This document shows, one piece after another, positions 1-42,587 of a stretch of DNA of 42,587 nt. Each line of letters begins with the position of its first letter. Within the stretch, counting starts at the first letter, position 1. Source of the DNA: Omnitrophica bacterium GWA2_41_15 (lineage in GTDB: Bacteria > Omnitrophota > Gorgyraeia > Gygaellales > Profunditerraquicolaceae); NCBI GenBank assembly GCA_919902445.1, contig CAKKQZ010000042.1, positions 6,307-48,893 on the forward strand, in the 5' to 3' direction. Made by a program: the position numbers and the translations under genes. A model generated the notes under the pieces. That model was not told where the DNA came from. It was given only the letters and a program-made list of their open reading frames with translations, and did no database searches.

Positions 1-48
1 CATTCCCGGCGCATCCCCTCCGGTAGTTAAAACCGCGATTCGCTTCAT
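1..48 (-). CDS. pfkA: 6-phosphofructokinase, N-terminus only (runs off the window)
   Basis: Reverse complement reads [16 protein letters not shown], the characteristic PFK N-terminal GGDxPG motif; ATG at 46-48 overlaps the ahcY TGA (ATGA). Confidence 0.8.
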
Positions 49-1301
49 GTGCCTATTTCCCAGCTGGCAAGATATTTCTTTTGTTCGAAAGTTAGCGTAT
101 CGATTTTAATACCTAGTGATTTTAACTTTAGGACAGCGATATTTTTATCAATATCATCAGGTACCTTGTAAACCTGCTTCTTTAATTTCCTGTGGTTTTT
201 GGCTATATATTGGGCTGAGAACGCCTGATTTGCAAAAGACATATCCATAACTGATGCGGGATGGCCTTCTGCTGCGGCAAGATTAATCAGCCTCCCATCG
301 CCTAAAAGATAAATCTTGCGGCCGTCTTTCAAAATATACTCGTCAGTAAAATCGCGTATCTGTTTTTTCTTCCTGCTTAATTTCTCTAAAGCAGGTATAT
401 CTATCTCAACATTAAAATGCCCGGAGTTTGAAACAATGGCGCCGTCTTTCATTAACGCAAAATGCTCTCCGCGGAGCACATTTATATCTCCTGTAACGGT
501 TACGAATATATCGCCGATCCTGGCAGCTTCTTTTATCGGCATTACCCTGAATCCGTCCATATTTGCCTCGAGTGCGCGTAAGGGGTCAACTTCAACCACA
601 ATAACTTTTGCGCCCATTCCATCTGCCCTCATCGCCACACCCTTGCCACACCATCCATAGCCGCACACAACAAAATTTGAGCCCGCTATCAATTTGTTAG
701 TTGCCCGGGTTATTCCGTCGAGGGTAGATTGCCCTGTTCCATAGCGGTTATCGAATAAATGTTTGGTAAGCGCGTCATTTACGGCGATTATAGGATAACG
801 CAATTTACCCTGTTTCGCCAGGGCGCGCAACCTGATTACTCCGGTGGTTGTCTCTTCTGTTCCACCGATAATATTGCTATGCTTAAAGAATGCGCGCTGA
901 TGAATGGTGCTTACAAGGTCGGCTCCGTCGTCCATAGTGATATCCGGCTCAACTGCCAAAACTGCCTTTATATGCTGATAATAAGTTTTAGTGTCTTCTC
1001 CTTTAATTGAAAACACCGGCACCTTAAGATCTTTTGCTAAAGACGCGGCAACATCATCCTGAGTTGAAAGCGGATTGGATGCGCATAGAAAAACTTCTGC
1101 GCCTCCTGACTTTAATACCTGCATTAAAACCCCTGTTTCAGTGGTAACATGCAGGCACGCCGCGATCTTTTTTCCTTTTAAAGGTTTCTCTTTTGAGAAC
1201 CTTTGAGCAATAAGCGCTAATACAGGCATATTATTTGCAGCCCATTCGATTCTTAATGCCCCCTTTTTGGCTAATCTAATATCTTTGATATCATAAGTCA
1301 T
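45..1301 (-). CDS. ahcY: Adenosylhomocysteinase
   Basis: 418 aa ORF with [56 protein letters not shown] and [12 protein letters not shown] motifs. Confidence 0.97.
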
Positions 1302-1370
1302 ATTTTACTCTCCTAAAGTCTTTTTGCTTATCTAGTTATGCAGCGCTTATCTTGTTTAGGGACAGTCTCC

Positions 1371-1489
1371 TGTTCATCGGCGGGACACCTTCCATGTCCT
1401 AAACGGGACAGTCTCGTGATGAGCCAAATCTAACAGCTTTGACCGAGGCTGTCCCGTAACTGTTTCGGAAAATGTCCCGTAACTGTTTT
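1371..1489. repeat. ~120 bp GGGACA-type palindromic repeat, copy 1 (3' side of metK)
   Basis: Near-identical to 2725-2844 (about two differences); contains ACGGGACAGTCTCG...CGAGGCTGTCCCGT and an outer GCGGGACAC.TTCC...GGAAAATGTCCCGT pairing. Confidence 0.9.
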
Positions 1490-1536
1490 GAGGTTGTCCC
1501 GTAACTGTTAACGGGGACAGTCCCTGTGTGCAGCAC

Positions 1537-2709
1537 TTATTTAGCTTGCTTCTTTAAAGCCGTCGCCTTATCCGTTTTTTCCCAAGCAAAACCTTCATCA
1601 GTCCTGCCAAAATGACCGTAGCAGGCGGTCTTTCTATAAATGGGCTTGAGCAACTCCAGTGATTCTATTATTCCTCTGGGGGTGAGTTTGAAATTTTCAC
1701 GCACAAGCCTGACCAGGTTATCATCAGATAATTCTGCCGTGCCATAGGTATCAACATAAATAGATAAAGGATCTGCGTGCCCGATAACATAAGAAAGCTG
1801 AATCATGAATCTGTCTGCAAGCCCAGCCGCCACCATATTCTTAGCAATATAGCGGCACATGTACGCTGCAGAACGGTCTACCTTGGTCGGGTCCTTCCCT
1901 GAAAAAGCACCGCCGCCGTGAGGCACAGAACCACCGTATGTATCAACGATAATCTTTCTTCCGGTCATCCCCGTGTCGGATTGGGGCCCGCCGACAAGAA
2001 ACTTTCCGGTCTGGTTTACATAATATTTTGTCTCTTTATCTATCAATTCTTTTAATACCGGTTTGGCAACAACATCAATAAACTCACTTCTTGCTTTATT
2101 GGTGATATGCTTACCTGTTTTGTCCAATATCTCATCGGTATGCTGGCAGGCAAGCACCACAGTATCCACCCGTTTGGGTTTTCCGTTTTCATACTGCACA
2201 GTGCCTTGTGATTTGCAGTCCGGGCCTAAGTATTTAAGCGTTTGGCTCCTACGCACATCAGCCATACGTTTGACTAATTTATGCGCCAAAGTAATGGGAA
2301 GCGGCATGTATTCTTTGGTCTCATTACAAGCATAACCGAACATTAAACCCTGGTCCCCCGCGCCACCCACGTTAACTCCTTGGGCGATATCCGGAGACTG
2401 ACGGTTAATGGTGTTGACGATTGCGCAGGTATGAAAATCAAAGCCGTATTTAGGATGGGTATAGCCGATACCCTCAATTATCTCCCTACCCAATTTCTGT
2501 ATATCAACATAGGCGTTGGTGGTGACCTCGCCGCCTACTATCAAAAGCCCCATGGTAACATATGTTTCGCAGGCAACCCTTGCATGCTCAGGGGTAGGAT
2601 CATCTTTTAATATTTTATCCAATACCCCATCCGATATCTGGTCGCATACCTTATCTGGATGCCCTTCACCCACTGACTCAGAAGTAAAATAGTGTTTACG
2701 CACTGCCAT
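1537..2709 (-). CDS. metK: S-adenosylmethionine synthetase
   Basis: 390 aa; [50 protein letters not shown] motifs. Confidence 0.98.
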
Positions 2710-2724
2710 GCAAACCTCCCTTTT

Positions 2725-2844
2725 TGTTCATCGGCGGGACACTTTCCATTGTCCTAAACGGGACAGTCTCGTGATGAGCCAAATCTAACAGCTTTGACCG
2801 AGGCTGTCCCGTAACTGTTTCGGAAAATGTCCCGTAACTGTTTT
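2725..2844. repeat. ~120 bp GGGACA-type palindromic repeat, copy 2 (5' side of metK)
   Basis: Direct repeat of 1371-1489, same orientation. Confidence 0.9.
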
Positions 2845-3604
2845 AACTAAACTTCTGCTTTGCCAGGTTATAAAATTTATAATCACCTATATCATACCAC
2901 GAACCCTCAAATACAAATCCGTAAACCACAGACCTCTTTGTTAGCCAATTTATATAGAAACCGGTAGCATCGCGCTTGTTTTCTCCTGAAGCCAGATATT
3001 CCTTAATCAGTTTTATTTTTGCTTTCGGGAAATAATAAATGCATGTTGCTGCCAATGTAGATTTTGGTTTATCCGGCTTTTCCTGAAAATCTATTATCCT
3101 GTTAAATCTATCCAGTTTGATTACGCCGTATTTTTTGGCCTGCAGCCTACTCTTGATATCGTAGGCTCCGATAAGAGGGCTATTCTTTTTCTGGGCCGCA
3201 AATGAAAGAAAACTTTTTAATTCGCTGTCGAAGAGATTGTCCCCCCCCACCACTAACAAATCATCCTTTATCCGCCTCTTATTTATAGCAAAATTCATAT
3301 CACCTATTGCTCCGAGCGAACCTTCTAGCGTCTTCGTTAAATCATCAACCAGTGTCAGGCGCTTTTTAAGCTTAAGGCGCTTAGCCCATTTTTTAAAGTA
3401 AGATATGAATTTAGAGTTTGTAACAACGATTATTTCGTCAATTAAAGGTATGGGCCTTAACTTATCTATTATATAATCTATTATGGGCCTGCCTTCAACC
3501 TCAAGGAGCGGCTTTGGGAATTTCTTTGTCAAAGGGTAAAGCCGCGTGGCATAACCTGCCGCTAATATCAATGCCTTCATTTGTCCTTCATTAGGAGAAA
3601 CCAA
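2843..3604 (-). CDS. Sugar-phosphate nucleotidyltransferase (likely start is the internal ATG, MKALILAAG)
   Basis: LILAAGYATRLYPLTKKFPKPLLEVEGRPIIDYI signature; DNLFD; EKPDKPKS. Confidence 0.9.
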   Translation of the reverse strand: MVSPNEGQMKALILAAGYATRLYPLTKKFPKPLLEVEGRPIIDYIIDKLRPIPLIDEIIVVTNSKFISYFKKWAKRLKLKKRLTLVDDLTKTLEGSLGAIGDMNFAINKRRIKDDLLVVGGDNLFDSELKSFLSFAAQKKNSPLIGAYDIKSRLQAKKYGVIKLDRFNRIIDFQEKPDKPKSTLAATCIYYFPKAKIKLIKEYLASGENKRDATGFYINWLTKRSVVYGFVFEGSWYDIGDYKFYNLAKQKFS

Positions 3605-3624
3605 ACCCCTTAAGCAGTAGATTA

Positions 3625-3642
3625 CAGAAAAATATTTTTCTG
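3625..3642. repeat. 18-nt perfect palindrome CAGAAAAATATTTTTCTG, followed by a duplicated TTTCTGGTTACTGT
   Basis: Read directly; lies in the nucleotidyltransferase / PGI-PMI intergenic gap. TTTCTGGTTACTGT occurs at about 3637-3650 and 3658-3671. Confidence 0.75.
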
Positions 3643-3670
3643 GTTACTGTACTTCGGTTTCTGGTTACTG

Positions 3671-4753
3671 TCATGCATTTTTTGCTAGCTTACTTTTAAG
3701 GTACGTTACCCTCTCCACAGGAGTGGGGTCTATGCCGTAAAGAGCTGCCAGATAATACGAGATAAAATCTCCCGTGTATACAAGAGAAAATATCCTGCTT
3801 AATAACCCATCCCCCTGAGACCAGATTTCAATTACCCTTACGCTTTCTTTTTTTAAGATATCCCGCGTTATATCCATCCTTAAAGAAACGCGCGGATGCA
3901 CCCCCTTATCACGCAGCATTACCACTACAAAATCCTTGAATAATTTCCTGGGGCTCACCCACCCGACTATCTCATTATGGTTCATCTCCGGAAATACATG
4001 GCTTGATGCAAGCGCTTTTGAATTCTCCGCAATCTGAGCGCGCATGCGTATAGAACAAAAATCAAAATGCACCGAGGGTGAATAGATAACCGTGAACTTA
4101 TTATGCAGTTTTATAGCAACCGTTTTGGCAATATTATCTTTCTGCGCTACCTTAGGGCTTAATGTACTATCCCTTAATTCTTCCAAAACCTTTATCGCCT
4201 GGTTTATATATGCGCCGTGGTCCTTAATAAACCCTAATTTACCCAATATTACAAGCGGTATGATACTTTGATAACCGAAGGCGCAGCGCGGAGGAATTCC
4301 TTGGGGGAGACCGATAAAGGTAATGTTGTCGCCCTGCGCTAATTCCTTTAATTTTCCGCCGGATGAAACCGCAATAATAGTTGCGCCTCTTATGCGTGCC
4401 TCTTTATAAGCACAAAGCGTCTCCTCGGTATTACCGGAATAGCTGGCTACAAATACAAGAGTCGAGCTATCCACAAAGGCTGGGATTTCATAGTCCCTTG
4501 AGACTACGATTGGTATTTTACTCTCAAAATATAAATATGACCTGACAAGGTCTGAGCCTATTGCCGAACCGCCAAGCCCGGTAAACACGATTTTTGAAAA
4601 ATCTTTTGCTTCGAATAATATCTTTGCGCGCTCTGCTATATTTAAAGCCGCGAGGCACTGATTAGGAAAATCTAACAATAAATCCAGCATATTAGATTTA
4701 TCTAACTTTTTTAAATTCCCCAAAGCCAAACTTTGTTTCTCGCCGCTCTTCAT
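3671..4753 (-). CDS. Bifunctional phosphoglucose/phosphomannose isomerase-like protein (SIS domain)
   Basis: FTGLGGSAIGSDL, SYSGNTEETL, ASSHVFPEMNHNEIVGW motifs typical of the PGI/PMI family; 4-nt overlap with ptsI. Confidence 0.9.
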   Translation of the reverse strand: MKSGEKQSLALGNLKKLDKSNMLDLLLDFPNQCLAALNIAERAKILFEAKDFSKIVFTGLGGSAIGSDLVRSYLYFESKIPIVVSRDYEIPAFVDSSTLVFVASYSGNTEETLCAYKEARIRGATIIAVSSGGKLKELAQGDNITFIGLPQGIPPRCAFGYQSIIPLVILGKLGFIKDHGAYINQAIKVLEELRDSTLSPKVAQKDNIAKTVAIKLHNKFTVIYSPSVHFDFCSIRMRAQIAENSKALASSHVFPEMNHNEIVGWVSPRKLFKDFVVVMLRDKGVHPRVSLRMDITRDILKKESVRVIEIWSQGDGLLSRIFSLVYTGDFISYYLAALYGIDPTPVERVTYLKSKLAKNA

Positions 4754-6480
4754 TTCAAAATCTCCCTTAATTTTTTCTGGCTGAACTCCTCGACCTCCCT
4801 GCAGGTAGAAAGCCTTAATGCCTTTGCGGCGATATCCTGCGCCTCTTTGAACGAGACTGAACGTATTATATATTTTATCTCAGGGATTACCTGCGGAGGC
4901 ATGCTGAATTCATCAAGGCCTAGCCCTAAAAGCATTAATACAAAATTCGGTTCTCCTGACATTTCTCCGCACATCCCCACCCTGATCTTTGCTTTATGGC
5001 CTGAATCGATTATATTTTTAATCAACCTTAAGATCGCGGGGTGCGCCGGTTCATAAAGATACGCTACTTTTTCATTCACGCGGTCAACTGCCAGGGAATA
5101 TTGGATTAAATCATTAGTCCCTATGCTGAAAAAATCCGCTTCCCTGGTTAAAATGTCGGCTGTCATTGCCGCAGAGGGGACTTCAATCATTGCCCCTATC
5201 TTGATATCGTCATTATAAGGCACCTTTCTTAGCTTTAACTCCTGCATGGCTTCCTTCAGTATTTTATTTGCCTGCTCTAATTCTTCGATTCCTGAAATCA
5301 TCGGATACATAAGCTTTAAATTCCCATGCACCGAAGCCCTTAATATCGCCCTTAGTTGCAGTTTAAATATATCCGGCCGCGCAAGGCAGAACCTGATAGC
5401 GCGCCACCCCAAAAACGGATGCATCTCGGCCGGAATCTGAAATTGGGATAAAAATTTATCCCCCCCTAAATCCAGGGTGCGGATAATAACAGGATGCGGC
5501 TTCATTTGTTCTGCAACATATTTATAGGCATGGTAATGCTCTTCTTCCGTAGGAAGGTCTTTCCTGTTCATATAGAAAAATTCCGTCCTGTACAGGCCTA
5601 TGCCGTGCGCGCCATGCTGTTTTACCGAGGGAACCTCTTCGGGAAACTCTATGTTTGCATTTATCTCAACTAATTTTCCGTCAAGCGTAACCGCAGGAAG
5701 GTCTTTTGCGGATAAGAATCCTTGCGTGACGCTTATTATTTTTTCTTCCTCCTTGCGGTATTCGCGCAAGGTCTCTTCGTCGGGGTCAACGATAACTATA
5801 CCCATACTACCGTCGACAATGAGTAAATCCTGCGGCTTGATCTTGGTTGTAGCTTCCTCAACACCGACCACCGCAGGTATCTCAAGGGATTTAGCCATGA
5901 TGGCCGTGTGCGAAGTTTTTCCTCCGATATCCGTGACAAAAGCGGTGACTTTCTGCTTATGCATAGCGGCTGTATCCGAGGGTGAAAGGTCATGCGCAAC
6001 AACAACCACTTTTTCTTTTAAATCAGAGAGCCCCACCCGGACCTTGCCTAAGATGTGGCGCAGGATTCTTTTGCCCACATCATTTATGTCGGCTGCCCTT
6101 TCCTTTAAATACTCATCTTCTATTCTAGAAAATACCTCTATGTATTTCTTTAAAACTTCCGAGAAAATATATGCGACGCTTAATTTCTCCTTCTTAAGCC
6201 TGGAGATAACTTCTTCAATCAGCATGCGGTCTTCTAAAACCAGAAGATGCGCGTCAAATATCTGCGCCTCCTCCTGGCCTATCTCAGCACTGATCTTTTT
6301 TTGCAGGTCTATGATTTCCCTGCGGGTCTTGATAAGAGATTCCTCAAAAAGTTGAATCTGGATAGGGATATCTTCATCGCGGATTATCTCTTTAGGGATG
6401 ACCAATTCCTCTCTGCCTATCTTATAGGCAGGCCCGATACTTATCCCTGAAGCCGCCGCTATCCCTTTTAGCTTTATCAT
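4750..6480 (-). CDS. ptsI: PTS enzyme I (phosphoenolpyruvate-protein phosphotransferase)
   Basis: TDIGGKTSHTAIMAKSLEIPAVVG (active His), GIGLYRTEFFYM, GTNDLIQY, GMCGEMSGEP. Confidence 0.97.
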   Translation of the reverse strand: MIKLKGIAAASGISIGPAYKIGREELVIPKEIIRDEDIPIQIQLFEESLIKTRREIIDLQKKISAEIGQEEAQIFDAHLLVLEDRMLIEEVISRLKKEKLSVAYIFSEVLKKYIEVFSRIEDEYLKERAADINDVGKRILRHILGKVRVGLSDLKEKVVVVAHDLSPSDTAAMHKQKVTAFVTDIGGKTSHTAIMAKSLEIPAVVGVEEATTKIKPQDLLIVDGSMGIVIVDPDEETLREYRKEEEKIISVTQGFLSAKDLPAVTLDGKLVEINANIEFPEEVPSVKQHGAHGIGLYRTEFFYMNRKDLPTEEEHYHAYKYVAEQMKPHPVIIRTLDLGGDKFLSQFQIPAEMHPFLGWRAIRFCLARPDIFKLQLRAILRASVHGNLKLMYPMISGIEELEQANKILKEAMQELKLRKVPYNDDIKIGAMIEVPSAAMTADILTREADFFSIGTNDLIQYSLAVDRVNEKVAYLYEPAHPAILRLIKNIIDSGHKAKIRVGMCGEMSGEPNFVLMLLGLGLDEFSMPPQVIPEIKYIIRSVSFKEAQDIAAKALRLSTCREVEEFSQKKLREILK

Positions 6481-6746
6481 ATCTCTTCCTCGCTGGTGAC
6501 AATTTTTTCCAGTTCTAATATCGCAAGCTGGGCATCATGGCCGTCTGCTTCAATTAAAATCGTGCTCCCTTTTTCAGCCCCAAGTATTAGTATGCCCATA
6601 ATAGATTTTCCGTTTACTTCTTCTCCCTCGCGCTTAACAGTAATACGCGAATCAAATTTATTCGCTATTTGCACAAATAAAGCTGCGGGACGCGCATGTA
6701 ACCCCTGTTTATTCTTTACGATTAGTTTTTTTCTTATGACCGCCAT
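6477..6746 (-). CDS. ptsH: HPr phosphocarrier protein
   Basis: NKQGLHARPAALF (His15 site) and GKSIMGILILG (Ser46-type site); overlaps ptsI. Confidence 0.95.
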   Translation of the reverse strand: MAVIRKKLIVKNKQGLHARPAALFVQIANKFDSRITVKREGEEVNGKSIMGILILGAEKGSTILIEADGHDAQLAILELEKIVTSEEEI

Positions 6747-6749
6747 ATC

Positions 6750-7991
6750 TTATATCTCATCCATTAGCCCCAGGATTATTCTGGCCAAATTTAGCGGGTC
6801 ATGCCTTATCACGCCCTCTTCGATAATCCCGAAATCATCTTCGATAACACGATAACCCATATTTTCTATTTTTTTTCTGTCATTGGTGACCGGATATGAG
6901 TTCTGCTCGGCGTAACGCCTGAGTGTCTCCGGAGGTATCTCCCCGGTATTAACGACGCAATAATCAATAACGCGCGGATGGCTGTGATTTACAAGCACCT
7001 TTATATGGTCTGATGCGCAAAAACCATCCGTCTCACCCGGCTGAGTCATCATATTACACACATACACTTTAATCGCTCCGGAATTAGCAATCGAGCGCGA
7101 AATATCTTTTATAAGAAGATTCGGCACGATGCTGGTATATAAAGAGCCCGGCCCTAAGACAATCATCTGCGCTTCTTCTATTGCCTTTAACGCATCGGGA
7201 GTAGCAAGCGATTCAGCAGGGCTTAGTGATACTTTTTCTATCGGCCTGTTGGTCTTTGGAATCTTATTCTCTCCGACCGTTGTAGAGCCATCCTTATGCT
7301 GCGCCACCAGGACCACGTTATTCAATGTCGAAGGTATTACCTGCCCCCTTAATGCCAGGACCTTGCTTGTCTCTTTGATTGCTTTTTCAAAATCTCCGGT
7401 TAATCTGGTCATTACCGTAATAAAAAGATTGCCGAAACTATGCCCGGAAAGCTCTGAAGCAGTATCAAAGCGGAACTGAAACAGGTCGCGCATTAAAGTT
7501 GAGGCATCTGCTAAAGCAACCAGGCAGTTACGTATATCACCTGGGGGCAAAATATCGAATTCCTGGCGAAGCCTGCCCGAAGAACCGCCGTCATCAGCAA
7601 CCGTAACAATAGCAGAAATATTAGAAGTATATTCTTTAAGGCCAGTTAATAAAACCGATAGCCCTGTTCCGCCCCCAATAGTTACAATCCTTGGGCCCCT
7701 GCTCAAATGTTTCTTCTGGTATAAAATATCTACTAATTCGCTGCTTCTTGGTGAGGGGATGAATGCCGCGATAAAAGAACGCATCATCATCCTGATTCCT
7801 AATATTAAAATAATAATTCCCGAAACAACTACTATGGTATCCAATATATTAATTGCCCAGAATTCCTGGACGCGTAGGTGCGCTGTCCCAAAAATCAGCA
7901 ATATCACGCCGAAGGCGCTTAAGCCAATCCAGCGCTTTACGCCGATTCCCGGGTATAACCACTTCAATATACTGTTAACTACTCTTTTCAT
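6750..7991 (-). CDS. yvcK: YvcK/GlmR-family UDP-GlcNAc-binding protein with N-terminal transmembrane extension
   Basis: IVTIGGGTGLSVLLTGLK, VTVADDGGSSGRLR, PPGDIRNCL, GPGSLYTSIVPNLL, MTQPGETDGF; first ~75 aa contain two hydrophobic stretches. Confidence 0.94.
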   Translation of the reverse strand: MKRVVNSILKWLYPGIGVKRWIGLSAFGVILLIFGTAHLRVQEFWAINILDTIVVVSGIIILILGIRMMMRSFIAAFIPSPRSSELVDILYQKKHLSRGPRIVTIGGGTGLSVLLTGLKEYTSNISAIVTVADDGGSSGRLRQEFDILPPGDIRNCLVALADASTLMRDLFQFRFDTASELSGHSFGNLFITVMTRLTGDFEKAIKETSKVLALRGQVIPSTLNNVVLVAQHKDGSTTVGENKIPKTNRPIEKVSLSPAESLATPDALKAIEEAQMIVLGPGSLYTSIVPNLLIKDISRSIANSGAIKVYVCNMMTQPGETDGFCASDHIKVLVNHSHPRVIDYCVVNTGEIPPETLRRYAEQNSYPVTNDRKKIENMGYRVIEDDFGIIEEGVIRHDPLNLARIILGLMDEI

Positions 7992-8019
7992 CTCGATATT
8001 TTAGTTTATTTTAAGGATT

Positions 8020-8490
8020 TCAAATCTTTTTCTCGTCTTCCTGAGAGATGATTTTGATCACGGCTTTATCATCGGTACAGCTGCGCAGGGTATCGCGGAA
8101 ATACTTGTCTTTTAAGAGGCGTGAAATACGCGCAAGCGCTTTTAAATGCGGGCCTGCAGAATCTTGAGGCGCCACAAGTAAAAAGAATATATGGGCTAAT
8201 TCTCCATCTAAAGAATCAAAATCAACGCCTTTTTTAGAAAGGCCAAAGGCGGCTAAAAGATTAGTAACGCAATCTGATTTTGCATGAGGGATAGCAATGC
8301 CCTGGCCGATAGCGGTCGAGCCCAAAGACTCCCTGTTCACCAACGCATCAATAAGTTTATTACGGCAACGCTTTTCTATTTCTCCGGAGTTTATTAAAAC
8401 ATCCACGAGCTCTTTAATAACGTCTTCCTTTTTAGTGGATTTTAAATCTGTTACGATTGCCTTTTTTGACAAAAAATCCATTACCTGCAT
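8020..8490 (-). CDS. ptsN: PTS fructose/nitrogen-type IIA domain protein
   Basis: ESLGSTAIGQGIAIPHAKSD with conserved phospho-His; ~150 aa single EIIA domain. Confidence 0.85.
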   Translation of the reverse strand: MQVMDFLSKKAIVTDLKSTKKEDVIKELVDVLINSGEIEKRCRNKLIDALVNRESLGSTAIGQGIAIPHAKSDCVTNLLAAFGLSKKGVDFDSLDGELAHIFFLLVAPQDSAGPHLKALARISRLLKDKYFRDTLRSCTDDKAVIKIISQEDEKKI

Positions 8491-8519
8491 ATGTTTCTCC
8501 TTTGTTAGATTTTTTTTAA

Positions 8520-8591
8520 GCGGGAGACGGGATTCGAACCCGCGACATTAACCTTGGCAAGGTTACGCTCTACCAACTGAGCCACTCCCGC
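8520..8591 (-). tRNA. tRNA-Gly(GCC)
   Basis: GCGGGAG...CTCCCGC acceptor; TAACC-TTGCCAA-GGTTA anticodon arm; GGTTCGAATCC T-arm. Confidence 0.95.
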
Positions 8592-8614
8592 ATAATTTCT
8601 GTCCGCGTAAATGG

Positions 8615-8696
8615 TGCGGACGGAGGGATTTGAACCCCCAAGGGTTTCCCCAATAGCTCCTAAGGCTACCGCGTCTGCCAGTTCCGCCACGTCCGC
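8615..8696 (-). tRNA. tRNA-Leu(TAG)
   Basis: GCGGACG...CGTCCGC acceptor; GTAGC-CTTAGGA-GCTAT anticodon arm; long variable arm; GGTTCAAATCC. Confidence 0.93.
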
Positions 8697-8699
8697 CTG

Positions 8700-8888
8700 C
8701 TAGCCCTCTTTTTCCCACGCCCTTTTAGAATTCTCGTTTAGTTTGAGAAATAACAAAATTTCGTGAGCCTCCCGAGCCTCTACCGCTGCGCCAATTAATT
8801 CCGCAAGCGGGATTCCCGCCTTAACACCAAAATTACATAGAGGGAGAACTCGGCTTGATTTCGAGTTCTCGCTCGGTGTTATAATTAG
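8700..8888 (-). other. Structured tRNA-flanking element (nested inverted repeats, tRNA-like fragments; weak ORF)
   Basis: Minus strand: TAACACC...GGTGTTA enclosing GAGAACTCG...CGAGTTCTC; GCGGGAATCCCGC; TGGCGCAGCGGTAGAGGC resembles a D-arm; CTCGGGAGGCTCAC duplicates the tRNA-Lys 3' end. Confidence 0.55.
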
Positions 8889-8961
8889 TGAGCCTCCCGA
8901 GACTCGAACTCGGCACACGCGGCTTAAAAAGCCGCTGCTCTACCAGATGAGCTAGAGGCCC
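8889..8961 (-). tRNA. tRNA-Lys(TTT)
   Basis: GGGCCTC...GAGGCTC acceptor; GCGGC-TTTTTAA-GCCGC anticodon arm; GAGTTCGAGTCTC T-arm. Confidence 0.94.
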
Positions 8962-8992
8962 AAATCTATTAGCTTGTAGCTCATAGTTTTTA

Positions 8993-9020
8993 GCTCATAG
9001 CAAAAGATTTTACTATGAGC
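8993..9020. repeat. Inverted repeat GCTCATAG...CTATGAGC within an AGCTCATAG-rich tract (about 8972-9036)
   Basis: Perfect 8-bp arms, 12-nt loop; several further AGCTCATRG/TATGAGCY copies alongside. Confidence 0.75.
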
Positions 9021-9033
9021 CATGAGCTAGGAG

Positions 9034-9594
9034 CTAAAATTCTAAAATTTCTTTTTCTTTACTCTTAAGCAGTTCGTCTATCTTTGCGATATATTTATCC
9101 ACCGACTTCTGCAGTTCTTCTATGCTGCGGAACTTGTCGTCTTCAGAAATAGCCTTGTCTTTTTCTAATTTTTCTATTGCTTCTTTTGCATCGCGCCTTA
9201 TAGTACGCAGCGACACCCTTCCCTCTTCAGACATTTTATGCACGACCTTAGCTAACTCCTGGCGCCTCTCTTTTGATAAAGGAGGAAGGGATAAGCGGAC
9301 CACCTTGCCGTCGTTAGACGGAGTAATGCCCAAATTGGATTTCATGATCGCCCTTTCAATCTCAGCGATAGCCGTTATATCCCATGGCTGTATCATGAGT
9401 AAATGCGCATCTGGCGCGGAAATGGAAGCAAGCTGTTTTAATAAAGTAGGCGTACCGTAATAATCTATATGTAAGCCCTCTACTAAAATCGGGCTTGCCC
9501 GTCCGGTCCTTATTTCGGAAAATTCCCTGCTCATAGACTCCAATGCCTTTTTCATTTTTTCTTCTGTTTGATGCAAGATTTCTTTGGCAGTCAT
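9034..9594 (-). CDS. frr: Ribosome recycling factor
   Basis: REFSEIRTGRASPILVEGLHIDYYGTPTLLKQLASISAPDAHLLMIQPWD. Confidence 0.98.
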   Translation of the reverse strand: MTAKEILHQTEEKMKKALESMSREFSEIRTGRASPILVEGLHIDYYGTPTLLKQLASISAPDAHLLMIQPWDITAIAEIERAIMKSNLGITPSNDGKVVRLSLPPLSKERRQELAKVVHKMSEEGRVSLRTIRRDAKEAIEKLEKDKAISEDDKFRSIEELQKSVDKYIAKIDELLKSKEKEILEF

Positions 9595-9609
9595 AGTTTT
9601 TGCCTTTCG

Positions 9610-10332
9610 TTATTGCACAATAGTGCCTATTCTTTGGCCTAACACTACTCTTTTGATATTGCTTTCTTTATTCAAATTGAATACAACAATGGGTAATTTG
9701 TTATCCATGCATAAACTTACGGCTGTAGCGTCCATAACCTTTAAGCCCTTTTTTAAGACATCTATATATTTTAATCTATCAAATTTCTTTGCGTTCTTCA
9801 CTTTCATCGGGTCAGCGGAATAAACACCATCCACCTTTGTTGCCTTAAGAATCGCATCGGCATTTATCTCCATTGCCCTTAATGCTGCTGCTGTATCTGT
9901 AGTAAAGTATGGATTCCCTGTCCCGGCAACAAATATTATGACGCGCCCTTTTTCCAAATGCCTTATAGCCCTTCTTTTGATATAGGGCTCGGCAACACGC
10001 TCCATTTCAATAGCAGTCATTACCCTTGTGGGGACATTTATTTTTTCCAGTGCATCCTGCAGGGCAAGGCCGTTAATCACAGTGCTAAGCATCCCCATAT
10101 AGTCGGCAACAGACCTATCCATATCAAGGCCGCGCGAGCCGGTGTTCTCCTGACCGCGGAAAATATTCCCGCCGCCAAGAACTATCGCTACATCCACTTT
10201 TAATCCTTTGATTTCTTTTATCTGGCGAGAGAGGGAAACCAAAACAGACTGGTCAATACCGTGGGGCCTTTTTCCCTGAAGCGCCTCACCGCTTAACTTT
10301 AGGACTATTCTTTTATAGGCAGGGTGGTTCAT
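9610..10332 (-). CDS. pyrH: UMP kinase
   Basis: [58 protein letters not shown]. Confidence 0.98.
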
Positions 10333-10856
10333 TATTCGCCGATCTTGTAACGTATGAACCTACGTATGACAATATTCTCGCCTAATTTAGCAACAATGCT
10401 TCCAAGATAATCTTTTATAGTGATGCTGGGGTCTTTAACAAATGGCTGCTCCAGCAGGCAGTTATTCTTACAAAACTCATCCGCGCTTCTTTCTGCCTTT
10501 AAAACATCTTTGGGCACATCCTCCCTCTTTAAATACGAAGGGCTGCATGCGGCTATCTGCATGGATAAATCCTTGGTGAACTGGCAGAAATCGCTGTTTC
10601 GCGCTACAAAATCCGACTCACAATCTACTTCAACCAACACGCCTATTTTGTTACCCAGGTGAACATAGGCTTCGATACGGCCTTCCTTCGCTGCGCGTTC
10701 AGATTTCTTTGCCGCTATTTCCAATCCTTGCTTGCGCAAGATTTCAGCTCCCCTTTTAATATCGCCTTTTGCTTCCTCGAGCGCCTTTTTACAATGAGCA
10801 ATGGATGAACAAGTCATATCTCTTAATTGCTTAATTGCATCGACTGATATTTTCAT
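10332..10856 (-). CDS. tsf: Elongation factor Ts (short form, 174 aa)
   Basis: [46 protein letters not shown]; in rpsB-tsf-pyrH-frr order. Confidence 0.95.
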
Positions 10857-10864
10857 TTCAGAAC

Positions 10865-11767
10865 TTAACCCTTTCTTTTAACTCTTCCCTTTTCATCAAG
10901 CCCCTGTTTCGCACGGCCTTTTTTTACAGGCTTAGACCCTTCTTCAAGGGGCGCTTCGGTTTCAACTATCTCTTCGATTTCTTTTATCTTTATCTCTTCT
11001 TCAGGGAGCAATACCGGCTGCTCTACTTCCGCTTCCTTCTTCTCTTCTTTTACAGCAACCCCCTCCTGAGAAAGATAAGATAAAAATCTCTTTCTACCTT
11101 CAATTACAGCCTCGGTAATAATCGCCGTTACTGCGCCTATGGATTTCGTAGCATCGTCATTGCCGGGAATGGGATAGGTAACTAAACTCGGGTCTGAATT
11201 CGTGTCAATAAGCGCAATTACCGGGATACCCAGCCTGCTTGCTTCGTTAACAGCTGTCTCTTCCTTTTTGGTATCTACCACATACATTGCCTTAGGCATA
11301 CGCTCCATTTTTACGATTCCAGAGAAATTCTTGTTTAATTTAGCTAATTCCTTTTCAAGCTTAGCAACCTCTTTTTTGGTAAGCTTTGCAAAGGTGCCAT
11401 CTTCGCGCATCCTTTCGATATCCTTAAGGCGATTTATACTCTTTTTTATGGTAGCGTAGTTTGTAAGGAGCCCTCCGGGCCAGCGCTCGGTAACATAATA
11501 CATGCCGCAGCGTATCGCCTCCTTTTGGACAACATCCTGCGCCTGCTTTTTTGTACCCACAAAAAGCACGAATTCACCTTTAGAGGTGACATCCAGTAGA
11601 AAATCCCTGGCGCGATTGATACATTCTTCGGTTTTTTCCAGGTCAATGATGTAAATACCGCTTCTTTCGCCGAAGATGAATTTTTTCATTTTAGGATTCC
11701 AGCGTTTTTTCTGATGCCCAAAATGCACACCTGCTTCTAGTAGTTGTTTGATTAATTCTGACGGCAC
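10865..11767 (-). CDS. rpsB: 30S ribosomal protein S2 (GTG start, charged C-terminal extension)
   Basis: LLEAGVHFGHQKKRWNPKMKKFIFGERSGIYIIDLEKT; SD AAGGGGGG upstream of the GTG. Confidence 0.98.
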   Translation of the reverse strand: MPSELIKQLLEAGVHFGHQKKRWNPKMKKFIFGERSGIYIIDLEKTEECINRARDFLLDVTSKGEFVLFVGTKKQAQDVVQKEAIRCGMYYVTERWPGGLLTNYATIKKSINRLKDIERMREDGTFAKLTKKEVAKLEKELAKLNKNFSGIVKMERMPKAMYVVDTKKEETAVNEASRLGIPVIALIDTNSDPSLVTYPIPGNDDATKSIGAVTAIITEAVIEGRKRFLSYLSQEGVAVKEEKKEAEVEQPVLLPEEEIKIKEIEEIVETEAPLEEGSKPVKKGRAKQGLDEKGRVKRKG

Positions 11768-11817
11768 TTTTCTTACCCCCCTTGTAATTGTTAATGCGGT
11801 TGCTAAATTAAAATGTT

Positions 11818-11845
11818 AGTATATCATAATATCAAGCCGTTGCAA
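11818..11845 (-). promoter_or_regulatory. Sigma70-type promoter for rpsB-tsf-pyrH-frr
   Basis: Minus strand TTGCAA-N16-TATACT. Confidence 0.65.
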
Positions 11846-11893
11846 CTATTTTTAATAGGGACATTGGGAATGGGAAGGGACATTTTAACATAT

Positions 11894-13687
11894 CTAGCGC
11901 GAATTAATCTCCTGCATGGAATAAAGCCGCTTATATAAGCCCTCCCTGCTTGAGAGCTCGCTGTGGCTTCCCTCTTCTACTATCCTTCCTCTCTCAATAA
12001 CGACTATCCGGTGGGCGTTTCTTACCGTAGAAAGCCGGTGGGCAATGACAAAAACGGTTCTTCCCTGAATAAGGCGGTCTAGCGCCTCCTGTACAATACG
12101 CTCTGCCTCAGAATCTAACTGCGAGGTTGCTTCATCAAGTATTAAAATCGGAGGATTTTTAAGTAAAGCGCGCGCTATGGCTATCCTCTGGCGCTCCCCA
12201 CCCGAAAGCTTCATCCCCCTGTCTCCGATAATTGTATCATAACCCTGCGGCAGATGCCTGATAAATTCATGTGCGTGCGCCTGGATTGCCCACTGCTCTA
12301 TTTCTTTTTGGCTTGAAGCGGGATTACCATAGGCAATATTTGCCCTTATAGTGTCATTAAACAATATGGTTTCTTGCGTAACAATACCAATCTGCCGGCG
12401 CAGGGATTTTAAACTAACTTCTTTTATCTCTATGCCGTCAATCAAAATACGCCCTCTTGTAGGATCGTAGAAACGCGGTATCAGATCCAAAAGAGTGGTT
12501 TTCCCTGTGCCGCTGGGGCCCACAACCGCTAACATCTGCCCTCTCTGGACATTTAAGTTTATATCTTTTAATACCTCGTTATCTGCGTAATTAAACCATA
12601 CATGTTCAAAAACAATATCTTTCTTAAATCCTCCTAATTCAAGCGCAGCCGGCTTATCTACCACCGTCGGATTAGTTTCTAATACCTCATGGATGCGCTC
12701 GCTGGCTGCCATTGCCTGCTGATTCAAAGAATTAACCTGGCTTAATTTCTTAAACGGCCTGATCATTGATAAAAGCGAGCCCAAAAAGAGGCCGAATATG
12801 CCGAACGACAACCTTCCGGCAATAACCTCGCCTCCTCCCCAGAAAAAAACAAAAACCCCGGCAATACAACCTAGAAATTCCGTAGCAGGGTTTAAAATGA
12901 GCATGCGTTTTATGGACTTCATGGAAATTTTGTAATAATCATGATTTACGCGGTTAAACTTCTCTATCTCATAATCCTCCATATTAAAAGCCTTGACAAT
13001 ACGCGTACCGATAATTGTTTCGTATAGTAGCGAATTTGTATCTGCCATTTTTTCCTGCGACCTCTTTGAAAGCTTTCGCAGCTCCTTGCCTACCTTAATT
13101 ATCGGAATGCTGATTAAGGGTAACAGTATAAATGTCAGAAGCGCCATCTTAAAATAAATAAAGAATGTCAGGGAAGTAAAGATAATTACCTGTAGGGTCT
13201 GGTAAATCAGGTCAGTTGAACCGTAGGAAACCGCATTCTCTACGAGTTTTACGTCATTTGTTATCCTGGAGATAAGCTCACCTCCACGTTTATGGGTGAA
13301 ATAATCAAGGGATAGCGTCTGAATCTTGGCGTAAAGTTTGGCTTTAATATCCCTGACAACCTTTTGCCCTATATCCGACATAAGATAGGCCTGCAAAAAC
13401 CCGAATAACCCTTTTAAGAAAAAAAGCACCAGGATGCCTACTGCCATATAATTTAAAAGCGCTGCCGGCTCGACATTATTGACTTTATCCACTAAGCCGG
13501 ATAAAAGAAGAGGCAATTTGGTGGGTATAATGATTCTTTTATTGGTCAGGACCTTATCAGTAAGCGGGACAAGCATGGCCAGGGAAGCTCCGTCAAAGAC
13601 CGCAGAAAAAGCCATGCAAACGGTGGCTATTGAGAAGCGCCCAAGGTATGGCCTGATAAATTTCAGTAACTTCAAATAATCCTTCAA
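11894..13687 (-). CDS. msbA: ABC transporter, MsbA-like lipid A export permease/ATPase (TTG start)
   Basis: 597 aa half-transporter; VVGPSGTGKTTLLDLIPRFYDP Walker A, LSGGERQRIAIARALLKNPPILILDEATSQLD; GGAGGAG SD upstream of the TTG. Confidence 0.88.
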   Translation of the reverse strand: MKDYLKLLKFIRPYLGRFSIATVCMAFSAVFDGASLAMLVPLTDKVLTNKRIIIPTKLPLLLSGLVDKVNNVEPAALLNYMAVGILVLFFLKGLFGFLQAYLMSDIGQKVVRDIKAKLYAKIQTLSLDYFTHKRGGELISRITNDVKLVENAVSYGSTDLIYQTLQVIIFTSLTFFIYFKMALLTFILLPLISIPIIKVGKELRKLSKRSQEKMADTNSLLYETIIGTRIVKAFNMEDYEIEKFNRVNHDYYKISMKSIKRMLILNPATEFLGCIAGVFVFFWGGGEVIAGRLSFGIFGLFLGSLLSMIRPFKKLSQVNSLNQQAMAASERIHEVLETNPTVVDKPAALELGGFKKDIVFEHVWFNYADNEVLKDINLNVQRGQMLAVVGPSGTGKTTLLDLIPRFYDPTRGRILIDGIEIKEVSLKSLRRQIGIVTQETILFNDTIRANIAYGNPASSQKEIEQWAIQAHAHEFIRHLPQGYDTIIGDRGMKLSGGERQRIAIARALLKNPPILILDEATSQLDSEAERIVQEALDRLIQGRTVFVIAHRLSTVRNAHRIVVIERGRIVEEGSHSELSSREGLYKRLYSMQEINSR

Positions 13688-13713
13688 CTTTCACTCCTCC
13701 TAAAAGGAAGAAT

Positions 13714-13757
13714 ATTTTATCATATCAATTGACTTTTGTCGAGCGATTTGCTATGAT
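13714..13757. promoter_or_regulatory. Interleaved divergent sigma70-type promoters (plus: gnnA-like/lpxB; minus: msbA)
   Basis: Plus: TTGACT (13729-13734)-N17-TATGAT (13752-13757). Minus: TCGACA (13742-13737)-N17-TAAAAT (13719-13714). Confidence 0.6.
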
Positions 13758-13773
13758 TTTTAATGAGCGCATA

Positions 13774-13873
13774 ACTTACGGAACGTTAGTGAACGTAAGT
13801 TGTTTGGGCGAATTAATCCCGCTTCTTGCTTTCCTAAGGTAACAGCGGGATAGTTCAGCCAAAAGCGGGACTA
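13774..13873. repeat. REP-like palindromic leader element (ACTTACG.../AGCGGGA... arms)
   Basis: ACTTACGGAACGTTAGTGAACGTAAGT, then TTGGGCGAATTAATCCCGCT...AGCGGGATAGTTCAGCCAA...AGCGGGACTAATT. Confidence 0.7.
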
Positions 13874-13880
13874 ATTTTCT

Positions 13881-14807
13881 ATGGAAAAACTAAAAGTGGG
13901 CGTGGTTGGCGTAGGCCATCTGGGGAGTATCCATGCCAAAATCTATAAAGAAATCCCGAATTGCTCCTTAACAGCTATCTGCGATATAGATAAGGAGCGC
14001 CTTAGTGCTATTTCCCATGTACTGGCTGTTCCTACCTATTCCGATTACCGCGAGCTTTTCGGTAAAGTAGACGCCGTAAGCGTAGTTGTACCCACTAAAC
14101 TACACCGAAAAATAGCTTTTGACCTCCTTAAGCATAAAATCCACACCCTGGTTGAAAAACCCTTTACCTTGACGCTAAAAGAAGCCGATTCGCTGATAAA
14201 TGAGGCGAAAAAAGAAAAACTGATACTTCAGGTGGGGCATTTAGAAAGGTTTAATTCGGCATTTGCCGCCACATTAAAGCTTATCAAGCGTCCCCGGTTT
14301 ATCGAATGCCACCGCTTAAGCCCTTTTCCAAACCGCTCACTTGACGTAGGCGCGGTATTAGATATCATGATTCACGATATCGACATAATCTTAGGGCTTG
14401 TCTCTTCTAAAATCAAGAAAGTTGAATCTGTCGGAGTTAATGTGCTTACAAAGTTCGAAGATATCGCTAATGCCAGAATAACTTTTAAAAATGGCTGTGT
14501 TGCTAACCTTACTGCCAGCCGCGTGTCAGATGAAGCGATGCGTAAAATCAGAATATTCCAGGAAGATACCTATATATCCTTAGACTACAAAGAAGCTAAG
14601 GCAAGCGTTTACAAAAAAGTTGGCAAAAAGATTACAAAAGAAAACCTCCCCATTGAAAAAGAACAGCCCCTGCAAAAAGAACTGCAATCCTTTGTTGACT
14701 GCGTCCTGCGAAAGAAAGAGCCCCTCGTATCAGGAAGTGTTGCCAGAGAAGCCATGGCAGTTGCTTTAGAAATCCAAAACCAGATATGGCGCAAAAAAAT
14801 ATTATAA
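13881..14807 (+). CDS. Gfo/Idh/MocA-family oxidoreductase, candidate UDP-GlcNAc 3-dehydrogenase (GnnA-like)
   Basis: KVGVVGVGHLGSIHAKIY Rossmann motif; VEKPFTLTLKEAD; VGHLERFN; overlaps lpxB by 22 nt. Confidence 0.85.
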   Translation: MEKLKVGVVGVGHLGSIHAKIYKEIPNCSLTAICDIDKERLSAISHVLAVPTYSDYRELFGKVDAVSVVVPTKLHRKIAFDLLKHKIHTLVEKPFTLTLKEADSLINEAKKEKLILQVGHLERFNSAFAATLKLIKRPRFIECHRLSPFPNRSLDVGAVLDIMIHDIDIILGLVSSKIKKVESVGVNVLTKFEDIANARITFKNGCVANLTASRVSDEAMRKIRIFQEDTYISLDYKEAKASVYKKVGKKITKENLPIEKEQPLQKELQSFVDCVLRKKEPLVSGSVAREAMAVALEIQNQIWRKKIL

Positions 14808-15916
14808 TAATTTGCGGTGAGGCATCGGGAGACCTTAACGCAGCAATCATTGCCAAAGAAATATTAAAGATAAACCGCGATATTAAAATTTACGCCGTGG
14901 GCGGAGAACTTCTGCGCAATGCGGGAGTGCAAATTTTATATGACATAAAAGAACTCTCAGTCATGGGGCTTTTCGATGTTTTAAAAAAACTTCCCAAATT
15001 CTTCGCTTTAAAAAAATTTCTCCTTGAAAAAATCAAAGAAACAAAACCGCATGCGGTAATCTTTGTGGATTTTTCAGGATTTAACCTGCGCTTCGCCAAA
15101 GAAATCAATAATACCATTCCCACTATCTATTATATCAGCCCGCAGGTCTGGGCTTCAAGGCAGGGAAGAATTAAAACTTTAAGGAAATATATCTCAAAAA
15201 TTATCGTGCTTTTTAGGTTTGAAGAGGAATTCTATAAAAGGCAAGGGATAGATGTTGATTTTACAGGGCACCCTCTTTTGGATATCGTCAAGCCCACGAT
15301 GGATAAAAAAGAATTATTGAGCGGACTTAAATTCCTGGAATCAAAAACAACCATTGCGCTTCTGCCTGGTTCGCGCAAACAGGAAATAATAAAAATACTT
15401 CCTGTTATGCTAAAAACGGCTCAAATTATCGGCAAAAGAATCGATGCGCAATTTGTAATCGCAAAATCCCCCAATGTTGGTTGGGATATTTATAACCGGA
15501 TAATTAAAAAATTTAGTTTGGATTTAAAGGTTGTCGAAGGCAAAACTTACGATTGCCTCAATATATCTGCTTTTGCGCTGGTTGCTTCAGGAACTGCGAC
15601 ACTTGAAACCGCAATCATGCAGAAACCCTTTGTGATAATTTACAAAATGGGCCTTTTGAATTATCTTTTATACAGGCCGCAGGTAAAAATCCCTTATATA
15701 GGAATGGTGAATATCATAGCGAAGAGAAAAGTTGTCCCTGAATTTATCCAGTTAAAAGCAAGCCCCAAGAGAATATCAGCAGAGGTGTTAAGAATCCTCA
15801 AAAATCAATCGGAATTAGAGGAAATGAAAAATAATTTAGGCCTCGTCAAATCCTCGCTCGGTGAAACCGGTGCGGGCCTACGCGCCGCCCAAATAATAAT
15901 TAATTTTCTAAAATAA
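14786..15916 (+). CDS. lpxB: Lipid-A-disaccharide synthase
   Basis: CGEASGDLNAAIIAKEI, VFVDFSGFNLRFAK, YYISPQVWASRQGRIKTLRKYI, LLPGSRKQEI, SGTATLETAIMQKPFVIIYKM. Confidence 0.97.
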   Translation: MAQKNIIIICGEASGDLNAAIIAKEILKINRDIKIYAVGGELLRNAGVQILYDIKELSVMGLFDVLKKLPKFFALKKFLLEKIKETKPHAVIFVDFSGFNLRFAKEINNTIPTIYYISPQVWASRQGRIKTLRKYISKIIVLFRFEEEFYKRQGIDVDFTGHPLLDIVKPTMDKKELLSGLKFLESKTTIALLPGSRKQEIIKILPVMLKTAQIIGKRIDAQFVIAKSPNVGWDIYNRIIKKFSLDLKVVEGKTYDCLNISAFALVASGTATLETAIMQKPFVIIYKMGLLNYLLYRPQVKIPYIGMVNIIAKRKVVPEFIQLKASPKRISAEVLRILKNQSELEEMKNNLGLVKSSLGETGAGLRAAQIIINFLK

Positions 15917-15930
15917 CTGCCTTCCTACAT

Positions 15931-16023
15931 AGGGACTGTCCCGGTCAAAGCAAGATACTTGCATAACCACAGGGACTGTCCCCGTCAGAGCTACAACTTA
16001 CCTAATAAGAGGGACTGTCCCCA
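15931..16023. repeat. Three AGGGACTGTCCC motifs at ~40-nt spacing
   Basis: Copies at about 15931, 15971 and 16010, the first two followed by (C)GTCA(A/G)AGC; lies between convergent lpxB and the M48 gene. Confidence 0.85.
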
Positions 16024-16063
16024 AACAAGATAAGCCCTGCATAGCTAGATACGTAAAAGCACT

Positions 16064-17179
16064 TCAAAGTAACTCTGCCATCTTTATGCGTTCGTCTACC
16101 GGCGGGTGGTCGAAGAAAAAGAATTTTATTAGGTGGTGCGGGGATCTATCGGCAAGATTTTGCGCCGAAAGTTTTTTCATCATAGAAATAAATGCCTCTT
16201 TTAAACCGGTTACTTCCAGCGCATACTTATCTGCGTTCTTTTCTAATTTTCGGCTTAAAAAACATTCCGCCGGCTGCATAATTATACCGAATAGAACAAA
16301 ATATATTAAAATAACCGGTAAAAAAGCGATATCCTGCAGTGAAAGGAATCCGAAAAGCTTTAACGCCAAGGCGCTGCTTTTAAAGAGCAAATAAAAACAG
16401 ATTACAGTAACACAGGTGTTTATGGCGATTAACTTTAGCAGGTGTTTTAATTTATAATGAGCGAATTCATGGGCAAGGATTACTTCGATTTCATCAGGCG
16501 TATATTTATCTTTCAAGGTATCAGCCAAGATTACTCTTCTTGAGCTACCCACCCCGACAAGCGCGGCATTCGCCTTTAAAGTTTTCCTGCTGAAATCTAT
16601 CTCAAAACAATCAAGTATCTTTACTTTCATCTTATCCGCAAGATTTACGATACGTTGACGCAATCTTTCATCTGAGAGCTTCTTGTACTTAAAGAATATA
16701 GGTATTATTACGACGGGGGTAAGCTTAGCAAAAATCAAACTGAAAAATATCCAGAGGAGCGAATAAACCCACCACCAACTTTTTTCAAAATGTTTTAAAA
16801 TGAAATAAAATGCCCCTATAAGTAAAGTTGCGATTATGTAAGATATTATTACCGACTTAAGCTGGTCAGAGAACCAATCTAAAGATTTCTGATTAGATAA
16901 AGAGAATTTATGCTCCAAGGTAAATGTGCGATAAATTGTCAGGGGGAAACTAAGGAGATAATAAAAAATAGAGGCAACTAAAATATATGAAGGCACTAAG
17001 AAATATTTGTTCGGATTAACCTGCCGCAGTAAATCAGCGAGATTCTCTGAGATGCCAAAGCCGGAAAATGCCAGAAGGAGCGTAGTAAGATATGCGCCCT
17101 CAAGTATGGAGAGGCCGTATTTAGCAAGAGAGTATTTTTTGGCTTTTAATAAAAGGACATCTTCCTTTGAATCAGCCAT
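16064..17179 (-). CDS. M48-family (Ste24/CAAX protease 1-like) membrane metalloprotease
   Basis: VILAHEFAHYKLKHLL HExxH motif, several hydrophobic segments, distal ENADKYA. Confidence 0.92.
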   Translation of the reverse strand: MADSKEDVLLLKAKKYSLAKYGLSILEGAYLTTLLLAFSGFGISENLADLLRQVNPNKYFLVPSYILVASIFYYLLSFPLTIYRTFTLEHKFSLSNQKSLDWFSDQLKSVIISYIIATLLIGAFYFILKHFEKSWWWVYSLLWIFFSLIFAKLTPVVIIPIFFKYKKLSDERLRQRIVNLADKMKVKILDCFEIDFSRKTLKANAALVGVGSSRRVILADTLKDKYTPDEIEVILAHEFAHYKLKHLLKLIAINTCVTVICFYLLFKSSALALKLFGFLSLQDIAFLPVILIYFVLFGIIMQPAECFLSRKLEKNADKYALEVTGLKEAFISMMKKLSAQNLADRSPHHLIKFFFFDHPPVDERIKMAELL

Positions 17180-17181
17180 AC

Positions 17182-17427
17182 TTATTTATTTTCTGTTTTC
17201 TCGCTCGCCACATTGATAAAGGTACGCACTTTTCCATGGCTGGTTTTATTTTTGGTAAAATAAACCTTGCCGGGGCAAAGCGCATACATCGTGCCCAAGC
17301 CTTTAACATTTGCTCCGGCTTTGTAAAGGTTGACACCCCTCGCCAGTATCTGGCCTGTTTTTACAGGATACCCGCTTGAAACTTTCATTGCCTTATCTTT
17401 CTTTGGTGTTGATTTTCCGCCTGCCAT
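17182..17427 (-). CDS. Ribosomal protein bL27-like protein (divergent N-terminus)
   Basis: GQILARGVNLYKAGANVKGLGTMYALCPGKVYF matches the L27 core; canonical GSxRNGRDS N-terminus absent. Confidence 0.8.
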   Translation of the reverse strand: MAGGKSTPKKDKAMKVSSGYPVKTGQILARGVNLYKAGANVKGLGTMYALCPGKVYFTKNKTSHGKVRTFINVASEKTENK

Positions 17428-17437
17428 ATTCTCCTCC

Positions 17438-17484
17438 TTGTCTACGAAGACAACACCCGCGCAATTCTTTTAAGCGCGGGGTGT
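17438..17484 (-). promoter_or_regulatory. Two consecutive leader hairpins upstream of the L27-like gene
   Basis: Minus: ACACCCCGCGC...GCGCGGGTGT, then TTGTCT-TCGT-AGACAA directly before the GGAGGAG SD. Confidence 0.6.
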
Positions 17485-17493
17485 CTTATTGAT

Positions 17494-17570
17494 TAGGGAC
17501 GTTTCTCAAGCTGAATATAAACTGTCCCCGTGTAGGGGACACCTTATAGCTAAGTTAAGAAACGTCCCTA
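17494..17570 (+). repeat. GGGACG 77-bp palindromic repeat, copy A (orientation 1)
   Basis: TAGGGACGTTTCTCAAGCTGAATATAAACTGTCCCCG...GGGGACACCTTATAGCTAAGTTAAGAAACGTCCCTA. Confidence 0.93.
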
Positions 17571-17575
17571 AATAT

Positions 17576-18970
17576 TTAATCAAGTAAGACCTCTTCGTCC
17601 TTTACCGGCATATGGACATTTAAGCCCTTATGGGTAAGCATATCGAATAATGCCTGCGATTGTTCCAGGTCGCCATGCACCAGGAATATGCGTTTTAAGG
17701 GAAGGCACTCTGAGACAAAATTCCAAAGCTCATCTTTGTCCGCATGCCCGGAAAAAGCGTTTATAACCACAACCTGCGCATTAAGCTCATATTCCACTCC
17801 GAATATCCTGACGAAGCGCACTTTGTCGACTATCCTTTTACCCAAAGTATCAGGCGCCATGTAGCCTACGAGAAGTATTGTATTCCTGCTATCTCCGATA
17901 TTATTTATAAGATGGTGCAGGATCCTTCCGGATTCGCACATTCCGCTGCCTGAAATAATAACCATCGGCCGCTTATCGTTATTCAGCGCCTTGGACTCTT
18001 TCTGGTCGCGAATGTAACGAAGGCTTAAGAACCCAAAAGGGTTTTTGCCTCCACTGATAGCCTCGCGGGTTTCTTTATCCATATAATCCGGATGAGATTG
18101 AAATACCTCTGTTATGTCTGTGGCTAAAGGGCTATCGACATATATAGGGATAGAGGGTATTGCTTTTTCTTTCAGGAGTTCGTTTAAAAAATATACTACC
18201 TCCTGCGCGCGTTCAAGCGTAAATGAAGGGATAAGTATCTTGCCTTTTCGCTCAACTGTCTGGTTTATGGCTTCCTTCAATTTCACTTTTGCATCTTCAA
18301 TAGGCGCATGCTGCCTTCCGCCATAAGTGCTCTCTAAAATCAAGTAATCAAGGCCCTTGATAAACGTAGGGTCATTAAGTATGGGGAGCCCTTTTCTTCC
18401 CAGGTCAACAGCATACCCTAAACGTATTGATTTCGCATTGTCCTTTATATCAAGAACAACTATTGCCGAGCCTAAAATATGCCCGGCATCGAAAAGTGTG
18501 GCAAAAATATTACTGGCAACGCATATTTTCTGCTTGTAAGATACTGGGTGTATCTTTTTTGCTGCCTTACTCGCTTCTTTCTGCGTGTATAGCGCATTTC
18601 TTAACGGCAGGGCTAATCTTCTATTTATTTTATTAACGTACCGGACATCTTCTTCCTGAATCTTGCCTGAATCCCCGAGCATTAACTTGCATAGGTCCTT
18701 GGTAGCAGAGGTTGCGTAAATTTTTCCGCGGAAGCCTTTTTTGAATAAAATGGGAAGGTTCCCGCAATGGTCCATATGCGCATGGGATAATAAAAGTGAG
18801 TTTACAGTGCGGACGTTATAATGAAAATTCGTGTTGGCCTGATAGGATTCATCGCGGTGGCCCTGAAACATCCCTACATCAAGAAGGACTCTTGATTTAT
18901 CCTGAGAGATAAGGTGGCTTGAGCCTGTGACTGTGCGGACACCGCCTAAGAATTTTAAACTTATTGGCAT
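17576..18970 (-). CDS. Beta-CASP metallo-beta-lactamase-fold RNA-processing exonuclease
   Basis: FLGGVRTVTGSSHL, LLSHAHMDHCGNLP, ESTYGGRQH, SGSGMCESGRILHHL, NAFSGHADKDEL. Confidence 0.93.
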   Translation of the reverse strand: MPISLKFLGGVRTVTGSSHLISQDKSRVLLDVGMFQGHRDESYQANTNFHYNVRTVNSLLLSHAHMDHCGNLPILFKKGFRGKIYATSATKDLCKLMLGDSGKIQEEDVRYVNKINRRLALPLRNALYTQKEASKAAKKIHPVSYKQKICVASNIFATLFDAGHILGSAIVVLDIKDNAKSIRLGYAVDLGRKGLPILNDPTFIKGLDYLILESTYGGRQHAPIEDAKVKLKEAINQTVERKGKILIPSFTLERAQEVVYFLNELLKEKAIPSIPIYVDSPLATDITEVFQSHPDYMDKETREAISGGKNPFGFLSLRYIRDQKESKALNNDKRPMVIISGSGMCESGRILHHLINNIGDSRNTILLVGYMAPDTLGKRIVDKVRFVRIFGVEYELNAQVVVINAFSGHADKDELWNFVSECLPLKRIFLVHGDLEQSQALFDMLTHKGLNVHMPVKDEEVLLD

Positions 18971-19648
18971 TTAGTCCTTCTCTTCTATTTTTAAAACAGC
19001 TAAAATTATTAACAATAAGTACACCAAGCTAAAAAGCAAAAGGGTATTATTATGAAGGAAGTATTCAACCAAGGCTGAAGGATTGTTGATTATATTCTTG
19101 CCTACCCCGTAGAGTATATACTGTATCCAAAACATCTTAACCGGCGAACCAATAACAACCGCTCCTAAGTATTTACGAAAACCGATTCCTGTAAGGCCGG
19201 CTCCCAAATCCAGGAACCTATACGGTATAAGCGGGGCTGCCCTGAATATAAAAAGCCAGAAAAAATTTATCCTGCCAAGTTTTTCATCCAAATGTTTATA
19301 TTTTTCAGGGATGTTCTTTTCTACGTATGTCCTTCCAAAGCGCCGGGCAATGTGGAATAATATGCTTGCGTTTATTACTTCCGCTATGCATATAAATAAT
19401 GTACTAAGGCCGGCGCCAAATAAAACCGCCCCTGAAAGCCAGAATACATCTTTTGAGAAAAATATAAAAAAGGTGATGATTACATAAAGCAGGATATACA
19501 ATATACTGCTGTAAACCAGCGGGTATGTTTTTAATGATTTCTCTATTGCCTGGGTATCAAACGTTAGAAACCTTCCAAAATACCAGAGGGATGCTATAAC
19601 CAGCACTAATGCTAAAAATTCAACCTCGTGTTTTTCTCTTTTATTCAT
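18971..19648 (-). CDS. TVP38/TMEM64 (VTT domain) membrane protein
   Basis: FWLSGAVLFGAGLSTLFICIAEVINASILFHIARRFGR; LIPYRFLDLGAGLTGIGFRKY. Confidence 0.85.
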   Translation of the reverse strand: MNKREKHEVEFLALVLVIASLWYFGRFLTFDTQAIEKSLKTYPLVYSSILYILLYVIITFFIFFSKDVFWLSGAVLFGAGLSTLFICIAEVINASILFHIARRFGRTYVEKNIPEKYKHLDEKLGRINFFWLFIFRAAPLIPYRFLDLGAGLTGIGFRKYLGAVVIGSPVKMFWIQYILYGVGKNIINNPSALVEYFLHNNTLLLFSLVYLLLIILAVLKIEEKD

Positions 19649-19651
19649 GGA

Positions 19652-21313
19652 TTATTTGTCGTAGGTAGAATAATAGTACGGAGTAAAAGCCTGGAATTCT
19701 GCGGCACAGGTATCTACGAGTTTAAAGGCGGGCTCTAAGTTAAATGATTTCCTTAAGTTGCGGACTTCCTCTTCTTTTTTACCTAACAATTTAGCGAGTT
19801 GCCTGTCGCTGAAACCGAATTCTTTTGCGTTTGTTAACAGTTCCTTTGTCAGGTTATTTTTATTTCTCACGATATCCTTCTCTAAGGTAATAATTTCTCG
19901 GATATTGTGCAGGAACCAGCGGTCTATTTTAGTGAGTTCGTATATTTTATCCAGGGTAATACCCGCCCTCAATGCGTCCCCTATATAAAAAATCCTCTCG
20001 GCGTTAGGGACCCTTAATTTCTGGTAAATCTTATCCAGGGTGCCGTTATCCGCGTTTATTTTTGTCAAGTCGTCAAAGAGCGAACTCTCAAGGCCATATT
20101 TTTTTATCTCGAGCGACCGCAGGCCCTTTTGGAGGGCTTCTTTAAAAGTCCTGCCTATTGACATTGCCTCACCGATGGATTTCATGGAAACTGTCAAGGT
20201 AGGGTCCGCTGATGGAAATTTCTCAAAGGTAAAACGCGGGATCTTTACCACGCAGTAATCAATTGACGGCTCAAAACAGGCGGGTGTTTCTTTAGTAATA
20301 TCATTGGGTATTTCATCCAGGGTATATCCTACGGCTAATTTTGCCGCGATTTTTGCGATAGGAAAACCTGTTGCCTTGGATGCTAAAGCCGAGCTTCTGG
20401 AAACCCTCGGGTTCATTTCAATAATAACCATCCGCCCGTTTTCAGGGTTCACGGCAAATTGTATATTGGAGCCCCCTGTCTCAACCCCTATTTCCCTGAT
20501 GCAGGCAACGCTAGCGTCCCTCATCTTCTGGTATTCCTTGTCAGTCAAAGTCTGGATAGGCGCAACAGTAATACTGTCTCCGGTATGAATCCCCATCGGA
20601 TCAAAATTCTCAATGGAGCAGATTATAACCACATTGTCTTTTAGGTCCCGCATTACCTCTAACTCAAATTCCTTCCATCCGATTACCGATTCCTCGATTA
20701 AGACCTCGCTAATCATACTGGATTCTAGGCCCCGCTTAGCTTGGCCTTTGAACTCTTCTATATTGTAAGCAACGCTCCCCCCTGTTCCTCCGAGCGTAAA
20801 ACTCGGCCGGATAATTACAGGAAAACCTATTTTTTTAGCGGCCTCTTCTGCTTCTTTGAGGTTATATGCCTTTGAGCTTTTAGGAAGGTCCAGGCCGATT
20901 TTACTCATTGCCTCCTTAAACAAATACCTGTCTTCACCCTTCTTGATCGCCTTTATATTTGCCCCGATAGTCTCTACTTTATATTTCTTTAGTATGCCTT
21001 TTTCCGCCAAATCCACAGCCGCATTTAAAGCGGTCTGGCCCCCTAATGTAGGAAGAAGGGCATCTGGCCTTTCTTTGGCGATTATCTTTTCAATTGTTTC
21101 TGTGGTTATCGGCTCGATATATGTGCTGTCGGCTAACTGGGGATCAGTCATAATGGTCGCGGGATTTGAATTCACTAAAACCACTTTAAAACCCTCCTGC
21201 CTTAATACCTTGCAGGCCTGGGTTCCTGAATAATCGAATTCGCAGGCCTGGCTTATTACAATAGGGCCTGAGCCGATAATTAATATTTTTTTAATATCAG
21301 TTCTTTTAGGCAC
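19652..21313 (-). CDS. carB: Carbamoyl-phosphate synthase large subunit, N-terminal half only (split carB)
   Basis: [76 protein letters not shown]; ends at [24 protein letters not shown], the usual interdomain junction. Confidence 0.93.
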
Positions 21314-22388
21314 TCAGTGCCTCCATTAAATGGACAAAATTTTTGAATAAATAATCTGCGTCGTGCGGCCCGGGGGATGCCTCCGGATGAAACTGCACTG
21401 AGAATATGGGAAGTCTCTTATGCCTCATCCCTTCCAGTGTTTTATCATTTAAATTAATATGTGTAATCTCTACGTCTTTTTTATTTAAAGTGTCTATATC
21501 AACGCAGAACCCGTGGTTTTGAACTGTGATTGAAACCTTGCCTGTTTTTAGGTCCTTGACCGGCTGGTTTGCTCCGTGGTGCCCGAATTTCAATTTGTAA
21601 GTCTTGGCGCCTAATGCCTGTCCGAGCATCTGATGGCCCAAACATATCCCGAATATGGGAAGCTCCTCTAATAATTCCCTTACAGTTTCAACTATGTACG
21701 GCAGTGCTGCCGGGTCTCCGGGGCCGTTAGAAAGCAGGAGCCCGTCAGGTTCCATATCCAGTATCTGGGAGCTTGAGGTATCTGCCGGCACAACCGTAAC
21801 CTTACAGTCGTTTCGCGCAAGCATTCTTAATATATTGAATTTTATACCGCAGTCAATGGCAACCACCTTGTATTTACCGATCCTGTTCCATTCATACGGC
21901 TTATCGCAGACAACCTCTTTAACTAAATCCCTGCCGATTAATCCCGGAGATTCTTTAGCTTTCTTTACCAGATTTTTTTCATCCGGATCCTGCGTAGATA
22001 AAACCGCTTTCATTGCGCCCTGCTGCCTTATATGTAAAGTTAATTCCCGCGTATCTATCCCTTCAATTCCGATAATATTATTTTCTTTCAGATAATCTCC
22101 GAGGGACTGCTGCGAGCGCCAGTTACTTGCGATTTTGCTGTATTCCTTTACTACAAACCCTTCAACAAAGGGCTTACAGGATTCCACATCATCCGCATTG
22201 ACCCCGTAATTGCCTATCAGAGGGTAAGTCATCGTAACAATCTGGCCCTTATATGATGGGTCAGTAAGTATCTCCTGATAGCCGGTCATACTGGTATTAA
22301 AAACTACTTCCCCCGCTCTTTCACCTTGGGCGCCAAAAGGCCTACCCTTAAAAACTTTCCCGTCTTCTAAGGCTAATATTGCATTCAT
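21306..22388 (-). CDS. carA: Carbamoyl-phosphate synthase small subunit
   Basis: [64 protein letters not shown]. Confidence 0.98.
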
Positions 22389-22402
22389 ACTATCTTTTAA
22401 TT

Positions 22403-22495
22403 AGGGACAGCGACTATTTTTTCCCTATTTATCTTAATTAGGGACAGCGACTATTTTTTCCCTATTTATCGGCAGAAAAAATAGTCGCTGTCCCT
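22403..22495. repeat. AGGGACAGCGACTATTTTTTC repeat: two direct copies (37-bp period) plus one inverted copy
   Basis: Direct copies at 22403-22423 and 22440-22460; inverted copy GAAAAAATAGTCGCTGTCCCT at 22475-22495. Confidence 0.95.
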
Positions 22496-24098
22496 AATTC
22501 CTAATTTTTAATGCCGCGCGTATAAAGCCTTCAAATAAAGGATGCGCCTTATCCGGTTTGGATTTAAACTCCGGATGGAACTGTACGGCAATAAAAAAGG
22601 TGTGGTTTTTTAACTCTACTATCTCAACCAGGTTATTTTTAGGATATATGCCTGAAAAGGCCATGCCTTTTTTCTCCAGTAATTTTTTATATTTATTATT
22701 AAACTCGTACCTGTGGCGGTGCCTTTCATATACCAGGCCCTTTTTGTATAACGCGCGCGCCTTTGTTCCTTTTTTGACTTTACACACACAAGAGCCCAAC
22801 CGCATTGTGCCGCCCATGTCTTTAATCTTCTTTTGCTCTTCCAGTAAGCTGATTACCGGATACGGCGCCTTTTTATTAAATTCGGTAGAGTTTGCATTCT
22901 TTAAACCGCATGCGTTACGGCTAAACTCAATAATCGCACACTGCATACCCAGGCAAAGCCCGAGAAAAGGAATATCATTCTCCCTGGCATATCTTATTGC
23001 CGCTATTTTTCCTTCTATTCCCCGGTAACCAAACCCGCCGGGAACAAGCACGCCAGAGACATCTTTTAAGAATTCCTGCGGCCCAAATTTCTCTATTTCC
23101 TCTGAATCCACTCTTTTTATTTCCACTTTACTATCATTGGCTATGCCGCTGTGGATGAGCGCCTCGTACACTGATTTGTAAGCATCCTGCAGACCGATGT
23201 ATTTACCGACGAAGGCGATCTTTACCTTATGCTTAGGATTAAGCGCCCTGTCCACAACATTTTTCTTCCACTCCTTTAAATCAAAAACATTACAGGTTAT
23301 CTTAAAATGCCTTAAAAGTATTTTATCCAATCCCTGCCCTTTAAAGACTAAAGGTATCTCATAAATAGAATCTACATCCTTGGCTTCTATTACGGCTTCT
23401 TTTTTGATATTGCAAAACAATGAGATTTTTTCCTTTACTTCATCTGATAAAGACTTTTCAGTACGGCATATCAATACATCCGGCTGAATACCGATTTCGC
23501 GCAAAGTCCCTACGCTATGCTGCGTGGGCTTTGTCTTGATTTCTCCCGCCACCTTTATATATGGGACTAATGTCAGATGGATATAGAGGACATTTTCATA
23601 ACCCATATCCAGCCTGAATTGCCTGGCAGCCTCTAAAAAGGGGAGACTCTCAATATCGCCTACAGTGCCGCCTATCTCAATAATAACAACCTGGGCTAAA
23701 GAAACAGAAGCTACTTTTTTAATACGGTCTTTTATCTCATTAGTAATATGAGGAATTACCTGTATGGTCTTGCCTAAATAATCCCCGCGCCTTTCGCGTG
23801 AAATTACGGCATTATAAACCTGGCCTGTCGTAGCATTATTAAACTTTGTCATCTCTGCATTGGTAAATCTTTCGTAATGGCCAAGGTCTAAGTCCGTTTC
23901 AGCTCCGTCTTCGGTAACATAGACTTCCCCGTGCTGATAGGGGTTCATTGTCCCGGGATCAACATTGATATAGGGATCGAGTTTCATCAATGTTACTTTT
24001 ATCCCGCGCGATTCAAGTATCTTGCCGATAGAAGCGCTGGCAATCCCCTTGCCTAAACTTGATATAACCCCTCCGGTTATGAAAATATATTTAGCCAT
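22494..24098 (-). CDS. pyrG: CTP synthase
   Basis: [77 protein letters not shown]. Confidence 0.98.
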
Positions 24099-24112
24099 AC
24101 CTTATGAAGAAG

Positions 24113-24152
24113 GCGTTTAGTGCCGATAATCCGGCCCACAAACGCCTTTGTT
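24113..24152 (-). promoter_or_regulatory. pyrG leader hairpin (AAGGCGTTT...AAACGCCTT)
   Basis: 9-bp perfect outer stem with inner GTGCCG/CGGC..CAC pairing; no T-tract on the minus strand. Confidence 0.6.
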
Positions 24153-24189
24153 TAAGCCAAACTAAAACATTAACTCTTAGCACTGGTTT

Positions 24190-24217
24190 AGTATAACATA
24201 TTTTCCTGATAAGTCAA
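24190..24217 (-). promoter_or_regulatory. Sigma70-type promoter for pyrG (carAB)
   Basis: Minus strand TTGACT-N16-TATACT. Confidence 0.7.
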
Positions 24218-24236
24218 TTTTTTTATGGTTTGAGAA

Positions 24237-25676
24237 TTACGGCAGGTTAGTTTCACCCATTAGGTACTTGTCGATATGATGCGCTGTGCTGCGGCCCTCT
24301 GAGATGGCCCAGACGATTAAGGATTGGCCCCTGCGCATGTCTCCTGCGCAAAATACTCCTTTAACCGAAGTCATAAAGTTTTTGTCTGTCTTTACGTTAC
24401 CCCGCTGGTCTAAATCAAGCCGAAGCTCCTCAATCAAACCCTTCTTATCAGGATGTAGAAATCCTAAGGCAAGGATTACCAGATCCGCCTCAATTTCAAA
24501 TTCAGAGCCGGGGATTTCGCTCATTATAGGACAACCCTTACCAACTTTTGCGGGAAATCCTACTTTTACGCAGGAAAGCTTGCTAACCAATCCATCTTTC
24601 CCGATAAATTTCTTGGTCAGCACTGACCACTCGCGTTCGCCGCCTTCTTCATGACTGGTTGAACTCTTTAAAAGCATGGGGTATTTCGGCCAGGAAAAAT
24701 CTTTTGTCCGGCAGGTTGCAGGTATAGGCAATAGTTCTATCTGCACCACACAACTTGCTTTCTGCCTGTGCGCAATCCCTACGCAATCGGCTCCTGTATC
24801 TCCTCCGCCAATAACCACAACCTTTTTACCTTTTGCATCTATGATTTTTTCTGCGGGGATTTTTTCTCCGGCAACACTCTTATTTGACTGGATCAGGTAA
24901 TCCATGGCAAAATGTATGCCTTGTAAATGCCTCCCTTCGATATTTAAATCCCTCGGCACCCCTGAACCTCCAGCTAAACACACAGCATCAAATTTCTTTA
25001 ACAATCTTACTGCCGTATAACTTGCACCTATAAAAGTATTAGTGCAAAATTCTATCCCCTCACTTTTTAAAATCTTAAGCCGGCGGTCTAAAATCCATTT
25101 TTCAAGTTTAAAATCCGGAATTCCATAACGCAATATCCCGCCTATTTTATCATCCTTTTCAAAGAGCGTTACAGTATGTCCTGCCCTGTTTAACTGGTCC
25201 GCACAAGCCCAGCCAGCGGGGCCGGAACCCACAACAGCTATTTCCTCGCCGGTGCGTTTTTTAGGAGGCCGCGCTTTGATAAACCCTTTTTTAAAGGAAT
25301 GTTCTATAATCGCCAATTCATTTTCCCTGATTGTCACCGGGTCATCATTTATTCCCAGAACGCAAGCGTATTCGCAAGGGGCAGGACAAATCCTTCCGGT
25401 AACTTCTGGAAGATTATTGGTGGCATCGAGCAGCTGAAATGCCTTTTCCCAGTGTCCATGAAAGACCAGGTCATTCCACTCGGGGATATAGTTGCCTACC
25501 GGGCAGCCCCAGTGGCAAAAGGGCGTGCCGCAATCCATACAACGGGAGGCCTGCTCTTCGGAATGCTCTGCTTCCGGCACAAAACATATCTCGCGATAAT
25601 CCTTTACGCGTTCGCATACAGGCCTGTATTTTGCCGTCACCCGCTTGACTTTTAAAAAACCTCTAACATCGCCCAT
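24237..25676 (-). CDS. gltD: Glutamate synthase, small (beta) subunit
   Basis: ASRCMDCGTPFCHWGCPVGNYIPEWNDLV; VGSGPAGWACADQLNRAGHTVTLFEKDD; GGGDTGADCVG. Confidence 0.96.
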   Translation of the reverse strand: MGDVRGFLKVKRVTAKYRPVCERVKDYREICFVPEAEHSEEQASRCMDCGTPFCHWGCPVGNYIPEWNDLVFHGHWEKAFQLLDATNNLPEVTGRICPAPCEYACVLGINDDPVTIRENELAIIEHSFKKGFIKARPPKKRTGEEIAVVGSGPAGWACADQLNRAGHTVTLFEKDDKIGGILRYGIPDFKLEKWILDRRLKILKSEGIEFCTNTFIGASYTAVRLLKKFDAVCLAGGSGVPRDLNIEGRHLQGIHFAMDYLIQSNKSVAGEKIPAEKIIDAKGKKVVVIGGGDTGADCVGIAHRQKASCVVQIELLPIPATCRTKDFSWPKYPMLLKSSTSHEEGGEREWSVLTKKFIGKDGLVSKLSCVKVGFPAKVGKGCPIMSEIPGSEFEIEADLVILALGFLHPDKKGLIEELRLDLDQRGNVKTDKNFMTSVKGVFCAGDMRRGQSLIVWAISEGRSTAHHIDKYLMGETNLP

Positions 25677-25690
25677 TCTTATTTAGTATT

Positions 25691-25767
25691 TAGGGACGTT
25701 TCTTAAGTCAGCTATAAAGTGTCCCCGCATGGGGGACAGTTTATATTCAAGTTAAGAAACGTCCCTA
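25691..25767 (-). repeat. GGGACG 77-bp palindromic repeat, copy B (orientation 2)
   Basis: TAGGGACGTTTCTTAAGTCAGCTATAAAGTGTCCCC...GGGGACAGTTTATATTCAAGTTAAGAAACGTCCCTA; abuts the gltB stop codon. Confidence 0.95.
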
Positions 25768-28700
25768 TTAGCCATCCGAGACCTCTGTTAATTGCAGATT
25801 CTTTTCCATTACCTTCTTTTCCTGCAGTATCCTCTTATATTCCAAAGGCATTACTTTAACAAATCTTTTCATTTCATTTTTAAAATCATCAAGTATTTTT
25901 TTTGCAATAGTGCTTTGCGTATACTTATGGTGATTCACCAGCAAGTTCTTGATTGTCCCGCAGTCATCGCTGCCTTCTAAGGCCTTCTCCAGTTCCACCA
26001 TATCCATGTTGCACTTCTTTTTAAAATCTCCGCACTTATCATAAATATAAGCGATTCCTCCTGACATGCCTGCGCTAAAATTTCTTCCCGTTTCGCCTAA
26101 AACTACCACCCTTCCTCCGGTCATATATTCGCAACCGTGGTCACCAACCCCCTCAACAACCGCGTTTAATCCGGAATTTCTGATGCAGAACCTTTCTCCG
26201 GCAACGCCTCTTATATATGCCTCTCCTTCTATAGCTCCATAAAAAGTGGTATTGCCTATAATAATATTTTCCTCCGGCTTGTAATCGCACTTTTTATCCG
26301 GATAAATTATAATTTTTCCTCCGGAAATACCCTTTCCTACATAATCATTTGCCATGCCCATAAGTTCAAAAGTAACCCCTTTGCTTAGAAAAGCGCCGAA
26401 ACTCTGGCCCGCTACGCCGATAAATTTATAATGAATAGTGTTATCCGGCAAACCAACCTCGCCAAAAAGTTTGCATACTTCACCGCTTAACATCGCGCCG
26501 GTAGTTCTATTGGTATTTTTAATATCCAATTCTATTTTTACCGGGGCGCTTCTGTCAAACGCCGGCCTTGCCAGGTCAATAAGTTTCAAATCCAGAATCT
26601 TATCTATCGCGTGGCCCTGCTTTATTGTGCAATGCGTTGATACGGTTTTAGGGACATCCGGCTTATAAAGTATTTTAGAAAAATCTATCCTCCCTGCTTT
26701 CCATGGCAGGATATTATTATTTAATTCCAAAAGGTCAGTCCTGCCGACCATTTCATTGATGTTGCGTATACCAAGAGCCGCCATAATCTCGCGTAATTCT
26801 TCAACAATGAACCGGAAATAATTTATCAGGTATTCCGGCCGGCCGCTGAATCTCTTTTCAAGGATTTCATCCTGCGTTGCTACGCCCACCGAGCAATTAT
26901 TTAAATGGCAGTGCCTTAACATTACGCACCCTAAGATAATTAAGGCAGCGGTGCAGAATCCGAATTCTTCTGCCCCTAAAAGCGCTGCGATAGCAACATC
27001 GCGGCCTGTGCGCATCTGCCCGTCGGCCTGAAGGCGTACCCTGCTCCTTAAATCATTTAAGACCAGAGTCTGATGCGTCTCTGAAATCCCGAGCTCCCAC
27101 GGCAAGCCGGCATGTTTAATCGAACTTAAAGGAGACGCCCCTGTTCCGCCGTCGCCGCCCGAAATCAAAATCATATCAGCATGGCCTTTAGCAACTCCGG
27201 CAGCAATAGTTCCTACTCCGATTTCAGATACCAGCTTGACGCTTATGCGCGCCCTCGGGTTTACATTCTTTAAATCAAAGATTAACTGGGCTAAATCTTC
27301 TATAGAATAAATATCGTGGTGCGGAGGAGGAGAAATCAGGGTAACTCCCGGAGTAGTATATCTGGTGCGCGCAATGATTGCGCTCACCTTATGGCCGGGA
27401 AGCTGCCCGCCTTCGCCCGGTTTTGCGCCTTGGGCGATTTTTATCTGCAATTCATCGGCATTTATCAAATAGTTCGTAGTAACGCCGAATCTGCCTGAAG
27501 CAACCTGCTTTATGGCGCTGCGGGTTGAGTCGCCGTTTGAAAGCGGCACAAAACGCGCAGGGTCTTCGCCACCCTCTCCTGTATTTGATTTAGCTTTTAG
27601 CCGATTCATGGCAATGGCGATAGTTTCATGCGTTGCCCTGCTTATCGAGCCAAAACTCATTGCCCCCGTTGCAAAACGCTTTACAATTTCTTCAACCGGC
27701 TCTACCTGCTTAAGCTGTATCGCGCCAGCATGTTTAAATTTAATCAGGCTTCTTAATGTAGCCGGATGTTTTGACTGGTCATTTATTAATTGAGAAAATT
27801 CCCGGTATTTTTTTTCATCATTATTCCTGGCAGCATCCTGCAAGCAAGCGATACTATCCGGATTCCAGAGATGAAACTCACCGTCCCTCTTCCATTGATA
27901 TAAACCACCTGTTTTTAAATAAGAAATCCCTAATTCTTTCTCGCCGAACGCATTATTATGCCTGATAATAGTTTCTTTGGCAATCACATCCAGCGTTGCT
28001 CCGCCTATTCTTGAAACGGTGCCGGTGAAATATTTATCAATAACTTCAGGGCTTAAGCCCAATGCTTCAAATATCTGCGCGCCCCTGTAACTTTGCAGGG
28101 TGGATATACCCATTTTGGATAAAATCTTTAAAATTCCTTTATCCACTGCTTTTATGTAATTATGCAGCGCCCTATCTAAATCAAGGATGACCTGGCCATC
28201 TTCAATAAGCATCTTCACAGCTTCATACGCCAGATAGGGATTAATACAATCTGCGCCGTATCCAAATAAACATCCGAAATGATGCACCTCTCTGGGTTCT
28301 GCAGTTTCCAGGATTATGCTTATCTGCGTGCGCAAAGCCTTGCGCACCAGATAATGATGCACACAAGCCACAGCCAAAAGGGCCGGCAATGTAGCGTAAT
28401 CCTTATTTATGCCGCGGTCACTTAAAATAATAAAAGTGTAACCGTCTTTTATTGCTTTTTCAGACTCTTTACAAATATTATCCAAACGTTTTACAAAATC
28501 TTTCGGATCAACTACCTTAAAAAGAATGGGTATGGCCTTGGTGCGAAAACCGCTTTTCTTAATATGCCTTATCTTCTGGAGTTCTTCATTAGTAAGAATC
28601 GGCTGTTTGACTAATAACTTACGGCAGTGTTCCGGAGTTTCATCCAAAATATTTTTCTCAGGCCCAAGAAAGGTCTGTAAACTCATCACCAGCTCTTCCC

Positions 28701-30342
28701 TGATATAGTCGATAGCAGGATTGGTGACTTGGGCAAATAATTGTTTAAAATAAACGTACAAAAGTTGCGGAGCATCAGAAAGGACCGCATGCGGAGTATC
28801 ATTTCCCATTGAGCCCACGGGCTCCTGCCCATTTTCAACCATGGGCTTGATAATCACTTTTAAGTCTTCACGCGTATAGCCGAATGCCTTTAAGGTTGTC
28901 AGGGTATCGGGCTCTTTTTTATTCATTTTAACCTTAGGGACTTTTTCAAGCTCTAAAATATTCTCTTTGGCCCATGTTAGATACGGCTTGAACTTAGAAA
29001 TCCGGCTCTTTATTTCATCATCGGTGATGATGCGGCCCTCCTCAGTATCGATAAAAAAAATCTTTCCCGGCTCCAAGCGGCCTGAATGAAGGATATCGGA
29101 AGGCGCTATATCCAAAACGCCTACTTCTGAAGCCATAACCACAAAATCATTTTTTGTAACTATATAACGCGCAGGCCGCAAGCCGTTTCTGTCTAACACC
29201 GCGCCTATCCTTGTCCCGTCTGTAAAGGCAATTGCCGCCGGGCCGTCCCATGGCTCCATAAAACAGGCGTGGTATTTATAAAAACTTCTTAACCTTGCAT
29301 CAAGAAAGATATTCTGCTCCCAGGCAGCAGGTATAAGCATCATCATGGCATGGGGCAGGGGCCTTCCTGCAAGGATCAAAAGCTCAAAGACATTGTCGAT
29401 AGCCGCAGAGTCACTGCCTCCGGGCACAATAGTCGGAAAAATATTTTTTAAACCCTGGCCGAATAATTTAGACTTAAGGAGGCCCTCTCTTGCGCGCATC
29501 CAGTTTAAGTTGCCCCTTAAAGTGTTTATTTCTCCGTTATGCGCTAAAAATCTAAATGGCTGGGCTAAGTCCCATGTCGGAAAAGTGTTGGTGCTGTAGC
29601 GTGAATGCACAAGGCAAAGAGAACTTTTAATATTTTTATCTTTTAAATCAAGGAAAAAATTCTCAACCTGATGAGGCATCAGCAGCCCTTTATAGGAAAC
29701 ACTGCGGCTGGATAAATTTGTGATATAGAGGGATTTCTCTTTTAATCTTGAGGCGCGGATAATATTCTCTATTTTTTTTCTGATGATATAGAGCTTTCTT
29801 TCAAAATTCAGCCCGTCTGAGCTTTTTCCCTGTCCATCCAGGGCTGATCCGCCATGCCTTTTGGCGGACCATTCATTTCCCTTGCCAATAAATACCTGCT
29901 CTATTACCGGCTCAGTATCTTTTGCTGCCTTGCCTATATCAGAGTCGTCAACAGGAACCATGCGCCACCCCAAAAGTAACTCGCCATCATCCTCAATTAC
30001 TTTCCGGAAAACATCCTGGCAGAATTTTCTATTCTTTGCATCCCGGGGCAGGAATATTAAACCTGTGCCGTACTCGCCAAGGCCAGGCAAATCAATTTTT
30101 GCTTTTTCGCAGGCATCCGAATAGAATTCATGCGGTATCTGAAACAAAAGCCCTGCGCCGTCTCCTGTCTTGGGGTCTGAGCCTGTAGCTCCGCGATGGG
30201 CAAGCCGCCTAAGCACCTGCAAGCCGTCTTCTATAATCTGGTTTGATTTTCTGCCTTTAATATTACAGACAAACCCGACGCCGCAGGAACCATGTTCAAA
30301 ACGCGCGTCATAAAGCCCTTGTTCTTTTTCCATCTTCATCAT
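25768..30342 (-). CDS. gltB: Glutamate synthase, large (alpha) subunit
   Basis: 1524 aa; FEHGSCGVGFV (class II GATase Cys), RYSTNTFPTWDLAQPFRFLAHNGEINT, GGDGGTGASPLSSIKHAGLPWELG, C-terminal GXGXG-type repeats. Confidence 0.98.
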   Translation of the reverse strand: MMKMEKEQGLYDARFEHGSCGVGFVCNIKGRKSNQIIEDGLQVLRRLAHRGATGSDPKTGDGAGLLFQIPHEFYSDACEKAKIDLPGLGEYGTGLIFLPRDAKNRKFCQDVFRKVIEDDGELLLGWRMVPVDDSDIGKAAKDTEPVIEQVFIGKGNEWSAKRHGGSALDGQGKSSDGLNFERKLYIIRKKIENIIRASRLKEKSLYITNLSSRSVSYKGLLMPHQVENFFLDLKDKNIKSSLCLVHSRYSTNTFPTWDLAQPFRFLAHNGEINTLRGNLNWMRAREGLLKSKLFGQGLKNIFPTIVPGGSDSAAIDNVFELLILAGRPLPHAMMMLIPAAWEQNIFLDARLRSFYKYHACFMEPWDGPAAIAFTDGTRIGAVLDRNGLRPARYIVTKNDFVVMASEVGVLDIAPSDILHSGRLEPGKIFFIDTEEGRIITDDEIKSRISKFKPYLTWAKENILELEKVPKVKMNKKEPDTLTTLKAFGYTREDLKVIIKPMVENGQEPVGSMGNDTPHAVLSDAPQLLYVYFKQLFAQVTNPAIDYIREELVMSLQTFLGPEKNILDETPEHCRKLLVKQPILTNEELQKIRHIKKSGFRTKAIPILFKVVDPKDFVKRLDNICKESEKAIKDGYTFIILSDRGINKDYATLPALLAVACVHHYLVRKALRTQISIILETAEPREVHHFGCLFGYGADCINPYLAYEAVKMLIEDGQVILDLDRALHNYIKAVDKGILKILSKMGISTLQSYRGAQIFEALGLSPEVIDKYFTGTVSRIGGATLDVIAKETIIRHNNAFGEKELGISYLKTGGLYQWKRDGEFHLWNPDSIACLQDAARNNDEKKYREFSQLINDQSKHPATLRSLIKFKHAGAIQLKQVEPVEEIVKRFATGAMSFGSISRATHETIAIAMNRLKAKSNTGEGGEDPARFVPLSNGDSTRSAIKQVASGRFGVTTNYLINADELQIKIAQGAKPGEGGQLPGHKVSAIIARTRYTTPGVTLISPPPHHDIYSIEDLAQLIFDLKNVNPRARISVKLVSEIGVGTIAAGVAKGHADMILISGGDGGTGASPLSSIKHAGLPWELGISETHQTLVLNDLRSRVRLQADGQMRTGRDVAIAALLGAEEFGFCTAALIILGCVMLRHCHLNNCSVGVATQDEILEKRFSGRPEYLINYFRFIVEELREIMAALGIRNINEMVGRTDLLELNNNILPWKAGRIDFSKILYKPDVPKTVSTHCTIKQGHAIDKILDLKLIDLARPAFDRSAPVKIELDIKNTNRTTGAMLSGEVCKLFGEVGLPDNTIHYKFIGVAGQSFGAFLSKGVTFELMGMANDYVGKGISGGKIIIYPDKKCDYKPEENIIIGNTTFYGAIEGEAYIRGVAGERFCIRNSGLNAVVEGVGDHGCEYMTGGRVVVLGETGRNFSAGMSGGIAYIYDKCGDFKKKCNMDMVELEKALEGSDDCGTIKNLLVNHHKYTQSTIAKKILDDFKNEMKRFVKVMPLEYKRILQEKKVMEKNLQLTEVSDG

Positions 30343-30349
30343 TTTAAAT

Positions 30350-30407
30350 AGGGACAGCGACTATTTTTTCTGCGTATATTTACCTGAAAAAATAGTCGCT
30401 GTCCCTT
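30350..30407. repeat. AGGGACAGCGACTATTTTTTC inverted repeat (single palindrome)
   Basis: TAGGGACAGCGACTATTTTTTCTG...GAAAAAATAGTCGCTGTCCCT; same arms as 22403-22495. Confidence 0.95.
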
Positions 30408-30415
30408 ATAAAGAC

Positions 30416-32605
30416 CTATTTTATAAACAGCATCTCCCGGTACTTCGGAAGGTCCCAGTCTTCGTCAGAAACAACGCGCTCCAGGTCATCAACGTGCCTG
30501 CGTATATGCTCCATCAAAGGCCTTAACTCATCAAAGTAAAGTTTAGCCCTTTTCCCATCCTTGAGTTCCTGGGCTTTTTCCAAAAGTTTGGCCATCTCTT
30601 TAATATTACGCCTGACATAATAAATCTTGGTTGCAATCTCGCTTAAATGCTCTTTTTGATCATTAATCACCGCTTTATCGATTTTAACTATCGCGCCTTT
30701 TGTAAGCATCAGGAGTTGCTTTAAATTGCTTGCCAGCAGCCTCTCGTATTCGTATCCAGCAGGGACAACACAGGAGTTAACCATCTCGTTTAAAGTATTG
30801 GCTTCTATTTCAAGAGTGAGATTATACATGTGAATCCAGATGTGGTAGCGTGCAATCAATTCCTCTTTTGAGAAAACCCTGTATTCTTTAAATAAAGAAA
30901 TATTTTTCTCTTTGGTCAAAGCTTCAAGCGCCTCTGCTGTTGATGCGACATTTGGAAGCCCCCTTTTCTTTGCCTCTTTAAGCCATTCCTCGGCGTAGTT
31001 ATTTCCTTCGAAGCGTATATCTTTTGTTTCCTTAAAAATCTTGGCTATCGCCTTCATTACTGTGGTGTTAAAATCTTTACCTTCTGCCTTACGTATGCTT
31101 AAAGCAACGTAATCAAGGCTCTCGGCGATTATGGTATTTATCACTGTGAGGGGTGTTGAGATATTCTGCGATGAGCCCACTGCGCGGAATTCAAACTTTG
31201 TGCCGGTAAAGGCAAAAGGCGAAGTGCGGTTTCTGTCAGTCATATCCTTATTAAATCTGGGTAAGCGCGCAATACCGAAATCAATGATATCCTTTTTAGA
31301 AACCTGCGACTTTACGCCTTTTTCAATCATTTCTAAGATTTTTACAAGCTGGTCACCCAGGAAAACGCTCAAGATCGCTGGAGGAGCTTCATTTGCGCCT
31401 AAGCGGTGCTCGTTTCCTGCCATTGCAACTGAAGCGCGTAAAAGATCGGAATGCAGATAAACCGCCCTTAATACAGCGGCAAGAACAGCCAAAAACTGCA
31501 GGTTATCCTCAGGGGTATCTCCGGGATTAAGAAGGTTATTGCCATTATTATCCGCCAATGACCAATTAAGGTGCTTTCCGCTTCCGTTTATTCCGGCAAA
31601 AGGTTTTTCGTGCAAAAGGCAGACTAAGTTATGCCTTAAGGCAACCTTCTTCATCAACTCCATCAATAACTGATTATGGTCTGCGGCAATATTTGATTCT
31701 TCAAATATAGGAGCAAACTCATACTGATGCGGCGCAACTTCATTATGGCGCGTCATAAGAGGGATCCCTAATTTATATGCTTCCTCTGCCACTTCAAACA
31801 TAAAATTAACCACACGCTCTTTTATTGTCCCGAAATACTGGTCTTCAAGCTGCTGGCCCTTTGGAGAAGGGGCGCCTACCAGTGTGCGCCCGGTCATGAC
31901 TAAATCCTGGCGCAGGTCATAATAATGTTTATCAATGAGGAAATATTCCTGTTCCGGGCCGCAGGTTGAGAAAACTTTCTTTACATCCTTATGCCTAAAA
32001 AGTTTTAATAACCCTACTGCTGCTTTGCTTAACGCTTCCTCAGAACGTAAAAGCGGAAGTTTTTTGTCTAACGACTCCCCGTGATAAGAAATAAATATGG
32101 TCGGAATACATAAAGTCTTTCCGAGCTTGCTTTCGATGATAAAAGCCGGGCTTGAAGGGTCCCAAGCAGTGTATCCGCGCGCTTCAAAAGTGGCGCGAAT
32201 GCCTCCAGAAGGAAAACTTGATGCATCAGGCTCGCCTTGAATTAATTTGCTTCCTGAAAATTTTTCTACTACTTTACCTGGCCCGGTTATAGAAATAAAG
32301 CTGTCGTGTTTTTCGGCGGTAAGCCCGGTCATCGGCTGGAACCAGTGTGTATAATATGTTGCGCCCTTAGAAATAGCCCAGCCCTTCATTGCGTTTGCTA
32401 TTTTCTCTGCCTGGGCTAAGCTTATAGTTTTACCCTCGCTCATCCAGGTTTTAAATGCCTCGAATGTAGCTTTGGAGATATGTTTTTTCATCGTCTCCAT
32501 AGTAAAGGTATTCTCTCCAAAATAACTCGATACCTTTTTAGGCAAATCGATCCTTTTTAATTCAACGCCCTTTACCCTGAATAAAACCTCATGCCTGATG
32601 CCCAT
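30416..32605 (-). CDS. glnN: Glutamine synthetase type III
   Basis: 729 aa; THWFQPMTGLTAEKHDSF, FPSGGIRATFEARGYTAWDPSSPAF, NGSGKHLNWSLADN, MAGNEHRLGANEAPPAI. Confidence 0.96.
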   Translation of the reverse strand: MGIRHEVLFRVKGVELKRIDLPKKVSSYFGENTFTMETMKKHISKATFEAFKTWMSEGKTISLAQAEKIANAMKGWAISKGATYYTHWFQPMTGLTAEKHDSFISITGPGKVVEKFSGSKLIQGEPDASSFPSGGIRATFEARGYTAWDPSSPAFIIESKLGKTLCIPTIFISYHGESLDKKLPLLRSEEALSKAAVGLLKLFRHKDVKKVFSTCGPEQEYFLIDKHYYDLRQDLVMTGRTLVGAPSPKGQQLEDQYFGTIKERVVNFMFEVAEEAYKLGIPLMTRHNEVAPHQYEFAPIFEESNIAADHNQLLMELMKKVALRHNLVCLLHEKPFAGINGSGKHLNWSLADNNGNNLLNPGDTPEDNLQFLAVLAAVLRAVYLHSDLLRASVAMAGNEHRLGANEAPPAILSVFLGDQLVKILEMIEKGVKSQVSKKDIIDFGIARLPRFNKDMTDRNRTSPFAFTGTKFEFRAVGSSQNISTPLTVINTIIAESLDYVALSIRKAEGKDFNTTVMKAIAKIFKETKDIRFEGNNYAEEWLKEAKKRGLPNVASTAEALEALTKEKNISLFKEYRVFSKEELIARYHIWIHMYNLTLEIEANTLNEMVNSCVVPAGYEYERLLASNLKQLLMLTKGAIVKIDKAVINDQKEHLSEIATKIYYVRRNIKEMAKLLEKAQELKDGKRAKLYFDELRPLMEHIRRHVDDLERVVSDEDWDLPKYREMLFIK

Positions 32606-32698
32606 TTTAAACTTCCTCCTGATTAGTATTTTATTTATATTTAATGATATATTTTACTACAAATCCACTAAAAAGGAAGTCCTATTTTTAGAAAAAAA

Positions 32699-32737
32699 GG
32701 GCCAGCATCATTTTTTAAATAATCCTGGCCCCTTTTT
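32699..32737 (-). terminator. Rho-independent terminator between glnA (GSI) and glnN (GSIII)
   Basis: GGGCCAG...CTGGCCC with T-runs on both strands. Confidence 0.8.
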
Positions 32738-32753
32738 TCGTCTAAACTTTTAT

Positions 32754-34256
32754 TTAAATATCAAAATAAAGATAGAACTCATACGGATGCGGCCGCATCC
32801 TTACAGCATCTATCTCTTTTTTGCGCTTATACTCAAGCCAGATATCGATTACGTCCTTGGTGAACACTCCGCCTTTTAAGAGGTAATCCTGGTCCGCTTC
32901 AAGGGCATCTACTGCGCGGCGCAAAGACGAAGGAACTGTGGGTATCTTGCTTAGCTCCTCTTCGCTTAAATCAAAGAGGTCTTTATCCATTGGTTCGCCG
33001 GGATTGATTTTGTTCACTATACCGTCGAGCCCCGCCATTAACATGGCGCTGAATGCAAGGTAACCGTTACAAGCCGGGTCCGGCGGCCGGAATTCTATTC
33101 TCTTTGATTTCGGGCTATCCGAATACATCGGTATCCTTACTGCAGCGGAGCGGTTCCTTGCCGAGTAAACTAAGTTTACCGGCGCCTCATATCCGGGAAC
33201 CAGCCTCTTGTATGAATTTGTTGTGGGCGCGCAGAAAGCCATTAAGCTGTTGGCGTGCTTAAGCAGGCCTCCGATGTAATATTTTGCTGTCTGGCTCAAA
33301 AGCGCATAACCGTTCTTGTCATAAAATAAGTTTACGCCGTTCTTCCACAGGCTCTGGTGGCAGTGCATTCCTGAACCATTATCTGCAAAAAGCGGCTTTG
33401 GCATAAATGTTGCGACCATTCCGTACTTTTTAGCCATATTCTTGATGATATACTTATAAAGCAATAAATTGTCTCCCATCTTGGTGAGTCTATCAAACTT
33501 CATATCGATTTCGCACTGGCCCGCTGTTGCAACTTCATGGTGATGCACTTCCACGTTAATCCCCGCTTCCTTCATCTTCAGGATTATCCTGCTCCTTAAA
33601 TCCTGGAGTGAGTCATGCGGAGGAACAGGGAAATAACCCTCCTTGAATCGTATTTTATATCCGAGGTTGGGATTCTCATCACGGCCGGTATTCCAATCTG
33701 CTTCATCAGAATCAATAAAGTAATACCCGGAGTTTTCAGTCTGGTCGAAACGGATGCTGTTAAAAATAAAGAACTCTGCTTCAGGGCCGAAGAATACGCT
33801 GTCAGCTATCCCTGTACTTTTTAAGTATTTTTCTGCCTTTTTTGCAATATAGCGTGGATCGCGGCTATAAGGTTTTCTTGAGAGCGGATCGTAAATATCG
33901 CAGATGAGGCTTAAGGTGGGGACTTCGCAAACCGGGTCCACTATGGCAGTTGACGGGTCGGGGATTAAAATCATATCCGACTCCTGGATCTTCTGAAAAC
34001 CTCGGATAGATGAACCGTCAAACCCGATGCCGTCAACCCATATAGAGCGGGTGATGTCATCCATCTCCAGTAATTCTGATGCGGGAATAGAAAAATGCTG
34101 CCATAGCCCCGGCAGGTCATTGAATTTTAAATCAATAATCTGGATATTTTTCTCTTTGACAAACTTCAGGACATCCCGTGCCGCTTTTTCGTCAAAAGCT
34201 CCGTTCTTTAGCGGATTGGATGTTTTTACTTCAGCCGCTATTTTTTTCTTGGGCAT
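32754..34256 (-). CDS. glnA: Glutamine synthetase type I
   Basis: [91 protein letters not shown]. Confidence 0.97.
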
Positions 34257-34272
34257 TTTTACTCCTCCTTTT

Positions 34273-34349
34273 TAGGGACGTTTCTTAACTCAGCTATAAA
34301 GTGTCCCCGTAGCGGGGACACTTTATATTCAACTTGAGAAACGTCCCTA
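34273..34349 (-). repeat. GGGACG 77-bp palindromic repeat, copy C (orientation 2)
   Basis: Core TATAAAGTGTCCCCG-TAG-CGGGGACACTTTATA is a perfect 15-bp inverted repeat. Confidence 0.95.
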
Positions 34350-34359
34350 AATTAGTTAA

Positions 34360-34701
34360 TTAAATCGCAATCTCTCCTTTTTCACCGGTGCGTATCCTGA
34401 TGGCGTTCTCGATGTTTGAAATAAAAATCTTGCCGTCACCGATTTCACCGGTCTTGACATTATCGATGATAGTTTTGGTTATCCGCTCAACATCAGTATC
34501 TTTTACTACAATCTCAATCTTTAACTTCGGCAGAATCTCTACTCGGTATTTCTCCCCGCGCCACTGCTGCACCACGCCTTTTTGCTTGCCGTGACCCTCG
34601 ATCTCGCTGATCATCAACCCTCCGCATCCGGCTTTTTCTAAGGCGCTGCGTACTGCGTCTAATTTTTCCGGCCGGATAATCGCCTCAATTCTTTTCATCA
34701 T
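34360..34701 (-). CDS. glnB: PII nitrogen regulatory protein (paralog 1)
   Basis: MKRIEAIIRPEKLDAVRSAL; GDGKIFISNIENAIRIRTGEKGEIAI. Confidence 0.96.
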   Translation of the reverse strand: MMKRIEAIIRPEKLDAVRSALEKAGCGGLMISEIEGHGKQKGVVQQWRGEKYRVEILPKLKIEIVVKDTDVERITKTIIDNVKTGEIGDGKIFISNIENAIRIRTGEKGEIAI

Positions 34702-34727
34702 CCCCTCCGCTTTATAAAATTATAATC

Positions 34728-36053
34728 TTATTCCTCTTCCTTAGCTCCTAAAAAGGAGTATGCTGGTTTTCTGCTTAAAAATTCAGGGTAAGCGGCATTA
34801 CCGTGTTCGCCGATATCCAGGCCCTCGATCTCCTCCTGCAAGGACACCCTGATACCAATAGTGGCTTTAAGAATAGCCCAGGCAGCCAGCGAAAGAATAA
34901 AGGTGTATGCCGCAACGCTAACTACACCCGTAAGTTGCGCCATAAACAATTTGCTTCCGCCACCAAAAAATACGCCGTTACCGGTAGCCACGCCTGCGAT
35001 TTTATCCTGCGCGAATAGCCCTACACAAAGCGTGCCAAAAACACCGTTGACTAAATGCACTGACAGGGCTCCGACAGGGTCATCAATCTTTATCCGGTCA
35101 AACATAATTACTGCTAAAACAACCAATGCCCCGGCAATCAAACCAATGATGATAGAGCTCGTTACGCTGACAAAGGCGCAAGGCGCGGTAATTGCCACCA
35201 GTCCTGCCAGGCAGCCATTTAAGGTCATACCTAAGTCGGGCTTTCCTAATAAAATCCAGGAAAGGATAGTTGCGCTCATAATAGCTGCCGCAGCTGCCAT
35301 ATTTGTGGTAATGGCTACGTGGCTGATAGCCATAGGGTCTGCGTTCATAGTTGAACCGGGATTAAACCCAAACCAGCCAAACCATAAGACAAAGGTGCCC
35401 AGAGTTGCTAAAGACAGATTGTGCCCGGGAATAGGATTAATCTTTCCGTTGGTATATTTGCCAAAACGCGGGCCCAAAAGCAATACGCCAGCTAAAGCAG
35501 CCCACCCCCCCACAGAGTGCACTACTGTAGAACCGGCAAAGTCAAACATCCCTTTTGTTGCCAGCCACCCGCCACCCCATATCCAGTGCCCGACAATAGG
35601 GTAAATTACCATAGTCATGATGAAAGAAAAAAGAATAAAGGATTTGTACTTTATTCTTTCGGCAACTGAGCCGGAAACAATCGTGGCTGCAGTCCCGCAG
35701 AAGACTAACTGGAAGAAAAACTTTGCCCACATAGGAACGCCTGTCCAGCTTATTGCGGAATAAACGCCTTTATAAGCTGCGCCAACTGCCGGTGAATTAT
35801 CCAGGCCGCTGGCAAAAAATAACCCCTTTAAACCCATAAAAGGATTGCCATCGCCAAACATCAGGCCCCAGCCCAACAACAAAAAACCTAAAGAGGAAAC
35901 TGCGAATACGATGAAATTCTTAGAAAGGATATTCACGCAGTTCTTTGAGCGGGCAAAGCCAGACTCTACCATTGCGAACCCTAAGTTCATAAAAAATACC
36001 ATCTTTGCCGTTATCAAAACCCAGATAGTATCAATCACAACCTTCATATCCAT
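34728..36053 (-). CDS. amt: Ammonium transporter (paralog 1)
   Basis: NLGFAMVESGFARSKNCVNIL, DFAGSTVVHSVGGWAALAGVLLLGPR, FGWFGFNPGSTMN, EIEGLDIGEHGNAAYPEF C-terminal motif. Confidence 0.96.
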   Translation of the reverse strand: MDMKVVIDTIWVLITAKMVFFMNLGFAMVESGFARSKNCVNILSKNFIVFAVSSLGFLLLGWGLMFGDGNPFMGLKGLFFASGLDNSPAVGAAYKGVYSAISWTGVPMWAKFFFQLVFCGTAATIVSGSVAERIKYKSFILFSFIMTMVIYPIVGHWIWGGGWLATKGMFDFAGSTVVHSVGGWAALAGVLLLGPRFGKYTNGKINPIPGHNLSLATLGTFVLWFGWFGFNPGSTMNADPMAISHVAITTNMAAAAAIMSATILSWILLGKPDLGMTLNGCLAGLVAITAPCAFVSVTSSIIIGLIAGALVVLAVIMFDRIKIDDPVGALSVHLVNGVFGTLCVGLFAQDKIAGVATGNGVFFGGGSKLFMAQLTGVVSVAAYTFILSLAAWAILKATIGIRVSLQEEIEGLDIGEHGNAAYPEFLSRKPAYSFLGAKEEE

Positions 36054-36153
36054 TTTTTATCCCCGTCCTTTCCTGTTGCATTTACTCACTTGTTTATTCA
36101 ATTGAGAGGTTTGAAGCAAGAAAATTTTCCCTTTTTTAAGTTACCCTCCTTTC

Positions 36154-36192
36154 TCAATTCGCTCGCTCCTCTTGACCTTGCAAGCGAATTGA
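36154..36192 (-). repeat. Hairpin TCAATTCGCT...AGCGAATTGA in the amt-1 leader
   Basis: Perfect 10-bp arms (36154-36163 / 36183-36192), 19-nt loop. Confidence 0.65.
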
Positions 36193-36241
36193 TCCTCCAG
36201 CCCAGCTGTTGGCGGGGCGAAGGACCTACCTCTATTATTTT

Positions 36242-36418
36242 TTATATGCCTAAGCGCTCCTTGACCAACCTGGCATATATCCTATTAATGTGCGAAGTCT
36301 TCAGCCATCTTTGTAAAGTAGAAATCGGAATATCTAAAATTCTTGATAAGTCATAGAGGGTGTAACCCTTCTGTACTTTCAGGTTCTTAATTTTCTGGAC
36401 CAAATCTCTATCTATCAT
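36242..36418 (-). CDS. Small HTH-type DNA-binding protein (58 aa; absent from supplied ORF track)
   Basis: MIDRDLVQKIKNLKVQKGYTLYDLSRILDIPISTLQRWLKTSHINRIYARLVKERLGI*; helix-turn-helix pattern YTLYDLSRILDIPISTLQRWLK. Confidence 0.75.
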   Translation of the reverse strand: MIDRDLVQKIKNLKVQKGYTLYDLSRILDIPISTLQRWLKTSHINRIYARLVKERLGI

Positions 36419-36423
36419 TTTCT

Positions 36424-36499
36424 TAGGGACGTTTCTTAACTCAGCTATAAGGTGTCCCCGCCTTAGGGACAGTTTATATTCAACTTAAGAAACGTCCCT
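36424..36499 (-). repeat. GGGACG palindromic repeat, copy D (orientation 2)
   Basis: TAGGGACGTTTCTTAACTCAGCTATAAGGTGTCCCC...GGGACAGTTTATATTCAACTTAAGAAACGTCCCT. Confidence 0.94.
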
Positions 36500-36505
36500 G
36501 ACTGA

Positions 36506-36844
36506 TTAAACTGCTGCCTCGCCTTTTTCACCTGTGCGTATCCTGAATACATCCTCTACCGGGTAAACAAAAATCTTTCCGTCGCCTATTTTATCCGTGC
36601 GCGCTTTATCCATAATCACCTTTACAATACGCCCTACATCCGCATCCTTTACTATCGTTTCTATTTTAACCTTTTGCAGAAGTTCTACTTTATATTTCTT
36701 GCCTCGCCATTGCTGCACCAACCCCTTTTGTTTCCCGTGGCCTTCGACCTCGGTCACGGTTATGCCGGGGCAGTCGATTTCTCCGAGAGCAGCCCGCACC
36801 TCGTTGAGTTTTTCAGGACGAATTATCGCTTCTATCTTTTTCAT
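36506..36844 (-). CDS. glnB: PII nitrogen regulatory protein (paralog 2)
   Basis: MKKIEAIIRPEKLNEVRAAL; GDGKIFVYPVEDVFRIRTGEKGEAAV. Confidence 0.96.
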   Translation of the reverse strand: MKKIEAIIRPEKLNEVRAALGEIDCPGITVTEVEGHGKQKGLVQQWRGKKYKVELLQKVKIETIVKDADVGRIVKVIMDKARTDKIGDGKIFVYPVEDVFRIRTGEKGEAAV

Positions 36845-36874
36845 TTTGGGGTTCCTCCATTTTAAAAAATAGTT

Positions 36875-38458
36875 TTAAGAAAATAATTCTTTGGAAATAG
36901 GAGTTTCTGAATGTTTATCTAACTTTACTCCGCTATAACCCGTCACCCCCATTTCAGGGATATCCAAACCGTCTATCTCAGCTTCCGGTTCTGTACGGTT
37001 GCCTACAGTAACCTCAAGGAATTTAAAGATTATAAACGTAATCGACCCCACGTAGATGATATTTGAAAGCACCCCGGTACACTGAGCGAATAATTGCGAA
37101 GAGTCTCCATAGAATAACCCCCTAACAGCCCCAGCGACCCCGTTCCATCCATCTCCGTATGTCCCGTCGGCAAAAAGCCCTAATGCCAGGCAACCCCAGG
37201 CTCCGTTTACTCCGTGCACCGATATAGCGCCAACAGGATCATCTATTTTAAGTTTGCCTTCCACAAAATAAACCGATTCGACTACAAGTACTCCGGCTAT
37301 AAGGCCTATTATACAAGCGCTGATAGAATTTACAAATGCGCAGGGCGCGGTAATTGCCACAAGGCCAGCCAACATTCCGTTACACATCATGCTCGGGTCG
37401 GGTTTTTTAGTGCGCACCGCCCACATCCATATAGTTGCTGCTATTGCCCCTGTGGCTGAAGCTAACATAGTGTTAACAGCCACAACTGCTATGCGTAAAT
37501 CCGTGCCTGCTAAAGTTGAGCCGGCATTAAAACCAAACCATCCGAAAGCCAGGATAAATGTTCCTATAACTGCCATGGGAATACTATGCCCGGGAATAGG
37601 ATTAGCGCTTCCGTCGCGATTAAACTTTCCCAGGCGAGGGCCCACAATCCAGGCAGCTACCAAAGCAATCACTCCTCCGGTCATATGCACAACTGAAGAG
37701 CCGGCAAAATCAACATGGCCGTGCCCTAAACCGAAATTCTGGCCCAGCATTGCCAGCCACCCTCCTCCCCACACCCAGTTTCCGAAGATAGGATAGATTA
37801 TTGTCCCCACAAAAATTCCGTAAATACAGAAGGAGAGAAATTTCCAGCGCTCTGCCAGGGCGCCTGTGGGGATAGTGGCGGTGGTATCCATAAACACCAT
37901 CTGGAATAGAAATAATGTAAAAACAGCGACATCGTAGGAAGAGCCGTTAAGGAAAAAACCATTTAGCCCAAACAAGCCAAAAGATTTCCCGAATAAATTA
38001 ATTGTAAATTCATTATTTAATCCAGCATAACCACCCAAAGTGCCAAGGGCGCCTATACCGCCGAACATAAGCGCAAAACCGCAAACATAAAAACCAAGCA
38101 TGCCTAAAGGATAAATCAAAAAATTCATTCCCATAGTATGCGCAGCATTCTTAGCGCGGGTCATGCCTGTCTCTACCATAGCAAAGCCCGGCTGCATGAA
38201 CATAACTAAAAATCCGGCGATAAGCGTCCAGACAAAGTTAATTGCAACTCTGTTATGCCCTGCGGCCTGCGCCACCTCTTCAAGAGTAGGCTTTCCGGCT
38301 GCAGCTGCAGTAACATCGTTTATCGTGCCGGTGCTTGCTCCGCTTGGGTCAGGGCCTGCTGCAAAAATAGAAACAACTGATAAAGCAGAAAATATAATGG
38401 CCATGGATAAAATTACTAATCCGTGCTTCCTAAAAAAGTTTCTTAATCCTTGCTTCAT
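36875..38458 (-). CDS. amt: Ammonium transporter (paralog 2, with N-terminal signal-like extension)
   Basis: QPGFAMVETGMTRAKNAAHTMGMN, DFAGSSVVHMTGGVIALVAAWIVGPRLG, FGWFGFNAGSTLAG, EIDGLDIPEMGVTGY. Confidence 0.96.
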   Translation of the reverse strand: MKQGLRNFFRKHGLVILSMAIIFSALSVVSIFAAGPDPSGASTGTINDVTAAAAGKPTLEEVAQAAGHNRVAINFVWTLIAGFLVMFMQPGFAMVETGMTRAKNAAHTMGMNFLIYPLGMLGFYVCGFALMFGGIGALGTLGGYAGLNNEFTINLFGKSFGLFGLNGFFLNGSSYDVAVFTLFLFQMVFMDTTATIPTGALAERWKFLSFCIYGIFVGTIIYPIFGNWVWGGGWLAMLGQNFGLGHGHVDFAGSSVVHMTGGVIALVAAWIVGPRLGKFNRDGSANPIPGHSIPMAVIGTFILAFGWFGFNAGSTLAGTDLRIAVVAVNTMLASATGAIAATIWMWAVRTKKPDPSMMCNGMLAGLVAITAPCAFVNSISACIIGLIAGVLVVESVYFVEGKLKIDDPVGAISVHGVNGAWGCLALGLFADGTYGDGWNGVAGAVRGLFYGDSSQLFAQCTGVLSNIIYVGSITFIIFKFLEVTVGNRTEPEAEIDGLDIPEMGVTGYSGVKLDKHSETPISKELFS

Positions 38459-38474
38459 CTCTATCTCCTTTCAT

Positions 38475-38551
38475 TAGGGACGTTTCTTAAGTTAGCTATA
38501 AGGTGTCCCCACCATGGGGACATCTTATATTCAGGTTAAGAAACGTCCCTA
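38475..38551 (-). repeat. GGGACG 77-bp palindromic repeat, copy E (orientation 2)
   Basis: TAGGGACGTTTCTTAAGTTAGCTATAAGGTGTCCCC...GGGGACATCTTATATTCAGGTTAAGAAACGTCCCTA. Confidence 0.95.
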
Positions 38552-38553
38552 CT

Positions 38554-39849
38554 TTAAAACGAATAAATTGCCTCTAATCCTATGGTATCCTGCCTACCAA
38601 CCGCTTTCTGATTATTAATAAATATGTCCGAGCTTGACTCATCGTGCCTGTATTCAAGGCGAGTGATTAAATCTTTATAGGGACGCAGTTCTAAGGTTAA
38701 AGTTTGCTCCCAAACATCCTGGTTTGTCCCGCTCACAATCCTTAAACCCTGCCTATCGCTCATAAATTCTGTTCGGCTGATTAAACTCATCCAGCTGTTA
38801 GTATCATACCTTAAATAACCCGCCACCCCTGACCAGGCGCCGTCTTTACCAGCAGCCACCACATCCTCTTCATGGCCATAGTCAGCATTTAACATCAGGG
38901 TCCATTTATCAAATGGTTTATAAGTAGTTAGAAAATCAATAAGTCCCCGTTGAGAGTGGTCATTAGAAGCCTGCTCAGGCCCATACATACCTGCAAGGTT
39001 AAATGACAGCTTATCACTTGCTGCCCAGGCAAGAGCCCCTTCCACTGATTTGGTCTTATTATTATCCTTAACATTATCCCAGCCATTATTTATACCTAAA
39101 TAACCGCTTAGACCGTCAAAAATTTGATAACCTGCGCGGATGCCCGTATGGGTAAAGGGTATGGCATAGCCAAAAAGGAGCGAACGGGTAAAATTCCAGT
39201 TATCCTTGGCCTCAATTACCTCTGCTCCGTGCATAGTCACGAATTTGCCGATTTTAATCCACTGCCAATTCCCAAAAGGAAGATTAAAGTTAAGTGGCGG
39301 CTTAAGGCTGATATAGGCCTGCTCTAAATCAAATTGGTCACGAGTTGAGCCTGCAGGCGTAATCACCTCTGCGTCCTGGCCAAAATAAAGGTCGGTGCGA
39401 AAACCCGCCCCTCCACTATCAGGCGGAAGTTTCTCAAATACCAATTCTGCTGCCTGAAGGTTAAAGTTATTCGCTTCGGTATCAAAAACCCTGGCAGTGT
39501 TTGTCCGCGAATCAGGGCCCCTAAAATTATAGGTATAGCTTGTATCCACAAAACCGCTTAAGGAGATATCTTTTAACGCCTTAACCAACCCGCCTTCAAT
39601 TGATTCTCTTTTTGCTAACAAATCATCCACCTTCTTCTGGATGACCTCATCCGGAATGGTCTCCGCTGGGCTCTTTTCGTAAATACTCAATTTCTTATTT
39701 AAGGCCTCGACCTTACTTTCCAGACCATCAACCCTCTTTATTAATTTTTCTATCAATTCATCTTTCCCATCGGCAAAAGCAGATACAGAATATAGCATGA
39801 TAAAATAAATAAAACTAATCGCCACTATCCCTCTTTGATACATTTTCAT
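38554..39849 (-). CDS. Outer-membrane beta-barrel porin (BBP2/OmpL-like)
   Basis: Signal peptide, coiled-coil N-terminal segment (VDGLESKVEALNKKL), alternating amphipathic strands, C-terminal aromatic ...IGLEAIYSF. Confidence 0.8.
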   Translation of the reverse strand: MKMYQRGIVAISFIYFIMLYSVSAFADGKDELIEKLIKRVDGLESKVEALNKKLSIYEKSPAETIPDEVIQKKVDDLLAKRESIEGGLVKALKDISLSGFVDTSYTYNFRGPDSRTNTARVFDTEANNFNLQAAELVFEKLPPDSGGAGFRTDLYFGQDAEVITPAGSTRDQFDLEQAYISLKPPLNFNLPFGNWQWIKIGKFVTMHGAEVIEAKDNWNFTRSLLFGYAIPFTHTGIRAGYQIFDGLSGYLGINNGWDNVKDNNKTKSVEGALAWAASDKLSFNLAGMYGPEQASNDHSQRGLIDFLTTYKPFDKWTLMLNADYGHEEDVVAAGKDGAWSGVAGYLRYDTNSWMSLISRTEFMSDRQGLRIVSGTNQDVWEQTLTLELRPYKDLITRLEYRHDESSSDIFINNQKAVGRQDTIGLEAIYSF

Positions 39850-39877
39850 AATTCCCCCTTTCTTTTACAGAATTGCT

Positions 39878-41206
39878 TTACGTACATAATCTCTCAACGC
39901 TCAACATCTCATCAATATCTTCTTCTGGGTCTCCTATAAGTTTTATACCATAACGGCTTGCGAGAACCTCAAGAATGCCGTCATTTACCCATGCAGGCGG
40001 AACTGGCCCCAGATATATGTTCTTAATACCCAGCGCAATAAGGCTCCATAGGATGGCAATAGCATCTTGGTTCATCCAACACAAAACCAACGTAAGTGGC
40101 AACTCTTTTGCCGGTATGCCTAAGGCTTCCGTAAGGGAAGTAGCGATGTCCAGGGCAACTATGGCATCATTACATTGCCCCAAATCTATAAGCCTGGGGA
40201 TTCCCTCTATTTCTCCAATGTCCAAATCGTTGAACCTAAATTTTCCGCATCCCAAAGTAAGGATAACCGTATCTTTCGGTAAGAGTTGGACAAAATCACG
40301 GTAATACTCCATCTTCCCTGTGGGAGAGTCACATCCTCCGACGAGGAAAAAATGGCGAATTTTCCCTTTTACCACCAACTCCTTTATTTTATCCTTTAAA
40401 GATAGAACAGCTGACCTAGAGTACCCCGTAGTTAATATAGCCTCACTCGGCTTCTCTTCGAGCTCTGGCAGCGATTTCGCTTTTTCTATAACAGGCGTAT
40501 AATCATATCCATTTATATGCTTGATACCCGGAAGCCTTACAGGCCCGGTGGTAAAGAGCCTATCTTTATATTCTTCTTTTGGGATAAGGACACAGTTCGA
40601 TGTGCCCAATATTGCCATAGGATATTCTGTAAATAATCTTCTCTGGTCATGCCATGATTTACCAAGGTTTCCCACCAGATGCTTATATTTTTTAAACTCG
40701 GGGTAGGCGTGTGCAGGCAGCATCTCCGAGTGGGTGTAAACATTTATTCCTGTACCCTGTGTTTGCTTGAGCAACTCTTCCAGCACCTTTAACCCATGTC
40801 CGGTGACAATGATACCTCTGCCTTTCCTTATGCCTGTTTCTACCTTTGTAGGCTCCGGCTCACCGTATCTTTCAATATAAGCCACCTTCAAAAGCCTCAT
40901 ACCTTTTAGGTTCATCCTCCCGGATTCAACGGCTAGTTCCAGGAAGCTTTCCGCATCAAAATTGACGTTAGTAAACATGGAATAAAAAGCCCTACTGATA
41001 AAATCATCTATCTCAGGCAAGGGCGGGGCAAAACCCAGCCTCCTTGCGCGATACAGATAGCCGGACATCCCCTGGATTGAATAGATGAGGTTATCCTGGA
41101 GCCGGGCAAGTGTAGGGTTTTTACCGCATATCCCTATGACATCGCAGCCTATCCCTCTTGCTGCCTGCGAACATTGATAACAAAACATTCTCTCTTCTTT
41201 TTCCAT
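39878..41206 (-). CDS. hcp: Hydroxylamine reductase / hybrid-cluster protein, short form (start may be internal Met7)
   Basis: [24 protein letters not shown]-terminal Cys cluster; [53 protein letters not shown]. Confidence 0.92.
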
Positions 41207-41221
41207 TTCTTAGAAAATAAA

Positions 41222-41251
41222 AAAGGCGTTCTTTTATTAGAAGAACGCCTT
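41222..41251 (-). terminator. Terminator-like hairpin directly upstream of hcp (candidate attenuator)
   Basis: Minus: AAAGGCGTTCTTCTAATAAAAGAACGCCTTTTTTATTTT; preceded by hairpin GCGCATGGATGCGC (41261-41274). Confidence 0.75.
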
Positions 41252-41325
41252 TGTTTTATGGCGCATCCATGCGCTTTACACTGATACAAGTAAAAAAACA
41301 CCTGCCCTGGTAACCTTTTTTTAGT

Positions 41326-41402
41326 TAGGGACGTTTCTCAAGTTGAATATAAAGTGTCCCCGCTACGGGGACACTTTATAGCTGAGTTAAGAAACGTCCC
41401 TA
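41326..41402 (+). repeat. GGGACG palindromic repeat, copy F (orientation 1)
   Basis: 76 bp (41327-41402) identical to copy G; its terminal CTA supplies the TAG stop of the sigma-like gene. Confidence 0.97.
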
Positions 41403-41951
41403 TTTTTCCAAATATTTCTTACACTTGCCCCTGATCCTTGATATTAATTTTACTACCATTACGTGGGAAACGCCGAGCCGCTTACCTATAGCTCTTGTAG
41501 TCAAACCCTCTGCGCAAAAAATCAGGACTGCTTTTTCTCTTTTGGTAAATCCGTTATTATGTATGGCGTCAGCAAGTAATTTATCATTTAAATAATCAAA
41601 ATAATATTTCGAACGCTCATCCTGCAACCACAGGGTATCTTTCAGGCTTAATCCCTCTTCATCCCCGGCTGCAACCTCAAGGCTGACTAACGGCGTTCTT
41701 AACTTTTGCATACGGATGTAATTCTTCAGGTGAAAGTAGCACCCCTGCAGGATATAACTATCAGTCTTATCATCCAGGGTTCCATCACGGAAATCCTGCC
41801 ATAAATTAATCAACGCCTCTTGAAAAAGGTCTTCATCGTTAAAAAACGTGAAGCGCCCGTTAAGTTTGTGGGTTATACCTTTTAATTTTGGAGTTAATTT
41901 TTTTACCAGCTCTTCAAAGGTCATCTTGGCATTCCCAGGGACGTTTCTCAA
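41400..41951 (-). CDS. Sigma-70-family (ECF-like) RNA polymerase sigma factor / HTH protein; ATG at 41924 is the likely start
   Basis: FNDEDLFQEALINLWQDFRDG region 2-like; FTKREKAVLIFCAEGLTTRAIGKRLGVSHVMVVKLISRIRGK region 4-like HTH. Confidence 0.75.
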   Translation of the reverse strand: MRNVPGNAKMTFEELVKKLTPKLKGITHKLNGRFTFFNDEDLFQEALINLWQDFRDGTLDDKTDSYILQGCYFHLKNYIRMQKLRTPLVSLEVAAGDEEGLSLKDTLWLQDERSKYYFDYLNDKLLADAIHNNGFTKREKAVLIFCAEGLTTRAIGKRLGVSHVMVVKLISRIRGKCKKYLEK

Positions 41952-42012
41952 GTTGAATATAAAGTGTCCCCGCTACGGGGACACTTTATAGCTGAGTTAA
42001 GAAACGTCCCTA
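41937..42012 (+). repeat. GGGACG palindromic repeat, copy G (orientation 1)
   Basis: Identical 76 bp to copy F, direct orientation; core TATAAAGTGTCCCCG-CTA-CGGGGACACTTTATA. Confidence 0.97.
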
Positions 42013-42020
42013 ACACTAAT

Positions 42021-42134
42021 AAAAAAGGCGGCCTCATCCTTTGTAAATCGGATTTGGACGCCTTAGTCCTATAAAACAAAATGCCTTCTCCAGCTACCCA
42101 TCGCCAAAGAAGACATCTTTGTCTTGCTACCTAC
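42021..42134 (-). ncRNA. Candidate structured sRNA or leader RNA (~110 nt) with its own promoter and terminator
   Basis: Promoter TTGACA-N16-TACACT (42168-42141); overlapping hairpins AAGAC-AAAGAT-GTCTT and CAAAGA-TGTCT-TCTTTG; terminator AAGGCG...CGCCTTTTTTATT. Confidence 0.55.
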
Positions 42135-42140
42135 AGATAA

Positions 42141-42168
42141 AGTGTAACATAAAACCGAAGCTTGTCAA
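42141..42168 (-). promoter_or_regulatory. Sigma70-type promoter for the candidate sRNA/leader
   Basis: Minus strand TTGACA-N16-TACACT. Confidence 0.65.
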
Positions 42169-42304
42169 GTATTATTGCTGAAAATATTAAAAAATTTGTC
42201 TTGGCGAAAACATAAGACCCTGCCGAAGGCAGGGACTTAAGCCGAATGAACATCATCCCTCTTGAATTTTAAAGAGCGAATAAAGCGTATTGTAAAGCCG
42301 AAAC

Positions 42305-42340
42305 AAAAGGCACTTTTTGATTAAAGTGCCTTTTTTATTT
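42305..42340. terminator. Rho-independent terminator hairpin (bidirectional-looking)
   Basis: AAAAGGCACTTT-TTGATT-AAAGTGCCTTTTTTATTT, 12-bp perfect stem. Confidence 0.8.
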
Positions 42341-42361
42341 AGGTGAATGATAATTTTTAAT

Positions 42362-42526
42362 CTATTTCAGGCCTTCCAAAGCAATAGCAAAAAATAAGAG
42401 TAAAGCCGCAAAACCCATAAGACTGCGCGCTGATATACCAGCTACCGGCGTAAGGGCGATTCGTGCAATAACAGCTACTACAGCAATTACCGCAGCCACA
42501 ACAATTAAAACTTTAGCGATCTTCAT
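42362..42526 (-). CDS. Small hydrophobic membrane protein (54 aa; absent from supplied ORF track)
   Basis: MKIAKVLIVVAAVIAVVAVIARIALTPVAGISARSLMGFAALLLFFAIALEGLK*; strong SD (AGGAGGCGAGGG) directly upstream; terminator follows. Confidence 0.75.
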   Translation of the reverse strand: MKIAKVLIVVAAVIAVVAVIARIALTPVAGISARSLMGFAALLLFFAIALEGLK

Positions 42527-42587
42527 CCCTCGCCTCCTCGTATAATATGTGTTACTGTTAATAAGATAGTTTTTCTTTATAAAGAAC

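Follow-up and report, generated by a model that had tools for sequence, protein, structure and literature searches.

RNAs targeted by ANTAR proteins are defined by two hairpins whose hexaloops carry A at position 1 (A1) and G at position 4 (G4), with the second hairpin overlapping a terminator (PMC3369931). In the structure of EutV bound to RNA, G4 makes the only base-specific contact and A1 has no specific contact (PMC8934654). The same study showed that a EutV dimer binds a single hexaloop and proposed that the protein is handed over from a recruitment hairpin to an antitermination hairpin; lengthening the linker between them by 20 nt abolished EutV antitermination (PMC8934654).

We analysed a window of 42,587 nt from the genome of Omnitrophica bacterium GWA2_41_15. 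On its minus strand, from 42168 to 42021, a promoter is followed by a folded leader of about 115 nt and a terminator. An earlier note, made from the sequence alone, took this RNA for either a free small RNA or an attenuating leader or riboswitch of the sigma gene downstream. Our results support the attenuating leader, but neither the free small RNA nor the ligand riboswitch. In our reading, which we hold with high confidence, leader 1 is a transcription-antitermination leader of the ANTAR type, in which a GAF-ANTAR protein would relieve a terminator, T1, and then a second one, T2, ahead of the sigma gene (Table 1). T1, the ANTAR class and the regulator had escaped the earlier note.

Table 1. 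Features of the two leaders and of the genes that they precede (positions in the window).
Feature	Position	Strand	Remark
Leader-1 promoter, TTGACA-N16-TACACT	42141..42168	-	-35 box and spacer kept in homologues
P2 hexaloop hairpin AAGAC-AAAGAU-GUCUU (A1, G4), antiterminator of T1	42110..42125	-	Conserved
Terminator T1	42072..42117	-	15-pair stem (42117-42080) and U-rich run; 5' arm common to P2
P3 hexaloop hairpin GGAC-UAAGGC-GUCC (U1, G4), antiterminator of T2	42056..42069	-	Present in 40/52 elements
Terminator T2 with T run	42021..42064	-	5' arm common to P3
Copy of dispersed palindromic repeat, between T2 and sigma gene	41937..42013		Outside the leader family
ECF-type sigma factor gene, 174 aa, proposed target of leader 1	41400..41924	-	TIGR02937
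Promoter-like element GTTACC-N15-TTACTTGTA ahead of leader 2	41285..41314	-	May be a promoter read by the neighbouring sigma factor
Leader 2, P1 hexaloop hairpin GCGC-AUGGAU-GCGC (A1, G4)	41261..41274	-	
Leader 2, P2 hexaloop hairpin AAC-AAAGGC-GUU (A1, G4)	41244..41255	-	5 nt after P1
Leader 2, terminator AAAGGCGTTC...GAACGCCTTT with T run	41217..41252	-	Overlaps P2
Proposed leader-2 target operon: hcp, BBP2 porin, amt, glnB, amt, glnB, glnA	32754..41206	-	

The promoter is present as the note had read it, and a TTGACA box with a spacer of 16–17 nt precedes most, if not nearly all, leader-1 homologues. The claim of a structured leader ending in an intrinsic terminator also held. The predicted folding energy was -42.3 kcal/mol, as against -27.7 ± 3.25 kcal/mol for dinucleotide shuffles (z -4.5, 0 of 200 shuffles), and the leader ends in T2 (AAGGCGTCC...GGCCGCCTTTTTT), whose T run reaches 42021. 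Its first part is made up by T1 (GAUGUCUUCUUUGGC...GCUGGAGAAGGCAUU, then a U-rich run). Leader 1 therefore carries two consecutive terminators, and a separate hexaloop hairpin overlaps each: P2 and T1 are mutually exclusive, and so are P3 and T2.

The first of the alternative hairpins proposed earlier, AAGAC/GTCTT, corresponds to P2 and is conserved, but its main competitor is the 15-pair stem of T1 rather than the suggested CAAAGA/TCTTTG. The other proposal, that GGAC-TAAGGC-GTCC competes with the terminator arm, was borne out, as this hairpin (P3) is conserved and excludes T2. Left unaided, the leader favours its terminators by about 12 kcal/mol (-41.9 kcal/mol, vs -29.4 kcal/mol when P2 and P3 are forced to form). 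Read-through thus requires that some factor keep these two hairpins in place.

A first DNA search over 58 genomes found homologues of leader 1; several of its weak matches (e.g. L014) were chance matches. We then ran a covariance model of the P2 and T1 core (R1) on 108 genomes of the same Omnitrophota family and obtained matches in 43, which confirms that the RNA is kept in relatives. Loop statistics were taken from 52 non-redundant elements, whose sequences are related and do not represent independent events. Across them, hexaloop positions 1 and 4 hold while the others vary. The P2 loop has A1 in 45/52 and G4 in 48/52 elements, with position 2 nearly free, although R1 was seeded with P2 loops and these counts arise partly by construction. 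An upstream hairpin with an A1/G4 hexaloop (P1, typically UAC-AnnGnn-GUA) lies almost wholly outside the R1 model; it was found in 31/52 elements, whereas 200 shuffles gave 3.9 ± 1.9 and never more than 8. Where P3 is present, it has G4 in 39 of 40 elements and U at loop position 1 in 32. Position 6 of the P2 loop pairs with the 3' arm of T1 in 48/52 elements, through five pair types (UA, AU, GC, GU and CG), and these covarying pairs support both T1 and its exclusivity with P2.

The window copy departs from most of its relatives. We found no recognisable P1 in it, the best hexaloop there being CUGUAG, and the -10 box and the P2 core are 17 nt apart, where 25–28 nt is usual. EutV needs P1, so this absence counts against the ANTAR reading, as do the position of P3, about 40 nt from P2, and its U in place of A at loop position 1. 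Without P1, leader 1 of the window lacks one defining feature of ANTAR targets, though most family members conform to the definition. We therefore call it a variant that would work like an ANTAR target and not a canonical member of the class. A P1-like hexaloop in the apical loop of T1 was considered for the P1-less members and dropped, since inspection by eye showed that the loop is not conserved.

It is conceivable that the family is of the ANTAR type but that the window copy has decayed to a constitutive double terminator through loss of P1 and insertion of a repeat. The short distance between the -10 box and P2, the absence of P1 both here and in a second genome (G022), and the repeat between T2 and the sigma gene would agree with decay. 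We nevertheless regard it as unlikely: P2, T1, P3, T2 and the promoter have all been kept, and several genomes (L082, L012, L119 and L120) likewise show a layout without P1, which suggests a working variant. The repeat itself (GGGACGTTTCTTAACTC...GAAACGTCCC) is palindromic, about 77 bp long and present in about 40 copies across the 1.29 Mb draft genome; most of the gaps between genes in the nitrogen operon hold one. In another genome (G005), a REP-type transposase-like protein (L044:1806-2498) adjoins the ANTAR gene and may relate to this repeat.

The gene downstream of leader 1 is, judging from its predicted protein, an ECF-type sigma factor gene with the architecture of sigma-70 regions 2 and 4. 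TIGR02937 scored over its cut-off across residues 3-172, while Pfam Sigma70_r2 and r4 matched only below threshold. A search of the genome contigs with the sigma protein alone gave no match. The proposed control of this gene by the leader is supported by gene order, together with the covariation that backs the exclusivity of antiterminator and terminator: in about 35 homologous loci the sigma gene comes next, 64–160 nt after the element, and is followed by porin, amt or glnB. Elsewhere leader-1 elements are followed by nadE, porin, amt, a NuoL/Mrp-like subunit or an H+-pyrophosphatase. The NAD synthetase gene nadE directly follows the leader in three loci (L110, L095 and L079), and the leader core stands ahead of a NuoL/Mrp-like proton-pumping subunit or an H+-pyrophosphatase in six (L083, L085, L093, L077 and L108, L109). 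In some relatives the regulon may thus reach energy metabolism.

This recurrent gene order bears on the possibility that leader 1, terminated at T1 or T2, is set free as a small RNA and works in trans, for instance as a sponge for the ANTAR protein. EutX of E. faecalis is such a sponge, titrating an ANTAR protein. With a promoter of its own and strong terminators, leader 1 would by default yield short terminated RNAs. We consider a purely trans-acting RNA improbable, because the same sigma gene and the other targets lie just downstream, and the antiterminator hairpins would be without purpose. A terminated by-product of leader 1 could still act as a sponge.

The candidate regulator, about 240 aa long, combines GAF and ANTAR domains. 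The ANTAR domain (PF03861) was found in 96 of the 108 family genomes, and in 17 loci a GAF-ANTAR gene on the same strand lies upstream, with no more than 200 nt between its end and the RNA. In the genome of the window the protein is encoded on another contig (C67; PF03861 E-value 7.3e-17); the window's own contig continues for only about 400 nt upstream of leader 1, so that local linkage is not visible there. Three genomes in which no ANTAR domain was found (G019, G104 and G118, 75–89% complete) carry leader-1 RNA, which counts against the ANTAR reading. Four near-complete ANTAR-less genomes of the family (G018, G024, G060 and G070) have neither leader, but they are too few for a test, and the co-occurrence of RNA and ANTAR protein across genomes is only suggestive. 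A record labelled Planctomycetales (SBBM01000058.1, L151) carries a GAF-ANTAR locus of the Omnitrophota type, and its name is probably wrong.

A riboswitch for a small molecule, or an attenuator served by an RNA-binding antiterminator other than ANTAR, would equally have mutually exclusive terminators and antiterminators, and the lack of P1 in the window copy would suit it. We judge this highly improbable. There is no conserved aptamer-like core, conservation falls on the positions that mark ANTAR hexaloops, and an ANTAR gene adjoins the RNA in the loci mentioned above. A search of Rfam at gathering and relaxed thresholds assigned no family to leader 1, none scoring above its gathering threshold. 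The earlier note, for which an Rfam assignment would have been a refutation, did not recognise the core as a known class, but the core matches a published one, the ANTAR-target hexaloop RNAs.

A second leader, located between the sigma gene and the nitrogen operon, also agrees with ANTAR antitermination. As far as its sequence tells, leader 2 (41217-41274) is a textbook dual-hexaloop ANTAR RNA, with A1 and G4 in both loops, a short linker and P2 over the terminator. A model of it (R2) recovered leader 2 in its own genome with an E-value of 1.4e-10, the window copy being within the seed, and matched in 70 of 128 genomes of the order. R2 was built from 15 copies, all of which have G4 in both loops; A1 occurs in 13 of their P1 loops and in 14 of their P2 loops. 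In a wider set, A1 was present in 26/32 P1 and 29/35 P2 loops; G4 was required by the script, so only A1 is informative there. Searching the window's own genome with R1 and R2 returned only its two leaders. The strict ANTAR pattern ACANNGNNGT-N2..14-ACNNNGNNGT had no match in this genome, because both leaders deviate from it.

The promoter-like element ahead of leader 2 (GTTACC-N15-TTACTTG) has a spacer of exactly 15 nt in all 28 homologous stretches that carry it. GTTACC-N8..22-TTACTTGTA occurs only once in the window's genome, so no wider sigma regulon can be defined. Within the operon, between glnB and the second amt, we saw by eye a small helix-turn-helix-like ORF (36244-36416, minus strand). 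Elsewhere in the window, a cluster of three tRNA genes lies at 8519-8961 on the minus strand.

From these features we infer the following course of events. Polymerase would start at the TTGACA promoter and by default terminate at T1 or T2. Once its GAF domain had sensed a signal, the active GAF-ANTAR protein would bind P2 as it emerges and block T1; in most relatives, recruitment by the upstream P1 would come first. The protein would next engage P3, which fits as a further hand-over site, so that T2 is blocked and polymerase reads into the sigma gene. The sigma factor made in this way may then act at the promoter ahead of leader 2, where the same ANTAR protein would have to relieve the attenuator before hcp-porin-amt-glnB-glnA is made. 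Taken as a whole, this would be a coherent feed-forward loop in Omnitrophota: one GAF-ANTAR protein carries transcription past two terminators by hairpin-to-hairpin hand-over, the sigma factor starts the amt-glnB operon, and the leader of that operon is antiterminated again. We put this complete circuit forward tentatively, as a possibility somewhat short of even. The switch probably controls ammonium-uptake genes in these uncultured bacteria.

These results give a regulator and a likely function to a leader without assignment in an uncultured phylum, and would widen the range of ANTAR antitermination to Omnitrophota, where the sensor would be a GAF domain and the target a sigma factor. The natural variants (P1-less leaders, P3 with U1 and G4, serial terminators) test the model in which the ANTAR protein passes from the recruitment to the antitermination hairpin. 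A non-exhaustive literature search found no account of ANTAR RNAs in Omnitrophota.

Like the eut leaders read by EutV in Enterococcus faecalis (PMC8934654, PMC3369931), those described here have small stems, A1/G4 hexaloops and a P2 over an intrinsic terminator, and most leader-1 relatives as well as leader 2 share the P1 and short linker. Unlike them, leader 1 carries a third hexaloop (U1, G4) and places a second terminator behind the first, its window copy is without P1, and the regulator is a GAF-ANTAR protein and not a response regulator. The nitrogen ANTAR regulons predicted in PMC3369931 likewise have leaders ahead of genes for P-II, ammonium transporters and glutamine or glutamate synthases; in the part of that paper considered here, a sigma intermediate, serial terminators and Omnitrophota are not described. 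In Klebsiella, NasR is also a sensor-fused ANTAR protein that relieves the leader terminator of a nitrogen operon, nasF, but its sensor is NIT and not GAF, and the portions of PMC7496416 and PMC3369931 used here describe one terminator, ahead of the metabolic operon itself. The principle of ANTAR antitermination of nitrogen genes is therefore already known. What appear to be new are the phylum, the wiring of a GAF-ANTAR protein to a sigma factor, the serial layout of three hexaloops and two terminators, and the sigma gene as a target.
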